Shown: positions 1 to 53,805 of the stretch, one piece after another
Layout of the letters: each line of letters starts with the position of its first letter
How positions within the stretch are numbered: position 1 is the stretch's first letter
NCBI GenBank assembly: GCA_019359395.1
Contig: JAHHHK010000044.1
Location: 1 to 53,805, forward strand
DNA length: 53,805 nucleotides
Direction: 5' to 3'
Origin: Komarekiella atlantica HA4396-MV6
Lineage (GTDB): Bacteria; Cyanobacteriota; Cyanobacteriia; Cyanobacteriales; Nostocaceae
The notes under the pieces: generated by a model
The model's input: only the letters and a program-made list of their open reading frames with translations
What the model was told of the DNA's origin: nothing
Database searches by the model: none
Translations under genes and position numbers: made by a program

Positions 1-107
1 AGTTATTTGATAAATTCAGATAGTATTTGATTTATTCTGCTTATCTTTACATCAATTTTTACAATTATCTATGTCATTTTGAAATCTTTCTTAATTTCTA
101 TTAGTAA

Positions 108-434
108 ATAAGATGCGTTCGCCCTGCAGGCGTATCTCCCTATATTGCCAGTAAACACGCAGTCATGGGACTGACACGCTCTGCGGCGCTCGACTATGCC
201 AAGCAGGGCATTCGGATCAATGCCATTAACCCTGGCTTGATTGCGACTGAGATGATGGAGCGCCTCGCCGATGGGACGGGCAATACGGCGGATAGCTATG
301 CGTCTATGGTGCCAATGGGGCGCATGGGTCAGGCAGCAGAAATGGCTCAAGTGGTTGTATTCCTCTGTTCTGATGCTGCCAGCTACATCACGGGACAACC
401 TATAGTGATTGATGGCGGATTCACAGCGACCTGA
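108..434 (+). pseudogene. C-terminal fragment of a short-chain dehydrogenase (SDR)
   Basis: The reading frame is open from just after a TAA at 105-107. Recognisable SDR sequence starts near 132 with the active-site segment [10 protein letters not shown] (catalytic Tyr and Lys), and continues through the INPG motif to a normal SDR C-terminus ending DGGFTAT. The Rossmann half and any start region are missing; AT-rich unrelated DNA precedes it. It is closely similar, in protein and DNA, to the last third of the intact SDR at 3148-3906, so the two form a direct repeat about 3.5 kb apart. Most likely it is what remains after recombination between duplicated SDR genes. An internal ATG at 165 could give an 89-residue peptide, but a function is unlikely. 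Confidence 0.8.
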
Positions 435-475
435 AGTGTAGACGTTGCGCTTAACCAAAATTACCAGGAGAAGTA

Positions 476-601
476 ATGACTCGCTTTAGTTCGATATCTC
501 GGCGTAAATTTCTGGGTACGGCGATCGCAGGTGGAGTTTTGGCAGCCTGTGAATCGAGTCTGCGATCGATAGTCGCCAGCACCGAACGCCGCCCAGGTTA
601 G
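476..601 (+). pseudogene. Tat/lipoprotein signal leader, 41 residues, body missing
   Basis: A short frame has a good ribosome binding site (GGAG at 467-470, five bases before the ATG). It encodes a twin-arginine signal (SRRKFLG), a hydrophobic stretch and a lipobox-like LAAC at about residues 22-25, then stops at residue 41. This is the complete export leader of a Tat-targeted lipoprotein with almost no mature protein. Its position between gene fragments suggests a truncated exported oxidoreductase gene rather than a functional peptide. The sequence just after it (600-722) reads as another signal-like peptide in a different frame and then stops. Confidence 0.5.
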
Positions 602-777
602 AACCTTTTGTTTCAGTGCCGCTCTGCTGATGATTAGCTGTTCGCCTCGAGCCTACTCAAATCCGGAAAGCACTTCCCCTTCACAAACAACGTCTCAGAG
701 ATTTGCCGCTTACGCCGGATAAACTGCTCGGTGTCTCCGTCGCTTAAAATCAGTTTGGATATTTTATCGGAAAAGTT

Positions 778-864
778 ATGTATGTAGTTTTTGGCGCGAC
801 CGGCAATCAAGGCGGTGCTGCAGACTGCAAAGTATTTGCCGTGGTCGGCTTCAAAGGAGAATGA
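778..864 (+). pseudogene. N-terminal scrap of an NmrA-like NAD(P)-binding protein
   Basis: Twenty-eight codons begin with MYVVFGATGNQGG, the dinucleotide-binding glycine motif of NmrA/HSCARG-type proteins such as those at 11308 and 12213. The frame then runs into unrelated sequence and stops at 862-864, overlapping the next gene. Only the first strand and glycine loop survive, so this is debris from an NmrA-family gene. Confidence 0.5.
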
Positions 865-866
865 GG

Positions 867-1538
867 ATGAAAATGTTGAGACGTAAAATGTTGACTGCGG
901 CTTGCGGCTGCTGTCTTGCCGCGCTGGGCGCAGCGGTGGGTTGTGCCAAAGTGCAGGGTTCGCCAACTGTGACCCAAGCCAGCGGCTCTGGTCAGGAGCG
1001 AAAATCAAGTGCGCGCGGCGAACGTCGTGACGGATCGGGATTGCCCGACTTGCATCATGTCGCTCTTATCGTGGCTGATCGAGACCGCTCACTCGCAAAG
1101 TTCCAAAATGGCTTCGGCTTCGGTCGTTCGCACGTCTTCGACGCCCAGTTTCCGAAGGCTCGCGTGTCGAGCGGCGTTACCGGGTTCAATCTTCGCATTG
1201 GGTTTACATGGATGGGGAATACGTTGCTCGAGCTGCTGCAGCCTGTGGACGACCGCTCCCCTCACGCGACTTTTCTTAAGGAACGCGGAGAGGGAATGCA
1301 CCATCTTGGGTTTCTTGTGCGCTCCATCGAACGTGAACTTGACGCGATGGCGGCAACACGCGGCGGGCAACGTCCGCCCTTGTTGGTTGATGCGATGACC
1401 GCAGATGGCGTGAGCTGGTGCTATATCGAGGGCGAATATGCGAACGGCGCAGTCATCGAGCTGATCGAGCGAAGCCCCCAATCCGAGAAGTTCTTCAAGG
1501 AGATATACCAAGCGACGGGCGGTCGTATGCCGGACTGA
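867..1538 (+). CDS. VOC (glyoxalase-fold) lipoprotein
   Basis: This 223-residue protein begins with a lipoprotein-type signal (basic N-terminus, hydrophobic segment, Cys at about residue 26) and a short polar linker. One VOC domain covers about residues 60-205. Candidate metal ligands are His63/64, Glu122, His145/146 and Glu198, the His-Glu-His-Glu order of methylmalonyl-CoA epimerase and glyoxalase families. The substrate is unknown; family members isomerise or cleave small organic substrates with a divalent metal. The ATG at 867 was chosen because AGGAG (855-859) lies seven bases upstream; the ATG at 861 is too close. The gene is more GC-rich than typical neighbours and sits between gene fragments, one of them (1655-1820) related to the GC-rich paoC-type gene at 21.2 kb, which suggests shared foreign origin. 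Confidence 0.75.
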   Translation: MKMLRRKMLTAACGCCLAALGAAVGCAKVQGSPTVTQASGSGQERKSSARGERRDGSGLPDLHHVALIVADRDRSLAKFQNGFGFGRSHVFDAQFPKARVSSGVTGFNLRIGFTWMGNTLLELLQPVDDRSPHATFLKERGEGMHHLGFLVRSIERELDAMAATRGGQRPPLLVDAMTADGVSWCYIEGEYANGAVIELIERSPQSEKFFKEIYQATGGRMPD

Positions 1539-1654
1539 GGCGGGCGCTTATAAAGCCATCCGTCTATTATGGCGCGCTAAACTGAGCTTACCTTCAGCAG
1601 CTTGAGCTGAAGCTGCCGCCCGTTTGGTGTACGAACTGAAATTCGCCGATTGAT

Positions 1655-1820
1655 GACTACTTCATCGGCAAGCCCGACCCGCACATTTCGCCTATGGGCG
1701 CGCGGAGTCGGCGAGATCGGCGGTGTCAGTGTGGCGGGGGCAATCGCCAACGCGGTTTTCAACGCGACGGGGAAACGCATTAGGGAATTGCCGATCACGC
1801 TCGATAAATTGTTGGGGTAG
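1655..1820 (+). pseudogene. C-terminal fragment of a molybdenum hydroxylase large subunit
   Basis: This codes for the last ~55 residues of a xanthine/aldehyde dehydrogenase molybdenum subunit: FIGKPDPHISPMGAR, then GVGE (catalytic Glu region), then NAVFNATGKRI to the stop. A one-base deletion near 1700 separates the two halves into different frames. It is very similar to the C-terminus of the large subunit at 21176-23461, so a second copy of that gene once existed here. The rest is absent. Confidence 0.8.
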
Positions 1821-1943
1821 CATCAGCGAAGAAACGACCAACTGCAAATTTTGCGGATGCATACGCGCAACGGTGCAAACGGGTTACTGATGGAAAAAAG
1901 CAACCTTGAAGACTACACGCAACTAACAAAGGAGCATCGGAAA

Positions 1944-2063
1944 ATGTTTGATTTTAGTGGAAGAGTAATTTTGGTGACGGGTGCTACCTCCGGCATCGGG
2001 CGCGACACGGCACAGGCTTTCGCCGCCGCCGGAACTTCAGGAATCGGGAAAGCAACTGCCTGA
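1944..2063 (+). pseudogene. N-terminal fragment of an SDR
   Basis: A good ribosome binding site (AAAGGAG) precedes the ATG at 1944. The product starts as a classical SDR (VILVTGATSGIG, about residues 8-19), reaches AFAAAG and then repeats a second piece of glycine motif (TSGIGKATA) before stopping. This looks like recombination between two SDR genes at the conserved glycine-motif codons. No catalytic residues remain. Confidence 0.7.
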
Positions 2064-2110
2064 GTTTTCTACACCACTATTTTCTACACCATTAAAGGAG
2101 TTATAGTCTC

Positions 2111-3016
2111 ATGTCTTCGATTGAAACTCAGTTTCTTAATATCAAGGCTCATCACGCGCAGTACTCTACGATCAATCCCAAGACAACTCTAAAAGGCAGT
2201 GCGTCAGGCAAGATCGTTTTTATTACCGGTGCATCACAGGGTATCGGTCAGTCTACCGCAGTAGCCTTTGCTCAAGCGAGTGCTAAAGCTGTCTATATCA
2301 CGGCAAGATCGGAAAAAGCGCTTGAGGAGACGAGAACACGAGTGAAAGAGGCGAATCCAGAAACGCAGTGTGCATATACCGTCTGCGACGTAACGAACGA
2401 GGAGCAGGTCAAGGCATCGATTGAGGATTGTGCGACCAAATTTGGCGGCATCGACGTGGCCGACTCAAATGCAGGTTATCTCAATCGATGGCAGAAGATT
2501 GGAGAATCGGATACCACGAGTTGGTGGAATACTTGGGAGGTAAATCTAAAGGGCACTTATTATCTCATTCGATACACGATACCTTACCTGATCGAATCGG
2601 CAAAGAAGCATTCTGCCAGAGGCTTTACGGGTGGTCATCTCATTCTCGTTTCTTCAATCGGCGCTCAACTATTAACGCCGACCGCGTCTGACTACCAAAC
2701 ATCTAAGCACGCGATCAACCGCCTTTGCGAATTCGTTAACCTTGATCATGGCAACGACGGAGTGAAATGCTTTGCCATCCATCCCGGAGGAGTGCCCACC
2801 GCGACAGCAAAGAACATGCCCGAGACACTCCACGCCAACCTTGTAGACGAACCTGAATTGGCAGCCGGGTTTGCTGTTTGGCTTTGTTCCGGAGAGGCTG
2901 ACTGGGCTAAGGGCCGCTACTTGAGCTGCAACTGGGATGTTGGTGAGTTGACACACCTCAAAGATCAAATCATCGAGGGCGATCTGCTGGTTAATCGCTT
3001 GCGCACTAAGGCTTGA
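2111..3016 (+). CDS. SDR family oxidoreductase, fungal-like type
   Basis: The 301-residue protein has an N-terminal extension of about 30 residues, a Rossmann domain with TGASQGIG (about 40-47), the DSNAG segment, a catalytic Ser in ILVSSIGA, and the YQTSK active-site Tyr/Lys motif. It should be a soluble NAD(P)-dependent alcohol or carbonyl oxidoreductase of unknown substrate. The HPGGV segment followed by MPETLH, DEPELA, GRYLSCNWD and the long N-terminal extension resemble, as I know them, SDRs of filamentous fungi more than usual bacterial 250-residue SDRs. AAAGGAG stands 11 bases before the ATG. It lies downstream of the SDR fragment at 1944-2063. Confidence 0.85.
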   Translation: MSSIETQFLNIKAHHAQYSTINPKTTLKGSASGKIVFITGASQGIGQSTAVAFAQASAKAVYITARSEKALEETRTRVKEANPETQCAYTVCDVTNEEQVKASIEDCATKFGGIDVADSNAGYLNRWQKIGESDTTSWWNTWEVNLKGTYYLIRYTIPYLIESAKKHSARGFTGGHLILVSSIGAQLLTPTASDYQTSKHAINRLCEFVNLDHGNDGVKCFAIHPGGVPTATAKNMPETLHANLVDEPELAAGFAVWLCSGEADWAKGRYLSCNWDVGELTHLKDQIIEGDLLVNRLRTKA

Positions 3017-3048
3017 TGCAATAATCAACACTCGAAGGACGTAGTAAC

Positions 3049-3138
3049 ATGATTCAGCAAACAAATCTAGGGGGTAGCTTCATGATGCCAAGCAGGAACC
3101 CAACTCTTAAAAACATTTGCCAGGATGAAACACGTTAG
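3049..3138 (+). CDS. Possible 29-residue peptide, unrecognised
   Basis: An AAGGA sequence lies about ten bases before an ATG opening a 29-codon frame that ends just before the next SDR. The peptide is polar and matches no family I recognise. It may be a leader or a fragment left by rearrangement. Confidence 0.2.
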   Translation: MIQQTNLGGSFMMPSRNPTLKNICQDETR

Positions 3139-3147
3139 GAAACAACC

Positions 3148-3906
3148 ATGAAAATACTTGAAGGCAAAGTTGCCTTAGTTACAGGCGGCACATCAGGAAT
3201 TGGCAGAGCAACGGCGATCGCAATGGGTGCTGCTGGCGCAAAAGTCGTATTCTCCGGCAGACGCGATGCCGAGGGCGAAGAAACTGCGGCGCTGATTCGT
3301 GAGACTGGGGCAGAGTGCTTGTTCGTGCGGTCGGATATGTCCCGCGAAGCGGATATCCAAGCCTTGGTGGAGCAGACGATCGCAACTTACGGCAAACTCG
3401 ATTGCGCGTTTAACAATGCTGGGATTGACTCTTCTCGTCACCCCCTGCACGAACAACCGATTGAGGAGTTTGATAAGCTGATGTCGATCAACCTGCGAGG
3501 GCTATTTTTATGCATGAAGTATGAGATTCAACAGATGTTGAGCCAAGGCTCAGGTGCGATTGTGAATAATTCGTCGGTCGTTGGTTTAATTGGGTTTCCA
3601 GGATTGTCTCCCTATATTGCCAGCAAACATGCGGTGATGGGACTGACGCGCTCTGCGGCGCTCGACTACGCTAAACAGGGCATTCGGATTAATGCTGTCA
3701 ATCCTGGGCCGATTGCCACTCCAAGGATGGATAGCATAGCTGAGCAAGCGGGGAGCACGACTGAGGATATGGGGTCTATAACCCCAATGGAGCGGATAGG
3801 TCAGCCAGCAGAAATTGCTCAAGTGGTCGTGTTCCTGTGTTCTGATGCTGCCAGCTACATCACGGGACAACCTTTGGCAGTTGATGGGGGATTCACAGCG
3901 ACCTGA
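3148..3906 (+). CDS. SDR family oxidoreductase (glucose 1-dehydrogenase-like)
   Basis: A complete classical SDR of 252 residues. It has TGGTSGIG (about 12-19) for NAD(P) binding, NNAG in the middle, an active-site Ser in [13 protein letters not shown] with catalytic Tyr and Lys, and the NPGPIAT segment after the sixth strand. The family oxidises or reduces sugars, steroids or other alcohols; the substrate cannot be read from sequence. The last ~300 bases are duplicated at 132-434. It is followed after about 50 bases by a small membrane protein gene. Confidence 0.9.
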
Positions 3907-3954
3907 CCGAGTTGTCGATGACCCACACGCCTTTTGAAGAGAATCAAAAAGCTT

Positions 3955-4329
3955 ATGTCTACTAAAGGGTTTTACCGTATCCTCTGGCTGAGTGCGATCG
4001 GCATTGTGTGTGCCGTCGGGTTGATAATCTACACCATGCCTAGTGGTACAGGTGAGTATCAGCATACTCCAAACAATCAATATCGCGCTGATGCTAAGGT
4101 ACTGGAACGCCGCACGCTGACCGGTCGGCAGGTTCGCTATCTGGAGTTTCAGGTAAAATCCACCGCCAATCAAACTGTAATTTGGCAAGCGACTTATTAT
4201 CCTGCTACGGCTGATGAATGGATTGACTATGGCGATCGCAGCATCCAATTTATTCATTGGAATGACAGCAATACTGCCGTTTCGTTCACCTTACCCAATC
4301 AGCGCGTGTTGACTGTTCCTGTTCCTTAA
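3955..4329 (+). CDS. Small membrane-anchored protein of unknown function
   Basis: From the ATG at 3955 the product has about 124 residues. One hydrophobic segment near the N-terminus (about residues 8-27) is followed by a polar, probably extracytoplasmic domain with many aromatic and beta-type residues (YLEFQVK, TVIWQATYY, SIQFIHW). A TTG at 3934 would add seven basic residues. I do not recognise a family. It follows the SDR by about 50 bases and could be cotranscribed with it. Confidence 0.55.
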   Translation: MSTKGFYRILWLSAIGIVCAVGLIIYTMPSGTGEYQHTPNNQYRADAKVLERRTLTGRQVRYLEFQVKSTANQTVIWQATYYPATADEWIDYGDRSIQFIHWNDSNTAVSFTLPNQRVLTVPVP

Positions 4330-4355
4330 ATCGTATCTTTGTGATGCAAACATAG

Positions 4356-4674
4356 ATCCCATATTCCGCAGGTGAGTTTTAAAATTTTGGTATTTTCTCT
4401 AAACCAACTCTGACACGGTTTTCAGGCATTGAATCTGTATTTTTTACTCTGCGATCGCAACCCTGATAAATGTCAAAGTTCTATTTATTGACACTATTCT
4501 CAATAATTTGAGCCTGTTTGACACTAAAAACTTTGCTTACCCCTCATAGATGCTAAAAAGCGTGAATTTATTGTCAGCACTGATTTTTAGCCGTTTTATC
4601 AAAATTCAAGTTTTGACAAAACAACCTGCGGAGGGCAAAATTTTGAGTACAATTACTCATGCGGAATATGGGAT
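4356..4674. mobile_element. MITE-like element with 15-bp perfect terminal inverted repeats
   Basis: The stretch 4330-4743 has no gene. It is bounded by ATCCCATATTCCGCA at 4356-4370 and its exact reverse complement at 4660-4674. Inside the ends, a looser match continues on both sides and includes AAAATTTTG. The interior (~290 bp) is AT-rich and non-coding. This is the build of a non-autonomous insertion element; no target duplication is obvious and no transposase with these ends is in the window. Confidence 0.55.
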
Positions 4675-4743
4675 AGATTGTTTGCTCAGCCCAACTCTAG
4701 TGAGGTGATCGCACTGCAAATTTAATCAGGATGCCTCTGTCCC

Positions 4744-5637
4744 TCATCGCTTGACCCGCAGCGCTTGAATCAACAGCGTTAAGGCAGGCAGCGTCTGGCG
4801 GCGATTGGGGTGATAGAGGTAGTAGCCGGGAAAAGTGGGACACCACGCCTCCAGCACCCGGATCAGCCGACCCTCAGCAACCGCGTCAGCGATTTGATCT
4901 TCATAGAGATAGGCAATCCCCTGTCCCGCCAAGACCGCCACCAGAATCAGATCGGCATCATTGAAGACCAGCGATCCATCGACTCTAACTTGAAATGATC
5001 GCCCCTCTTGCTTAAACTCCCAGGGATAGAGCGCCCCAGAAGTCATAAATCGGTAGTTGATGCAGCGATGGTTCGCCAAGTCTTGGGGAATGTTGGGTGC
5101 AGGGTAATCAGCGAAATAAGCAGGTGAACCCACAACTGCCGTTTGCAGATCCCGTCCGACTCGCACTGCAATCATGTCTTTAGCGACTTTTTCACCCAGT
5201 CGGATGCCCGCATCATAGCGGCTCTCCACAATATCGGTTAGCCCTTCGTCGATCGTCACCTCAATGCGAATCTCTGGATACACAGCCAAAAAACTGGGCA
5301 GCACCGGACAGAGAACAGAAGTTGCCGCGTGTCTTGGCATGGTAATCCGCAGAGTTCCAGCAGGTTTGTCACGTAACTCATTGAGAGCCGCTAGTTCCGT
5401 ATTAATGTCTGCAAACGCAGGTCGCAAGGTTCTGAGCAGTCGATCGCCCGCCTCGGTCGTTGAAACTTTCCGAGTGGTTCGCGCCAGCAGTTGCAACCCT
5501 AGACGGTCTTCGAGCGATTTCATCGCATGGCTGAGGGCAGAGGGAGACATTTCTAGCTTTGCCGCCGCCCGTGTAAAGCTCATCTCGTCGGCGACAACGA
5601 CGAAGGCGGCTAAATCATTGAGTTCGTCACGCTTCAT
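4744..5637 (-). CDS. LysR-family transcriptional regulator
   Basis: The 297-residue protein has an N-terminal winged helix (about 3-62; FTRAAAKLEMSPSALSHAMK is the recognition region) and a C-terminal periplasmic-binding-like effector domain (about 90-290). LysR proteins act as tetramers and usually control a divergent gene. Here the divergent neighbour is the zinc alcohol dehydrogenase at 5739, with about 100 bases between the starts, so that operon is the likely target. The ligand is unknown. Confidence 0.9.
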   Translation of the reverse strand: MKRDELNDLAAFVVVADEMSFTRAAAKLEMSPSALSHAMKSLEDRLGLQLLARTTRKVSTTEAGDRLLRTLRPAFADINTELAALNELRDKPAGTLRITMPRHAATSVLCPVLPSFLAVYPEIRIEVTIDEGLTDIVESRYDAGIRLGEKVAKDMIAVRVGRDLQTAVVGSPAYFADYPAPNIPQDLANHRCINYRFMTSGALYPWEFKQEGRSFQVRVDGSLVFNDADLILVAVLAGQGIAYLYEDQIADAVAEGRLIRVLEAWCPTFPGYYLYHPNRRQTLPALTLLIQALRVKR

Positions 5638-5738
5638 TACTGCATAGATTTCACAACACTATGTTGATTATGCCATCTAGTCAATAAATCTTATCCGATC
5701 TATCGTTGGGTTATGCCCTACAAGCGGAAGAAAAATAC

Positions 5739-6827
5739 ATGCCAAGCAATGTTTCTTTAGAACACAATCCAGTAGTGCGTCTTTCCTATGGGCTTGCTGC
5801 TCTAGGACAGGGCGATCGCCTCATTCCATGGACATTCGAGCGGAGGGAATTGCGACCTAATGACATTGCTGTAAAGATTCAGTTCTGCGGCGTCTGCCAC
5901 AGCGATCTGCACGCGATTCGAGGTTCGAGTCGCTTTCCTTTGGTTCCAGGTCATGAGATCGTGGGTGAGGTGACAGCGATAGGTGCAAATGTCAGGAAAT
6001 TCCAAATAGGCGATACGGTGGTGGTCGGCACGATCGTCGATTCCTGTGGTCACTGTTCATCTTGCAAACGCCAGTTAGAACAATATTGCCGCGAAGGAGT
6101 AACGACAACCTACGATGGCATTGATCGCTTCGATGGCAGCATCACGCACGGCGGCTACTCGAACGAGTATGTGGTCGATACTCATTTTACTTATCACATG
6201 CCCACAGGTCTCGATCCAGCGAGCGTCGCGCCATTACTCTGTGCAGGTGTCACCACTTGGTCATCGTTGCGTCAGTGGGACGTGACAGGTAAGACGATTG
6301 GCATTGTCGGACTGGGGGGACTCGGACACATGGCAGTGAAATTTGCTCATGCGTTGGGTGCTCAGGTGACGCTATTCAGTACATCTGAAGACAAGCTTGC
6401 CGATGCAAAAGCACTGGGAGCCGACGCAGCAATTCTGTCTACCGACGAAACACAAATGGCAGCCCAAGCCTCTCGCTTCGATTTCATTCTCGATACTGTT
6501 TCAGATCGTCATCCGCTCGATCCCTATTTGCGATCGCTAAAACTCGATGGCACACTTTGCTGTTTGGGCATTCCTAAATCAATGGATTTCAGCCCCTTTT
6601 TACTGACAACAGGACGACGACGCATCGCGAGTTCAGGAGTGGGCGGAACGCTAGAAACACAAGAGATGCTGGACTTTTGTGGTAGACATAACATTGTAGC
6701 CGATGTCGAAGTGATTGCGGCAGCAGATATCAATGAGGGATTTGAACGACTGGAGCGGGGAGAGGTGCGTTATCGGTTGGTGATTGACATGGCTACGCTG
6801 AATGCACTCCCTAAAGACGCGGCTTGA
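5739..6827 (+). CDS. Zinc-dependent alcohol dehydrogenase (cinnamyl-alcohol dehydrogenase/YahK type)
   Basis: The 362-residue medium-chain dehydrogenase has catalytic zinc motifs CGVCHSD (Cys53) and PGHE (His72-Glu73) and a structural zinc lobe with Cys103, 106, 109 and 117. The NADP-binding fold carries VGLGGLGHMA near residue 200. The family reduces aldehydes to alcohols with NADPH in the cytosol. The ATG at 5739 is preferred over the upstream TTG at 5706. It is divergent from a LysR gene and followed 68 bases later by a second dehydrogenase, probably in one operon. Confidence 0.9.
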   Translation: MPSNVSLEHNPVVRLSYGLAALGQGDRLIPWTFERRELRPNDIAVKIQFCGVCHSDLHAIRGSSRFPLVPGHEIVGEVTAIGANVRKFQIGDTVVVGTIVDSCGHCSSCKRQLEQYCREGVTTTYDGIDRFDGSITHGGYSNEYVVDTHFTYHMPTGLDPASVAPLLCAGVTTWSSLRQWDVTGKTIGIVGLGGLGHMAVKFAHALGAQVTLFSTSEDKLADAKALGADAAILSTDETQMAAQASRFDFILDTVSDRHPLDPYLRSLKLDGTLCCLGIPKSMDFSPFLLTTGRRRIASSGVGGTLETQEMLDFCGRHNIVADVEVIAAADINEGFERLERGEVRYRLVIDMATLNALPKDAA

Positions 6828-6895
6828 GGGCGCAGCATTGAGAGCCAGATCATCAGTTTTGCAACGAGAACAATACAACAAAAAGAACGGTTAAG

Positions 6896-7903
6896 ATGCG
6901 ACAATGGATTTTGAAAGCTGGCGCAACCAACCTCGATGGACTGGTTCTGGAAAATGCACCGACGCCAGAACCCGGAGCGGGCGAAGTGCGGATTCGCGTT
7001 CATGCGGTGTCCCTGAACTACCGCGATCAACTCGTACTTAAGGGACAATTTGCGAATCATCTCCCGGCGCGAGATCTGATTCCAATTTCAGATGGAGCCG
7101 GGGAAATTGACGCGATTGGAGCAGGGGTAACGACGTGGGCAGTCGGCGATCGTGTCACTGGATTACTGCTGGACTGGCAGCAAGGCGCACCGACAGCAAC
7201 TAGCTTTGGTCTCGGATCACTCAGTGAAGATGGAATGCTGGCTGAATATGTCGTCCTACCCGTTGATCGCGTCGTGCCTGCGCCCGTTAGCTTGAACGAT
7301 ACCGAAGCCGCAACGCTGCCTTGCGCTGCATTAACGGCTTGGAATGCCATTCACGGAGGCGATCCAATTGGCAAAGAGAGCAAAGTTCTAGTTCTGGGAA
7401 GCGGTGGCGTATCGCTATTTGCCATGCTGTTTGCCCGTGCAGCAGGTGCTGAGGTGATTGCAACATCGAGTCAAGATGTCAAGCTGAAGCGGTGGATGGA
7501 TCTGGGTGCTAGTGATGGGATCAACTATCGGGACACTCCAGACTGGGGCAAAGCAGTATTCGAGCAAATGGGCGGTGTCAACAAGGTCGTCGATGCGGTT
7601 GGGACAGGGACGTTGAGCCAGTCATTGGCGGCACTCGCATACGGGGGTGAAGTGGCGCTACTCGGATTAATGAGCTTTGACGATCATCCCCTTGATTTCA
7701 TATCGCTGATGAGTAAGGGTGCATCTGTTCGGGGCGTTGCGGTTGGCAGTGCCCAGATGTATGACGCGATGGTGCAAGCGATCAATAATTACCAGATTCA
7801 TTCACCGATTGATCGCCGCTTCCGCTTTGAGGAAGCGAAGGCTGCCTATCAAGCCCAATCATCGCCAGACCTCTTCGGCAAAATCGTCATCGATCTGGTG
7901 TAA
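6896..7903 (+). CDS. Zinc-free medium-chain dehydrogenase (quinone oxidoreductase-like)
   Basis: A 335-residue MDR-superfamily protein with the N-terminal GroES-like fold (SLNYRDQLVLKG) and a C-terminal Rossmann fold with LVLGSGGVSLFA near 165-176. The zinc cysteines are absent, as in NADPH:quinone and enoyl reductases of this superfamily. It probably uses NADPH to reduce activated double bonds or quinones; the substrate is unknown. It is likely cotranscribed with the alcohol dehydrogenase upstream and shares that operon's LysR. Confidence 0.85.
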   Translation: MRQWILKAGATNLDGLVLENAPTPEPGAGEVRIRVHAVSLNYRDQLVLKGQFANHLPARDLIPISDGAGEIDAIGAGVTTWAVGDRVTGLLLDWQQGAPTATSFGLGSLSEDGMLAEYVVLPVDRVVPAPVSLNDTEAATLPCAALTAWNAIHGGDPIGKESKVLVLGSGGVSLFAMLFARAAGAEVIATSSQDVKLKRWMDLGASDGINYRDTPDWGKAVFEQMGGVNKVVDAVGTGTLSQSLAALAYGGEVALLGLMSFDDHPLDFISLMSKGASVRGVAVGSAQMYDAMVQAINNYQIHSPIDRRFRFEEAKAAYQAQSSPDLFGKIVIDLV

Positions 7904-8112
7904 ACAGAAAGGAACAGTTTGTAGTTTTTCTGAATTTCACTTTAACAGTATAAGATCATTGACATGAGATTCCTCAATATTGGCGGGTGAGAAATGCCAG
8001 TCAGAATAGTGCCTACTAAGATTTAGATGGTGCTATGAATCTCTTGTTGTGCGGACAACAATGATCGCTAACAGTTAAATCCCGCATGACACCGACGCGA
8101 AGGAGAGAAAGC

Positions 8113-8514
8113 ATGTTCAATCACATTATGGTTGGGTCGAACGACATCGAGCGATCAAAGCGCTTTTATGACGCGGTGCTCGGAACGCTGGGGGCGGGCG
8201 AACCGCTACGCAACAAGGCGGACACTGGCCACACTCGGCTGTTCTACCGACACGACGGCGGCACCTTCTGCGTCAGTGAGCCAATCAACGACGAGCCAGC
8301 GACCTTTGCCAACGGCGGCACCATCGCCTTCAAATGCAACTCGTCCGAGCAGGTACATAAATTCCACGACACAGCAGTTGCACACGGCGGCACCTCAATC
8401 GAAGACGCGCCGGGTCTACGCAACAGCAGCTTAGGGGCTGTGCACTTGGCATATGTGCGCGATCCCGACGGAAATAAGCTCTGCGCCATCCATCGGGGCA
8501 ATTTTAAGAATTAA
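8113..8514 (+). CDS. VOC family protein (glyoxalase/bleomycin-resistance fold)
   Basis: The 133-residue single-domain VOC protein starts MFNHIMVGSND and ends with RDPDGNKLCAIH, the usual last strand. The ATG at 8113 has AAGGAGAG about six bases upstream. His4 and residues near the C-terminus could bind metal, but the activity is unknown. About 209 non-coding bases separate it from the dehydrogenase upstream, in which I see nothing definite. Confidence 0.8.
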   Translation: MFNHIMVGSNDIERSKRFYDAVLGTLGAGEPLRNKADTGHTRLFYRHDGGTFCVSEPINDEPATFANGGTIAFKCNSSEQVHKFHDTAVAHGGTSIEDAPGLRNSSLGAVHLAYVRDPDGNKLCAIHRGNFKN

Positions 8515-8620
8515 ACAGGAAGCATAATCTGGTGCTGCAACGGGTATGTCGTTTGGTCGAGGAAAAAATATTGCATCGATTACTGGAGCAATCCGACCGG
8601 GCAAAGTCACAAAACCTCGA

Positions 8621-9262
8621 TCAATACGCTGGTGTCGGTGAGGCTAGGTGAGCTAATTTTTGAGTGAGATAAGATAGCAGCATTTCGTTAATTTCCTGCT
8701 CAAGCTGCCCATCTTGAAGCAGGTCTGAGCATTCAATCACCGCTGCATGAGTCAGCGCTTCAATCGATCGCTCGATGACAAACACCATATAATCAAGCTT
8801 TTGTGGCTGGATGCGATCGCACTGCTTCGCTAAGTAACTTCGCAGTAAATCAGTCATGCGATTTTCCATCTCAGTTCCACTTAGTCTCGGCACTTGCTCG
8901 TGCAGAACTTTGTGCAGCGTCGGGTCGATCGCATGAGCGGCAATACTGGCTTTGACGATTTCAGGCAAGACAACTGCGATCGGTGCATCGAATAAATCTC
9001 TCAGCTTCGATTCGATTACTTCCATCATGCTGCTGACATGGCGATCGCGCAGGGCAGCAATCAGCGATGCTTTGTTGGGAAAGTACTGGTACAACGAACC
9101 AATGCTGATGCCAGCGCGTTCGGCAATGCGATTGGTACTCGCCTTGTCGTAGCCTTCTGCGGTCAAAATGTGAGCAGTTGCCGTCAAGATGGCATCGACA
9201 GTGAACTTAGAACGGTCTTGCTGCGGCAGTTTACGAGGATTTGTCTGGGATTTTGAGGTCAT
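8621..9262 (-). CDS. TetR/AcrR-family repressor
   Basis: The 213-residue protein has an N-terminal TetR helix-turn-helix at about 18-65 (STNRIAERAGISIGSLYQYF) and a helical ligand-binding domain. It is divergent from the NmrA-family gene at 9347. The 84 bases between them hold a 43-bp inverted repeat (9291-9333) ideal for a TetR dimer pair. By family precedent the regulator represses itself and the divergent gene until a small hydrophobic ligand binds. Confidence 0.9.
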   Translation of the reverse strand: MTSKSQTNPRKLPQQDRSKFTVDAILTATAHILTAEGYDKASTNRIAERAGISIGSLYQYFPNKASLIAALRDRHVSSMMEVIESKLRDLFDAPIAVVLPEIVKASIAAHAIDPTLHKVLHEQVPRLSGTEMENRMTDLLRSYLAKQCDRIQPQKLDYMVFVIERSIEALTHAAVIECSDLLQDGQLEQEINEMLLSYLTQKLAHLASPTPAY

Positions 9263-9290
9263 AAAATTGTGGTTTGAAATGCGAGTTGTG

Positions 9291-9333
9291 AATGTGAGCT
9301 AATACTCGTACTATCTGAGTTATAGCTCACATT
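9291..9333. promoter_or_regulatory. Probable TetR operator, 17-bp inverted repeats
   Basis: The left arm AATGTGAGCTAATACTC (9291-9307) and the right arm GAGTTATAGCTCACATT (9317-9333) are reverse complements apart from two central mismatches, with a 9-base spacer. The site lies between the divergent tetR-type gene and the NmrA gene and ends just before the latter's ribosome binding site (GAGGA). Binding there would block both promoters. Confidence 0.7.
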
Positions 9334-9346
9334 GAGGAACCAACCC

Positions 9347-10201
9347 ATGATTTTAGTCACTGGTGCAACCGGAAATAATGGTTCAGAAATCGTCAAAATG
9401 CTTGCCGCGCAAAACATTCCCGTCCGAGCAATGGTTCGCAATCGTAATCGTACCGGAGCGATCGCACTTCCAAGCGTCGAAGTGGTAGAAGGAGACTTTG
9501 ATCGCCCCGAAACGCTGCTGAATGCCTTGATCGGTGTAGACCGGGCGTTTTTGGTAACAAACTCATCGAAACACGCACAAGCACAACAACTCGCTTTCGT
9601 GGACGCTGCCAAGCAAAGTGGGGTCGCACACATCGTCAAGCTGTCGCAGTTTGCCGCCAATGCTGACTCCCCGGTGCGCTTTTTACGTTATCACGCAGCA
9701 GTCGAAGCAGCTATCCAAGCATCCGGGATGGTGTATACCTTTCTCCGCCCTAACCTGTTTATGCAGGGCTTGTTAAATTTCAAATCGACGATCGCCACCC
9801 AAGGCGCTTTCTATGCCGCAATCGGCGACGCAAAGGTGAGCATGATTGATGTCCGCGACATTGCCGACGCTGCGATCGCGGCGCTAACGGAACCTGGGCA
9901 TGAAGGCAAAATCTACGACCTCACGGGGCCGCAAGCACTGACGCATACGGAAGCAGCGCAATATCTCTCTAATGCAACGGGTCGCAAAATTACCTTCGTC
10001 GATATCCCGCCTGAGACGATGCTAGAGACGTTATTGAGTATTCATTTTCCAGTTTGGCAAGCAGAGGGGCTGCTTGAAGACTATGCTCACTATCGTCGGG
10101 GTGAAGCCTCTGTGATTGCTTCGGGTGTGCAGGATGCGACAGGGAAAGCACCGCGAAGCTTTGAAACATTCGCGCACGACTATGCCCCGATGTTTAGCTA
10201 A
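9347..10201 (+). CDS. NmrA/SDR-a family NAD(P)-binding protein (QOR2-like)
   Basis: The 284-residue protein opens MILVTGATGNNGSEIVK, the glycine-rich nucleotide motif of atypical SDRs. The Tyr-x3-Lys pair is lacking, as in NmrA-like redox sensors and NADPH:quinone oxidoreductase 2. The ATG at 9347 follows GAGGA at a suitable distance. Expression is probably controlled by the divergent TetR protein through the 9291-9333 operator. The physiological substrate is unknown. Confidence 0.85.
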   Translation: MILVTGATGNNGSEIVKMLAAQNIPVRAMVRNRNRTGAIALPSVEVVEGDFDRPETLLNALIGVDRAFLVTNSSKHAQAQQLAFVDAAKQSGVAHIVKLSQFAANADSPVRFLRYHAAVEAAIQASGMVYTFLRPNLFMQGLLNFKSTIATQGAFYAAIGDAKVSMIDVRDIADAAIAALTEPGHEGKIYDLTGPQALTHTEAAQYLSNATGRKITFVDIPPETMLETLLSIHFPVWQAEGLLEDYAHYRRGEASVIASGVQDATGKAPRSFETFAHDYAPMFS

Positions 10202-10258
10202 GTCTGAGACTCTACGCCGATGGCATGGGATTTCGGGCGATTGAGCGGGTTAAAGGTT

Positions 10259-11176
10259 TTAATCGACCACATCAGTTCGCTTGAGTGTGTCTACCAATTC
10301 TGTCATGAATTGGGCAAAGACGCGCACTTTAGCCGAGAGATAACGTTTCTGGGGATACAGCACGGCGATCGGGAGTCCAGCTTGAGTTGCATAGGATTGC
10401 AGAATCGGTTGCAGGTAACCCCAGGCGATCGCGTTTGCGGCAATAAATTTAGGCAGTTGAACTACACCCGCGCCTTGAATCACTGCCTCTAAAACGACTT
10501 CTGAATTATCAAATCGGAGATAACTATCCACAGCAAGGTCAATTGCTTTACCATCTTGTTCAAACTTCCAGGTCGGTTCTTGTCGGCTTTGCGGATAGAT
10601 AAAGTTAACACAGCGATGCTGCGATAGCTCTGCAAGCGTTGTCGGCACACCCTTCTGAGCGAGATACTGCGGCGAGGCACAGGTGATATAGCGTGCAGTT
10701 GCCAGGTGATGCATGATTAAACTGCTATCGCTGCTCAGTCCAATTCGCACGGTTGCATCAATGCCTTCCTCAACTAGATCAATCAGGCGATCGTTAAACG
10801 AAACATTCAGCTTCAGGTCAGGGTATCGCGCGGTAAATTGTAGTAGAGCCGGAGCAATATGCAGTTTGCCAAACGTAAAGCTGAGATCGAGCCGCAACGT
10901 TCCGATCAGCAGGGACTGCGATTGTTTAACTTCGAGTTCAGCTTCTTCTAAATCGTTAAAAATTTGCTGAACGCGTTGATAAAACCGATCGCCTTCTTCG
11001 GTCAGCGTCAAACTGCGCGTTGTTCGCCCAAGCAAGCGCACCCCCAAATCATCTTCTAAGCGCAATACAGCTCGACTCACGGCTGACGGAGCCATGCCTA
11101 ACTGCCTTGCTGCCTCTGAAAAGCTGCCACACTGTGCGGAGCGGACAAAAATCATCAAGCTTTTGAGCTTGTCCAT
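10259..11176 (-). CDS. LysR-family transcriptional regulator
   Basis: The 305-residue protein has an N-terminal helix-turn-helix (SFSEAARQLGMAPSAVSRAV) and a LysR effector domain. The ATG at 11174-11176 starts the conserved MDKLKSLMIFV; a GTG at 11209 would add eleven atypical residues. It is divergent from the NmrA-family pair at 11308 and 12213, its probable targets. Two direct repeats of TTTTGCACAAG sit in the divergent region. Confidence 0.9.
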   Translation of the reverse strand: MDKLKSLMIFVRSAQCGSFSEAARQLGMAPSAVSRAVLRLEDDLGVRLLGRTTRSLTLTEEGDRFYQRVQQIFNDLEEAELEVKQSQSLLIGTLRLDLSFTFGKLHIAPALLQFTARYPDLKLNVSFNDRLIDLVEEGIDATVRIGLSSDSSLIMHHLATARYITCASPQYLAQKGVPTTLAELSQHRCVNFIYPQSRQEPTWKFEQDGKAIDLAVDSYLRFDNSEVVLEAVIQGAGVVQLPKFIAANAIAWGYLQPILQSYATQAGLPIAVLYPQKRYLSAKVRVFAQFMTELVDTLKRTDVVD

Positions 11177-11199
11177 TGCAGCCCCTGCATCTTTGAATT

Positions 11200-11251
11200 T
11201 TTTGCACAAGTGTTTTGAAGTTTAACTACTTTTTCTCTGCTTTTGCACAAG
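11200..11251. promoter_or_regulatory. Direct repeats in a divergent LysR/NmrA promoter
   Basis: TTTTGCACAAG occurs at 11200-11210 and again at 11241-11251, 41 bases apart, between the LysR gene and the NmrA genes. An exact 11-mer repeated in a divergent LysR promoter is a reasonable candidate regulator site, though LysR sites are more often imperfect inverted repeats (T-N11-A). Confidence 0.35.
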
Positions 11252-11307
11252 CTACTGTTAAGACAAGTTGAAATTTCAAACCCACATACAACAGTGAGCA
11301 ACCAGAT

Positions 11308-12201
11308 ATGACACAGCAAACAAACCCAAAGCGACTCATTTTAGTCACCGGAGCGACGGGCAATCAGGGCGGTGCGATCGCCCGTCACCTGCTCCAACGC
11401 GGCAAGTTCAAGGTTCGCGCAATGGTTCGCGATCAAAATAAGCCTGCTGCCCAAGCGATTCAACAAGCAGGGGCAGAACTCATCCAGGGAGATTTCAACG
11501 ATCGGGCTTCACTCGATCATGCTTTGCAAGGCGTTTATGGCGTTTTTTCGATCCAAAATTTCAGAGACGGAGTGGACACCGAAATCCGTCAGGGCAGTGC
11601 GATCGCAGACGCGGCTTCATCGGCTGGCATTAAGCATTTTGTCTATAGTTCGGTAGGAAGCGCCGAGCGCAACACGGGCATTCCCCATTTCGACAGCAAG
11701 TTTCAAGTCGAAGAATATGTGCGAGCGCTCGAGTTGCCCTACACAATTATGCGTCCGGTGTTCTTCTTTTACAATTACAACGGAATGCACCCAATGATTG
11801 AACAGGGAACGCTTCCCCAGCCGCTCAGTCCCCAGACGAAATTGCAGCAACTGTCTGAAGAGGACTATGGAACAATGGTTGCCGAGGTGTTCGAGCGTCC
11901 CGCAGACTTCATGAAGCGCGAAATCGAAGTTGCCAGCGTGGAGATGACCATGCCAGAAATTGCTGCCGCGTTTAGCCACGTCTTGGGCAAACCCGTTAAT
12001 TACCAACAGATTCCGTTTGAAGCGTTTGAGCAGCAAGCTGGAGAAGAAGTAACGATCATGTTCCGCTGGTTTGAGAATGTCGGCTACGCAGCGGATTTAG
12101 CGCAGTTGAAACGTGAGTTTCCCGCACCGACCGACTTTGAATCTTATTTGCGCGTTGGCGCAGCCTCTCTGAAAGAGAATCGCGGCTGGGCAAAAAATTA
12201 A
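11308..12201 (+). CDS. NmrA-family protein (HSCARG/NMRAL1-like)
   Basis: The 297-residue protein starts with LILVTGATGNQGGAIARHLL, the NADP-binding motif of NmrA/HSCARG proteins. It keeps the family's IRPVFFFYN-like segment (residues ~150-157) and a C-terminal helical part. HSCARG-type proteins sense the NADPH/NADP ratio or act as reductases; which applies here is not visible. It is first of a two-gene unit with the gene at 12213 (11-base gap) and divergent from a LysR gene. Confidence 0.85.
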   Translation: MTQQTNPKRLILVTGATGNQGGAIARHLLQRGKFKVRAMVRDQNKPAAQAIQQAGAELIQGDFNDRASLDHALQGVYGVFSIQNFRDGVDTEIRQGSAIADAASSAGIKHFVYSSVGSAERNTGIPHFDSKFQVEEYVRALELPYTIMRPVFFFYNYNGMHPMIEQGTLPQPLSPQTKLQQLSEEDYGTMVAEVFERPADFMKREIEVASVEMTMPEIAAAFSHVLGKPVNYQQIPFEAFEQQAGEEVTIMFRWFENVGYAADLAQLKREFPAPTDFESYLRVGAASLKENRGWAKN

Positions 12202-12212
12202 ACAACAAATAA

Positions 12213-13085
12213 ATGAATAAACATATGAAAGTATTAATGGTAGGGGCAACAGGTAAGTATGCCAGTCTTGTCTTGCCCGAACTGAAGCAGCGCGGTGCCA
12301 CAGTCCGCGCCTTGGTGCGTGACGAGAGCAAAATTGCAGCGGCGCACCAGCAAGGCGCAGATGAAACAGCGATCGGCGATCTCAGTGACCTGAAAAGTCT
12401 CCGTGCCGCTGCAAGTGGTGTGGAGGGTGTTTTTCACATCAACCCTGCCTTCGCCCCCAATGAAGCCGAACTAGGCGTGGCGATGGTTGAGGCTGCCAAA
12501 GCATCCGGTGTGCGAAAGTTTGTGTTTTCAGGTGTCTACCACCCGTCGCTCTCCAAGTTGAGCAATCATGCTGCCAAGCGTCCAGTAGAAGAGGCAATGT
12601 ACGAGTCGGGCATGGACTTCACCGTGCTGCAACCGGCGATGTTTATGCAGAACTTTCAGGCGAGTTGGGATGCGGCGATCCAGCAAGGACGCTTCTCGCT
12701 GCCCTACTCCAAGCTAGCAAAAGCTTGCTATGTGGACTACCGCGACGTGGCGACTGTCGCCGCAATGGCGTTGACGAGCGATGAGCTGAGCTACGGGACG
12801 TTTGAGCTGTGCGCTCCGGGCATGGTCAACCGCGTAGAACTAGCGGTGATGATGAGTGAGGCGATTGGGCGCACGATTGAGGCGGGCGAATCCCCGTTTG
12901 ATCAGTGGGCACAAGCTGCACAAATCCCAGATGGGCTACGCGAGAACCTGCGGGTGATGTATCAAGACTATGATCGGTATGGTTTTCCTGGCGGCAACGC
13001 GATTGTGCTGCGAACACTGCTTGGACGAGAGCCGCGATCGCTCCCGCAGTACTTTCAAGAACTTGCAAGCCGCAAAGCAGCGTGA
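12213..13085 (+). CDS. NmrA-family NAD(P)-binding protein
   Basis: A 290-residue atypical SDR with MKVLMVGATGKYASLVLPEL at the N-terminus. The ATG at 12225 is an alternative start four residues in. It carries VFSGVYHPS and LQPAMFMQNF segments typical of NmrA-like enzymes. The 11-base distance from the preceding NmrA gene argues for one operon under the divergent LysR. Substrate unknown. Confidence 0.8.
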   Translation: MNKHMKVLMVGATGKYASLVLPELKQRGATVRALVRDESKIAAAHQQGADETAIGDLSDLKSLRAAASGVEGVFHINPAFAPNEAELGVAMVEAAKASGVRKFVFSGVYHPSLSKLSNHAAKRPVEEAMYESGMDFTVLQPAMFMQNFQASWDAAIQQGRFSLPYSKLAKACYVDYRDVATVAAMALTSDELSYGTFELCAPGMVNRVELAVMMSEAIGRTIEAGESPFDQWAQAAQIPDGLRENLRVMYQDYDRYGFPGGNAIVLRTLLGREPRSLPQYFQELASRKAA

Positions 13086-13221
13086 CGGCTACCAAGGCTG
13101 TCATATTGTCCTGTATTAAGGTTGACGTTAGACATTGTTTTGTGATCTAGGAACAGAATACTGAATTCTGCTCTCTTTATTTTCATCGCTCGATCTAACT
13201 TTCAACACTTCTGCTACATCA

Positions 13222-13291
13222 CACCTTGACTTGTTTAACACTACCTATGTCTCGTTCAAGTTTTCTAGTTAAACACACACCCCAGATTCTG
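13222..13291 (+). pseudogene. 5' fragment duplicated from the gene at 16050
   Basis: The bases around the ATG at 13247 (CTACCTATGTCTCGTTCAAG) nearly match the start region of the gene at 16050. The coding part reads MSRSSFLV and then diverges where IS701-like sequence begins near 13289. It is a 5' scrap of a duplicated gene cut by the IS fragment. Confidence 0.6.
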
Positions 13292-13430
13292 AAAATAGCT
13301 TTTTATACCACAGACAATATTCATCCACAAATTTGACGGTTTGTTTGGGTGGAAGAGGCTCTACCATCCTCTGTGTCTTTTTTCTAGGCTTTGTACATTC
13401 TTATACTACCGCGATAGTGACACAAGAGGG
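13289..13430 (-). mobile_element. Truncated IS701-family end with transposase N-terminus
   Basis: On the minus strand the sequence runs from the IS end (CCCTCTTGTGTCACT at the 13430 side) into a transposase start at 13367 (MVEPLPPKQTVKFVDEYC), and breaks off after KKLFSE. The same N-terminus occurs at 17048 and 36362. The rest of the element is missing. CTAG, a YTAR-type target as used by IS701, follows at 13431-13434. Confidence 0.75.
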
Positions 13431-13445
13431 CTAGCTAATCTTCGC

Positions 13446-14366
13446 TCAAGCTGTCCGTAAACGTTCAATGTCTCGAATGGGCGGCGCACCGAACAGGCGC
13501 GAATATTCCCGACTGAACTGTGAGGGACTTTCATATCCCACCTGGTAGGCAGTAGAGGTCGCATCGAAATCCTCAGCGAGCATCAGACGACGCGCTTCTA
13601 ACAGTCTTAACTGCTTCTGATACTGAAGCGGACTCATCGAAGTGATTTGCTTAAAGTGCTGATGGAACGACGAAGTAGACATCCCGATCTGACTCGCTAA
13701 ATCCTCGATCCGCATCGGTTGGGTAAACTCAGATTTAATTTGTTGAATCGCTAAGGCAATTCGCTGCATATTACTGCCGGATGTGGCAATTTGACGCACG
13801 GCTTCCCCTTGTTCACCGATCAGCAGATGGTAATAGAGTTCACGAATCATTAACGGTGCCAGCATGGAGATGTGTTGCGGAGTGTCTAAGAGCTTGACGA
13901 GGCGAAGGGCACACTCCATCAAGGCTGGATCGACGTTGCTAACCGATATACCTCGAACAGAGTTTTCTGGCTTTGCCGAACTGGAACCCATTTGGGCAAC
14001 CATCTCACACAATTGCATCAAGTCTAAGTTCAGCTTCAGCCCTAAATACGGCTTGTCAGGTGTCGCCTCAGTCACAAAGCCACTCAGAGGTAAATCAACG
14101 GAAACGACGAGATACTGCATTGCACCATACTGATACGTCTCCTCACCCAGAAATGCTTTTTTCTGACCTTGAACGACGATCGCCAGGATTGGTTCGTACA
14201 CGCTATGAGGTGCATTAGATACTGTATCTGAGCGCGCAAAGTCTAATTGCTCGATCGCCGTGGGTTGAATAATGTTGCCGCTGGATTTGGTATGCCGCAT
14301 GATCCGTGTGGCGATTTCTTGGCGGTGATCCGCGATTACGTCAGGGCGAGAGATTGCGACTGTCAT
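13446..14366 (-). CDS. AraC-family regulator with AraC_N domain (paralog A)
   Basis: From the ATG at 14364-14366 the protein has 306 residues: an N-terminal AraC_N-type effector domain (about 20-190) and two C-terminal helix-turn-helix motifs (MRIEDLASQIGMSTSSFHQH and the YQVGYESPSQFSREY region). Two close paralogs lie at 28712 and 30332. This start aligns with theirs and puts the shared 30-bp motif (14432-14461) 65 bases upstream, as in the others. The divergent neighbour is the SnoaL-like/SDR pair at 14528. Confidence 0.88.
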   Translation of the reverse strand: MTVAISRPDVIADHRQEIATRIMRHTKSSGNIIQPTAIEQLDFARSDTVSNAPHSVYEPILAIVVQGQKKAFLGEETYQYGAMQYLVVSVDLPLSGFVTEATPDKPYLGLKLNLDLMQLCEMVAQMGSSSAKPENSVRGISVSNVDPALMECALRLVKLLDTPQHISMLAPLMIRELYYHLLIGEQGEAVRQIATSGSNMQRIALAIQQIKSEFTQPMRIEDLASQIGMSTSSFHQHFKQITSMSPLQYQKQLRLLEARRLMLAEDFDATSTAYQVGYESPSQFSREYSRLFGAPPIRDIERLRTA

Positions 14367-14431
14367 AGCAGAAACTCGACTAACCCAATACCTTACAGCT
14401 GACATTATAGAATCTCTGTAAACAATCACTC

Positions 14432-14461
14432 TGGAGAATTAGGCAATCATCGGATAGGTTT
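14432..14461 (-). promoter_or_regulatory. AraC-linked conserved 30-bp motif, copy A
   Basis: Read on the minus strand: AAACCTATCC, four bases, then ATTGCCTAATTCTCCA. It matches the copies before the other AraC paralogs at 28609, 29976 and 31335 with three or four changes. It lies between AraC paralog A and the divergent gene at 14528, so it is a candidate binding site controlling both. Confidence 0.65.
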
Positions 14462-14527
14462 GGGCATTTCAAGGACAGCTTTTCAAACCTATGCTGAACT
14501 CAGACGAATAGACAAGAGATTGAGATA

Positions 14528-15166
14528 ATGCGTTATTCAGGTCAAATTTTCATTGAAGCAGGGCTGATTGGGCTGTTGGCTATTCCAGCAGTGATGCAAG
14601 CTCGCGCGAAGGCAGAGATTCAATCGAATGTGACTGCGTTTGGGTCAAGTGATTACCCGACAGCATTGAATCAGCAGTTCTCTCTGGTTCAGCCTTCAGC
14701 GATTGCAGACTTGTCCCAAGCAACTCTGTCTAATCCAGCAGATGCACAAACAACTCAGATGATTGAGCAACGCAACAAAGCAACGGTTCAGCAGTCTTTC
14801 GACCAATGGCGCAACGAAACTGGCAGTGCCTTTGATCTGCTTGCCCCAGATGTAACCTGGACAATTACTGGAACGGGTGCAACTGCGGGTACATATCGCA
14901 GCCGACAAGCATTACTCGATCAAGTCATCAGCCCGACCAGTGCCCGATTATCAGCCCGGATCGTCCCGACTGTACGCGGCATCTGGGCGGACGGCGATAT
15001 GGTGATCGTGCTATGGGACGGGGAGGCGACCGCCAGAGACGGCAGACCGTATCGGAATACCTACACCTGGTATTTCCGCATGAAAGACGACGAAGTAATC
15101 GAAGCGATCGCCTTTCTAGATATGAGCAAATTTACAGAATTGTGGACAAGGATTTCACCTTCATGA
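14528..15166 (+). CDS. Exported SnoaL-like (NTF2-fold) protein
   Basis: The 212-residue product has a hydrophobic signal-like N-terminus (about 8-25, ending in an AxA-type region near RAKAE), a variable linker, and a SnoaL/NTF2-like domain from about residue 80 (FDQWRNETGSAFDLLAPDVT). This fold serves as isomerase, cyclase or ligand-binding domain; no catalytic assignment is possible. It is divergent from AraC paralog A and followed 62 bases later by an SDR, probably as one operon. Confidence 0.7.
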   Translation: MRYSGQIFIEAGLIGLLAIPAVMQARAKAEIQSNVTAFGSSDYPTALNQQFSLVQPSAIADLSQATLSNPADAQTTQMIEQRNKATVQQSFDQWRNETGSAFDLLAPDVTWTITGTGATAGTYRSRQALLDQVISPTSARLSARIVPTVRGIWADGDMVIVLWDGEATARDGRPYRNTYTWYFRMKDDEVIEAIAFLDMSKFTELWTRISPS

Positions 15167-15228
15167 CCGAGGTATGGAAATCAATATTTAGTTCACAGCA
15201 CTGAACACGAACAGAAAGGAAAACAACG

Positions 15229-15963
15229 ATGTTAAACATTGAGAACAAAGTCATTGCGATCACTGGAGCCAGTAGCGGGATTGGTGAAGCCACAGCTAAG
15301 TTACTTGCTCGAAACGGTGCAAAGGTGCTTTTGGGCGCACGGCGCACCGAAAAGCTCGAAAAGATTGTTGAGGAGATCCACGCCTCAGGGGGTACAGCAG
15401 AATTCAAAGCCGTAGATGTCACCGATCAAGAAGATGTGAAAGCGTTCATTGGGTTTGCGAAAGACAAGTTCGATCGCGTCGATGTCATCTTTAACAATGC
15501 AGGCGTGATGCCTCTGTCCCCGATGAATGCCTTGAAAGTCGAGGAATGGGACAATACGATCAACGTGAATATTAACGGAGTGTTGAATGGCATTGCAGCA
15601 GCTTTGCCGATTATGGAAGCGCAAGGTAGCGGACAAATCATCAATACCGCGTCGATTGGTGCCCATGTGGTAGTACCCACTAGCGCAGTTTACAGCGCTA
15701 CCAAGTACGCAGTTTGGGCAATCTCCGAGGGACTGCGGCAAGAGTCGAAAACGATTCGCGTCACCATCATCTCTCCTGGCGTGGTTGAGACCGAACTCGG
15801 CTCTGATATTACGGACGAGCCAGCAAAAGGCTTCTTGAAAGAACTCCGCAAAGATGCACTCAACCCGGATACGATCGCCAGTGCTGTCCTGTATGCCGTG
15901 TCTCAGCCGGATGATGTCGATGTCAACGAAGTGATTGTCCGCCCAATCCGCCAGATGATGTAG
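15229..15963 (+). CDS. SDR family oxidoreductase (YdfG-like)
   Basis: A 244-residue classical SDR with TGASSGIGEAT (about 11-21), NNAGVMP, an active-site Ser in INTASIGA, YSATKYA (catalytic Tyr/Lys) and SPGVVETEL. The C-terminal region resembles the YdfG/serine 3-dehydrogenase branch acting on hydroxy acids and small carbonyls. AGAAAGGA lies upstream of the ATG. It is probably cotranscribed with the SnoaL-like gene. Confidence 0.9.
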   Translation: MLNIENKVIAITGASSGIGEATAKLLARNGAKVLLGARRTEKLEKIVEEIHASGGTAEFKAVDVTDQEDVKAFIGFAKDKFDRVDVIFNNAGVMPLSPMNALKVEEWDNTINVNINGVLNGIAAALPIMEAQGSGQIINTASIGAHVVVPTSAVYSATKYAVWAISEGLRQESKTIRVTIISPGVVETELGSDITDEPAKGFLKELRKDALNPDTIASAVLYAVSQPDDVDVNEVIVRPIRQMM

Positions 15964-16049
15964 GCAATGGCTCTTGATCGCGTCGGACAGATAGGATTAC
16001 CCGTACAATAAGTTTTGAATTTTCCAGGTTCCTTACTTGTGTACTACCT

Positions 16050-16577
16050 ATGTCTCGTTCAAGTTTTCTAGTTCAAGGCACACCGCAGATTCAGCAGAGC
16101 ATCCTCGACTTCTACCTGCGAAAGGCTAACCGATTTCGAGCGTACTTTCCAGGCGGTGAGGAGTTGAGTGGCAGCAGACCTGATTTTTTAGCGCTTGAGG
16201 GAGTGTCTGTACAACCTTGGTCAGGAATGGCGGGCTGTATCGTTGTTGACGGCACTTTAACGCCAGCAGCAAAGGCGCTCATCCGAGAACGCGGAAACTT
16301 TGATGAAGAGGGTCACTATCATCCTTTGCAATTATGGAGCTATGAGTTAGTCAATGAAACTGAGGTGTTACTGCGGATTGAAGACTTTTCGGTTTGGATC
16401 GTCTCCGCTACGCTAGATGAGCTACAGAGCTTGGAAAAACAAAAGCTTCCCGTCAGTAAATGGCAAGAAATTTCCCTTGAATCTGAAGAGGGAGTAACGC
16501 CACTGCCGATGGATGAAAGCGACCTAGAGCAAACTGCTCAGGCAATTCAGGAAGTGTTTTTTCCTAAACACGAGTAA
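16050..16577 (+). CDS. Conserved hypothetical protein, 175 residues
   Basis: I do not recognise a family. The protein looks soluble, acidic toward the C-terminus (residues ~140-175), and has no signal peptide or membrane helix. Its 5' end is duplicated at 13222-13291, where an IS701 piece cuts it. That supports it being a real gene. Confidence 0.6.
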   Translation: MSRSSFLVQGTPQIQQSILDFYLRKANRFRAYFPGGEELSGSRPDFLALEGVSVQPWSGMAGCIVVDGTLTPAAKALIRERGNFDEEGHYHPLQLWSYELVNETEVLLRIEDFSVWIVSATLDELQSLEKQKLPVSKWQEISLESEEGVTPLPMDESDLEQTAQAIQEVFFPKHE

Positions 16578-16650
16578 CTATCGACGAGTCTAATTTTCCC
16601 CTGGGCGCGATGGCACAAATCTTTGAGCAGCCCAGTCGTTGCTGAACTGG

Positions 16651-16746
16651 ATGAACGAAATTATGGTGACACCTGAGCAAACGGAGCAAGTCGCTCAAAA
16701 GTATCCTGCTGCTAGGACTATCATCTTACAAGGTTACGAAAGCTAA
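16651..16746 (+). pseudogene. Short C-terminal gene fragment (31 codons)
   Basis: A frame open from 16627 runs through MNEIMVTPEQ to PAARTIILQGYES and a stop. The composition is protein-like, and the end resembles that of a lost enzyme gene, but nothing upstream continues it and I cannot name it. Confidence 0.3.
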
Positions 16747-16784
16747 ATTATCTGAGTTGTGAGTCAAAGAACAGGTAAACCTTC

Positions 16785-16984
16785 ATGGAAACTGTAAAAA
16801 AAGTTCGGGTTAAGTCTGGCTCCACGTTAAACTATGTCGATGTCGGTCAAGGAGTTCCAATTATTCTGATTCATGGCTTGTTTTTAGATCGCACCGCTTT
16901 CAAGCAACAAATTAAGGCTTTTGCAGGTCAAGCGCGAATCATTGCGATCGACATTCACGGTCATGGCGGATCTTCAGTGCTTAG
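16785..16984 (+). pseudogene. Alpha/beta hydrolase, N-terminal third, cut by mini-IS701
   Basis: The gene starts METVKKVRVKSGSTLNYVD and shows the alpha/beta-hydrolase HGLFLD oxyanion segment (about residues 30-35) and the DIHGHGGSS strand-turn. At 16984 the frame enters the mini-IS701 and stops at 17003. The nucleophile elbow and the rest are missing beyond the insertion, so a deletion accompanied or followed it. Confidence 0.8.
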
Positions 16985-17400
16985 CCCTGTTGTGTCACTA
17001 TAGCGGTAGTATAAGGATGTACAAAGCCCAGAACGAAGACACAGAGCATGGTAGAGCCTCGTCCACCCAAACAAACCGTAAAATTTGTGGATGAATATTG
17101 TCTTTGGTATAAAAAGCTGTTTTCAGATGTCAGAAATTTTGAAGCGTTTAAGTATCTGCATATAGGGTGTATTTCGGAATTAAAACGGAAAAGCCTGCCA
17201 GAAATAGCGAAAATCGTGGGGCGAGATAACTTCGTTTTATTTAACCTCATATATCCCTGGTTAACAGTTTTTCCTATTCCTCAACTGTCTAGTGGTTTTT
17301 CTAAGCTTCAAGCCATCGTTTATAGGCTCACTTCTCCAATTTTAATCTTCCTAACTCACCTGAATTCTATTTTTCCTCTGCCTAAAGTGACACAACAGGG
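16985..17400 (+). mobile_element. 416-bp internally deleted IS701-family element
   Basis: The ends are CCCTGTTGTGTCACTATAG (from 16985) and its near-exact inverse (to 17400). Inside, 17048-17404 encodes a 118-residue transposase remnant: N-terminus MVEPRPPKQTVKF through EIAKIVGRDN, fused directly to the C-terminal NLIYPWLTVFPIPQL region. The catalytic core is deleted. Flanks are TTAG on the left and TTAA on the right, a YTAR-type site with one change. It cannot make its own transposase. Confidence 0.8.
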
Positions 17401-17404
17401 TTAA

Positions 17405-18073
17405 TTATAAGTGTTTATCCGAACTTGATATAAGTCCTGTATTGCCTAAAAATCGTTCATAGTCTAGTGGAGTGTCAATGTCGATCGCACCATCAGGAAA
17501 TGAAACAGTAACGACTTCATCAATCAATTGATGAATCAGTCGTTTGGCACCTACATCACCCTGTAAAAGCATCAAATCTGGAAATAGCGTCAGATCGAAT
17601 AGAGCGGGAACACCGACAGTTCCAGCATATTCAGAGGTGATGATCCGCTTACCTGTTAACCAATACTGTTCAACCAATTGCTGGATCAACTGCACCGAGA
17701 TCAATGGCTGATCGGAAAGGGTGATGATTGCTGCCTCAAGCATCTGACATTGGGTTTGTAATGCCTCCAGCCCTGCGTGAATCGAAGAACTGATTCCTGT
17801 TGCCCAATCGTGATTTTTTATAATAGTGACGGGTAAATCACTCAGCTCTGACCGCAGTTGTTTTGCCTGTGCGCCCAACACGACGACAACAGGTTGGCAT
17901 CCAGAAGCGATCGCGATTTTCGCGGTATGGCGCAGAAAACTCTGTCCTCGATATTGCAGCAGTTGCTTGGGTTTGCCCAAACGAGTTGATGCGCCTGCTG
18001 CAAGAATCAGCACCCCGATCATCGTTACATCTTCAGTCTGTTTCATTTTGGTTTGTTCACTTACCTGGTTCAT
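17405..18073 (-). CDS. mocA: MobA-like nucleotidyltransferase (molybdenum cofactor cytidylyltransferase type)
   Basis: The 222-residue protein carries LILAAGASTRLGKPKQLL, the nucleotide-binding loop of MobA/MocA transferases, and a TLSDQPLI metal-binding Asp segment. MocA converts Mo-molybdopterin to the cytosine dinucleotide form used by paoABC-type aldehyde oxidoreductases, such as the operon at 21.2-25.3 kb. Its start overlaps the stop of the xdhC-like gene by four bases, indicating translational coupling. A start at an internal ATG (MIGVLIL) is possible. The cytidylyl versus guanylyl specificity is inferred from context. Confidence 0.8.
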   Translation of the reverse strand: MNQVSEQTKMKQTEDVTMIGVLILAAGASTRLGKPKQLLQYRGQSFLRHTAKIAIASGCQPVVVVLGAQAKQLRSELSDLPVTIIKNHDWATGISSSIHAGLEALQTQCQMLEAAIITLSDQPLISVQLIQQLVEQYWLTGKRIITSEYAGTVGVPALFDLTLFPDLMLLQGDVGAKRLIHQLIDEVVTVSFPDGAIDIDTPLDYERFLGNTGLISSSDKHL

Positions 18074-19245
18074 CCGTTCATCAAAACTCCATCAATACAA
18101 ACATTGGATACCGTGTTAAATTCACTATCCTGATGAATGGGTGCTTTTCGGTCTTTTAGAGACTGACCTGATCGACCCGTTAACACCATTTGAATTTCAG
18201 TAATGATCGCCAGCGCGATCGCTTCTGGTGCATCTGCGCCAATATCAAGACCCACAGGAGCGTAAAGACGTTGCAATTGTGCGTCTGTTGGTACAAATCC
18301 CTCAGATTTGAGGTCTTGCAGCAATCGTTGGGTACGGCTTTTAGGGCCAAGGATGCCGATGTAGCGTACAGGAGATGGTAATAAGGTTTGCAGTAGTGCT
18401 AAATCGCTCTCATACTTATGAGTCATAACTATAGCAACTGTGCGTGAATTTAGATTCAGGTGGTTCTGAATTGCTTGGGGTTCGCTAAAAATAATTTGGT
18501 CAGCATTAGGAAAACGTTCAAAGGTTATATAGCCTGGTCTATTATCAACAACTGTGACGTGCCAACCTTGGTGTTTAACAAGATTGACAACGGGAATGGC
18601 ATCATGACCTGCACCAAAAACTACCAAGGGAACAACAGGATGAATAACTTCTAGGAACACTTCAGCAATACTACTAGAAAGAATATAAGACTTTACCCGC
18701 GATTTTCCTTGGTTAAGTACTTGTTGCACATCTGGCAAAATCTGTTGCACAAGTGATTCATCTTCAATGTCACTAATCACAGTACCATCTGGCTTCAAGA
18801 ACAATCGAGATGCTACTTTGGCGCTTCCAGTCGCTTTAAATACGGTAGCCATTACTCCCGCCTGTTGCCCATGCAGACATTCTGCAATAAAATCTAGCTG
18901 AGCTTTGGCTAATTGGTTAGAAAGCGGCTCAATGAGTACCTCAACTGCACCATTACAACCAAGACCAAATCCCCAGACCATATCATCGCTGGCAGTAGTA
19001 TCATAATTGACAACAATTGGTACTCCATCGGCAAACATTAAACCTTGAGCTTTTTCAAACACATCACTTTCTAAGCAACCACCGCTTACACAGCCAATCA
19101 TTTGCCCTGCTTCAGTCAACAGCATCCGCGCACCTGGGCGACGATAGACAGAGCCACTAGTCTTGACTACGGTGGCTAGGGCAGTGAGTTCACCTTTATT
19201 TTGAGTTTGCTCAAAAGCCGCGAGTATGTTTTGCAGTTCTTTCAT
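18070..19245 (-). CDS. XdhC/CoxI-family molybdoenzyme maturation factor
   Basis: The 391-residue protein has the N-terminal XdhC_CoxI domain (GSVYRRPGARMLL, SGGCLE) and a C-terminal Rossmann-type domain (VVFGAGHDAIPVVNLV near 210). XdhC and PaoD proteins bind molybdenum cofactor, promote sulfuration and insert it into xanthine/aldehyde dehydrogenases. With the overlapping MocA-like gene it forms a maturation module for the paoABC-type enzyme 2 kb away. Confidence 0.88.
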   Translation of the reverse strand: MKELQNILAAFEQTQNKGELTALATVVKTSGSVYRRPGARMLLTEAGQMIGCVSGGCLESDVFEKAQGLMFADGVPIVVNYDTTASDDMVWGFGLGCNGAVEVLIEPLSNQLAKAQLDFIAECLHGQQAGVMATVFKATGSAKVASRLFLKPDGTVISDIEDESLVQQILPDVQQVLNQGKSRVKSYILSSSIAEVFLEVIHPVVPLVVFGAGHDAIPVVNLVKHQGWHVTVVDNRPGYITFERFPNADQIIFSEPQAIQNHLNLNSRTVAIVMTHKYESDLALLQTLLPSPVRYIGILGPKSRTQRLLQDLKSEGFVPTDAQLQRLYAPVGLDIGADAPEAIALAIITEIQMVLTGRSGQSLKDRKAPIHQDSEFNTVSNVCIDGVLMNG

Positions 19246-19286
19246 AGGTAGTGGAGTTCTTTTATTTTGAATTAATTTGTTTGTTA

Positions 19287-19703
19287 CTAGCCACCAATTT
19301 TGGACATTGTTCGCTTGTAAGTACTTGTGGTGCTAGTTTCTCTTTGCTTAAAGTTAATTGTGGGTTTTAGTGTCAACAACTCCCGCACCTGTGCTTGCAA
19401 CTGAGTAGGAGCAACACCGGAGCGCAAAGCCGTTTTCAGATTAATTTGTCCAGTTTCGTTCAATAAACAGGGACGTAACCAGCCGTCAGCAGAAAGCCGT
19501 ATCCGATTACAACGATCGCAAAAACACTCTGACATCTGGCTGATAAATCCTACCGTACCTAAAGCTTTAGGAATTTGAAAGATATCCGCAGGGCCCTCAC
19601 CACATACTCGTGATTCTGTCAAACCCCAATGAGAGCGGATACGTTGGCGTAAATTTGCTGAAGATATCCAACCGCGATCGCTAAATAATTGAAAATTACC
19701 AGA
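19287..19703 (-). pseudogene. moaA: moaA, C-terminal fragment (GTP 3',8-cyclase)
   Basis: Reading in from about 19703, the frame gives [26 protein letters not shown] and [19 protein letters not shown], the second iron-sulfur cluster region of MoaA, to a stop at 19287. An in-frame stop at 19704-19706 precedes it. The radical-SAM CxxxCxxC half is missing. MoaA makes the first molybdopterin intermediate, so this was part of a molybdenum-cofactor set with the mocA/xdhC genes 40 bases downstream. A working copy must be elsewhere. Confidence 0.8.
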
Positions 19704-19752
19704 TCAGCATAAACTCTATAATGAACCTTAAGACTGAAGGTGCGTGAAAATA

Positions 19753-19944
19753 CTATAATGCCAGCGCAGAGTCGCAAATGGCACACCCTGCCGATGACAG
19801 TGGCACGAATGGCACAATTGGCGTACCGTACAAATGGTGGATCACGTCCCACACAGTGTGCAGCAGCCGTCCAATCCCAATGAAGCGGTAATCCTGTAAG
19901 CCCCAGTAAGCTATGCAAGTCATCACCGCACAGCATCCTAACAT
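19753..19944 (-). pseudogene. Fragment of a DUF6010-like membrane protein
   Basis: A 63-codon frame contains MTCIAYWGLQDYRFIGIGRL, then HTVWDVIHHLYGTPIVPFVP and AGCAICDS, which I associate with DUF6010 integral membrane proteins. The N-terminal helices and the C-terminal part are missing. It abuts the moaA fragment, consistent with deletion of the intervening DNA. Confidence 0.5.
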
Positions 19945-20047
19945 TGCTTATGCAGCCTAATCGATGCACGACCTTTCATTGCCAGATTAATAGATATCGG
20001 CTCGCATCGATCGATACGATTGGATTGACTATATTTTTGAGCTTTTA

Positions 20048-20677
20048 TTAGTAAGAAATCAGTGGTGCTTGGTACAGATAGCGATCGTCGGTGAGTTGCC
20101 CAAGGACAAAATCCGCCACATCCGATCGCGAGATTTTTCCGACTGTCACCCCAGTTAAATCAGTCATCACTCGGTAATGCCCTTTGGCAGGATCATCGGT
20201 CAATCCTCCCGGACGCACGATCGTCCAATCGAGATTACTCTGGCGAATTTCGGCTTCCTGACGGTCTTTGTCGTCATAGATCCGCTGCAATATCAATGGC
20301 AGAATTAGCTTGTCATAGAGAAAGCCGCCATGACCTTTACTATCCCCTGCACCCACTCCAGTAATGCAAATCAATCGCTTGACACCGTGCCGCTCCATCG
20401 CCTGAACTAAGTTTTTTGTGCCTTCCGAGAGTAGCGTCACTGGTTCAAAACTGATTTTTCTCGTGCCCAAGGAGCTGATGACTGCATCTTGCTGCTGCAT
20501 CGCATCTAATGAGACGCGATCGAGGATGTCCCCTTGCACAACCTGGAGAGAGTTGTGCTGCATTTCAAACTTGTCGGGATTGCGAACGAGCGCAGTGATG
20601 TCGTGTCCCTGGGTTAAGCCTCGATCGACAATCTGCCGTCCTGTCGCTCCTGTTGCCCCAATTACGAAGATTCTCAT
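20048..20677 (-). CDS. NAD(P)-binding SDR-a/NmrA-type protein
   Basis: The 209-residue protein starts MRIFVIGATGATGRQIVDRG with the TGATGRQ nucleotide loop, and has LICITGVGAGDSKGHGG and WTIVRPGGLTDDP segments of the short atypical SDRs (flavin/biliverdin reductase-like). Function is unknown; such proteins often reduce flavins or tetrapyrroles or have lost catalysis. Confidence 0.85.
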   Translation of the reverse strand: MRIFVIGATGATGRQIVDRGLTQGHDITALVRNPDKFEMQHNSLQVVQGDILDRVSLDAMQQQDAVISSLGTRKISFEPVTLLSEGTKNLVQAMERHGVKRLICITGVGAGDSKGHGGFLYDKLILPLILQRIYDDKDRQEAEIRQSNLDWTIVRPGGLTDDPAKGHYRVMTDLTGVTVGKISRSDVADFVLGQLTDDRYLYQAPLISY

Positions 20678-20771
20678 TGATGTTTCTCACTTACAAGACT
20701 ATAGGCTAGTTTTTGATCGATCCTCAGACGCGACTTGGTGCAGGCATTACTACACAATTGCACAAACTGGA

Positions 20772-20823
20772 ATAACGTGCCGCTCTCAATCATCGATTGC
20801 ATCATGTTGTAATTGTAAAATCG
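20772..20823 (-). pseudogene. NmrA/HSCARG gene scrap
   Basis: About 17 codons read RFYNYNMMQSMIESGT, matching the FFYNYNGMHPMIEQGT segment of the gene at 11308. Flanking sequence is unrelated. It is a small internal fragment of an HSCARG-like gene. Confidence 0.45.
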
Positions 20824-20943
20824 GATATGCCATCGTCTATCAATAGTCAGAGCTGCAAGCTCCAAAACTTCGTGGTCGTTAACTTAAACTAATCCGAAGA
20901 TAATCTACAGAATTCATGATTGCTTTTAAGTTAGTAACACATT

Positions 20944-20970
20944 CCCACTGGATTTATCCAGTGGGCTTTT
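20944..20970 (+). terminator. Hairpin with T-rich tail, no gene upstream
   Basis: CCCACTGGA and TCCAGTGGG form a perfect 9-bp stem around TTTA, followed by CTTTT on the plus strand. This has the form of an intrinsic terminator for plus-strand transcription, but no plus-strand gene lies directly upstream (20048-20677 is on the minus strand). It may belong to a gene lost by rearrangement. Confidence 0.4.
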
Positions 20971-21040
20971 AGCAGTCTTGAGAAATAGCGGTTTATACTC
21001 AGGACTAAAGCCAACTGGCACACCCGTCTTTTGATAAAGA

Positions 21041-21106
21041 GTCAAGGGTCAAGGGTCAAGCGTCAAAAATCAAGGTTTTTTTGACTTTTGACTTTTGACT
21101 TTGGAC
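21041..21106. repeat. Heptameric short tandem repeats in inverted pair
   Basis: Repeats of GTCAAGG-type heptamers (21041-21075) are followed by their inverse TTTTGAC heptamers (21078-21100), so the block can fold into a long hairpin. Such heptamer repeats are characteristic of heterocystous cyanobacteria. The remainder of 20878-21175 shows no gene. Confidence 0.7.
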
Positions 21107-21175
21107 AGCCTAAACGAAAAAACTATGACACTTGCGTAAGTCCTAATACTGAACTGAAATTTTGCTCAGTTTCGA

Positions 21176-23461
21176 TTAAAGCAATTTATCGGGCGTAATC
21201 GGCAAACTTCTAATGCGCTTGCCTGTCGCGTTGAAAACCGCGTTGGCTACTGCCGCCGCTATGCCGACGCAGGCGATTTCACCTAAGCCGCGTGCGCCGA
21301 TGGGCGAAATGTGCGGGTCGGGTTTGCCGATAAAATGCACGTCAATCGGCGGCACGTCCAGATTAGCCGGAACGTGATAGTCGGCGAGAGTGCGCGTTAC
21401 CGGATTGCCAAAGCGTTTGTCGAAATGGGTTTCCTCCATTAGCGTTTCTCCCAAAGCGTAAATCACGCTGCCGATTATCTGCGAGCGGGCGGTTTTTTCG
21501 TTCATAATGCGCCCGACATCGTGAACGGTCGTCACGCGCCTGACGCGAATCGTGCCTAAATCCTCGTCCACCCACACTTCGACGAACTGCGCCCCGAACG
21601 ATTGAAACGAGTATTTTTGCGCGTCCGAATTTTCTTCCGAATCCGTCGGCGCTAAGATACAAGACGCGCCGGGCGCGCCCAATCCGCTGCCCGATGCCGG
21701 TATCGCCGTCGTGCAAGCCTCCAACGCCGTTTTGTTGTTGCGGCGCAAAATGTCCGAGTAGGAATCGGATTTCGAGCGATCGCTGCGGACGAAAAACTTC
21801 GCTTCGGAAAAAATGATTTCGGCGGGATTTACGCCGTTTAATTTCGATTTCGCGTCCGCCGTCGCCAACCCCATTAAATCTTTGCGGAGCATCTCGCACG
21901 CCGCCAGCACCGCCGGCAGAACGCTTGCCGTCGTCACTGAGCGGGCGGCGACCGGCGCGGGCGGCAAATCTGAGTCGCCGATCTCGACACGGATTTTTTC
22001 CAGCGGAACGCCGAGCGCGTCAGCCGCCGCCTGCGCCATAATCGTGTAAGTTCCGGTGCCGAGGTCTAGCGTCGCGCTTTGCACGACGACCCTGCCGTCC
22101 GCCGCGAGCCGCACGCGCGCCGAAGCGGAAGCGCGCGAAGCCGGATAAGTCGCCACCGCCGTCCCGTAACCGACCAGATACCGCCCGTCGCGCGTTTGCC
22201 TGGGTTGCTGTTTCCGGCGCGCCCAGCCGAACTTTTCGGCTCCCGTGCGGTAACATTCAATTAGGTGTTCGCTCGAATACGGAAGTTTGTTGACCGGGTT
22301 GGCTGTTGAGTGATTGATGATGCGAAACTCGATCGGATCAATTTTAAGCTCGTGTGCCATCTCGTCCATCGCCGATTCGAGCGCGAAACTGCCCGGAGCA
22401 TCGCCCGGACCGCGCACGAATGTTGGCGCGCCGATGTTTAAACGGGCTACTTGATAAGTAATCTCGCGGAGCGGCGCACTGTATAAAACTCCAGTCGGGC
22501 TGCCGCTCCGCTCGAAATATTGCGTCAAGTTGTTCGAGTATGAATTGTTGTGGTGGCGAATCACCTGGAGCTTTCCGTCCCGACTCGCGCCGAGCGCGAC
22601 CTGCTGCTTCGTCTCGCTGCGCCGCCCGACGTTCGTCTGCATCATCTGGCGCGTGATGACGAGCTTGACCGGACGCTTGACCGCTTGACCAGCCATCACC
22701 GCCAACACGATGTTCGTCCACGGATTTGATTTTGAACCGAACGCGCCGCCGATGAACGGTGCCAACACGCGGATGTTTTCCGGTTTTAAGCTGAAGAAAT
22801 AAGCCGCAACTGCGCGCACCGTCAGCACGTCCTGCGTTGATTCGTGAATGGTAAGTTTGTCCGTCCCTTCCCAAGTGACAACGGTCGCGTGCGGCTCCAT
22901 CGGATGATGATTTTCCGTCGGAGTCGTGTAAGTTCGCTCAATTTTCACCGGCGCGGCGGCGAGCGGCGAAGCGGCTTGACCGGTATTGAGCTGCGCCGGT
23001 TGACCCTGGGCTGTCTCCGGTCGGAAACCTTTCGGCAATTCGCTTTCAAAATCGATCGCCGGTTTTTCTTCGGCGTATGTGACGCGCACGAGTCCGGCGG
23101 CGTGGCGCGCCTGCTCGTAAGTTTCGGCGACGACCACCCCGATGAACTGCCAGAAATAATGAACTTTGTTGTCTTGCAGCGGCACCAGATTCTCGCCCAA
23201 ACGCCCGCGGGCCCGACTGAACTCCTGCTGATTGAAGGCTTTGAGACGCGGGGCGTTTTCGTGTGTCAAAACCGCTACCACGCCCGGCGATTTCAAAGCT
23301 GCGCTCCGGTCAATGCTGGTAATCGTGCCGTTAGCGATGGTCGAACGCACCGGAAAAGCGTAAGCCATATTAGTTTGATTAAACTCGGCGGCATATTTCG
23401 CCGCGCCCGTCACTTTTAGCCGCCCGTCAATGCGGTTAATCGGTTTGCCTATTTCTGCCAT
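21176..23461 (-). CDS. paoC: Aldehyde oxidoreductase, molybdenum cofactor-binding subunit
   Basis: The 761-residue protein has the xanthine dehydrogenase-family layout: N-terminal a/b-hammerhead (GAAKYAAEF), then two molybdopterin-binding domains with GGAFGSK (about 235-241), FVRGPGDAPGSF, and the catalytic Glu near residue 728 in GARGLGE. It hydroxylates aldehydes with a molybdenum cytosine dinucleotide cofactor, as in PaoC/YagR. It is last of a three-gene minus-strand operon whose first subunit is Tat-exported, so the complex is probably periplasmic. The gene is markedly GC-rich with almost no HIP1 sites, suggesting transfer. A C-terminal piece of a second copy is at 1655-1820. Confidence 0.9.
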   Translation of the reverse strand: MAEIGKPINRIDGRLKVTGAAKYAAEFNQTNMAYAFPVRSTIANGTITSIDRSAALKSPGVVAVLTHENAPRLKAFNQQEFSRARGRLGENLVPLQDNKVHYFWQFIGVVVAETYEQARHAAGLVRVTYAEEKPAIDFESELPKGFRPETAQGQPAQLNTGQAASPLAAAPVKIERTYTTPTENHHPMEPHATVVTWEGTDKLTIHESTQDVLTVRAVAAYFFSLKPENIRVLAPFIGGAFGSKSNPWTNIVLAVMAGQAVKRPVKLVITRQMMQTNVGRRSETKQQVALGASRDGKLQVIRHHNNSYSNNLTQYFERSGSPTGVLYSAPLREITYQVARLNIGAPTFVRGPGDAPGSFALESAMDEMAHELKIDPIEFRIINHSTANPVNKLPYSSEHLIECYRTGAEKFGWARRKQQPRQTRDGRYLVGYGTAVATYPASRASASARVRLAADGRVVVQSATLDLGTGTYTIMAQAAADALGVPLEKIRVEIGDSDLPPAPVAARSVTTASVLPAVLAACEMLRKDLMGLATADAKSKLNGVNPAEIIFSEAKFFVRSDRSKSDSYSDILRRNNKTALEACTTAIPASGSGLGAPGASCILAPTDSEENSDAQKYSFQSFGAQFVEVWVDEDLGTIRVRRVTTVHDVGRIMNEKTARSQIIGSVIYALGETLMEETHFDKRFGNPVTRTLADYHVPANLDVPPIDVHFIGKPDPHISPIGARGLGEIACVGIAAAVANAVFNATGKRIRSLPITPDKLL

Positions 23462-23488
23462 TTTATTTGTTCTCCCTGCTTTAAAACT

Positions 23489-24499
23489 TTATGCGTTCGT
23501 GCCGCCGTTCATTGCCTGCGTCAACGCGCGAACAATCGCCCGCGTTCCCAATTCGACTTTAAATTTATTGTGTTCGAGCGGTCTGGCGTTACGCATTTCT
23601 GCTTCTGCCGCCGCTTTAAAATTCGCTTCTGTCGCTGCTTTGCCCGTCAGAAACTTTTCGGCTTCTAACGCTCGCCACGGTTTGTGCGAAACGCCGCCCA
23701 TTGCCAGGCGGACTTGTTTGATTCGGTTGCCGTTAGTCTCTAATGCGGCAGCAACCGAGACGAGCGCGAAGGCGTAACTGCTGCGATCGCGAACTTTTAG
23801 ATAGTAAGATTTATCAGCAAAATTATTTTTCGGCAGTTCGATTGCGGTAATTAACTCGCCGTGTGTCAGCGTGTTGTCCCGTTCGGGATTATTTCCAGGC
23901 AGGCGATGATAATTGACGAACGGAATACGGCGCTGAGTGCCGTCTGCCTTTTGAACGTGAACGATCGCATCAAGGGCGACGAGCGCGATCACCATATCCG
24001 ACGGGTGCGTGGCAACGCAATCTTTTGACCAGCCGAAGATCGCGTGATTGCGGTTGATGCCTTCAAGCGCGCCGCAGCCCGTTCCTGGTTCGCGTTTGTT
24101 GCACGGCATCGCCGTATCGTAAAAATACGAGCAGCGCGTCCGCTGATTGAGATTGCCGCCGTTAGTCGCCATATTGCGAATCTGCCCGCTCGCGCCCGCC
24201 AAAATCGCCTGCGTCAAAAGCGGGTAGTTTTGCCGGACGAGCGGATGATTTGCCGTATCGGAGTTTTTCGCCAACGCCCCGATTGACAAATTGCCGCGCC
24301 CTGTGCGATCTGCGAGAGTTCTGATTTGCGTCAGGTTCAGGCGCGTAATGTCAACTAATTCGACGGGACGCGCCACATCTTCCTTCATCAAGTCGATTAG
24401 GTTGGTGCCGCCCGCCAGAAATTGTGAATTTGCATTCGCCGCAACGGTTTGCACGGCTGTACCTGCATCATTAGCTTTCGTATATTTAAAAGGTCTCAT
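23489..24499 (-). CDS. paoB: Aldehyde oxidoreductase, FAD-binding subunit
   Basis: The 336-residue protein is a CoxM/PaoB-type flavoprotein with the FAD loop AGGTNLIDL (about 29-37) and ATNGGNLNQRTRC. The Cys123, Cys133 and Cys142 insertion (RCSYFYDTAMPCNKREPG...C) matches the extra 4Fe-4S site of PaoB rather than ordinary FAD subunits. It passes electrons from the 2Fe-2S subunit to an acceptor. Three bases separate it from the paoA-like stop and 27 from the paoC-like start, so the three genes form an operon. Confidence 0.9.
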   Translation of the reverse strand: MRPFKYTKANDAGTAVQTVAANANSQFLAGGTNLIDLMKEDVARPVELVDITRLNLTQIRTLADRTGRGNLSIGALAKNSDTANHPLVRQNYPLLTQAILAGASGQIRNMATNGGNLNQRTRCSYFYDTAMPCNKREPGTGCGALEGINRNHAIFGWSKDCVATHPSDMVIALVALDAIVHVQKADGTQRRIPFVNYHRLPGNNPERDNTLTHGELITAIELPKNNFADKSYYLKVRDRSSYAFALVSVAAALETNGNRIKQVRLAMGGVSHKPWRALEAEKFLTGKAATEANFKAAAEAEMRNARPLEHNKFKVELGTRAIVRALTQAMNGGTNA

Positions 24500-24502
24500 A
24501 AT

Positions 24503-25255
24503 TTATGCTGCCGCCTCGCCTGTTTCCTTCTTCATTTCTGGCACGTCAAAAATCGCCGTCTCGTTTTCACCCGCAAACTGCCATGTCTGCGCCTGTGCCT
24601 TGCCGGTGTGAACTTCTCTGATCGCCGCGACGATGTTAGGATAAGCACCGCAGCGACAAATGTTGCCTGACATTCTTTCTTTGATTTCGTCGTCGGTTAA
24701 TTGCACCGCACGCGGTTTCTGCCGCACGTCCGTTGTGACATAACTCGCCTCACCGTTTTTTGCTTCATTTAAAACGGCAACCGCCGAGCAAATCTGACCG
24801 GGCGTACAGTAGCCGCACTGAAACCCGTCATGCTTGATAAACGCCGCCTGCATCGGGTGCAGATCGTCGCCTTGCGCCAAACCCTCGCTCGTCGTCACAT
24901 CTGCGCCTTCGCACGTCGCCATAAGCGTCAGGCAGGACAACACACGCCGCCCGTCAACAATCACCGTGCAGGCACCGCACTGACCGTGATCGCAGCCTTT
25001 TTTCGAGCCAGTCAGCCCGATGTGTTCGCGCAGGGCATCGAGTAAGGTCACACGCGGTTCAAGCTTGAGTGAATGGGATTTGCCGTTGATGTTCAGTGCC
25101 ACATTCACCACATTCGACTGAGATGGAGATGGAACTAGTGGTGGTTGAGGACTGGTTTGTGCAATTGATCGCTTCATCCAGTTTCCTACTGTTGCCATCA
25201 TCGTACCAATCATTATCAGTTGACCGAAGCGGCGGCGTCTTAACCTAATTCTCAT
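24503..25255 (-). CDS. paoA: Aldehyde oxidoreductase, 2Fe-2S subunit, Tat-exported
   Basis: The 250-residue protein starts with a Tat signal (RRRRFGQL, then hydrophobic residues) and a proline-rich linker. It has two 2Fe-2S domains: the plant ferredoxin type with Cys88, 93, 96 and 108 (GCDHGQCGACTV), and the helical type with Cys147, 150, 200 and 202 (CGYCTPG, CRCG). It relays electrons from the molybdenum site to FAD and carries the complex to the periplasm. It is the first gene of paoABC. A paralog with the same signal-peptide style is at 34316, and a third fragment is at 31916. Confidence 0.92.
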   Translation of the reverse strand: MRIRLRRRRFGQLIMIGTMMATVGNWMKRSIAQTSPQPPLVPSPSQSNVVNVALNINGKSHSLKLEPRVTLLDALREHIGLTGSKKGCDHGQCGACTVIVDGRRVLSCLTLMATCEGADVTTSEGLAQGDDLHPMQAAFIKHDGFQCGYCTPGQICSAVAVLNEAKNGEASYVTTDVRQKPRAVQLTDDEIKERMSGNICRCGAYPNIVAAIREVHTGKAQAQTWQFAGENETAIFDVPEMKKETGEAAA

Positions 25256-25308
25256 ACGTGTTCTCTTTCTCTACAAATAAATTTCGGTATAGCTTCCAAA
25301 ATAGAGTA

Positions 25309-25645
25309 CTACTGGGGAGTGGCGATCGCGGTACATCCGTTGTAGATAAAGGCGACAAGCGCACTTGTAAGTGTAATACCTAGCAACATCCGCACAAATC
25401 CCAGCCAAAGACCATGAACATATTTGTGGAGCATTCCAAACCAATCTTCCAATTGCTAGGTGTGCGTAATGCAACCGTGATCGAAGTGATAAAACTCATG
25501 CAACGCGACAGAAGATGGCTTTTCCGTCAGATGGAGGTCAAATATTTACTCTCGGTGGGTCGCAACCATCCGCGCCAGCACGATTCGGTTGTGCCATTAC
25601 CTCGTCAATAATCATCTGCAAGTCGGGGAACGCAGTAAAAAACAT
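25309..25645 (-). pseudogene. SnoaL-like ester cyclase, frameshifted
   Basis: Pieces in alternating frames read MFFTAFPDLQMIIDEVMAQ, NRIVLARMVATHRE, SVALHEFYHFDHGCITHT and QLEDWFGMLHKYVHG, in the order of SnoaL-like polyketide cyclase/ester cyclase proteins. A frameshift and two or more stops break the gene. The last open piece (25309-25434, from ATG) ends in an unrelated hydrophobic tail. The 5' end is joined to IS630 relic DNA. Confidence 0.6.
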
Positions 25646-25663
25646 CTACATGAGGAGTCATCG

Positions 25664-26241
25664 AGCGTCTGTTCATCCATGCTCCAAACCTCGATTTCGG
25701 CGTTTGGATATTGTGCTTGAAGAAACTTGAGCCTCAAATTGAGTTTTTTTTCCAGTTTTCTTGCTCAAGAGGGTTACTCATCCCATGTTCTGGCCGAGGA
25801 ACACGTAGCCTGTATCTCATTTGTTGTAGATACTCCCATCCTCTGTGCCGAGTTATACGTTTTCCTGTCAATTCACTTAACCAATCTGCTACTTTGCGAC
25901 CATTCCACAATCCGCTGTCTGGTGCTTTGTCTTTTAGTACTTGCTACAGGTGTGCTTGTTGTATGTCTGTTAAATTCGCTTCTTTGCCTGGGTTATGATG
26001 CCTTTGATCTCCCAGTGCGGTTGTTCATAGTTGGTTATAGCGTTTTACTAACTGATAAACTTGTATATCTTGTTATTTGCGCCACCTCAGCCACCATTTT
26101 TCCTGTCGCTAGTAACCAAATTATTTGGTAATGGCTGCGTTGTGTTGCTTCTGTCACCTGACGATAGCGAACCAACAGTTCCTCCGTACTCATGTGGTTA
26201 ATGAACCAATCTGTTTGGGCATAACACTTACATAAATGCAC
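25664..26241 (-). mobile_element. IS630-family transposase relic
   Basis: The minus strand carries an N-terminal helix-turn-helix part (26035-26241: MSTEELLVRYRQVTEATQRS). After frame changes come ADWLSELTGKRITRHRGWEY, LRVPRPEHG and AEIEVWSMDEQR, the winged-helix and first catalytic-Asp region of IS630-type transposases. Several frameshifts or stops interrupt it and the DDE C-terminus is gone. Insertion or deletion here disrupted the ester cyclase gene at 25309-25645. Confidence 0.7.
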
Positions 26242-26259
26242 TGCAACTGTTCCACTCTT

Positions 26260-26436
26260 ATATCTGTTGTTCGGCTAGGCTGCGTTGGAGACTTTGTAGT
26301 GATGTTTTGGCTTCTGCTAGTTTTAGCCCCAAGTTTTCTGGATGTAAGGAACCGCGCGAAATCTCCATGATTTCTTGGACAACTTGGGAATCTCCATGAT
26401 CTGACTCCACAACTATTTGGATTTTAACTTTCACAC
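26260..26436 (-). pseudogene. ISKra4-family transposase N-terminal fragment
   Basis: A GTG overlapping the preceding gene's stop starts VKVKIQIVVESDHGDSQVVQ, with GSLHPENLGLKLAEAKTSL following, which I recognise as the N-terminus of ISKra4 transposases. It stops after SLAEQQI near residue 57. The remainder of the element is absent. Confidence 0.6.
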
Positions 26437-27070
26437 TATTTCCTGTTCAAATAACTTTTCTTGATCCCTAGCCGCATATTGCTGTAAACGTTGGTTGACT
26501 TTTTGGCGGTCAAAATGGTCAACCATTAACCATTGGTGTAGTTCATATATCTCTTCAATATTGCCAGGCATATCACCTTCGTCCACAATTTCAGTTAACC
26601 GAGAAGCTATGTATCTTACTGAGTATTCCTGCTTTTGTGCCATGAACTCCCACGCCCCACCACAGTCTTCTGGAGGGCAGGCGCGTTTACCATCAATACA
26701 TACTGGATAAAAGCAATTTGATTTGGGAGTGAGAATTGCTTCGACCCGAATTTGGTGCTGCCAGTTGTCACGCCTGGTCATATTCGTATAAAAAACGTTC
26801 TCGCATTCTCCAGTCAAAATCTGATAATTTGACAACTTTTGGGTCGTCAGAAAACCACATTCCCCCAATTTGAGCAATCCCGTAATGCTTGCCGTGAATT
26901 ATGAAACGATGTAAATGAGAATCTGTCCATCCTATTGCTATCTGGATGATGTAGTGCAAATCTGCGATTGTGCTGTCACTGCGGATTTTGACTCTACGCC
27001 AAATCATGGGGCTGATGCCCAAGATAAAAATATGAAGCTGGTAGATAACAAGTTGCTCAGAATCGCTCAT
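26431..27070 (-). pseudogene. Plasmid pRiA4b ORF-3-like protein, frameshifted
   Basis: The first piece (26768-27070) begins MSDSEQLVIYQLHIFILGIS and has the IWRRVKI and HLHRFIIHG segments of the pRiA4b ORF-3 family. After MRERFLYEYDQA it breaks. The second piece, in another frame from about 26790 down to 26431, continues with MTRRDNWQHQIRVEAIL, CIDGKRACPPEDCGGAWEF and a C-terminal helical part. Joined, they give a normal-length family member, so a frameshift near 26775-26790 split the gene. The family occurs on mobile elements; here its stop overlaps an ISKra4 transposase start. Confidence 0.75.
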
Positions 27071-27504
27071 TGGGTCATCTTACCGCATTGCCAGTCCCTT
27101 CTCCCCCGAAAAAAATCGCTCTCAAATTGCATCGCTGTTTGTTGAAGTTGTTCGATCTGTGCGGATGAAAAGTCTGACTCTGAATAAACTAAGCTAAAAA
27201 GCATTCGAGCGATCACCCAACGTCGCTACACCGACGGCAAGAGCGCGATCGAAGTGGGCAGTGACCGAGGGGTCATAGATGGCTGCAATGTGAGGCGATG
27301 CTAATAGTCCGTGCGATACCAGCTCTTATACACATGAATACTGTCCATCCGTATCTTCAGCCATTGCCAGCATAGTTTGGATAATGCCCATACTCTAGGA
27401 AGCGGTTTGTTAGACGGCTGTTTAAGACTTTTAAACCAGTCACGCTCGTCTTGCATCCCAATCATGAATAAACATTGTTTGCAAGAACAATTATTTAAAG
27501 ACAA
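27071..27504. other. Stretch without a supported gene
   Basis: A 67-codon minus-strand frame (27301-27504) directly follows the stop side of the next gene but has no ribosome binding site, family resemblance or convincing composition. I see no repeats or terminator. A HIP1-like octamer is near 27244. Confidence 0.4.
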
Positions 27505-28401
27505 TCAACGTTTTTGAAAAGCAGCAGCAAATTCCTTTGCAAAATCTGTCATCTTTACTTTTCCCACAACGGTTGGTTTATTGCGGTAATAATCCTCTAA
27601 AAATATGCCGCTATGAACCCCGGCATACATTTCAACCAAACCTGCCGCAATGTTTGGGTTGATCCCTGCCGCTTCTAAACCACTTTGCATTTGTTCGCTG
27701 GGAATAATTATCCATTTCAAATCAGGCTTTCCAATCGCTGCACCTAAAATAGCGGCAGTTTCGTTGCCCGTAAGTTCCTCACTTGCTACATACCGCACTT
27801 TGCTGCCAACAAGCGGTGTTTCAAGTTCTTCAGCAATGGCAGCAGCAATATCTATGGGGGAAACCCATACATACTTGTCATCTGCACCGTAGTTTGCCGC
27901 AATAACGCCCTGGTTTTTTATCATTTCTACATAGCCATATAAATTGTAGTAGAAAGCAACGGGGCGCATGAACGTGATGGCAACATCTGACAGATTATTC
28001 ATGATACCTTCTCCTCTATGATGACCGATAATGATACCTGAACCTTTCTCTAAATGAGCACCAACGCTACTGAGGTAAACCACACGCTTCACGCCCGACT
28101 GTTGAACGGCTTGTGCATAGTTATTGGCGATTCTGTGATAATACGCCAATAGGTCGAGGTTCTGATCGAAGTAGTTGTTTGGCGGAATCATACAATACGC
28201 AGCATCTCCACCAGTAAAAGTGGCTGTAAGAAAACCAACGTCTTCCAGTGAGCCGATGGCTGTGGTGGCACCCAGGGCTTCAATGTCTTTTTGATTTTCG
28301 GGCTTGCTGCTGATAACCGTCACCGTATGACCTTTTTGCACTAACTCCTTTGTCAGTGGCTTGCTGATATTTCCAAGCGAACCTGTTACTATAACTTTCA
28401 T
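27505..28401 (-). CDS. NmrA-family NAD(P)-binding protein
   Basis: The 298-residue protein begins MKVIVTGSLGNISKPLTKEL with an NAD(P) loop of the NmrA/azoreductase type. It continues with VVYLSSVGAHLEKGSG and ITFMRPVAFYYN segments typical of HSCARG-like enzymes. Codon choice and wording (GSLGNISKPLT, ANYGADDKYVWVSPIDIA) recall members from Bacteroidetes more than its NmrA neighbours here. It is divergent from AraC paralog B, with the shared 30-bp motif in the 310-base interval, so this AraC is its likely regulator. Confidence 0.85.
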   Translation of the reverse strand: MKVIVTGSLGNISKPLTKELVQKGHTVTVISSKPENQKDIEALGATTAIGSLEDVGFLTATFTGGDAAYCMIPPNNYFDQNLDLLAYYHRIANNYAQAVQQSGVKRVVYLSSVGAHLEKGSGIIIGHHRGEGIMNNLSDVAITFMRPVAFYYNLYGYVEMIKNQGVIAANYGADDKYVWVSPIDIAAAIAEELETPLVGSKVRYVASEELTGNETAAILGAAIGKPDLKWIIIPSEQMQSGLEAAGINPNIAAGLVEMYAGVHSGIFLEDYYRNKPTVVGKVKMTDFAKEFAAAFQKR

Positions 28402-28557
28402 AGATGAGCCTTTTTATTTTTATTTCAATAGTGTCGGGAGCGTGACTGGGAAACAATTTGCGGCATGGGTGACCGCCTCGCGCCATTGCAGACAAACGCG
28501 CAACGACTAGACGCAATGACCAACGCGATTTCAGTCATTGCTTTAGCCTCTGAACAC

Positions 28558-28741
28558 TTGATTCGGATGTATTCACCTTATGACTAATAGCAAGAGTTTT
28601 AAATACACAAACCTCGCCATTTATTGCCTAATCCTCCAGATGAGACTTCAAGACCGTAAGAAAATGTTCTACGATGCCCAAAGGACGATGATTGAATGAG
28701 GCAAAAACGCTGTGACAATCGAAATGATCGCCGATCGATGC
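28558..28741 (+). repeat. AraC promoter-region repeat, first copy
   Basis: This region and 29926-30085 share scattered long matches (ATTCGGATGT, GTTTTAAATACACAAA, TTGCCTAATCCTCCAG, ATTGAATGAGG) and the first codons of an AraC gene. They are a duplicated promoter plus gene start; the downstream copy lost its gene. Confidence 0.7.
28609..28638 (+). promoter_or_regulatory. AraC-linked conserved 30-bp motif, copy B
   Basis: AAACCTCGCC, four bases, ATTGCCTAATCCTCCA. It stands 74 bases before the GTG start of AraC paralog B and in the divergent interval shared with the NmrA-like gene at 27505. Confidence 0.7.
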
Positions 28742-29632
28742 AGAGAACTAGCGGCACTCATAACTCGCCATACCAGTGGCAAAGCCGATGGGCTTCATCC
28801 AACGGAGATCGATCAACTAGATTTTGCGCGGGAGTCTTCTGTTGCGACCTCGCTACATGGAGTCGTTGAACCGATGCTCGTGATCGTCGTTCAGGGCAAA
28901 AAAGCAGCCTTGCTGGGTGAGGAAACCTATTATTATGGCGCGGCTCAATATCTGGTTATTTCGATCGATTTGCCGATTAGCGGATTTATTGTTGAGGCGA
29001 CAGCAGAGCAACCGTATTTAGCATTTAAGTTGAATCTCGATCCGCTCCAACTCTATGACATTACTGCCGCCGAACCCAATATGCGGGTGAATAACAAAGA
29101 AACTTCTGTCAGAGGTTTCTTCGTCAGCACTGCTGAGGTTTCGTTGCTTGATTGCGCCCTCAGACTGACACGGCTGTTGGATACACCGCGAGACATCCGG
29201 ATTCTGGCACCCATGATCGTTCGCGAGATTCATTACCGGCTTTTGATCGGCGAACAAAGTGAAGCCGTTCGTCAGATTGCGACATCGGGTAGCAATATGC
29301 ATCGTATTGCATCGGTGCTCACACGGATTAAGACTGATTTTACCGAACCGCTGCGCGTGGAGGATCTAGCAAGACAAGCCAGGATGTCTCCTTCCTCGTT
29401 TCATCACCATTTTAAGCAAGTGACATCGATGAGTCCGTTGAACTATCAGAAGCAATTGAGACTATTAGAAGCGCGTCGCCTGATGATGGTCGAAAAATCT
29501 ACTGCGGCAAATGCTGCGGATCTGGTAGGCTACGAAAGTCCCTCACAGTTCAGCCGTGAATACGTTAGGATGTTTGGCGCGCCGCCAATTAAGGATATTG
29601 ATCGTTTACTCTCAACTGGCCAAGTTAACTGA
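28712..29632 (+). CDS. AraC-family regulator with AraC_N domain (paralog B)
   Basis: The 306-residue protein is closely similar to the AraC genes at 13446 and 30332. An N-terminal AraC_N domain (about 20-195: VVEPMLVIVVQGKKAALLGE) is followed by two helix-turn-helix motifs (LARQARMSPSSFHHHFKQ and VGYESPSQFSREY). The start is a GTG with TGAGG about 11 bases upstream; the relic at 30056 has ATG at the equivalent codon. It probably controls itself and the divergent gene at 27505. The inducer is unknown. Confidence 0.88.
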   Translation: MTIEMIADRCRELAALITRHTSGKADGLHPTEIDQLDFARESSVATSLHGVVEPMLVIVVQGKKAALLGEETYYYGAAQYLVISIDLPISGFIVEATAEQPYLAFKLNLDPLQLYDITAAEPNMRVNNKETSVRGFFVSTAEVSLLDCALRLTRLLDTPRDIRILAPMIVREIHYRLLIGEQSEAVRQIATSGSNMHRIASVLTRIKTDFTEPLRVEDLARQARMSPSSFHHHFKQVTSMSPLNYQKQLRLLEARRLMMVEKSTAANAADLVGYESPSQFSREYVRMFGAPPIKDIDRLLSTGQVN

Positions 29633-29720
29633 CATTTAATATAGCTATTCCTACAACTAAGTAAGTGGGCGAGAAAAAACCAAACTATGTAACGAAAAGT
29701 CAAATCTCTGTATTTGGCTC

Positions 29721-29752
29721 GTAGTTGCGCTTTAGCGCTAAAGCGCAACTAC
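29721..29752. repeat. Perfect 32-bp palindrome
   Basis: GTAGTTGCGCTTTAGC is followed immediately by its exact reverse complement, with no spacer. It can form a cruciform or a strong RNA hairpin. It is about 90 bases after the AraC paralog B stop and could end that transcript, but lacks a T-run. Palindromes of this composition are often dispersed repeats in cyanobacteria. Confidence 0.65.
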
Positions 29753-29925
29753 AAACCAGTGATGATTATTTACACCGACTTACTTAAATGAGGTCTACTT
29801 GCTCGATAATATGCGGCTAGATTGCAGTAGTTGGTCATCAAGGCATTACATGGTATCAATGGGTCATATTAGTATTTATCTAAATTTATAGTGTTTTCAA
29901 AGAGCTAGAAACCAGGGGAATTTTC

Positions 29926-30085
29926 TTATTCGGATGTGTTTGTCCTATGGCTAATAGCAAAAGTTTTAAATACACAAAACTCGCCGTTGATTGCCTAATC
30001 CTCCAGGTTGAGATTTAAAAACCATAAGAAAATGATTGAATGAGGAAAAAGTGCTATGACAATCGAAACAATTGCTAATCGATAG
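29926..30085 (+). pseudogene. Relic of a fourth AraC gene: promoter motif plus ten codons
   Basis: The conserved 30-bp motif (29976-30005) is followed 51 bases later by ATG and MTIETIANR, the start of the AraC paralogs, then a stop at 30083-30085. Nothing of the rest remains. The remainder of 30086-30331 holds HIP1 octamers but no recognisable gene. Confidence 0.65.
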
Positions 30086-30331
30086 GCGATCGCACTAAAC
30101 AATGTACAAAAAGCGATCGCCATCCCACTTTGAGAAGGTACAGCCTGCACCAAATTCTCTAGGAAAAAAGGCAGCTGAACTGGAATTTAGATAAAAGGCA
30201 ATTTGACTGAGTAATGAGCGAACTGGGAGTGATAATTTGAGGATTGTCAAGTTGCTTCTCTACGAGACGCCAAGGGCGAATGCTCCAATTCGTAATTACT
30301 AATGATGCTCCTCCGTCGCTAACGTAATTCG

Positions 30332-31261
30332 TCACATTGCTCGAACTATGCGCGAACGTTTAATATCCCCGATTGGAGGCGCACCAAACAGACGGGAATA
30401 TTCACGGCTGAACTGTGAGGCACTTTCATACCCTACCCGATAAGCAGCACTGGACGCATCGGAATCTTCAGTAAGCATCAGGCGACGCGCTTCTAATAGT
30501 CTTAACTGCTTTTGATATTGCAACGGACTCATTGAGGTCACTGCTTTGAAGTGGTAATGGAAAGAGGAAGCAGACATGCTGGCGTGCCGAGCGAGATCCT
30601 CAACCCGCATCAGTTTTGTAAAATTAGCCTTAATGAGTTTGATCGCTTCAGCGATGCGCTGCATCGTGCTACCCGATGTGGCAATTTGGCGCACTGCTTC
30701 GCCTTGTTCACCCATCAGAAGTCGATAGTAGATTTCGCGGACAATCATCGGTGCTAGGATCGGGATATCCTGTGGCGTATCCAAGAGCCGGGTTAGTTTG
30801 AGCGCGCAATCGAGCAATGGTGCATCAGCATTGCTGACGAATAAGCCTTTGACAGAGTTTTCTTTGTTACTAGCGATCGCCTGAGTCTCTGCGAGAATAT
30901 CACACAGTTGGCGTAAGTCTAATTTCAGTTTGAAGGCTAAATAGGGCTGTTCTGGAGTCGCCTCGACAACAAACGCGCTCAGTGGCAGATCGACTGAGAT
31001 CACCAGATATTGAGCCACACCATAAGGATAGGTTTCTTCCCCTAACAATACTGTTTTTTTGCCTTGAACGATAATGACCAAGAGAGGTTCGCAGACATGG
31101 TGTAGTGGTGTGGAGACAAAAGATTCTCGTCTAAATTCCAGCTTGTTGATCGCGGTTGGATGAGAACCATTCCCTTGACCATTGGTGTGCCGAGTGATTA
31201 ATGCCGCCAATTTTTCACACTCATTGTCGAGTGCGCGGTGGTTAACGATCTCAATCGCCAT
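30332..31261 (-). CDS. AraC-family regulator with AraC_N domain (paralog D)
   Basis: A 309-residue paralog of the AraC proteins at 13446 and 28712, with the same AraC_N domain (CEPLLVIIVQGKKTVLLGEE) and C-terminal helix-turn-helix pair (LARHASMSASSFHYHFKA, VGYESASQFSREY). The shared 30-bp motif lies 74 bases upstream of the ATG (31335-31364). The divergent gene is the ferritin-like ORF at 31520. It may regulate itself and its neighbours in response to an unknown small molecule. Confidence 0.88.
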   Translation of the reverse strand: MAIEIVNHRALDNECEKLAALITRHTNGQGNGSHPTAINKLEFRRESFVSTPLHHVCEPLLVIIVQGKKTVLLGEETYPYGVAQYLVISVDLPLSAFVVEATPEQPYLAFKLKLDLRQLCDILAETQAIASNKENSVKGLFVSNADAPLLDCALKLTRLLDTPQDIPILAPMIVREIYYRLLMGEQGEAVRQIATSGSTMQRIAEAIKLIKANFTKLMRVEDLARHASMSASSFHYHFKAVTSMSPLQYQKQLRLLEARRLMLTEDSDASSAAYRVGYESASQFSREYSRLFGAPPIGDIKRSRIVRAM

Positions 31262-31334
31262 GCTAGTTCTTCAACTCATTTGAGGATTGTCTCAATCAGC
31301 ATAGCGTAACTTCATCAATTCATAAAATCTTATT

Positions 31335-31364
31335 TGGAGGATTAGGCAATTAAAGGCGAGGTTT
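31335..31364 (-). promoter_or_regulatory. AraC-linked conserved 30-bp motif, copy D
   Basis: On the minus strand: AAACCTCGCC, four bases, ATTGCCTAATCCTCCA, identical to copy B in both blocks. It precedes AraC paralog D by 74 bases. Confidence 0.7.
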
Positions 31365-31519
31365 AGGTATTGAAAACCCTATTTATGACTCATATTATGA
31401 TATCTAACTACAAATTAAGTAGTGATATCACGCACAAGCACTTTTTTAATGGCATCTATGACTCGAGCCACAGTTTTCGGAAACTAATGACCTATAACCA
31501 CTAGGATAACTACAAAAAG

Positions 31520-31879
31520 ATGAAGATTCTACAACCAGCCCAGTCTGAGGTGATTGAGATGTTACACCAAACGTTAACGACTGCTGTAGATTTGAAAACT
31601 TACATTAAGCAGGTGCAATGGAATCAAGACATAAATTTTTACCAGCATTACGCAGTTTTTGAGGAAATTGTTGCGCTTGTGGAAGAATACATTGACTTTT
31701 TTGCCGCCTCGCTTGTGGCGTTAAATAGGGTAGATGTGAAAGCAGATTTCCTAAAAGCATCACCAAATGACCCTCCAGACACCATTATCTGCATCAAAAA
31801 TAAGATAATTGCTCTAGCAACTCGTCTAGAACCTTATGCCAAATTGCTACGTGAAGCAAATTACCGATCTAGGACTTAA
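31520..31879 (+). CDS. Dps/ferritin-like protein, shortened
   Basis: The 119-residue product reads MLHQTLTTAVDLKTYIKQVQ, WNQDINFYQHYAVFEEIVAL and VEEYIDFFAASLVALNR. This is the helix pattern of Dps proteins (DLKxxxKxxHWN, then FxxLHxxFDE, then DxxAERxxALG). The canonical ferroxidase His in HWN is Gln here, and the protein ends well short of the ~150-170 residue norm. It is therefore a degenerate Dps or a Dps-like variant without the usual iron site. It is divergent from AraC paralog D. Confidence 0.5.
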   Translation: MKILQPAQSEVIEMLHQTLTTAVDLKTYIKQVQWNQDINFYQHYAVFEEIVALVEEYIDFFAASLVALNRVDVKADFLKASPNDPPDTIICIKNKIIALATRLEPYAKLLREANYRSRT

Positions 31880-31915
31880 TTACGTCGCTAGTGCGATCGC
31901 GATCAATACGCTGCT

Positions 31916-32059
31916 TGCACTGTATTAATCAACGGACAGCGAATTAATTCCTGTTTGTCACTAGCAATTATGTACGACGATGCAGAAATTATCACTGTTG
32001 AAGGGTTAGCACGGGTGGCTCACAGCACAAACACATCTGAATACAAAAGTAAAGGGTAA
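31916..32059 (+). pseudogene. Internal fragment of a paoA-type 2Fe-2S gene
   Basis: The frame reads CTVLINGQRINSCLSLAIMY then DDAEIITVEGLARV. It is nearly identical to the ferredoxin-domain segment of the gene at 34316, and continues into unrelated codons to a stop at 32057-32059. It is a third, broken copy of the subunit gene, directly upstream of the aldo/keto reductase. Confidence 0.75.
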
Positions 32060-32066
32060 TAGGGTA

Positions 32067-33206
32067 ATGCCTAATGGCAATTCGGAAGGTAATGAAATAC
32101 CCAATAACAATTATCATCGTCCAGTAACTAGGCGAATTGTTTCCCGTCGGTCTGCACTTGGGTTATTAGGATTTGGTGCCGTCGCTGCTGCCTTAACACC
32201 TACTCTTTCCAAGATGGCACAGGCACAGAATCAAACCCAAAACCAACCGTCGCCACCTGCTCCAAACCAACCATCGCAGATCATTACCAAAGAGATCCCG
32301 CGCACAAAGGAGAAACTGCCTGCAATCGGTCTGGGAACATTTATGACATTTGATGTTTTATCTAATCAGCCCCGCGATCGTCTTGGGCAAGTGATGCGCC
32401 GCTTTTGGGATGCAGGCGGGCGGCTGGTTGATACCTCACTGCTCTACGGTATGTCGGAAGTGAACGTGGGCGAATTTGCTAGAACACTCGGCTTGACCAA
32501 TGATTTGTTTATTACTAACAAAACCTGGGCAACTGGCGAGTATCTGGGCGATCCCAGCCAGGCACAGCGTCAGTTGGAACAATCACTGAAGCGATTGTCG
32601 CGCGATCGCATTGATGTTATGCAGGTTCATAGCTTGGTGAATGTAGATGCGATTTTGCCCCTGCTAAAGGCATGGAAAAAATCAGGTAAAATTCGCTACG
32701 TGGGCGTTACCCATCACGATCCGTTGTATTTTGCTGCGCTTGAGAAGTGGATCGAGAACGGCGATCTGGACTTTGTTCAACTTCGCTACTCAATTCGTCA
32801 GCGTGAAGTCGAAGACAGAATTCTTCCAGCGGCGGCGGCGCGAGGAACAGCAGTCTTAGCCAATATGCCCTTTGAGAAAGCCCGTCTTTTTGAATTAGTC
32901 AAGGGGCAACGACTACCCGATTTTGCCAGCGAGATTGGCTGCGAGAACTGGGCACAGTTTTTTCTCAAGTATGTAATTTCTCACCCGGCTCTAACCTGCG
33001 CGATTCCCGCAACCACAAACCCCGATCACGTTGCTGAGAATATGGGGGCATTAAGAGGATCGCTACCCGATAATTCAATGCGTGCCCGGATGGTGAAACA
33101 TATGGAAAGCCTTCCCGGTTTTGACAATCTTCTCCAAACGCCCTGGTATCCTGGCAAGAATTTTAACGGGTTAGTTCGCCTGCCAAATCCACGTCCAATC
33201 GGTTGA
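32067..33206 (+). CDS. Tat-exported aldo/keto reductase
   Basis: The 379-residue protein has a Tat signal (about 20-53; SRRSALGLLGFG) and a Pro/Gln-rich linker. The aldo/keto reductase barrel has probable catalytic Asp122 (VDTS), Tyr127 (LLYG), Lys152 (NKTW) and His188 (QVHS). Such enzymes reduce aldehydes with NAD(P)H; periplasmic forms raise the question of cofactor source. It leads a plus-strand cluster with a Kelch protein (15-base gap) and a Tat-exported 2Fe-2S protein. Confidence 0.88.
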   Translation: MPNGNSEGNEIPNNNYHRPVTRRIVSRRSALGLLGFGAVAAALTPTLSKMAQAQNQTQNQPSPPAPNQPSQIITKEIPRTKEKLPAIGLGTFMTFDVLSNQPRDRLGQVMRRFWDAGGRLVDTSLLYGMSEVNVGEFARTLGLTNDLFITNKTWATGEYLGDPSQAQRQLEQSLKRLSRDRIDVMQVHSLVNVDAILPLLKAWKKSGKIRYVGVTHHDPLYFAALEKWIENGDLDFVQLRYSIRQREVEDRILPAAAARGTAVLANMPFEKARLFELVKGQRLPDFASEIGCENWAQFFLKYVISHPALTCAIPATTNPDHVAENMGALRGSLPDNSMRARMVKHMESLPGFDNLLQTPWYPGKNFNGLVRLPNPRPIG

Positions 33207-33221
33207 GATGGAGTATGTATT

Positions 33222-34259
33222 ATGCCGCCTAGATATCTGCTTTCCCTGTTTGTTTTGACCTTTTCGGTTAGTGCGCTATCCTCGCCCGTACTTAGTCAAG
33301 CGCAAAGCCAGTTGCCGTATTGGACTAAAGCTGCACCGCCAACGGTCGCTCGGCAAGAGCTTTATCCAGAAGTTCTGAACGGAAAAATTTACGTGGTCGG
33401 CGGTTTACTCAGCCCAAACACTGGGTTCTCAGCTCATTTCGAGTCTTACGATCCGGTCAAGGATGCATGGACAGTATTGAGACCGATACCTGAAGCACGC
33501 CATCACATTACGCTGTCGGCAGTCAATGGTTTACTCTACGGTGTTGGTGGTTTCACAGGTGGGTTCCCAGACTGGCGCGCACAGCCGACGATGTTTATAT
33601 ACAATCCTGCCTCTAATACCTGGACTAAGGGCACTGACCTGCAAGTAGCTCGCGCAGAGGGCATATCCGCCGTGGTTGATCGTAAAATCTACCTGATTGG
33701 CGGACGCGTTCGAGCTACTGAGGATGCTCGGCTGTTCGACGACCATATTGACAGCGTGCTAAATGAAGTATTTGATCCGACGACCCAGCGCTGGTCGAAC
33801 CGTGCCAATGCACCAACACCGCGAAACAGTGCAGCATCTGCCGTAATTGATGGAAAGATCTATGTCGTTGGTGGTCGTCAGTTTTTCAAGAATACTGATG
33901 GTACTACGCGCCAAGTCAACGTGCCAAATCTTGAGGTTTACGATCCGAAGCTTGATCGTTGGGAGAGGCGATCGCCCATGCCTCAAGCTAGAGGTGGTCT
34001 GGCTGCGACCTCGCTCAACGGTAAGCTTTACGTTTTTGGCGGCGAACAGTGGGTTCCAGAGCAGAAAGTTTTTGCCGAAAGTTGGGTGTATGACCCGAAA
34101 ACAGACGTTTGGTCAGCATTACCGCCCTTGCCAACCCCACGACATGGATTAGGCGCATCGACTGTTGGCAACCGAATTTTTGTCTTTGGTGGTGGAACCA
34201 AAACAGGTGGAAATGCAGCTACAGCGATCCACGAAGTGCTGGTATTGCCTACCAAGTGA
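33222..34259 (+). CDS. Secreted Kelch-repeat beta-propeller protein
   Basis: The 345-residue protein has a Sec signal peptide (about 1-26, ending LSQAQSQ) and five to six Kelch repeats, seen as recurring GKIYVVGG or equivalent GG motifs followed by YDP and W residues. It should fold into a beta-propeller used for binding or as a galactose-oxidase-like scaffold; no copper site is evident. GGAG lies about eight bases before the ATG. It is probably cotranscribed with the aldo/keto reductase. Confidence 0.88.
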   Translation: MPPRYLLSLFVLTFSVSALSSPVLSQAQSQLPYWTKAAPPTVARQELYPEVLNGKIYVVGGLLSPNTGFSAHFESYDPVKDAWTVLRPIPEARHHITLSAVNGLLYGVGGFTGGFPDWRAQPTMFIYNPASNTWTKGTDLQVARAEGISAVVDRKIYLIGGRVRATEDARLFDDHIDSVLNEVFDPTTQRWSNRANAPTPRNSAASAVIDGKIYVVGGRQFFKNTDGTTRQVNVPNLEVYDPKLDRWERRSPMPQARGGLAATSLNGKLYVFGGEQWVPEQKVFAESWVYDPKTDVWSALPPLPTPRHGLGASTVGNRIFVFGGGTKTGGNAATAIHEVLVLPTK

Positions 34260-34315
34260 GGGCATCTTTCTTAATAAACTTTTTTATCAACATTTATTAT
34301 ATCGGAGCTTAGCAA

Positions 34316-34960
34316 GTGAACTTTAGATTCAGACGGCGGCGATTCAGTCAGTTGGTCATCATTAGTGCAGTCACAGGTGTATTTAGCGGGATTACGAAAA
34401 GAACGATCGCCCAAACTAGACGTGATTCTCCTCCAACTCCACAGGGCGTGGAAACGAGTAAAATTAGGCTTCGAGTAAATGGCAAAGACTATCCACTACA
34501 GATCGAATCGCGTGTGACGTTGCTGGACACATTGCGCGATCGCATTGGTTTAACAGGCACCAAAAAAGGCTGTGGTCGCGGTCAATGTGGCGCTTGCACC
34601 GTATTAATCAACGGACAGCGGATCAATTCCTGTTTGTCTCTAGCAGTCATGTACGACGATGTGGAAATTACCACGATTGAAGGATTGGCACGTGAAAATG
34701 AACTCCACCCCGTTCAAGCAGCATTCATCAAGCATGACGGATTTCAGTGTGGGTACTGTACACCGGGTCAAATTTGCTCGGCAGTCGGTGCGATCGCTGA
34801 AGCAAAAGCTGGTGCATCAAGTGCAGTCGCAGCAGATGTTAGAAAACAGGGACAGGTTGAATTGACGGATGCAGAAGTCCGAGAACGCATGAGTGGCAAC
34901 ATCTGTCGGTGCGGTGCCTATCCTGGCATTGTTGCGGCGGTCAAGGAAGCAAGTCAATGA
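34316..34960 (+). CDS. Tat-exported 2Fe-2S subunit, orphan paoA paralog
   Basis: The 214-residue protein starts at a GTG with GGAG about nine bases upstream. It has a Tat signal (RRRRFSQLV) and the two 2Fe-2S motifs of xanthine dehydrogenase-family small subunits (GCGRGQCGACTV; CGYCTPG; CRCG). It resembles the paoA-like subunit at 24503 throughout. No FAD or molybdenum subunit follows, so it must partner the paoB/paoC-type proteins at 21-24 kb or a different acceptor, perhaps the exported reductase and Kelch proteins upstream. Confidence 0.88.
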   Translation: MNFRFRRRRFSQLVIISAVTGVFSGITKRTIAQTRRDSPPTPQGVETSKIRLRVNGKDYPLQIESRVTLLDTLRDRIGLTGTKKGCGRGQCGACTVLINGQRINSCLSLAVMYDDVEITTIEGLARENELHPVQAAFIKHDGFQCGYCTPGQICSAVGAIAEAKAGASSAVAADVRKQGQVELTDAEVRERMSGNICRCGAYPGIVAAVKEASQ

Positions 34961-34964
34961 AGAG

Positions 34965-35056
34965 GAAAGGGGGCAGGGAGCAGGGAGCAGGGGGGAGAAC
35001 CCCATAAATAAATGATGTTGTTGGCGAATTAACAGGGGGTGTTACCAGTCTGGTAA
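34965..35056. repeat. G-rich heptamer repeats and a 15-bp palindrome
   Basis: GGGGGCAGGGAGCAGGGGGG just after the 2Fe-2S stop is a purine-rich short tandem repeat common in Nostoc-type genomes. TTACCAGTCTGGTAA (35042-35056) is a perfect palindrome of unknown role. Confidence 0.45.
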
Positions 35057-35113
35057 TTATCTGTCAGTGAGGTTACACTTTCTGACATTGGCGATCATAA
35101 ACTCTATTAGGTA

Positions 35114-35522
35114 TTGAGCCGAGATATGTGTAAAAACCTGCAAGATGGTCTGGAAGCTCCTACTGTATATAGGTTTCAAAAATTTTCAAGTAAAATTGAC
35201 ACTTTGGTACAAATCTTGGGTGTTTATCGCTACAAAAACCAAAGTATCTATTAACTTTATTTACAAGTTTTACAGCTTGGAGGATGAGCCTCTATTGCAG
35301 TGAATTGGCTGAAGCTCTTTTTAAGCAAGGTTTTTAACCCAAAGTTAAGCCTTCTACCACACAGTTTTATTAATTCTCTTTGGTAAGCGAAAAGCAATTA
35401 TTGACCCTCATACTGCAAGTATATGCGGCTCAAATCAGGCGGAACTATTAAAAACGGTAAAAGCTGTATGTAGCAAGCTTTTTCAGACCATCTTGCTCAA
35501 AATTACACATATCTCGGCTCAA
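35114..35522. mobile_element. MITE-like element with ~38-bp terminal inverted repeats
   Basis: The left end TTGAGCCGAGATATGTGTAA with CAAGATGGTCTG, and the right end, its inverse (CAGACCATCTTG ... TTACACATATCTCGGCTCAA), match over about 38 bases with a few differences. The 409-bp unit has no coding frame. It abuts the 3' end of the broken small gene at 35523 and probably truncated it. Non-autonomous; no transposase source in the window. Confidence 0.65.
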
Positions 35523-36475
35523 CCCCATCTACACAAGCAATACCCCACTGCGGAAACTTCGCCAATAGTTTCTTGATCACAATCTGCAAAGCGGGGTCAT
35601 CATTCCAACACTCTTGGAAGAAGTCGAACCTTGGATTTTCCCCAAGTATCCCTGCCATCTTCAGTTTCTCCATCCGCAGAGGTCGCGCCTTAGCCCTCTT
35701 TTGTCACTTTAGGCAGAGGAAAAATGAAAATCAAGGTTGAACAGGAATGTAAAAATTGGAGAAGTGAGATTATAAACAATCGATTGGAGTTTAGTAAAAC
35801 CACTCAACAATTGAGGAATAGGAAAAACTGTTAACCAAGGATATATTAAGTTAAACAAAGTAAAAGGTTGAATGATTAAGCGAAGATTGTTTAGAATGTT
35901 CTTCCAACCCTTTCCATCATCCCACCCCTGGTGTGAAGCAAATTTTGATTCTGGTTGTGGTAAAGATGAACGCAGAGTTTCTGAATGTAAGCTAACCATC
36001 AAGTAGCTACTACAAACAATCTCCCACCTTGATGAGCCTTTTTTCCTATCTCCAGTTTCGTCAATAATTAAAATGATTGGTCTACCTTTGATTACTTCTA
36101 AAATTAGTTCTAAACGTAAAGCTCTTAACTTTTCTATATCCCAAGGCGATTTAGTTAAAAAATGATGTAAGCCCTGCTGGTTATCCAACCCTACGATTTT
36201 TGCTATTTCTGGTAAGGTTTTCCGTTTTAATTCAGAAATACACCCCACATGTAGGTACTTAAATGCCTCAAAGCTCCTAACATCTGAAAACAGCTTTTTA
36301 TACCACTGACAATATTCGTCTACGAATTTGACTGTTGGCGCAGCTGGCCGAGACTCAAACATTATCCCTGTAATGCTTTCATCGTTTTTACCCAATTATT
36401 CTCTCATAATAGTCACAAAAGAGGGTTAGATCGTGCTGCGATGCCTTCAGCGGTAAACAACGCCTCACTATTTAC
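35523..36475 (-). pseudogene. Small conserved gene, copy 2, split by an IS701 element
   Basis: The parts 36426-36475 (start side) and 35523-35693 (end side) align with the intact gene at 39648-39911. Both carry GGTCGCGCCTTAG / GCGATGCCTTC-type sequence on the plus strand. Between them lies the IS701-family element at 35694-36425, flanked by TTAG on both sides. The 3' end is cut by the MITE-like element at 35114-35522. Confidence 0.75.
35694..36425 (-). mobile_element. 732-bp IS701-family element with internal deletion and TTAG target duplication
   Basis: The ends are CCCTCTTTTGTCACTTTAG and the near inverse ending CACAAAAGAGGG. TTAG occurs at 35690-35693 and 36426-36429, a 4-bp YTAR duplication typical of IS701. 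The transposase frame (35709-36395 minus; natural start probably 36362) reads N-terminus, first catalytic Asp segment RPIILIIDETGDRKKG, then jumps to RWEIVCSSYLMVSLHSE and the C-terminus. About 200 residues with the other catalytic acids are missing, so it is non-autonomous. Confidence 0.88.
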
Positions 36476-37109
36476 TGGGAGATCCAGCATTTGACGTTGC
36501 TGCATAGCTGGTCATTAGGTTTTTGTAGTCAGGAATAAACCCTGCTAAGAGAGTACCCAGTCCTTCAATATCGTTCCGCCAGTCACGGTGCAATTCACAC
36601 ACAACGCTAAACCAATTGACCAACTGAACTCCAGCACGAGACATTCGATCCCAAGCTGCATAGCGACAGGCTTCATCGAAGGTTCCACAGGCATCGGTGA
36701 CAACAAAAACGTCATAACCTGCCTCCAATGCCGAAAGCGCACAAAAAGTAACACATACATCGGTGACAATTCCGGCAATGATCAATTGCTTCTTGCTTGT
36801 TGCTTCTACCGCTTTCACAAAGTCCTCGTTGTCCCAAGCGTTGATCTGTCCAGGGCGGGGAATAAAGGGAGCATCTGGAAACTTCTCCTTCAGTTCAGGC
36901 ATGATGACTCCATTGGGGCCATCCTCAAAGCTAGTTGTCAAGACTGTGGGCAGGTTGAAAAACTGGGCTGCACTTGCCAGCGCTAGCACATTATTTTTGA
37001 AGTCAGCAGCACCAAAATCACGCACGAGTGAGAACAGTCCAGTTTGGTGATCTACCAGCAGAACCGCAGCATTATCCTTGTCTAGACGGTTGTACTTGAA
37101 TGTAGACAT
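36468..37109 (-). CDS. Isochorismatase-family hydrolase (YcaC-like)
   Basis: The 213-residue protein has LLVDHQTGL (Asp20) and GIVTDVCV (Cys119), the catalytic Asp and nucleophilic Cys of cysteine hydrolases related to isochorismatase. RPGQINAWDNEDF and the overall length match the YcaC branch, whose substrates are poorly defined amides. It is cytosolic, with no signal peptide. It overlaps a few bases of the broken small gene copy downstream. Confidence 0.88.
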   Translation of the reverse strand: MSTFKYNRLDKDNAAVLLVDHQTGLFSLVRDFGAADFKNNVLALASAAQFFNLPTVLTTSFEDGPNGVIMPELKEKFPDAPFIPRPGQINAWDNEDFVKAVEATSKKQLIIAGIVTDVCVTFCALSALEAGYDVFVVTDACGTFDEACRYAAWDRMSRAGVQLVNWFSVVCELHRDWRNDIEGLGTLLAGFIPDYKNLMTSYAATSNAGSPSK

Positions 37110-37130
37110 GGGGTATTTCTCCTATTTGAG

Positions 37131-37301
37131 TTATTGGGAATGAGGAATTGCAGAATGTGTAACAGGTGTACCATTTAAAGTCATCACAGGATCGCGATCG
37201 CAAAGGCTAATATCAGCTTTCCAACGAGAGGGGATAGGAGCAATGAAAGTGACTTTAAATTTGCCCCAATCATAGTAGGTTTCCCGTCTGCCCCTTCTCT
37301 A
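37131..37301 (-). pseudogene. C-terminal fragment of an unrecognised protein
   Basis: A minus-strand frame open after a TAG reads RETYYDWGKFKVTFIAPIPS, then WKADISLCDRDPVMTLNGTP and a stop at 37131-37133. The composition looks like real protein, but no start or family is visible. It occupies most of the gap between the carotenoid oxygenase and the hydrolase. Confidence 0.35.
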
Positions 37302-37342
37302 TAGGTATCGCAACGCACGTGCTCAACAAGAGTGCCACTCGG

Positions 37343-38731
37343 TTAAAACCCTTGTAACTGTTTGTCAGTAATCCAAGAAGCATGAAATCCATAGGGTACA
37401 CGTTGTGGAATTAGCACCCGCGCTACAGGTTCAGCAGTAACATCTTGAGCATTCACTACCAACAATTCTGAAGTGTTTGCCGTCTCATCATGAACAAAAG
37501 TCATCAGCCAACCATCATCTTCATCTGTTGCGTTAGGACGTGGTACAAATACAGATTCACCACCATAACACCCTTGTCCAAATTCATGGACTTGAGATTT
37601 TTTATTGCTAAAGTCGTATTTAATGATACCCGCAAATAAAGGTACGGGAGTATCCGCGCTTTTATTAACGTAGCCATAGCGAGTTTGCCGCCCCAACAAT
37701 TTTTCATTCACGCGAGGAAATTCCCCAGCCATATCATCTAACCTTGACTCAGACACAGCGCCAGTAGTCAGGTTAAACCGCCATTGATGCAGCCGCGGAA
37801 TATTTGCATCTGGATCTTTGATAGCATTAAAATCCAATACAGAAGTAGAACTCATACGACAAGCAATCAGCACCACTTCATCACCTTGTTCATAGGCGTT
37901 CAGGGTATGAAAAATATAGCAAGGCGGACTTTCAAACCAGCGAATATTACTGTTATCCCCATGACGTAGAAGAATCCCAAAACGACTTGGGCGATCGCTT
38001 TCAAACATGATCATTGCTTTTCCTTGCTGCATCCGTTCTGGACGGAAAGTCAGGGGTAAGTCCATGAAAATTGTATAGTTTTCTGTGATGGCAAAATCGT
38101 GCATCATCACAGGTGTGGAAATTTCAATCGGTATTGTCCATAACAACTCACCTGCTGCGGAAACTATGCCGTATTGCAGATATGGTAGTACAAGTGAATA
38201 ACCAAAGAATACCATTTCACCCGTGATTGGATCTACTTTCGGATGGGCAGTAAAACCAGAGATTAGTTTGCCATTATAAGTGTACTCACCAATTGTCTTT
38301 AACTCAGGAAGTTGAATTGCATGAGGCGCACCACCTTCCCACAATGCCAAGAGCTGACCATCATGCCACACTAAGGCTGTATTAGCGGTATTTCCAGATA
38401 TGCCAAGATGATTTTGCTGTGGCGGTTCTAACAACCCAGTTAAAATCGCCTTCTCTGCTTCATGTTCAGCAAGCCATTTCTGCGTCTGCACATAGCGGTT
38501 CCGATAGGTAGCTTTACCGTTGTTAATCCTCACACCATGCAGCATCCCATCCCCATCAAACCAGTGATACTGACCGATAGGCGACCATTGAGGATTAGGG
38601 CCATTCCTCACAAACATCCCTGACAGTTCAGGCGGAAGTTCCCCAATTACTTGCAGAGTTTCGGCAGTCATTTCTTCATGAACTGGAGCAAAATTGCCAT
38701 CAAGGTATGGGTTGACAGATGTGTTTACCAT
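37343..38731 (-). CDS. Carotenoid cleavage oxygenase (RPE65/CCD family)
   Basis: The 462-residue protein is a full-length carotenoid oxygenase. The four iron-binding histidines are probably His163 (GFTAHPKVD), His211 (MMHDFAI), His275 (YIFHTLNAY) and His450 (YGFHASW). The N-terminal FVRNGPNPQW motif is also present. The family cleaves carotenoid or apocarotenoid double bonds with O2. Length and wording are closest to cyanobacterial 9,10(9',10')-cleaving enzymes, but regioselectivity cannot be read here. The ATG at 38729-38731 gives the normal family start; an upstream frame adds 22 atypical residues. Confidence 0.88.
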   Translation of the reverse strand: MVNTSVNPYLDGNFAPVHEEMTAETLQVIGELPPELSGMFVRNGPNPQWSPIGQYHWFDGDGMLHGVRINNGKATYRNRYVQTQKWLAEHEAEKAILTGLLEPPQQNHLGISGNTANTALVWHDGQLLALWEGGAPHAIQLPELKTIGEYTYNGKLISGFTAHPKVDPITGEMVFFGYSLVLPYLQYGIVSAAGELLWTIPIEISTPVMMHDFAITENYTIFMDLPLTFRPERMQQGKAMIMFESDRPSRFGILLRHGDNSNIRWFESPPCYIFHTLNAYEQGDEVVLIACRMSSTSVLDFNAIKDPDANIPRLHQWRFNLTTGAVSESRLDDMAGEFPRVNEKLLGRQTRYGYVNKSADTPVPLFAGIIKYDFSNKKSQVHEFGQGCYGGESVFVPRPNATDEDDGWLMTFVHDETANTSELLVVNAQDVTAEPVARVLIPQRVPYGFHASWITDKQLQGF

Positions 38732-38878
38732 TTTGTTTTGGAGCAAACTCTGTGAATTTGCAGGATTATCTCTCTTTACATACCTTAACCGAAACAAGAG
38801 TATGAATATGTAGAGCGCTTCGTAGAGTTATTATCTCTGACAACGACAATTTAAAAACCACTTTTCCACTCCACCAAC

Positions 38879-39067
38879 TCGCTACTCCTCCCAATTCACC
38901 AGCACCCCATCCACACACGCAACCCCCCACTGTGGAAACTTCGCTCTTCTATTTCCTGATGGCTATCACCAGCGCCGGATCATCATTCCAGCGCTCAAGC
39001 AAGAAGTTGAAATCTGAATTCTGCTTTGAATTTACTGCTCAATTCAGTTTCTCTTTTCTTGCAGGTC
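38879..39067 (-). pseudogene. Small conserved gene, copy 3, degenerate
   Basis: The plus strand CTACTCCTCCCAATTCACCA followed by CACCCCATCC and CCCCCCACTGTGGAAACTTC matches the 3' part of the intact gene at 39648-39911 and then decays. Frameshifts prevent translation. It lies just beyond the stop of the DUF1772 gene, and the intact copy lies on the other side, so the two copies flank that gene as direct repeats. Confidence 0.65.
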
Positions 39068-39083
39068 GCTACCTTAAAAAAGG

Positions 39084-39548
39084 TTACGAATAATTTCTAA
39101 ATCCTAACAATAACAGAACAAATGCCGAAATTAAAAGTACTACTCTAATCCAATTGTAAAAGTCCCATTTCTGTCTTGTTTGCTGCCAATCAAAGGGTAA
39201 ATTTTTTAGATCCCATTTCTGAACTTGATTATTCAATGGTACTGGAAAAATTAGGCTATATGGGATAACAATAATCCAAATTAAAGCAGCAGCACACAAC
39301 CAAGGAAATGCTGGTTTAGCACCAAACCAAGCTATCACGCAGACAAAAATATGCAAACCTGAGGTAATTCCCATCCAGATTGGCATAACTCTACCGTACA
39401 ATCGTGCAAAAGACTGTATTGCACTTAAATGAAAAAGATGATTATCACGCGACAATGACGGATGTATAAAGGCGGCGACTGCAAATTCGTTTCCGGTCAG
39501 CAAAGCGGTGTTTACAACTAGAGCTAACAGTATCGCAATCATTCTCAA
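39084..39548 (-). CDS. DUF1772-family membrane protein
   Basis: The 154-residue protein has four hydrophobic segments (about 3-22, 55-75, 80-102, 133-150) and the EFAVAAFIHP and arginine/tryptophan pattern of DUF1772 (anthrone oxygenase-like) proteins. It is probably an inner-membrane protein; enzymatic activity in bacteria is not established. It is flanked by two copies of the small gene family. Confidence 0.75.
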   Translation of the reverse strand: MRMIAILLALVVNTALLTGNEFAVAAFIHPSLSRDNHLFHLSAIQSFARLYGRVMPIWMGITSGLHIFVCVIAWFGAKPAFPWLCAAALIWIIVIPYSLIFPVPLNNQVQKWDLKNLPFDWQQTRQKWDFYNWIRVVLLISAFVLLLLGFRNYS

Positions 39549-39647
39549 TTTTCCAACGTTCTTGTTGCAGTTTAATTCATTTTTAAATAAAACTATTCAA
39601 GCTCCCGAAATCCCTTATTAGTAAACTTCATCAACTAAAAGCGCTCG

Positions 39648-39911
39648 CTACTCCTCCCAATTCACCAACACCCCATCCATGCACACAATCCCCCACTGTC
39701 CAAACTTCGCCACCAATTTCTTGATGACAATTTGCAACGCTGGATCAGCTTTCCAACAGTCCTGCAAGAAATCAAATCCTGGATTCTCCTTCAATACCTC
39801 CGCCAGTTTAAGTTTCTCCATCCGCAGAGGTCGCGCCTTAGACCGTGCCGCGATGCCTTCGGCGGTAAACAACGCCTCACCTTCGGGCCTATACACCACC
39901 TCTTTTGACAT
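39648..39911 (-). CDS. Small conserved protein of unknown function, copy 1 (intact)
   Basis: The 87-residue soluble protein starts MSKEVVYRPEGEALFTAEGI and ends GIVCMDGVLVNWEE. I recognise no named family, but three copies within 4.5 kb (this one, 35523-36475, 38879-39067) show it is a real gene with a tendency to duplicate. The start at the ATG 39909-39911 is preferred over the GTG nine bases upstream. Confidence 0.7.
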   Translation of the reverse strand: MSKEVVYRPEGEALFTAEGIAARSKARPLRMEKLKLAEVLKENPGFDFLQDCWKADPALQIVIKKLVAKFGQWGIVCMDGVLVNWEE

Positions 39912-40117
39912 CGCGATCACAATCCGCTGTTTCCTTATTCTCTCAATGGGAGCGTTTGCAGTAGACTTGGCCTGTTGTGTCTCTGGTTTTCTCCCTTCTT
40001 TGCAAGCCGCGATGGATGAGACAATACTACTACTACTAACGAGAAAAAATAGCTCTCATCACCAGAACAAAGATGTTTGAAAGTTAGCATTTGAGTAAAA
40101 AAATTTTCCGGCGTTGT

Positions 40118-41419
40118 ATGAAAACAAATGTAGTAGAAGCAGATTCACTCAAGCGAGTGTTTGGATTGCCAACTCTAGTGATTTACGGAGTAGGTGACAT
40201 TTTGGGTGCAGGAATTTATGCGGTAATCGGAAAAATTGCCGGACTTTCCGGCACTTTGGTTTGGGCTTCATTTTTGACAGCTATGATTGTGGCGGCATTT
40301 ACGGCTTTAAGTTACGCCGAACTGGGCAGTCGATTTCCACAAAGCGGTGGAGTAGCCTACTTTGTCCACAAGGCATTTCGCACCGACTGGCTCTCAATAT
40401 TGGTCGGCTGGTTAATGTTTTGTACATGCTTAGTTTCGATGGCGACGCTCTCGAAAGCATTTGCTGGCTATTTCAACGCTTTTGTACCAGCAATTCCAGC
40501 TTGGCTAATTATCCTGGTGCTTTTTTCAGTACTGGCTTTTGTCAATTTCAGAGGCATGAAGGAGTCCTCGGCTCTCAATATTTTTTGCACATCTATCGAG
40601 GTTTGCGGTCTTTTGATTGTGATTTTGGTTTCAACCTTGTTTTTGAGCGGAGGTGGTGCGGCTAATCCTGCTGCTGCCGCTAATGAGCCAGCCATAGGTT
40701 GGAACGCAGTAGTTCAGGGAGCGGCACTGGCTTTCTATGCCTTTATCGGATTTGAAGATATTGTTAATGTCGCGGAGGAAGTTAAAAATCCCGAACGTAA
40801 CGTACCAAGGGCAATTTTACTGTCCTTGGCGATCGCCGGCGCAGTCTACATACTCGTTTCCTGGCTTGCTATTGGGGTACTCAATCCCTCCGAGCTTGCT
40901 GCTTCAAATGCTCCGTTACTCGATGTAGTTCGTCGAGCGCAGCCCAATTTCCCCCAGGTCATTTTTACAATTATTGCTCTATTTGCCGTACTCAATACGG
41001 CACTGTTAAATTTTGTCACGGCATCGCGGCTGTTGTTTGGAATGTCGCGTGAAGGACTGCTAAGTGCTTGGTTAGGGAAATTACATCGACGCAGAGCCAC
41101 GCCTTATCGAACGACGCTGGTCATTTTACCAATTGCAATTTTTTTGGCGCTTTCTGGAACGCTGCAATTTTTAGCAGGAACCACCGCCACCTTAATTCTG
41201 GCAATGTTTTGCCTTGTCAACCTCTCGTTGCTACTCATCAAACGCCGAGAAGTTGAAACTAACGGGTTTCATGTTCCCTATATAGTTCCGGCGATCGCGT
41301 TACTGCTCAATCTCGTTTTGTTTGCTTTTGCTTCTGGAGCAAGTCATATTTTAGCACTTGTGTTTGTAGGAATTGGAATGCTTTTAATTCTAATCCAAAA
41401 GGCTTTTAGAAGAGAGTGA
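40118..41419 (+). CDS. APC-superfamily amino acid permease
   Basis: The ATG at 40118 gives a 433-residue protein with about 12 transmembrane helices. GVGDILGAGIYAVIGKIAG in helix 1 is the substrate-binding glycine motif of APC transporters. GFEDIVNVAEEVKNPERNVP after helix 6 is also typical. It imports or exchanges amino acids or amines; the substrate is unknown. A TTG at 40091 would add nine residues. Confidence 0.9.
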   Translation: MKTNVVEADSLKRVFGLPTLVIYGVGDILGAGIYAVIGKIAGLSGTLVWASFLTAMIVAAFTALSYAELGSRFPQSGGVAYFVHKAFRTDWLSILVGWLMFCTCLVSMATLSKAFAGYFNAFVPAIPAWLIILVLFSVLAFVNFRGMKESSALNIFCTSIEVCGLLIVILVSTLFLSGGGAANPAAAANEPAIGWNAVVQGAALAFYAFIGFEDIVNVAEEVKNPERNVPRAILLSLAIAGAVYILVSWLAIGVLNPSELAASNAPLLDVVRRAQPNFPQVIFTIIALFAVLNTALLNFVTASRLLFGMSREGLLSAWLGKLHRRRATPYRTTLVILPIAIFLALSGTLQFLAGTTATLILAMFCLVNLSLLLIKRREVETNGFHVPYIVPAIALLLNLVLFAFASGASHILALVFVGIGMLLILIQKAFRRE

Positions 41420-41673
41420 TGTTGGGTAGGGTCTGCTTTTCCTTCAATGGACAGACAATGTTTGTCAACCTACAGAGTCCAGGAATAACCTTGGCGATTT
41501 AGAAGCTTTAATAATTCTACGTCCTGTTTTAGCTCAGTCCGGGTAAAGAATGATTGCCCTGGTTGAACTCCTAACGTACCTCTAATCAATAACGTGACCC
41601 TTTCCAATCATTTACCAGGAATTTTGTGTCAACAACCGCGTCAATAACGTTGAGTGCTAGCAATCATCTAAGT

Positions 41674-41790
41674 TCAAGCGAGGGTTTGTGAACAGTAAGC
41701 TAATCCTTTAATGAACTGTTGCCGGAATGTTTCTATCTCCTCAATTTTTGGCTGACCATGAGAAACTACAGCAATCTGATAGCCAATTTG
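41674..41790 (-). pseudogene. Unidentified coding fragment
   Basis: A minus-strand frame reads GQIGYQIAVVSHGQPKIEEI, then ETFRQQFIKGLAYCSQTLA and a stop. It is protein-like but lacks a start, and I cannot name it. The rest of 41420-41673 shows nothing recognisable. Confidence 0.3.
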
Positions 41791-42148
41791 TCCTGTTCGC
41801 TCTCACTGTACCCGCGCACAAACCAAGCCACGTAGCTTGACTTTACAGGGGCAATCTGATCATGAAGTCCTCCAAAAAGCAAGAGAGCGACAAAAAACTG
41901 AACAGTTTCAACAACAGTATGCACTGCGCTCAGGCATTGAAGGAACTATTTCTCAAGGAATCCGCGCCTTTGAAATGCGCGATTGCCGTTATATTGGGCT
42001 AGCTAAAACTCATCTACAGCATATTCTGACTGCTGCCGCAATCAATCTCAGTCGAGTTTTCGCGTGGTTGGAGCATATCCCAAGAGCTAAAACTCGCTCC
42101 TCACACTTTGCAAGGCTGGCAGACTTTACTTTACTGTGTGCTAGATAA
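41786..42148 (+). mobile_element. IS1182-family transposase C-terminal fragment
   Basis: From about 41789 the frame reads CPVRSHCTRAQTKPRSLTLQ, then RERQKTEQFQQQYALRSGIE, GTISQGIRAFEMRDCRYIGL and AKTHLQHILTAAAINLSRVF. This is the Cys-rich segment and final catalytic-Glu region of IS1182 transposases. The N-terminal two thirds are missing. Confidence 0.85.
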
Positions 42149-42196
42149 TACTTGTTTAGACTGTTGCTAAAACATCAATAAAATTTAAGTCTGATT

Positions 42197-42512
42197 CCGT
42201 GTATTACATGGAAAAGCATCGTCGTTTCTAGTTAAACTTACGATGTAATACACGGTAAAGTTGATGTTAAAACGGGATATTCAGGGAAAGTTTGCGCTCA
42301 AGAATGATGATTACCGTGAAGTACGTTCTTTGCGACTGACTGATTATACCTGGAAGAGCTTAGGGATAGCCTCTGAGTGTTTGGGTTTAACCCGTGCTGA
42401 CTATTTAGAATACATTGTTAGGCATAAAACCACCCCTTGTATTACACGGGAAGGCTCAGAATTTTTAGCTCCCCATCAAGGGGAAAACGAACATCAACCA
42501 AGTATTACACGG
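42197..42512. repeat. Four 15-bp palindromes, consensus CCRTGTAWTACAYGG
   Basis: The sites are CCGTGTATTACATGG (42197-42211), CGATGTAATACACGG (42241-42255), CCTTGTATTACACGG (42435-42449) and CCAAGTATTACACGG (42498-42512). The first two lie upstream of the start at 42264, the second only eight bases before it; the other two are inside the coding region. Such a family of sites is expected for an autoregulating DNA-binding protein or iteron-like binding. Confidence 0.7.
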
Positions 42513-42704
42513 CAGAGTGGATTTCCTTTAACATCTAATACGGAGAGCGAAAGACAGTCTGTTGCGTTGCCAACGATAACAGAACTTGAAATTTTACGTG
42601 ACCGTGTTTTATCCCAACTGAAGTTAGGTAAGCAAGCTACTGGGTATAAAACTGCTCAGAAGGTTCTCAATCAGTTCATTACTGAACTAATCGGTTCAGT
42701 TTAG
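42264..42704 (+). CDS. Probable small DNA-binding protein, autoregulation candidate
   Basis: The 146-residue product has an N-terminal segment REVRSLRLTDYTWKSLG followed by LGLTRADYLEYIVR, which resembles ribbon-helix-helix or related cyanobacterial DNA-binding proteins (strand, helix, TRADY turn, helix). A polar middle contains PCITREG and PSITRQSG, encoded by two copies of the palindrome. The C-terminal part is helical (EILRDRVLSQLKLGKQ). The start at ATG 42264 places a palindrome over the leader, suggesting autorepression. The family is not certain. Confidence 0.65.
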   Translation: MLKRDIQGKFALKNDDYREVRSLRLTDYTWKSLGIASECLGLTRADYLEYIVRHKTTPCITREGSEFLAPHQGENEHQPSITRQSGFPLTSNTESERQSVALPTITELEILRDRVLSQLKLGKQATGYKTAQKVLNQFITELIGSV

Positions 42705-42781
42705 CTGTTTGGGGAATTCGCCAACGGTATCCCACCGTAGGTGATCGCTCCCTACTTAAGAAACATCCCTGTGAAGCTTTA

Positions 42782-42796
42782 TAATAATGATTATCA
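42782..42796. promoter_or_regulatory. Zur-like box before hemB
   Basis: TAATAATGATTATCA matches a TGATAATNATTATCA-type Zur palindrome except at one position and lies 16 bases before the ATG of the hemB paralog. Zinc-loaded Zur would block transcription here. Confidence 0.8.
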
Positions 42797-42802
42797 TTTT
42801 AA

Positions 42803-43840
<1,038 letters not shown>

Positions 43841-43923
43841 TCGGGGACTGGGAAAGATTTTACCCAATACCCCATGCCCTATTTTCAGAATCACCTTGCT
43901 GGAGTGATCTTCTCCATATAGAA

Positions 43924-43938
43924 TGATAACTATTATCA
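43924..43938. promoter_or_regulatory. Zur-like box before the FAD-binding gene
   Basis: TGATAACTATTATCA is an almost perfect palindrome of the Zur type, 25 bases upstream of the ATG at 43964. It follows a repeat of the form ACCCAATACCCCATGCCC (43862-43880). Confidence 0.85.
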
Positions 43939-43963
43939 TAAAAGCCAGATTGTCTCTCCAGCA

Positions 43964-45214
43964 ATGCAATTTACGACCACTGTTCCCGAAACAATTGACC
44001 TGGCTATTGTTGGTGCGGGGCCTCATGCTCTGACCTTAATTACCCATCTGCTGCAAAAACGACAGTCTATCAGGGGGAAATTCTCGGTATTTGACCCCAG
44101 TGGCAGGTGGATGAGTCGCTGGCAACAACAATTTGCGGCTTTGGAAATTCCGCATTTGCGTTCTCCCGCAGTGCATCATCCTGACCCTAATCCTTTCGCT
44201 TTACGGAAATTTGCCGAATCTCGTCCTCATGAGTTATTTCCTCCCTATGATTTACCAGGAACGCGACTATTTGCGGATTTTTGTCAAGATGTGATTCGAG
44301 TTCGGCAGTTGCAAGACCAAATTATCCCCTTGGCAGTCAAGAGTATTGAACCCTTACCTCATCACTTGCGTCCTCGTTTCCGCCTCTGCTTGCAAGACGA
44401 ACAAGTGGTAATTGCGCGGCGAGTAGTGTTGGCAACTGGTAACGCTCAAATTCAAATACCTGATTGGGTAAACCAGATACAAACAGCCTACCCACAAGAT
44501 AGACTTTGCCACTCACAAACAATTGACTTACGAAAATTGCATCTAATAGGTAAGAGAGTATTAATTGTAGGTGGTGGCTTGACAAGTGGACATTTGGCAC
44601 TAGGTGCTATTGCTCGCGCTGCAAAGGTGCATTTGCTGATTCGGCGGCAATTAGTAGAAAAGTTGTTCGATGCGGAACCGGGTTGGTTGGGACCAAAGTA
44701 TCTAAAGGATTTTTTTGCTCAATCTGATTGGGAGCAACGGGTAATGATGATTCAGCAAGCTAGAAATGGTGGCTCGATGACACCAGCGATCGCTACCCAA
44801 CTACGGCAACAAGCACGCAATGGTAAAATCAGAATTGATGAAAACTGTCAAGTAGTCAAAGCTCAATGGTTGGGTGAAAATTGGCAGGTGGAATGTAGTG
44901 ACGGTAGTCAGCATGAGTGCGATTACATTTGGCTTTCCACTGGCACTAAATTCGATGTCACTACTGAACCCTTACTAAAAGACATTCTCGCCGCTTACCC
45001 CATTCCCATCGTTAAAGGTTTGCCAGTGTTAGATACTTGTCTACGTTGGCCTGGCTGCGAATTATTCATTATAGGTGGTTTAGCTGCCTTGCAAGTAGGG
45101 CCAACAGCACGGAATTTATCAGGTGCGAGAATGGCTTGTGAAAAAATCGTTCCAGCGATTGTCAAGCCCAGTGTAGCTCTTTCCCACACGTTCAGTGGAC
45201 TACAAGCAAGTTGA
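43964..45214 (+). CDS. FAD/NAD(P)-binding protein
   Basis: The 416-residue flavoprotein has an N-terminal FAD loop (LAIVGAGPHALTL), a central NAD(P) motif (VLIVGGGLTSGHLAL near 205-219) and a C-terminal WLSTGTKFD segment. The architecture recalls lysine/ornithine N-monooxygenase-type and flavin-containing proteins. The reaction is unknown; in zinc-stress clusters such proteins might make a metallophore or modify a ligand, but this is a guess. It has its own Zur-like box. Confidence 0.8.
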   Translation: MQFTTTVPETIDLAIVGAGPHALTLITHLLQKRQSIRGKFSVFDPSGRWMSRWQQQFAALEIPHLRSPAVHHPDPNPFALRKFAESRPHELFPPYDLPGTRLFADFCQDVIRVRQLQDQIIPLAVKSIEPLPHHLRPRFRLCLQDEQVVIARRVVLATGNAQIQIPDWVNQIQTAYPQDRLCHSQTIDLRKLHLIGKRVLIVGGGLTSGHLALGAIARAAKVHLLIRRQLVEKLFDAEPGWLGPKYLKDFFAQSDWEQRVMMIQQARNGGSMTPAIATQLRQQARNGKIRIDENCQVVKAQWLGENWQVECSDGSQHECDYIWLSTGTKFDVTTEPLLKDILAAYPIPIVKGLPVLDTCLRWPGCELFIIGGLAALQVGPTARNLSGARMACEKIVPAIVKPSVALSHTFSGLQAS

Positions 45215-45378
45215 CCAAAAACGGGCGTTGCTGAACTGAAGTATGAAATTGAAAAATTCGCTTTTTCTTTCCTCTTACTCTGGAGTCCCTCTGCGTGAAA
45301 TAAATTCATGCCCCTAATCAGCAACGCCCTATCTTTTCTCCATCCAGATTGCACCATCAAACTTTTTTTACGCTACTA

Positions 45379-45393
45379 TGACAACGATTCTCA
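45379..45393. promoter_or_regulatory. Zur-like box before the thrS/COG0523 chimera
   Basis: TGACAACGATTCTCA matches the Zur palindrome with three changes and lies 12 bases before the ATG at 45406. It is weaker than the boxes at 42782 and 43924 but identically placed. Confidence 0.65.
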
Positions 45394-45405
45394 TTCTTTT
45401 AAAAT

Positions 45406-46611
45406 ATGGTCAGTTCCTTAACCCAGTCCCAGGACAACCTAACCCAGTACAACACTGAGAAACTGGTGCGGATTCGTCATACCTGCGCCCATATAATGGC
45501 AATGGCAGTGCAGAAGCTATTTCCAGGGACTAAAATAGCAACTGGCCCAGTCACAGAAAACGGGTTTTACTACGACTTCGATTGTCCAGTCAGCATCACT
45601 CCCGATGACTTGGACAAAATTGAGCAACAGATGCGGCGGATAATCAAAGCGAATTTACCTATCATCCGCGAGGAAGTGCAACGAGAGGAAATTCGCGCCG
45701 AAATTAACGAGTTGAACGAACCATTAAAGTTAGAAATATTAGACCGCATTCCAGAAGGAGAAATAATCACCCGTTACTTTATTGGTAGTCCCCATACAGG
45801 TAAACCAGAGTCTTCATTGTTTGTTGCAGACATTCAACCAGCAAGTAACTATTGGTGGGACTTGTGTGCAGGGCCTCACATTAACTTTACAGGTGAAATT
45901 GCTCCTGATGCCTTTAAATTGTTGAATATTGCCGGTGCGTATTGGCAAGGAGATGAAACCAAAGCCCAACTGCAACGCATTTATGGTATAGCTTGGGAAA
46001 CAAAAGAACAACTACAAGCTTACCTTAAACAAAGAGAAGAAGCCCTACGCCGCGATAAAACAGACCTCGTAACTTCAGAAAAACTTGAAGAAGTAGAAAA
46101 TCTTATCCATGATCTAAAAAATGGTGCAAAAATTCTGCACACTAAACATGGAGAAGTGGCGTTACCATTAATTTTAAATGTGGGTTTAACTCCAAAAGAT
46201 GAGTATACTGCTAATGATATAGAAGATCCTCACGAGGATGAACACCATCATCATGACAATGACCACGACCATCATCATGAGCATCATCATGAGCATCATT
46301 CACATCATTTAGAAAATGATGGATTTGTTTCGATTTCTTTTCAAAGCGATAGACCATTTGATGTTCATAAATTTGAGAACTTTCTCACTGAAGAGATGCC
46401 ACAGAATGTGTTTCGAGCAAAGGGAATTTTGTGGTTTAGTGATAGTGAATTGCGCCATATTTTTCAACTGAGTGGGCCTCGCTATAGCTTACATGCTGAT
46501 GAATGGCAAACTCCACGTAAAAATCAAGCAGTTTTTATTGGTATAAAGTTGGATATTAACCAAGTTTACTCACAACTTAATGGATGTTTGGTAGGATTAA
46601 TTAAGTGTTAA
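45406..46611 (+). CDS. Chimera: threonyl-tRNA synthetase editing domain fused to COG0523 (CobW) C-terminal half
   Basis: The 401-residue protein joins two families. Residues ~15-216 are the ThrRS editing region: HTCAH (His25, His29) and DLCAGPH (Cys154, His158) are the editing-site residues, and the domain ends at the REEALRRD helix that normally leads to the aminoacylation domain. From residue 217, KTDLV starts the COG0523 part: the tail of the GTPase NKxD motif, a loop with 16 His in residues 276-301, then the CobW C-terminal domain (SFQSDRPFDVHKFENFL). Missing are the ThrRS catalytic core and the GTPase P-loop and metal motif. The frame is intact and a Zur-like box lies upstream. It looks like an in-frame deletion fusing neighbouring thrS2- and cobW-type genes; trans-editing and zinc binding may survive. 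Confidence 0.9.
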   Translation: MVSSLTQSQDNLTQYNTEKLVRIRHTCAHIMAMAVQKLFPGTKIATGPVTENGFYYDFDCPVSITPDDLDKIEQQMRRIIKANLPIIREEVQREEIRAEINELNEPLKLEILDRIPEGEIITRYFIGSPHTGKPESSLFVADIQPASNYWWDLCAGPHINFTGEIAPDAFKLLNIAGAYWQGDETKAQLQRIYGIAWETKEQLQAYLKQREEALRRDKTDLVTSEKLEEVENLIHDLKNGAKILHTKHGEVALPLILNVGLTPKDEYTANDIEDPHEDEHHHHDNDHDHHHEHHHEHHSHHLENDGFVSISFQSDRPFDVHKFENFLTEEMPQNVFRAKGILWFSDSELRHIFQLSGPRYSLHADEWQTPRKNQAVFIGIKLDINQVYSQLNGCLVGLIKC

Positions 46612-46693
46612 GAAATGCCTGATTTAGTTAATAGTCTCACAGGTATGAAACTATTAACTAATTTATTCATTTATACTAATCAAACAAAGAATA

Positions 46694-47347
46694 ATGACTC
46701 TATCGATTCGTCCTGATATAAATTCTGCTGCTCAAGTGGTTTCATCTTTATCTACTCAGCAATTACCAACTGTTACAGAAGCAGAAATGGCGCAGGCTGT
46801 ACGTACATTGCTCATCGGATTAGGAGAAAATCCTGACAGAGAAGGATTGAATGATACTCCCAAACGAGTTGTCAAAGCTTTGCAGTTTCTCACCAAGGGA
46901 TATCATGAATCTTTGGATGAACTGTTAAATGGGGCAGTATTTACAGAAGATGCCAACGAAATGGTGTTAGTCCGGGACATCGATATTTTTAGTTCTTGTG
47001 AACATCATATTTTGCCAATAATTGGCCGCGCTCATGTTGCCTATATTCCTAATGGCAAGGTAATAGGATTATCTAAAATTGCCCGTATTTGTGAAATGTA
47101 TGCCCGACGTTTGCAAGTGCAAGAACGTCTCACTATACAAATTGCTGATGCACTGCAAGGTTTACTCAAACCCCAAGGGGTTGCAGTAGTAATAGAAGCA
47201 ACTCACATGTGTATGGTGATGCGTGGTGTGCAAAAACCCGGTTCTTGGACTGTTACTAGTGCAATGCGTGGTGTGTTTGCGGAAGATGCACGGACTCGTG
47301 AGGAGTTTATGAATTTGGTACGCCACAATGTTAGTTTTCACTCTTAA
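46694..47347 (+). CDS. folE: GTP cyclohydrolase I, FolE1 type
   Basis: The 217-residue enzyme converts GTP to 7,8-dihydroneopterin triphosphate for folate or queuosine synthesis. Zinc ligands are visible: Cys102 (SSCEHH), His105 and Cys173 (HMCMVMRG). It is therefore a zinc-type enzyme; its place in a Zur-type cluster suggests an extra copy made in zinc shortage. No clear box lies in the 82 bases upstream, so it is probably cotranscribed with the chimera gene. Confidence 0.92.
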
Positions 47348-47436
47348 GTTTCGGCTAGAGTAGATGTTTATTTAGCATCTGCTATGTAGAGACGAGAAAT
47401 TTCTTGTCTCTACCTTCTTAATTTAGTAATCATCAT

Positions 47437-47454
47437 AATAATGTAGTCATTATT
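47437..47454. promoter_or_regulatory. Inverted repeat before hisI (possible degenerate Zur site)
   Basis: AATAATG and CATTATT form perfect 7-bp arms around TAGT, 39 bases before the ATG at 47494. It is AT-rich and does not fit the Zur palindrome well, so the assignment is weak. Confidence 0.3.
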
Positions 47455-47493
47455 TATTAGCTCTTGATGATGATTTTAGCTGTAGAAACGATT

Positions 47494-47820
47494 ATGAATT
47501 TGAAGTTTAACGAGCAAGGTTTAATTTCTGCTATAGCCCAAGATTACCGTGATGGTACTGTCTTGATGATGGCTTGGATGAACTGGGAATCAATTCAAAA
47601 AACATTATCTACAGGCGAAGCTCATTATTGGAGTCGTTCTCGCTCCCAATTATGGTATAAAGGCGCAACATCTGGACATGTTCAAAAGGTAAAAGAGCTT
47701 TTTTACGACTGTGACGGAGATACCATATTGCTAAAAGTTGAGCAAATTGGTGATATTGCCTGTCACACTGGTGCAAGAAGTTATTTTTTTAATGCTGTGC
47801 AAATTTATCCTAAATCTTAA
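47494..47820 (+). CDS. hisI: Phosphoribosyl-AMP cyclohydrolase paralog lacking one zinc cysteine
   Basis: The 108-residue single-domain HisI (no HisE part) hydrolyses phosphoribosyl-AMP in histidine synthesis. The metal motif YDCDGD (Asp72, Cys73, Asp74, Asp76) and ACHTG (Cys90) are present. The third zinc Cys, expected in RSCF, is Tyr97 here (RSYF). This suggests altered or reduced zinc dependence, fitting a low-zinc paralog. Upstream TTG/ATG codons at 47464-47470 would add ten atypical residues. CysS follows after 14 bases. Confidence 0.88.
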   Translation: MNLKFNEQGLISAIAQDYRDGTVLMMAWMNWESIQKTLSTGEAHYWSRSRSQLWYKGATSGHVQKVKELFYDCDGDTILLKVEQIGDIACHTGARSYFFNAVQIYPKS

Positions 47821-47834
47821 TTTTGGAATTGATT

Positions 47835-49373
47835 ATGACTCTGACAATTTACAACACTCTCACTCGTCACAAAGAACCCTTCCAGCCGCAAGAACCAGGT
47901 AAGGTAAAAATGTATTGCTGTGGTGTCACGGTGTACGATTATTGTCATTTGGATCATGGACGTTCTTACATTGTTTGGGATGTAATTCGCCGCTATTTGC
48001 AATGGCGGGGTTATGAAGTCCAATATGTGCAAAATTTTACTGATATTGATGATAAAATTCTCAATCGAGCTAATGCGGAAGGAACTTCCATGCAAGAGGT
48101 ATCTGAGCGTTACATCCAAGCTTATTTTGAGGATATCAGACGTTTAAATGTAATGGATGCTTCTAATTATCCCCGCGTCACGGAAAATATTTGGGCTATT
48201 CACCAGTTAATTCAGGAATTAGAGAAAAAAGGCTACGCTTACGCCATTGATGGAGATGTTTATTACAAGGTGCAAAACTTCTCTGAGTATGGCAAACTTT
48301 CCGGGCGTTCTTTGGATGATATGCAAGCTGGGGCGAGTAATAGGGTAGACTCAGAAGACCCATCTCTTAAAAAGAAACAAAACCCGTTTGATTTTGCTTT
48401 ATGGAAGGGTGCTAGACCAGGGGAACCAGCGTGGGATTCGCCTTGGGGTGTTGGTCGTCCGGGGTGGCATATTGAATGTTCGGCGATGATTCGCTCTCAG
48501 TTAGGTGATACGATTGATATTCACGGCGGTGGTGGCGATTTGGTATTTCCTCACCATGAAAATGAAATTGCTCAATCGGAAGTTATTACTCTTAAGCCAC
48601 TAGCACGTTACTGGATGCACAATGGCATGGTGACAGTGAACAGTGAAAAAATGTCTAAATCATTGGGTAATTTTACAACGATTCGTCAATTACTCAATCA
48701 AGGTGTTGAATCTAATGTACTTCGTTTATTTGTTCTGCAAGCCCATTATCGCAAACCTTTAGATTTTACAGAAGATGCGATCGCTTCTGCTGAAAATGCT
48801 TGGAAAACCCTTAAAGAAGGTTTGTTTGGCTACCAGTACGGTCAAGGGCTGGGGACAAATCAATTCAAAATTCAAAATGACGCTCGCGGACTCGCTAACG
48901 CTGCGCTAACAAAATTCAAAATTAAAGAACTTCTGCCTCCTACCTCTTCCCATGCCCAACGCCCAATACCCCATGCCCAACCCTATGTTGAAAGCTTTGA
49001 AAGGGCGATGGATGATGACTTTAACACACCAACTGCATTAGCTGTTCTTTTTGAACTGGCAAAAGAATTACGTCGTCAGGGAAACCTTTTGACTCATCAA
49101 GGTAAAACCGATACTTCCTCAGAAACGATTAAGCAGCAGTGGCAAACCCTAGTTCACTTGGCACAGGTTTTAGGACTAGAAGCAGTACCAAAAGATGAAA
49201 CTGATGCCAAACAAGAACGTTTAAGTAATGCAGACATTGAAACTTTAATTCAACAACGGCAGAATGCACGTAAACAGCGCAATTTCGCCGCTTCAGACCT
49301 GATACGCGACCAATTGCAAGCAGTGGGAGTAACTCTCATCGATAAACCAGATGGTACAACTGTGTGGCATTGA
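47835..49373 (+). CDS. cysS: Cysteinyl-tRNA synthetase with repeat-derived insertion
   Basis: The 512-residue class I synthetase charges tRNA-Cys. It has HLDHG (HIGH motif, about 38-42) and KMSKS. The zinc-site residues are also present: Cys in the MYCCG segment, Cys in WHIECSAM, and His/Glu in FPHHENEIAQSE. About residues 341-383 are encoded by two cyanobacterial repeat-type sequences (48855-48926 and 48945-48981) inserted in frame before the PYVESFERAMDDDFNTP helix. This accounts for much of the excess over the ~460-residue norm. It lies 14 bases after hisI. Confidence 0.92.
   Translation: MTLTIYNTLTRHKEPFQPQEPGKVKMYCCGVTVYDYCHLDHGRSYIVWDVIRRYLQWRGYEVQYVQNFTDIDDKILNRANAEGTSMQEVSERYIQAYFEDIRRLNVMDASNYPRVTENIWAIHQLIQELEKKGYAYAIDGDVYYKVQNFSEYGKLSGRSLDDMQAGASNRVDSEDPSLKKKQNPFDFALWKGARPGEPAWDSPWGVGRPGWHIECSAMIRSQLGDTIDIHGGGGDLVFPHHENEIAQSEVITLKPLARYWMHNGMVTVNSEKMSKSLGNFTTIRQLLNQGVESNVLRLFVLQAHYRKPLDFTEDAIASAENAWKTLKEGLFGYQYGQGLGTNQFKIQNDARGLANAALTKFKIKELLPPTSSHAQRPIPHAQPYVESFERAMDDDFNTPTALAVLFELAKELRRQGNLLTHQGKTDTSSETIKQQWQTLVHLAQVLGLEAVPKDETDAKQERLSNADIETLIQQRQNARKQRNFAASDLIRDQLQAVGVTLIDKPDGTTVWH
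48855..48981. repeat. Dispersed repeats inside cysS
   Basis: The first part has AATTCAAAATTCAAAATGAC, GCTCGCGGACTCGCTAACGC and a closing AAAATTCAAAATT; the second has CCCATGCCCAACGCCCAATA-type heptamers. A similar ACCCAATACCCCATGCCC block is at 43862-43880. Both keep the cysS reading frame. Confidence 0.7.
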
Positions 49374-49413
49374 TCGAGTCAGCAATTTTCTTGCTACTAT
49401 ATTCCAAATTATA

Positions 49414-49428
49414 TAAAAATGATTATCA
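49414..49428. promoter_or_regulatory. Zur-like box before the P-loop protein
   Basis: TAAAAATGATTATCA matches the Zur palindrome with two changes. It covers an upstream ATG at 49419, so the coding start must be the ATG at 49437. Confidence 0.75.
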
Positions 49429-49436
49429 TTACATTT

Positions 49437-50210
49437 ATGTCTGTACCAAACATTATTGTCGTTGCAGGTTCGTCTGGGGTTGGAAAAACTACCTGGGTTT
49501 GTCAACAGATGCGAGATATTGCAAATGTTGACAAAATAATTTATTACAGCCCTGGTACTGGGACTGTTCCCGTTGACCAAACCCGCATAGCTTCTGAATT
49601 TCCTGATTTACAGGTCTTTAGCGATATTCAACAAGTCGAATTTCTCAACCAAATACCCTCTTCAGATGCGGTTTACATTGAGTGGGGATTTTATCTGGAG
49701 TTGGCATCTTTAGCACAAATATTAGATAATCTGACTTACCGTACCGTAGCAGTTCTACCATCCGACCTCAAAGACTCCGAATATTACGCTTGGGCGAACG
49801 AGATTGTACGCGGCGCACCAACCCAAGCCAGTAATGCTGAAACTTTATGGCGGGCGGCAAGCAGCGGTCAAGTAATTGACGAAAATAGTCTGGAAGAATT
49901 TTGGTACGAAATCACCCACGGTGCTTACGGTATTGTCACCCGCGCCAAAGGCATTTTTGACGTGAACGATGGTAGGTCACTTTACTGTGATTTTGTCGCT
50001 GGCGTTCCCCAAACAGATTTTCTGGAATTAGACCTACCACGCTACTTAGAAGGTAGACCTCAACGTTTCAGTGGACTAGAAGTGGTAGGAAAAAACTTGG
50101 ATGAAGCAGCTTTAAGGCAAACCTTATCAGATTGCTGTTTATCTGACGCAGCCATTTTGCAATACCAACAACAAGTAAAAGAGATTTTATTAGAAGGGGA
50201 ACCAGTGTGA
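49437..50210 (+). CDS. Divergent COG0523-like P-loop protein
   Basis: The 257-residue protein begins with a Walker A loop, VVAGSSGVGKTT (Gly11-Thr18), and has a C-terminal part (HGAYGIVTRAKGIFDV, SLYCDFVAGVPQ) resembling the CobW C-terminal domain. The CxCC metal motif of COG0523 GTPases is absent and the usual NKxD guanine motif is not evident. It may be a metallochaperone-like protein that has lost standard metal binding. Its own Zur-like box overlaps the leader. The stop overlaps the start of the next gene by four bases. Confidence 0.65.
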   Translation: MSVPNIIVVAGSSGVGKTTWVCQQMRDIANVDKIIYYSPGTGTVPVDQTRIASEFPDLQVFSDIQQVEFLNQIPSSDAVYIEWGFYLELASLAQILDNLTYRTVAVLPSDLKDSEYYAWANEIVRGAPTQASNAETLWRAASSGQVIDENSLEEFWYEITHGAYGIVTRAKGIFDVNDGRSLYCDFVAGVPQTDFLELDLPRYLEGRPQRFSGLEVVGKNLDEAALRQTLSDCCLSDAAILQYQQQVKEILLEGEPV

Positions 50211-51016
50211 AAATAGCCGTCATTTCATGTATTCATGGCAATTACGAAGCCTTGGATGCTGTATTACTAGATATTGACCAGCACTCATGCGAAAAAATCT
50301 TTTGTGTTGGCGATTTGGTAGGATATGGGCCGCATCCCAATGCAGTCGTTGCTCAAATTCGTTCTTTAGATATTCCCACCTGCGTCGGCTGTTGGGATGA
50401 AGATATTGTGGAAGGTTTGAACGCCTGCGATTGCAGCTATCCCTCTTTATTGGCAGAAAAAAGAGGAATACAGGCTCATGAGTGGACTAATAAGGAAATC
50501 TACCCAGAAAATCGGGAATTTTTAGCCCAATTACCCTACAGTCTGAAAGAGGGCAATTTAGCTTTTGTTCACGGTAGTCCTCATAGTAACCATGAATATC
50601 TGTTACCTGAACTAGACGCTTTTGTAGCACTAGAGCGCGTACTTTCCACAGATGCAGATGTGCTTTTTTGTGGTCATACTCATGTACCTTATGCTCGAAA
50701 TCTTGATGCTGGTCAACTACAAATCAGCGTTGGTAGAGGAGAAAAAGTAGACGAAATCCAGTTCATCTCACCTCTAAAACGAATTGTAAATGTAGGTTCA
50801 GTGGGAGAACCCCGACATGGACGACCAAATGCAACTTATGTAATTTACGATACAAACACTCAAGACATTAAACTGCGGGAAGTACCCTACGATTATCAAA
50901 AAACCTGTGCGGCGATTATCGACAAGGGTTTACCTGCAATTTTTGCTTGGCGTTTAGCGCATGGGTTGGAATATGCAGAACGAGCAGATGACCCAACTCA
51001 TGTTTGCACAAGGTAA
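50207..51016 (+). CDS. Metallophosphoesterase with Cys at metal-ligand positions
   Basis: The 269-residue calcineurin-like phosphoesterase keeps VGDLVGYGP (Asp36), VHGSP (His122) and GHTH (His157, His159). The first motif DxH is Cys8-x-His10 (SCIHGN), and the GNHD Asn is Cys62 (GCWDED). Two Cys at metal positions suggest a changed metal preference. It is translationally coupled to the P-loop gene by a 4-base overlap and followed by a degenerate paralog. A phosphatase or phosphodiesterase acting in zinc limitation is possible. Confidence 0.85.
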   Translation: MKIAVISCIHGNYEALDAVLLDIDQHSCEKIFCVGDLVGYGPHPNAVVAQIRSLDIPTCVGCWDEDIVEGLNACDCSYPSLLAEKRGIQAHEWTNKEIYPENREFLAQLPYSLKEGNLAFVHGSPHSNHEYLLPELDAFVALERVLSTDADVLFCGHTHVPYARNLDAGQLQISVGRGEKVDEIQFISPLKRIVNVGSVGEPRHGRPNATYVIYDTNTQDIKLREVPYDYQKTCAAIIDKGLPAIFAWRLAHGLEYAERADDPTHVCTR

Positions 51017-51077
51017 TCTCTCTCCTCCTCTGCGCCCCTTTGCGCTTTCCTTCGCGTTCCTCTGCGTTTAAAAAAAT

Positions 51078-51839
51078 ATGAATAAATGGGCAATTTTGAG
51101 TGGAATTGAAGCTAACTTGGCGGCTTATGAAGCCGTGATGGCAGATATTAAGCGTCAAGGTAATAGCGTAGAAGCTTTGTATATTTTGGGCAACTTGGTA
51201 GGCCCAAGACCAGAAGCAGAAAAGTTGGTGGAACGAGTGCTTAACCCACCTCATGGAGAATTAGAACCTTTAATTTGTAAGGGATGGTGGGAAGAACAGT
51301 GTTTGATTTTGCATGGTCTGGCGCCAACTGGAGATGCCCCTGAACTCATAGCAAAATATGGGGGTGATACAGTAAAACTACTATGGGATAGTGTTTCTGG
51401 ACAAACTGTACAATGGTTGCGATCGCTTGACTTTGGTTTTTTTGAATTAGATTGTTTATTAATCCACGGTTCAACGGTAGGTGTAGACGATGAACTAACC
51501 CCAGAAACTCCCCCAATTCAAATGCTTGATAGACTCTCAAGGATGCAAGCAAATAACTTGTTCTGCGGTCGTTCTGGTTTAACTTTTCAGTATCAGTTGC
51601 AAACTGGTTCCATCACTAGTGCATTAACTACCCTTGATAACCAAGCATCTCCTCAAACTGTCACCGTTACACCGCGTCAAGTAATTGGAGTGGGGAATGT
51701 GGGACGGACACCAGGTCAAGCTACCTATACTCTCTACAACCCTGGCACGAATCAGGTGGAATTCAAGACTCTGAACTACGGAAGTAGTAAGGGATTTCAA
51801 AGCCAGCGCCGAGTTACAGAATCAAAATTTTGCGTGTAA
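51078..51839 (+). CDS. Metallophosphoesterase paralog with lost metal ligands (pseudoenzyme)
   Basis: The 253-residue protein aligns along its length with the preceding one, but each motif is altered. DxH becomes SGIEAN, GDLVG becomes GNLVG, GCWDED becomes GWWEEQ and GHTH becomes GRSG; only IHGS is kept. It is therefore unlikely to hydrolyse phosphoesters and may act as a partner or regulator of the active paralog. The frame is intact and the fold-determining residues are conserved, which argues against a decaying gene. Confidence 0.8.
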   Translation: MNKWAILSGIEANLAAYEAVMADIKRQGNSVEALYILGNLVGPRPEAEKLVERVLNPPHGELEPLICKGWWEEQCLILHGLAPTGDAPELIAKYGGDTVKLLWDSVSGQTVQWLRSLDFGFFELDCLLIHGSTVGVDDELTPETPPIQMLDRLSRMQANNLFCGRSGLTFQYQLQTGSITSALTTLDNQASPQTVTVTPRQVIGVGNVGRTPGQATYTLYNPGTNQVEFKTLNYGSSKGFQSQRRVTESKFCV

Positions 51840-51999
51840 TCAATTGCGAAGGCGATGGTGCATATATTGCCAAGGCTTGCCAGATATTGGCACAGTGCAA
51901 CCATCCTTTTAGGATAAGCGATCGCTCTTTTGTGACAAATTCAAAAATCTAACATCCAATGGGCAGAGGGAAGTACCTGTGAAAGACGATATGATATTT

Positions 52000-52014
52000 A
52001 GATAATGATTCTCA
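52000..52014. promoter_or_regulatory. Orphan Zur-like box
   Basis: AGATAATGATTCTCA matches the Zur palindrome with two changes. No plus-strand gene starts within the next kilobase; on the minus strand it overlaps the end of the frame at 52012-52329. It may mark the former promoter of a lost Zur target at the edge of the cluster. Confidence 0.65.
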
Positions 52015-52329
52015 TTTTAACAGCAGACTTCCCTTCTGGTTATGATAAATGTCACTTAAAGGATAAAGTGGCCGCAGTAGTAAAACCTTGCTGGCTTTAA
52101 GAAACGAATTGCGGCTGAGATTGGTGTCCAAATTGTGTGCTGCTCCACCGTACTGCTCTGCGGCAATGCAATCAAGCCATAGCTGCTGGACGCACGGGGG
52201 TTGTTGTCTTACCCAGTTGACATCATCAATTGAAACTTTGCAGTGTGGTCGAGTAGAAGCTTTCTCAGATGAACGCCCCTTGCGTTTGTTGCCACCGTCA
52301 ATTATTTGTAGTGCTGCTGTAGTCGTCAT
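52012..52329 (-). CDS. Plasmid-type accessory protein, probably truncated
   Basis: The 105-residue product contains VNWVRQQPPCVQQLWLDCIA, then AEQYGGAAHNL and SFLKASKVLL, which recall a family of cyanobacterial accessory (plasmid-type) proteins with a helix-turn-helix-like domain. The C-terminal 20 residues look unrelated, so the gene is probably cut near 52070, next to the orphan Zur-like box. Function unknown. Confidence 0.45.
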   Translation of the reverse strand: MTTTAALQIIDGGNKRKGRSSEKASTRPHCKVSIDDVNWVRQQPPCVQQLWLDCIAAEQYGGAAHNLDTNLSRNSFLKASKVLLLRPLYPLSDIYHNQKGSLLLK

Positions 52330-52427
52330 ATTATCCTCTAAAATTTCACATCACGAATTAGGCGACACTGTGATTCATGCCGCATTCAAGTCTTTAGGGT
52401 ATGTAAGCGCGAGTTACTATCTAGCTG

Positions 52428-53483
52428 TTATTCGCCTGACCAAAACCGCAACTCATCTTTTGGATACCTGTCAGTTTTCTTGGACTCGTTTCGCCAGCAA
52501 TCCCATGCAACTACCAACTCTTCGCCTAAATCCTCCACGACTTCACCTCTTTCCACATACAGAGTGCGGTAAGGGTCGGCATGGGCAACGATAGAACCAA
52601 GCCCAATAACAAGAGCGCAATTAGAAGAACCGGACTCGGCAGAGGTTTCGTGGAGAACCGATAGTTCTTTAATCTTGGAGGATTCGGCTTTTTCCAAAGC
52701 AGTGATTAACTCTGTCTCTTGCGGTGTCAATTCTGCCCAGTAGTCATTTTTGATAGCCTCATACTCAGTAACTACGCTCAAATAGTCCCACCAACTACAA
52801 TCTGGCTTTGACAACACCCGTCGAATATCATTAACCGCCTGGGGAAGCAGTTGCAATTGTTCGGCACGATATGCGATCACCTGTGGTGTCGGATCACTGC
52901 CCAGAATTAACGCCGCCGCTTCAAGCGCTTGGGTATTGTTCATCGCACTGGCAAGATTCCCCAACGCCATGCCCATCAAGCGTAGGCACTCCTGGGCATT
53001 CTCCTTGGGTACTTCGGTTGCAAGCGATCGCAGGTCAATTGTTTTATTTAACGATCGCTTGACTTCCTTGTTTAAAGCTTTGGTAGCCTGTTTGGTGAGA
53101 GTATTGCTCCATTCCTGGGCGGGACATTCTCCTACAGCGTGTTCTAGTTCCTGAATACGCTCTTTTAGTCGCTGGTTCTCCAGTTCTAGCTGTCTCAACC
53201 CTTCCATTTCGTCCAACCGTTGCTGTAACTGGATGTTTTCTTGTTTCTGCTGCTTGTACAGGTTTTGCAGAGATTGGATTTGCTCTTGTACTTGTTCTTC
53301 AGATCTGGCCGATACTTCTGCTTGTAGCCCAATTCTCAATTCCTGCTCTAGACGCTCTAACTCCTGCTGGTGTTGCTCTTTGATTTAGGCGATGGCCTCA
53401 GAATATTCTTTTGGGTAAGTCCGCCCAGTCGATTCGGACACAATTGCATCATTTAAACCAGTCAAATCAGTATTAGTAAACTA
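52428..53483 (-). pseudogene. Coiled-coil accessory protein with an in-frame stop
   Basis: The main open part (52428-53339) encodes ~303 residues: a long N-terminal coiled coil (QEQIQSLQNLYKQQKQENIQ and heptads to about residue 70), a helical middle, and a globular C-terminus. Upstream the same frame continues, IKEQHQQELERLEQEL, to a TAA at about 53386-53388. Beyond it comes TDLTGLNDAIVSESTGRTYP, then KEYSEAIA, up to 53483. A CAA to TAA change would explain the stop. No good start is seen after the stop, so the gene is probably inactive or uses a weak internal start. Confidence 0.6.
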
Positions 53484-53601
53484 CTATAGTAAATCTACTG
53501 AGACTGCTAATATCAGTCTGGAATCCCGTTCTGTACATTTGTAGCTTATAGACACAACACTAGCCATTATGCAGATTAGTATCCTAAGTGACTTATAAAA
53601 A

Positions 53602-53697
53602 ATGCTGGAAAAACAACTTGTTGAGTTTTCACTAGAAGATGGTAGTAAGTTTTTGGTGGAAGTAGAAGAACCTAACAATAACCTGAGTTCGGGTTAA
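53602..53697 (+). CDS. Short trypco1 (CU044_2847)-like protein, truncated
   Basis: The 31-residue frame [20 protein letters not shown], then VEEP, is the N-terminal strand pair of small proteins known as CU044_2847 or trypsin-co-occurring domain 1. It stops at residue 31, whereas family members are about 100 residues. Another frame just after it reads [13 protein letters not shown], so a frameshift is likely. Confidence 0.45.
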
Positions 53698-53805
53698 AGG
53701 TAAGGAGGTAAAAGCCACTCCAGTTGAAGGCTAGGTTTCTTAGGTTGATGACAATAAGCGATTAATCCGCAAAGAACGTTAACGCAAAAATTAACAGGGC
53801 TTCGG

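Follow-up and report, generated by a model that had tools for sequence, protein, structure and literature searches.

The open reading frame at 45406..46611 (+ strand) of the window, by which we mean the whole 53,805-nt stretch of DNA that was analysed, raises the question of whether a ThrRS editing domain joined to the C-terminal half of a CobW protein is a working protein or the scar of a deletion. An earlier note, made from the sequence alone, had described the frame as an in-frame chimera of a ThrRS editing domain and a COG0523 metallochaperone. This description holds: the ORF is open over 401 aa with no internal stop or frameshift, and tRNA_SAD (residues 149–193) and CobW_C (PF07683, residues 307–395; 80.6 bits, cut-off 22) were the only Pfam domains found in it, both above their curated cut-offs. 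The N end of the chimera showed 88.7% identity to the thrS2 product of the relative G002 over 221 aa (residues 1–221), and the C half showed 84.4% identity to the G002 CobW over 180 aa. Judged from these alignments, both matches lie far beyond chance.

The N half (45406..46053, +) corresponds to residues 1–216 of a T2-type ThrRS, as shown by its identity to G002 thrS2 and by the tRNA_SAD match, and comprises the editing domain. The HxxxH and C...H motifs of the N2-domain editing site are present, and His25, His29, Cys154 and His158, all listed as kept in the earlier note, align with the G002 T2 enzyme and with ThrRS-1 of the same genome. The 20-residue insert a (codons 128–147; 45787..45846, +) occurs in the chimera and in the G002 T2 enzyme and is not present in the ThrRS-1 of the same genome. 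The reported loss of the aminoacylation core was also confirmed. The alignment to thrS2 is confined to the N-terminal part and ends at residue 221 (244 with looser scoring), the class II catalytic core and the anticodon-binding domain are missing, and TIGR00418 scored 144.8 bits, under its cut-off of 383.65.

The switch between the two genes had been placed at residue ~217 inside the NKxD motif, and the alignment puts it there. In the junction codon 217 (GAT; 46054..46056, +) the G is derived from thrS2 (GAC), the T from cobW (AAT, the N of NKTD), and the A is common to both. The guanine-specificity motif was not kept, NKTD having become DKTD. The C half (46057..46593, +) is the last part of a COG0523/CobW protein, from the K of NKTD to its old end, as given by the G002 cobW alignment and the CobW_C match. 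CobW residues 1–170 are missing, and with them the front part of the G domain; we take this lost part to have held the P-loop and the CxCC metal site. The C-terminal domain and the His-rich loop (46231..46308, +) are retained, as the note had stated; the loop has 16 His in codons 276–301, and its length differs among relatives. At the 3′ end the cobW stop, TGA in G002, reads GGA in the window, and five residues (GLIKC) were added before a new stop (46594..46611, +).

The window is collinear with thrS2–cobW of G002 through the first base (G) of thrS2 codon 217, and the match restarts at the T of cobW codon 171. It is without 1891 nt of G002 sequence, a figure that gives the true length lost only roughly, because the thrS2–cobW spacing differs between relatives (190 to 646 nt in the five checked). 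One deletion in an intact thrS2–cobW pair would account for the ORF, and the comparison supports this well. The earlier note had proposed exactly such an origin from neighbouring thrS2 and cobW genes, and the intact pair in G002, the clean join and the Zur-type box before thrS2 all agree with it. The deletion, of ~1.9 kb, would have stripped thrS2 of its aminoacylation and anticodon parts and removed the intergenic stretch together with the front half of the cobW GTPase. If by chance, a join in frame is a one-in-three outcome.

The chimera lies in a cluster of genes of zinc-regulated type, all on the + strand. A hemB2-type ALAD gene (42803..43840) and a FAD/NAD(P)-binding protein gene (43964..45214) stand before it, with Zur-like boxes at 42782 and 43924, respectively. 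An open folE gene (46694..47347), a hisI paralogue (47464..47820) and an open cysS-type gene (47823..49373) follow; the last shares 94% identity over 344 aa with the cysS match next to the G002 thrS2–cobW pair. The Zur-like box upstream of the chimera, TGACAACGATTCTCA, is at 45379..45393 (+). As a yardstick for box-like sites we used TGATAANNATTNTCA, which we take to be the Zur-box consensus. The fourth base of the chimera's box is a private C; T stands at this place in each of the 16 other upstream regions that were aligned. The operator that had been called retained is therefore present but only nearly retained, and Zur regulation of the chimera may act through this box-like candidate site with its one private mismatch. 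HemB, HisI, CysRS and ThrRS are among the enzymes described as having paralogues in Zur regulons (PMC2770081).

Several other features of the surroundings were recorded. The gene at 49419–50210 encodes a protein of 263 residues that begins with a P-loop-like sequence (GSSGVGKTT) and matches CobW_C weakly (25.1 bits against a cut-off of 22); it has no NCBIfam match, and a match to it lies close to cobW in 6 of the 23 loci compared. A box-like site at 49414 overlaps the first codons of this gene, and a metallophosphatase-like gene comes next. Another box-like site, AGATAATGATTCTCA, at 52000–52014 has one mismatch to the consensus that we presume. Dolichospermum sp. DET69 and Trichormus variabilis have plasmid-borne clusters related to 42000–52000, and because of this the zinc-type cluster may be mobile.

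The earlier note had suggested a search for homologs covering both halves across 46054, and none was found beyond the source genome among 217 family and 388 order genomes. A degenerate pattern of the join occurred in 1 of the 217 family genomes, the source genome itself, and an additional scan of genome contigs, from which the source record may be left out, gave 0 occurrences. A 61-residue junction peptide had matches in 7 of the 388 genomes of the order sample, over its whole length only in the source genome; the other six matches were partial-length and fell in cobW or thrS2 genes. Against plasmids, the peptide matched four records, the best places being 48–59% identical and annotated as threonine--tRNA ligase. 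Two candidate fusions were rejected. The apparent open frame of 584 in G125 has both halves, with stops lying between them, and the open frame of 402 in G110 runs to the end of its contig. On this sampling the join would not be conserved across species, unlike a gene for a separate editing factor. No account of such a chimera was found in the open-access literature among the titles and abstract openings listed. As to the loss of the chimera in relatives together with disabling mutations, which the note had held to speak against its reading, the relatives indeed do not have the join, but the frame in the window runs on without a disabling stop.

The loss of thrS2 is not restricted to the window. 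Long T2 matches (rows with E of 2e-276 or less) were counted by us at 56 places in 54 of the 217 family genomes, and five of the 56 had a stop in the matched frame, two of these five beginning at residue 71–75. The thrS2 genes of G138 and G170 have in-frame stops, and the G110 match is cut by a contig end. We examined nine other loci in which thrS2 is broken or gone: a second zinc-type locus of the same genome (L097, G000:C56) and eight loci of relatives (L040, L039, L044, L045, L046 and L094–L096). cobW is complete in all nine. G007 kept thrS2 residues 1–157 and 422–614 with many stops between, G125 matched over residues 1–155 and then had a stop, and in G166 only residues 19–39 remained. No thrS2 match was found at the G015 and G185 loci. 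The second locus of the source genome (positions 2910–4934 of contig C56) has a Zur-type box, and thrS2 scraps (residues 1–12 and 20–44), followed by complete cobW and folE genes. Short thrS2 scraps lie at the same place in the genus mates G084, G105 and G119; a T2 gene was found in 0 of the 4 other genomes of the genus, with short remnants in three of the four. The genus mates and C56 may share one thrS2-loss event. As the lesions of the window, G007 and G125 differ, at least three events are likely. Of 10 loci checked, 7 (G125, G015, G166, C56, G084, G105 and G119) have a Zur-type box before cobW, at a distance of 243–696 nt. None was found within 900 nt upstream of cobW in G007, G185 and the intact G002; G007 has a box upstream of its thrS2 fragment. 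From these loci we infer that thrS2 loss leaves cobW under the old promoter, the window being the case in which the deletion reached cobW.

The known system closest to the N half is ThrRS T2 of Anabaena PCC 7120. Its gene neighbourhood is similar and it has the 20-residue insert a at 128–147 (PMC4787780, PMC6103462), with C154 and H158 numbered as in the chimera (PMC4787780). The Anabaena thrS2 gene is described as part of a Zur-regulated operon, all4722 being a COG0523 gene and hemB2 and folE2 belonging to the same regulon (PMC4787780, PMC6103462). T2 is a full synthetase, however, whereas the chimera is without the catalytic and anticodon-binding parts. With the COG0523 metallochaperone GTPases (CobW/YciC/ZigA-like), Zur-linked members of which have been described (PMC2770081), the chimera has CobW_C and a His-rich loop in common; it differs by the missing front of the G domain and by DKTD for NKTD. 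Chimeras from bacterial gene fusion are known, for example from M. tuberculosis (PMC7671302); there, too, two genes gave one ORF, but as described they are different genes, and the chimera of the window is known from sequence alone. A further comparison is offered by Crenarchaeota. Their free-standing ThrRS editing proteins are a separate gene family and have a partner catalytic ThrRS. The chimera is likewise an editing domain without an aminoacylation core, but it is a join in one genome and is attached to a GTPase remnant.

Selection on the two halves was analysed with our own GY94-like codon model (F3x4). The N set had 217 of 218 columns and 16 sequences, namely those of the window, of 13 relatives whose N half is open (among them G138, whose thrS2 has a stop later on) and of the G007 and G125 fragments of 155 codons. 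The C set had 164 of 193 columns and 18 sequences after removal of gapped columns, the junction codon and the last six columns; among the homologues omitted from it were the cobW genes of G085, G170, G146, G171, G073 and G119. The terminal-branch tests kept kappa and the remaining branch lengths fixed at M0 values, and many tree nodes were weakly supported. On the terminal branch of the window the N half gave an omega of 0.27 against a background of 0.17 (difference p 0.31), and omega 1 was rejected (p 0.006). The C half gave 0.18 against 0.16 (difference p 0.81), with omega 1 again rejected (p 9e-6). The broken N fragments showed similar values, 0.31 for G125 (omega 1 rejected, p 0.002) and 0.35 for G007 (omega 1 not rejected, p 0.11), and the intact N half of G021 gave 0.32. 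Because the broken fragments are similar and the branch may largely predate the damage, the low omega is no proof of use after the join. A common neutral fraction of the branch above about 0.24 was rejected, so a neutral scar would have to be young. The window has two private changes in the N half (none at otherwise invariant columns) and nine in the C half (two at such columns). Among unfused genes the counts go up to 17 (6) and 14 (8) for the N set and to 10 (2) for the C set, and the private changes of the window are therefore within the range of unfused relatives, without excess. A selected protein and a young neutral relic would both fit the codon test.

The reading that we consider quite likely is that the ORF is a young, redundant deletion scar that is open by chance, and three other readings were weighed against it. 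The genome is a draft of 7.78 Mb in 80 contigs, the window being contig C39, so the join might be a misassembly of full thrS2 and cobW genes. The join shares one base only, and a repeat-driven collapse has no basis for this reason. A thrS2 search of the genome returned, besides the chimera, only ThrRS-1 (55%, on C2) and one weak hit of 32%, and C56 has mere scraps. The cobW search returned a complete gene on C56, the chimera and then more distant paralogues; the nearest CobW front half thus sits in the C56 gene, which is 79–81% identical to that of G002. The losses at related loci, moreover, make a deletion plausible. An assembly artefact is therefore very unlikely, as far as the sequence can tell. 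Use of the C-terminal CobW domain with the His loop alone, from an internal start or as a protein fragment and with the N half as a passenger, would fit the near-background omega of the C half. But this half begins within the G domain, its stop was lost, a complete CobW paralogue is encoded on C56, and P-to-R and I-to-V changes fell at otherwise invariant columns, although two changes of this kind are seen in some unfused relatives as well. The structure model of the C half (15 sequences) gave a pLDDT of about 77–92 over CobW_C and mostly under 50 for residues 217–304, the predicted G-domain remnant and His loop; it was the one usable model of five (the other four had means of 32–34), and a whole-chimera model (12 sequences) was set aside at a mean pLDDT of 38. 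We regard this C-terminal use as highly improbable.

A working chimera would, under zinc limitation, remove Ser from tRNA-Thr in trans or buffer zinc through the His loop and CobW_C, roles that the earlier note had put forward. The editing residues, the open frame and, nearly, the box are kept, the terminal-branch omega is low, and the CobW_C part (305–396) is predicted to fold alone, in the one model. In Anabaena some editing activity remains in T2, and editing in trans is performed by T1 subunits, so trans-editing is real in that system (PMC4787780); residual editing by the chimera is possible given its kept motifs. The source editing domain, however, has insert a, which lies near C154 and H158 and is described as impairing T2 editing, editing being improved upon its removal (PMC4787780). 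The genome no longer has a full T2 synthetase, from which the excess Ser-tRNA(Thr) would come, so the need for an editing helper looks smaller, and an intact ThrRS-1 with an editing domain is encoded at G000:C2. The CobW half is without its GTPase front and has an intact paralogue, the join occurs in no other searched genome, thrS2 is disrupted or lost at nine further loci (one of them in the same genome), and the omega of 0.27 is uninformative beside the values of the broken fragments and G021. The proposed functions are thus not supported, and a working chimera is improbable. A protein induced by zinc limitation and still under selection, in which what remains of a Ser-tRNA(Thr) deacylase is tied to the His-rich C-terminal domain of CobW, we hold to be decidedly doubtful; if true, it would couple trans-editing to zinc status.

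Returning to the young deletion scar, the deletion would have struck a Zur-type cluster for zinc limitation that is redundant, and the single open frame that it left is most simply put down to chance. The lost cobW stop and the altered Zur-like box count in favour of this reading. The chimera is possibly transcribed, and its product, if made, would depend on the former thrS2 promoter and appear when zinc is limiting. As an impaired T2-type editing domain attached to a CobW C-terminal domain severed from its GTPase, this product most likely has little activity or none. The cell can probably do without it, since the genome has ThrRS-1 and another complete CobW at other places. An open frame with every active-site residue can still be a deletion product. 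The broader finding is that thrS2 was lost next to a kept cobW at several loci, most of them behind a Zur-type box, which suggests that the part of the operon retained under selection is the COG0523 protein and not the spare ThrRS.
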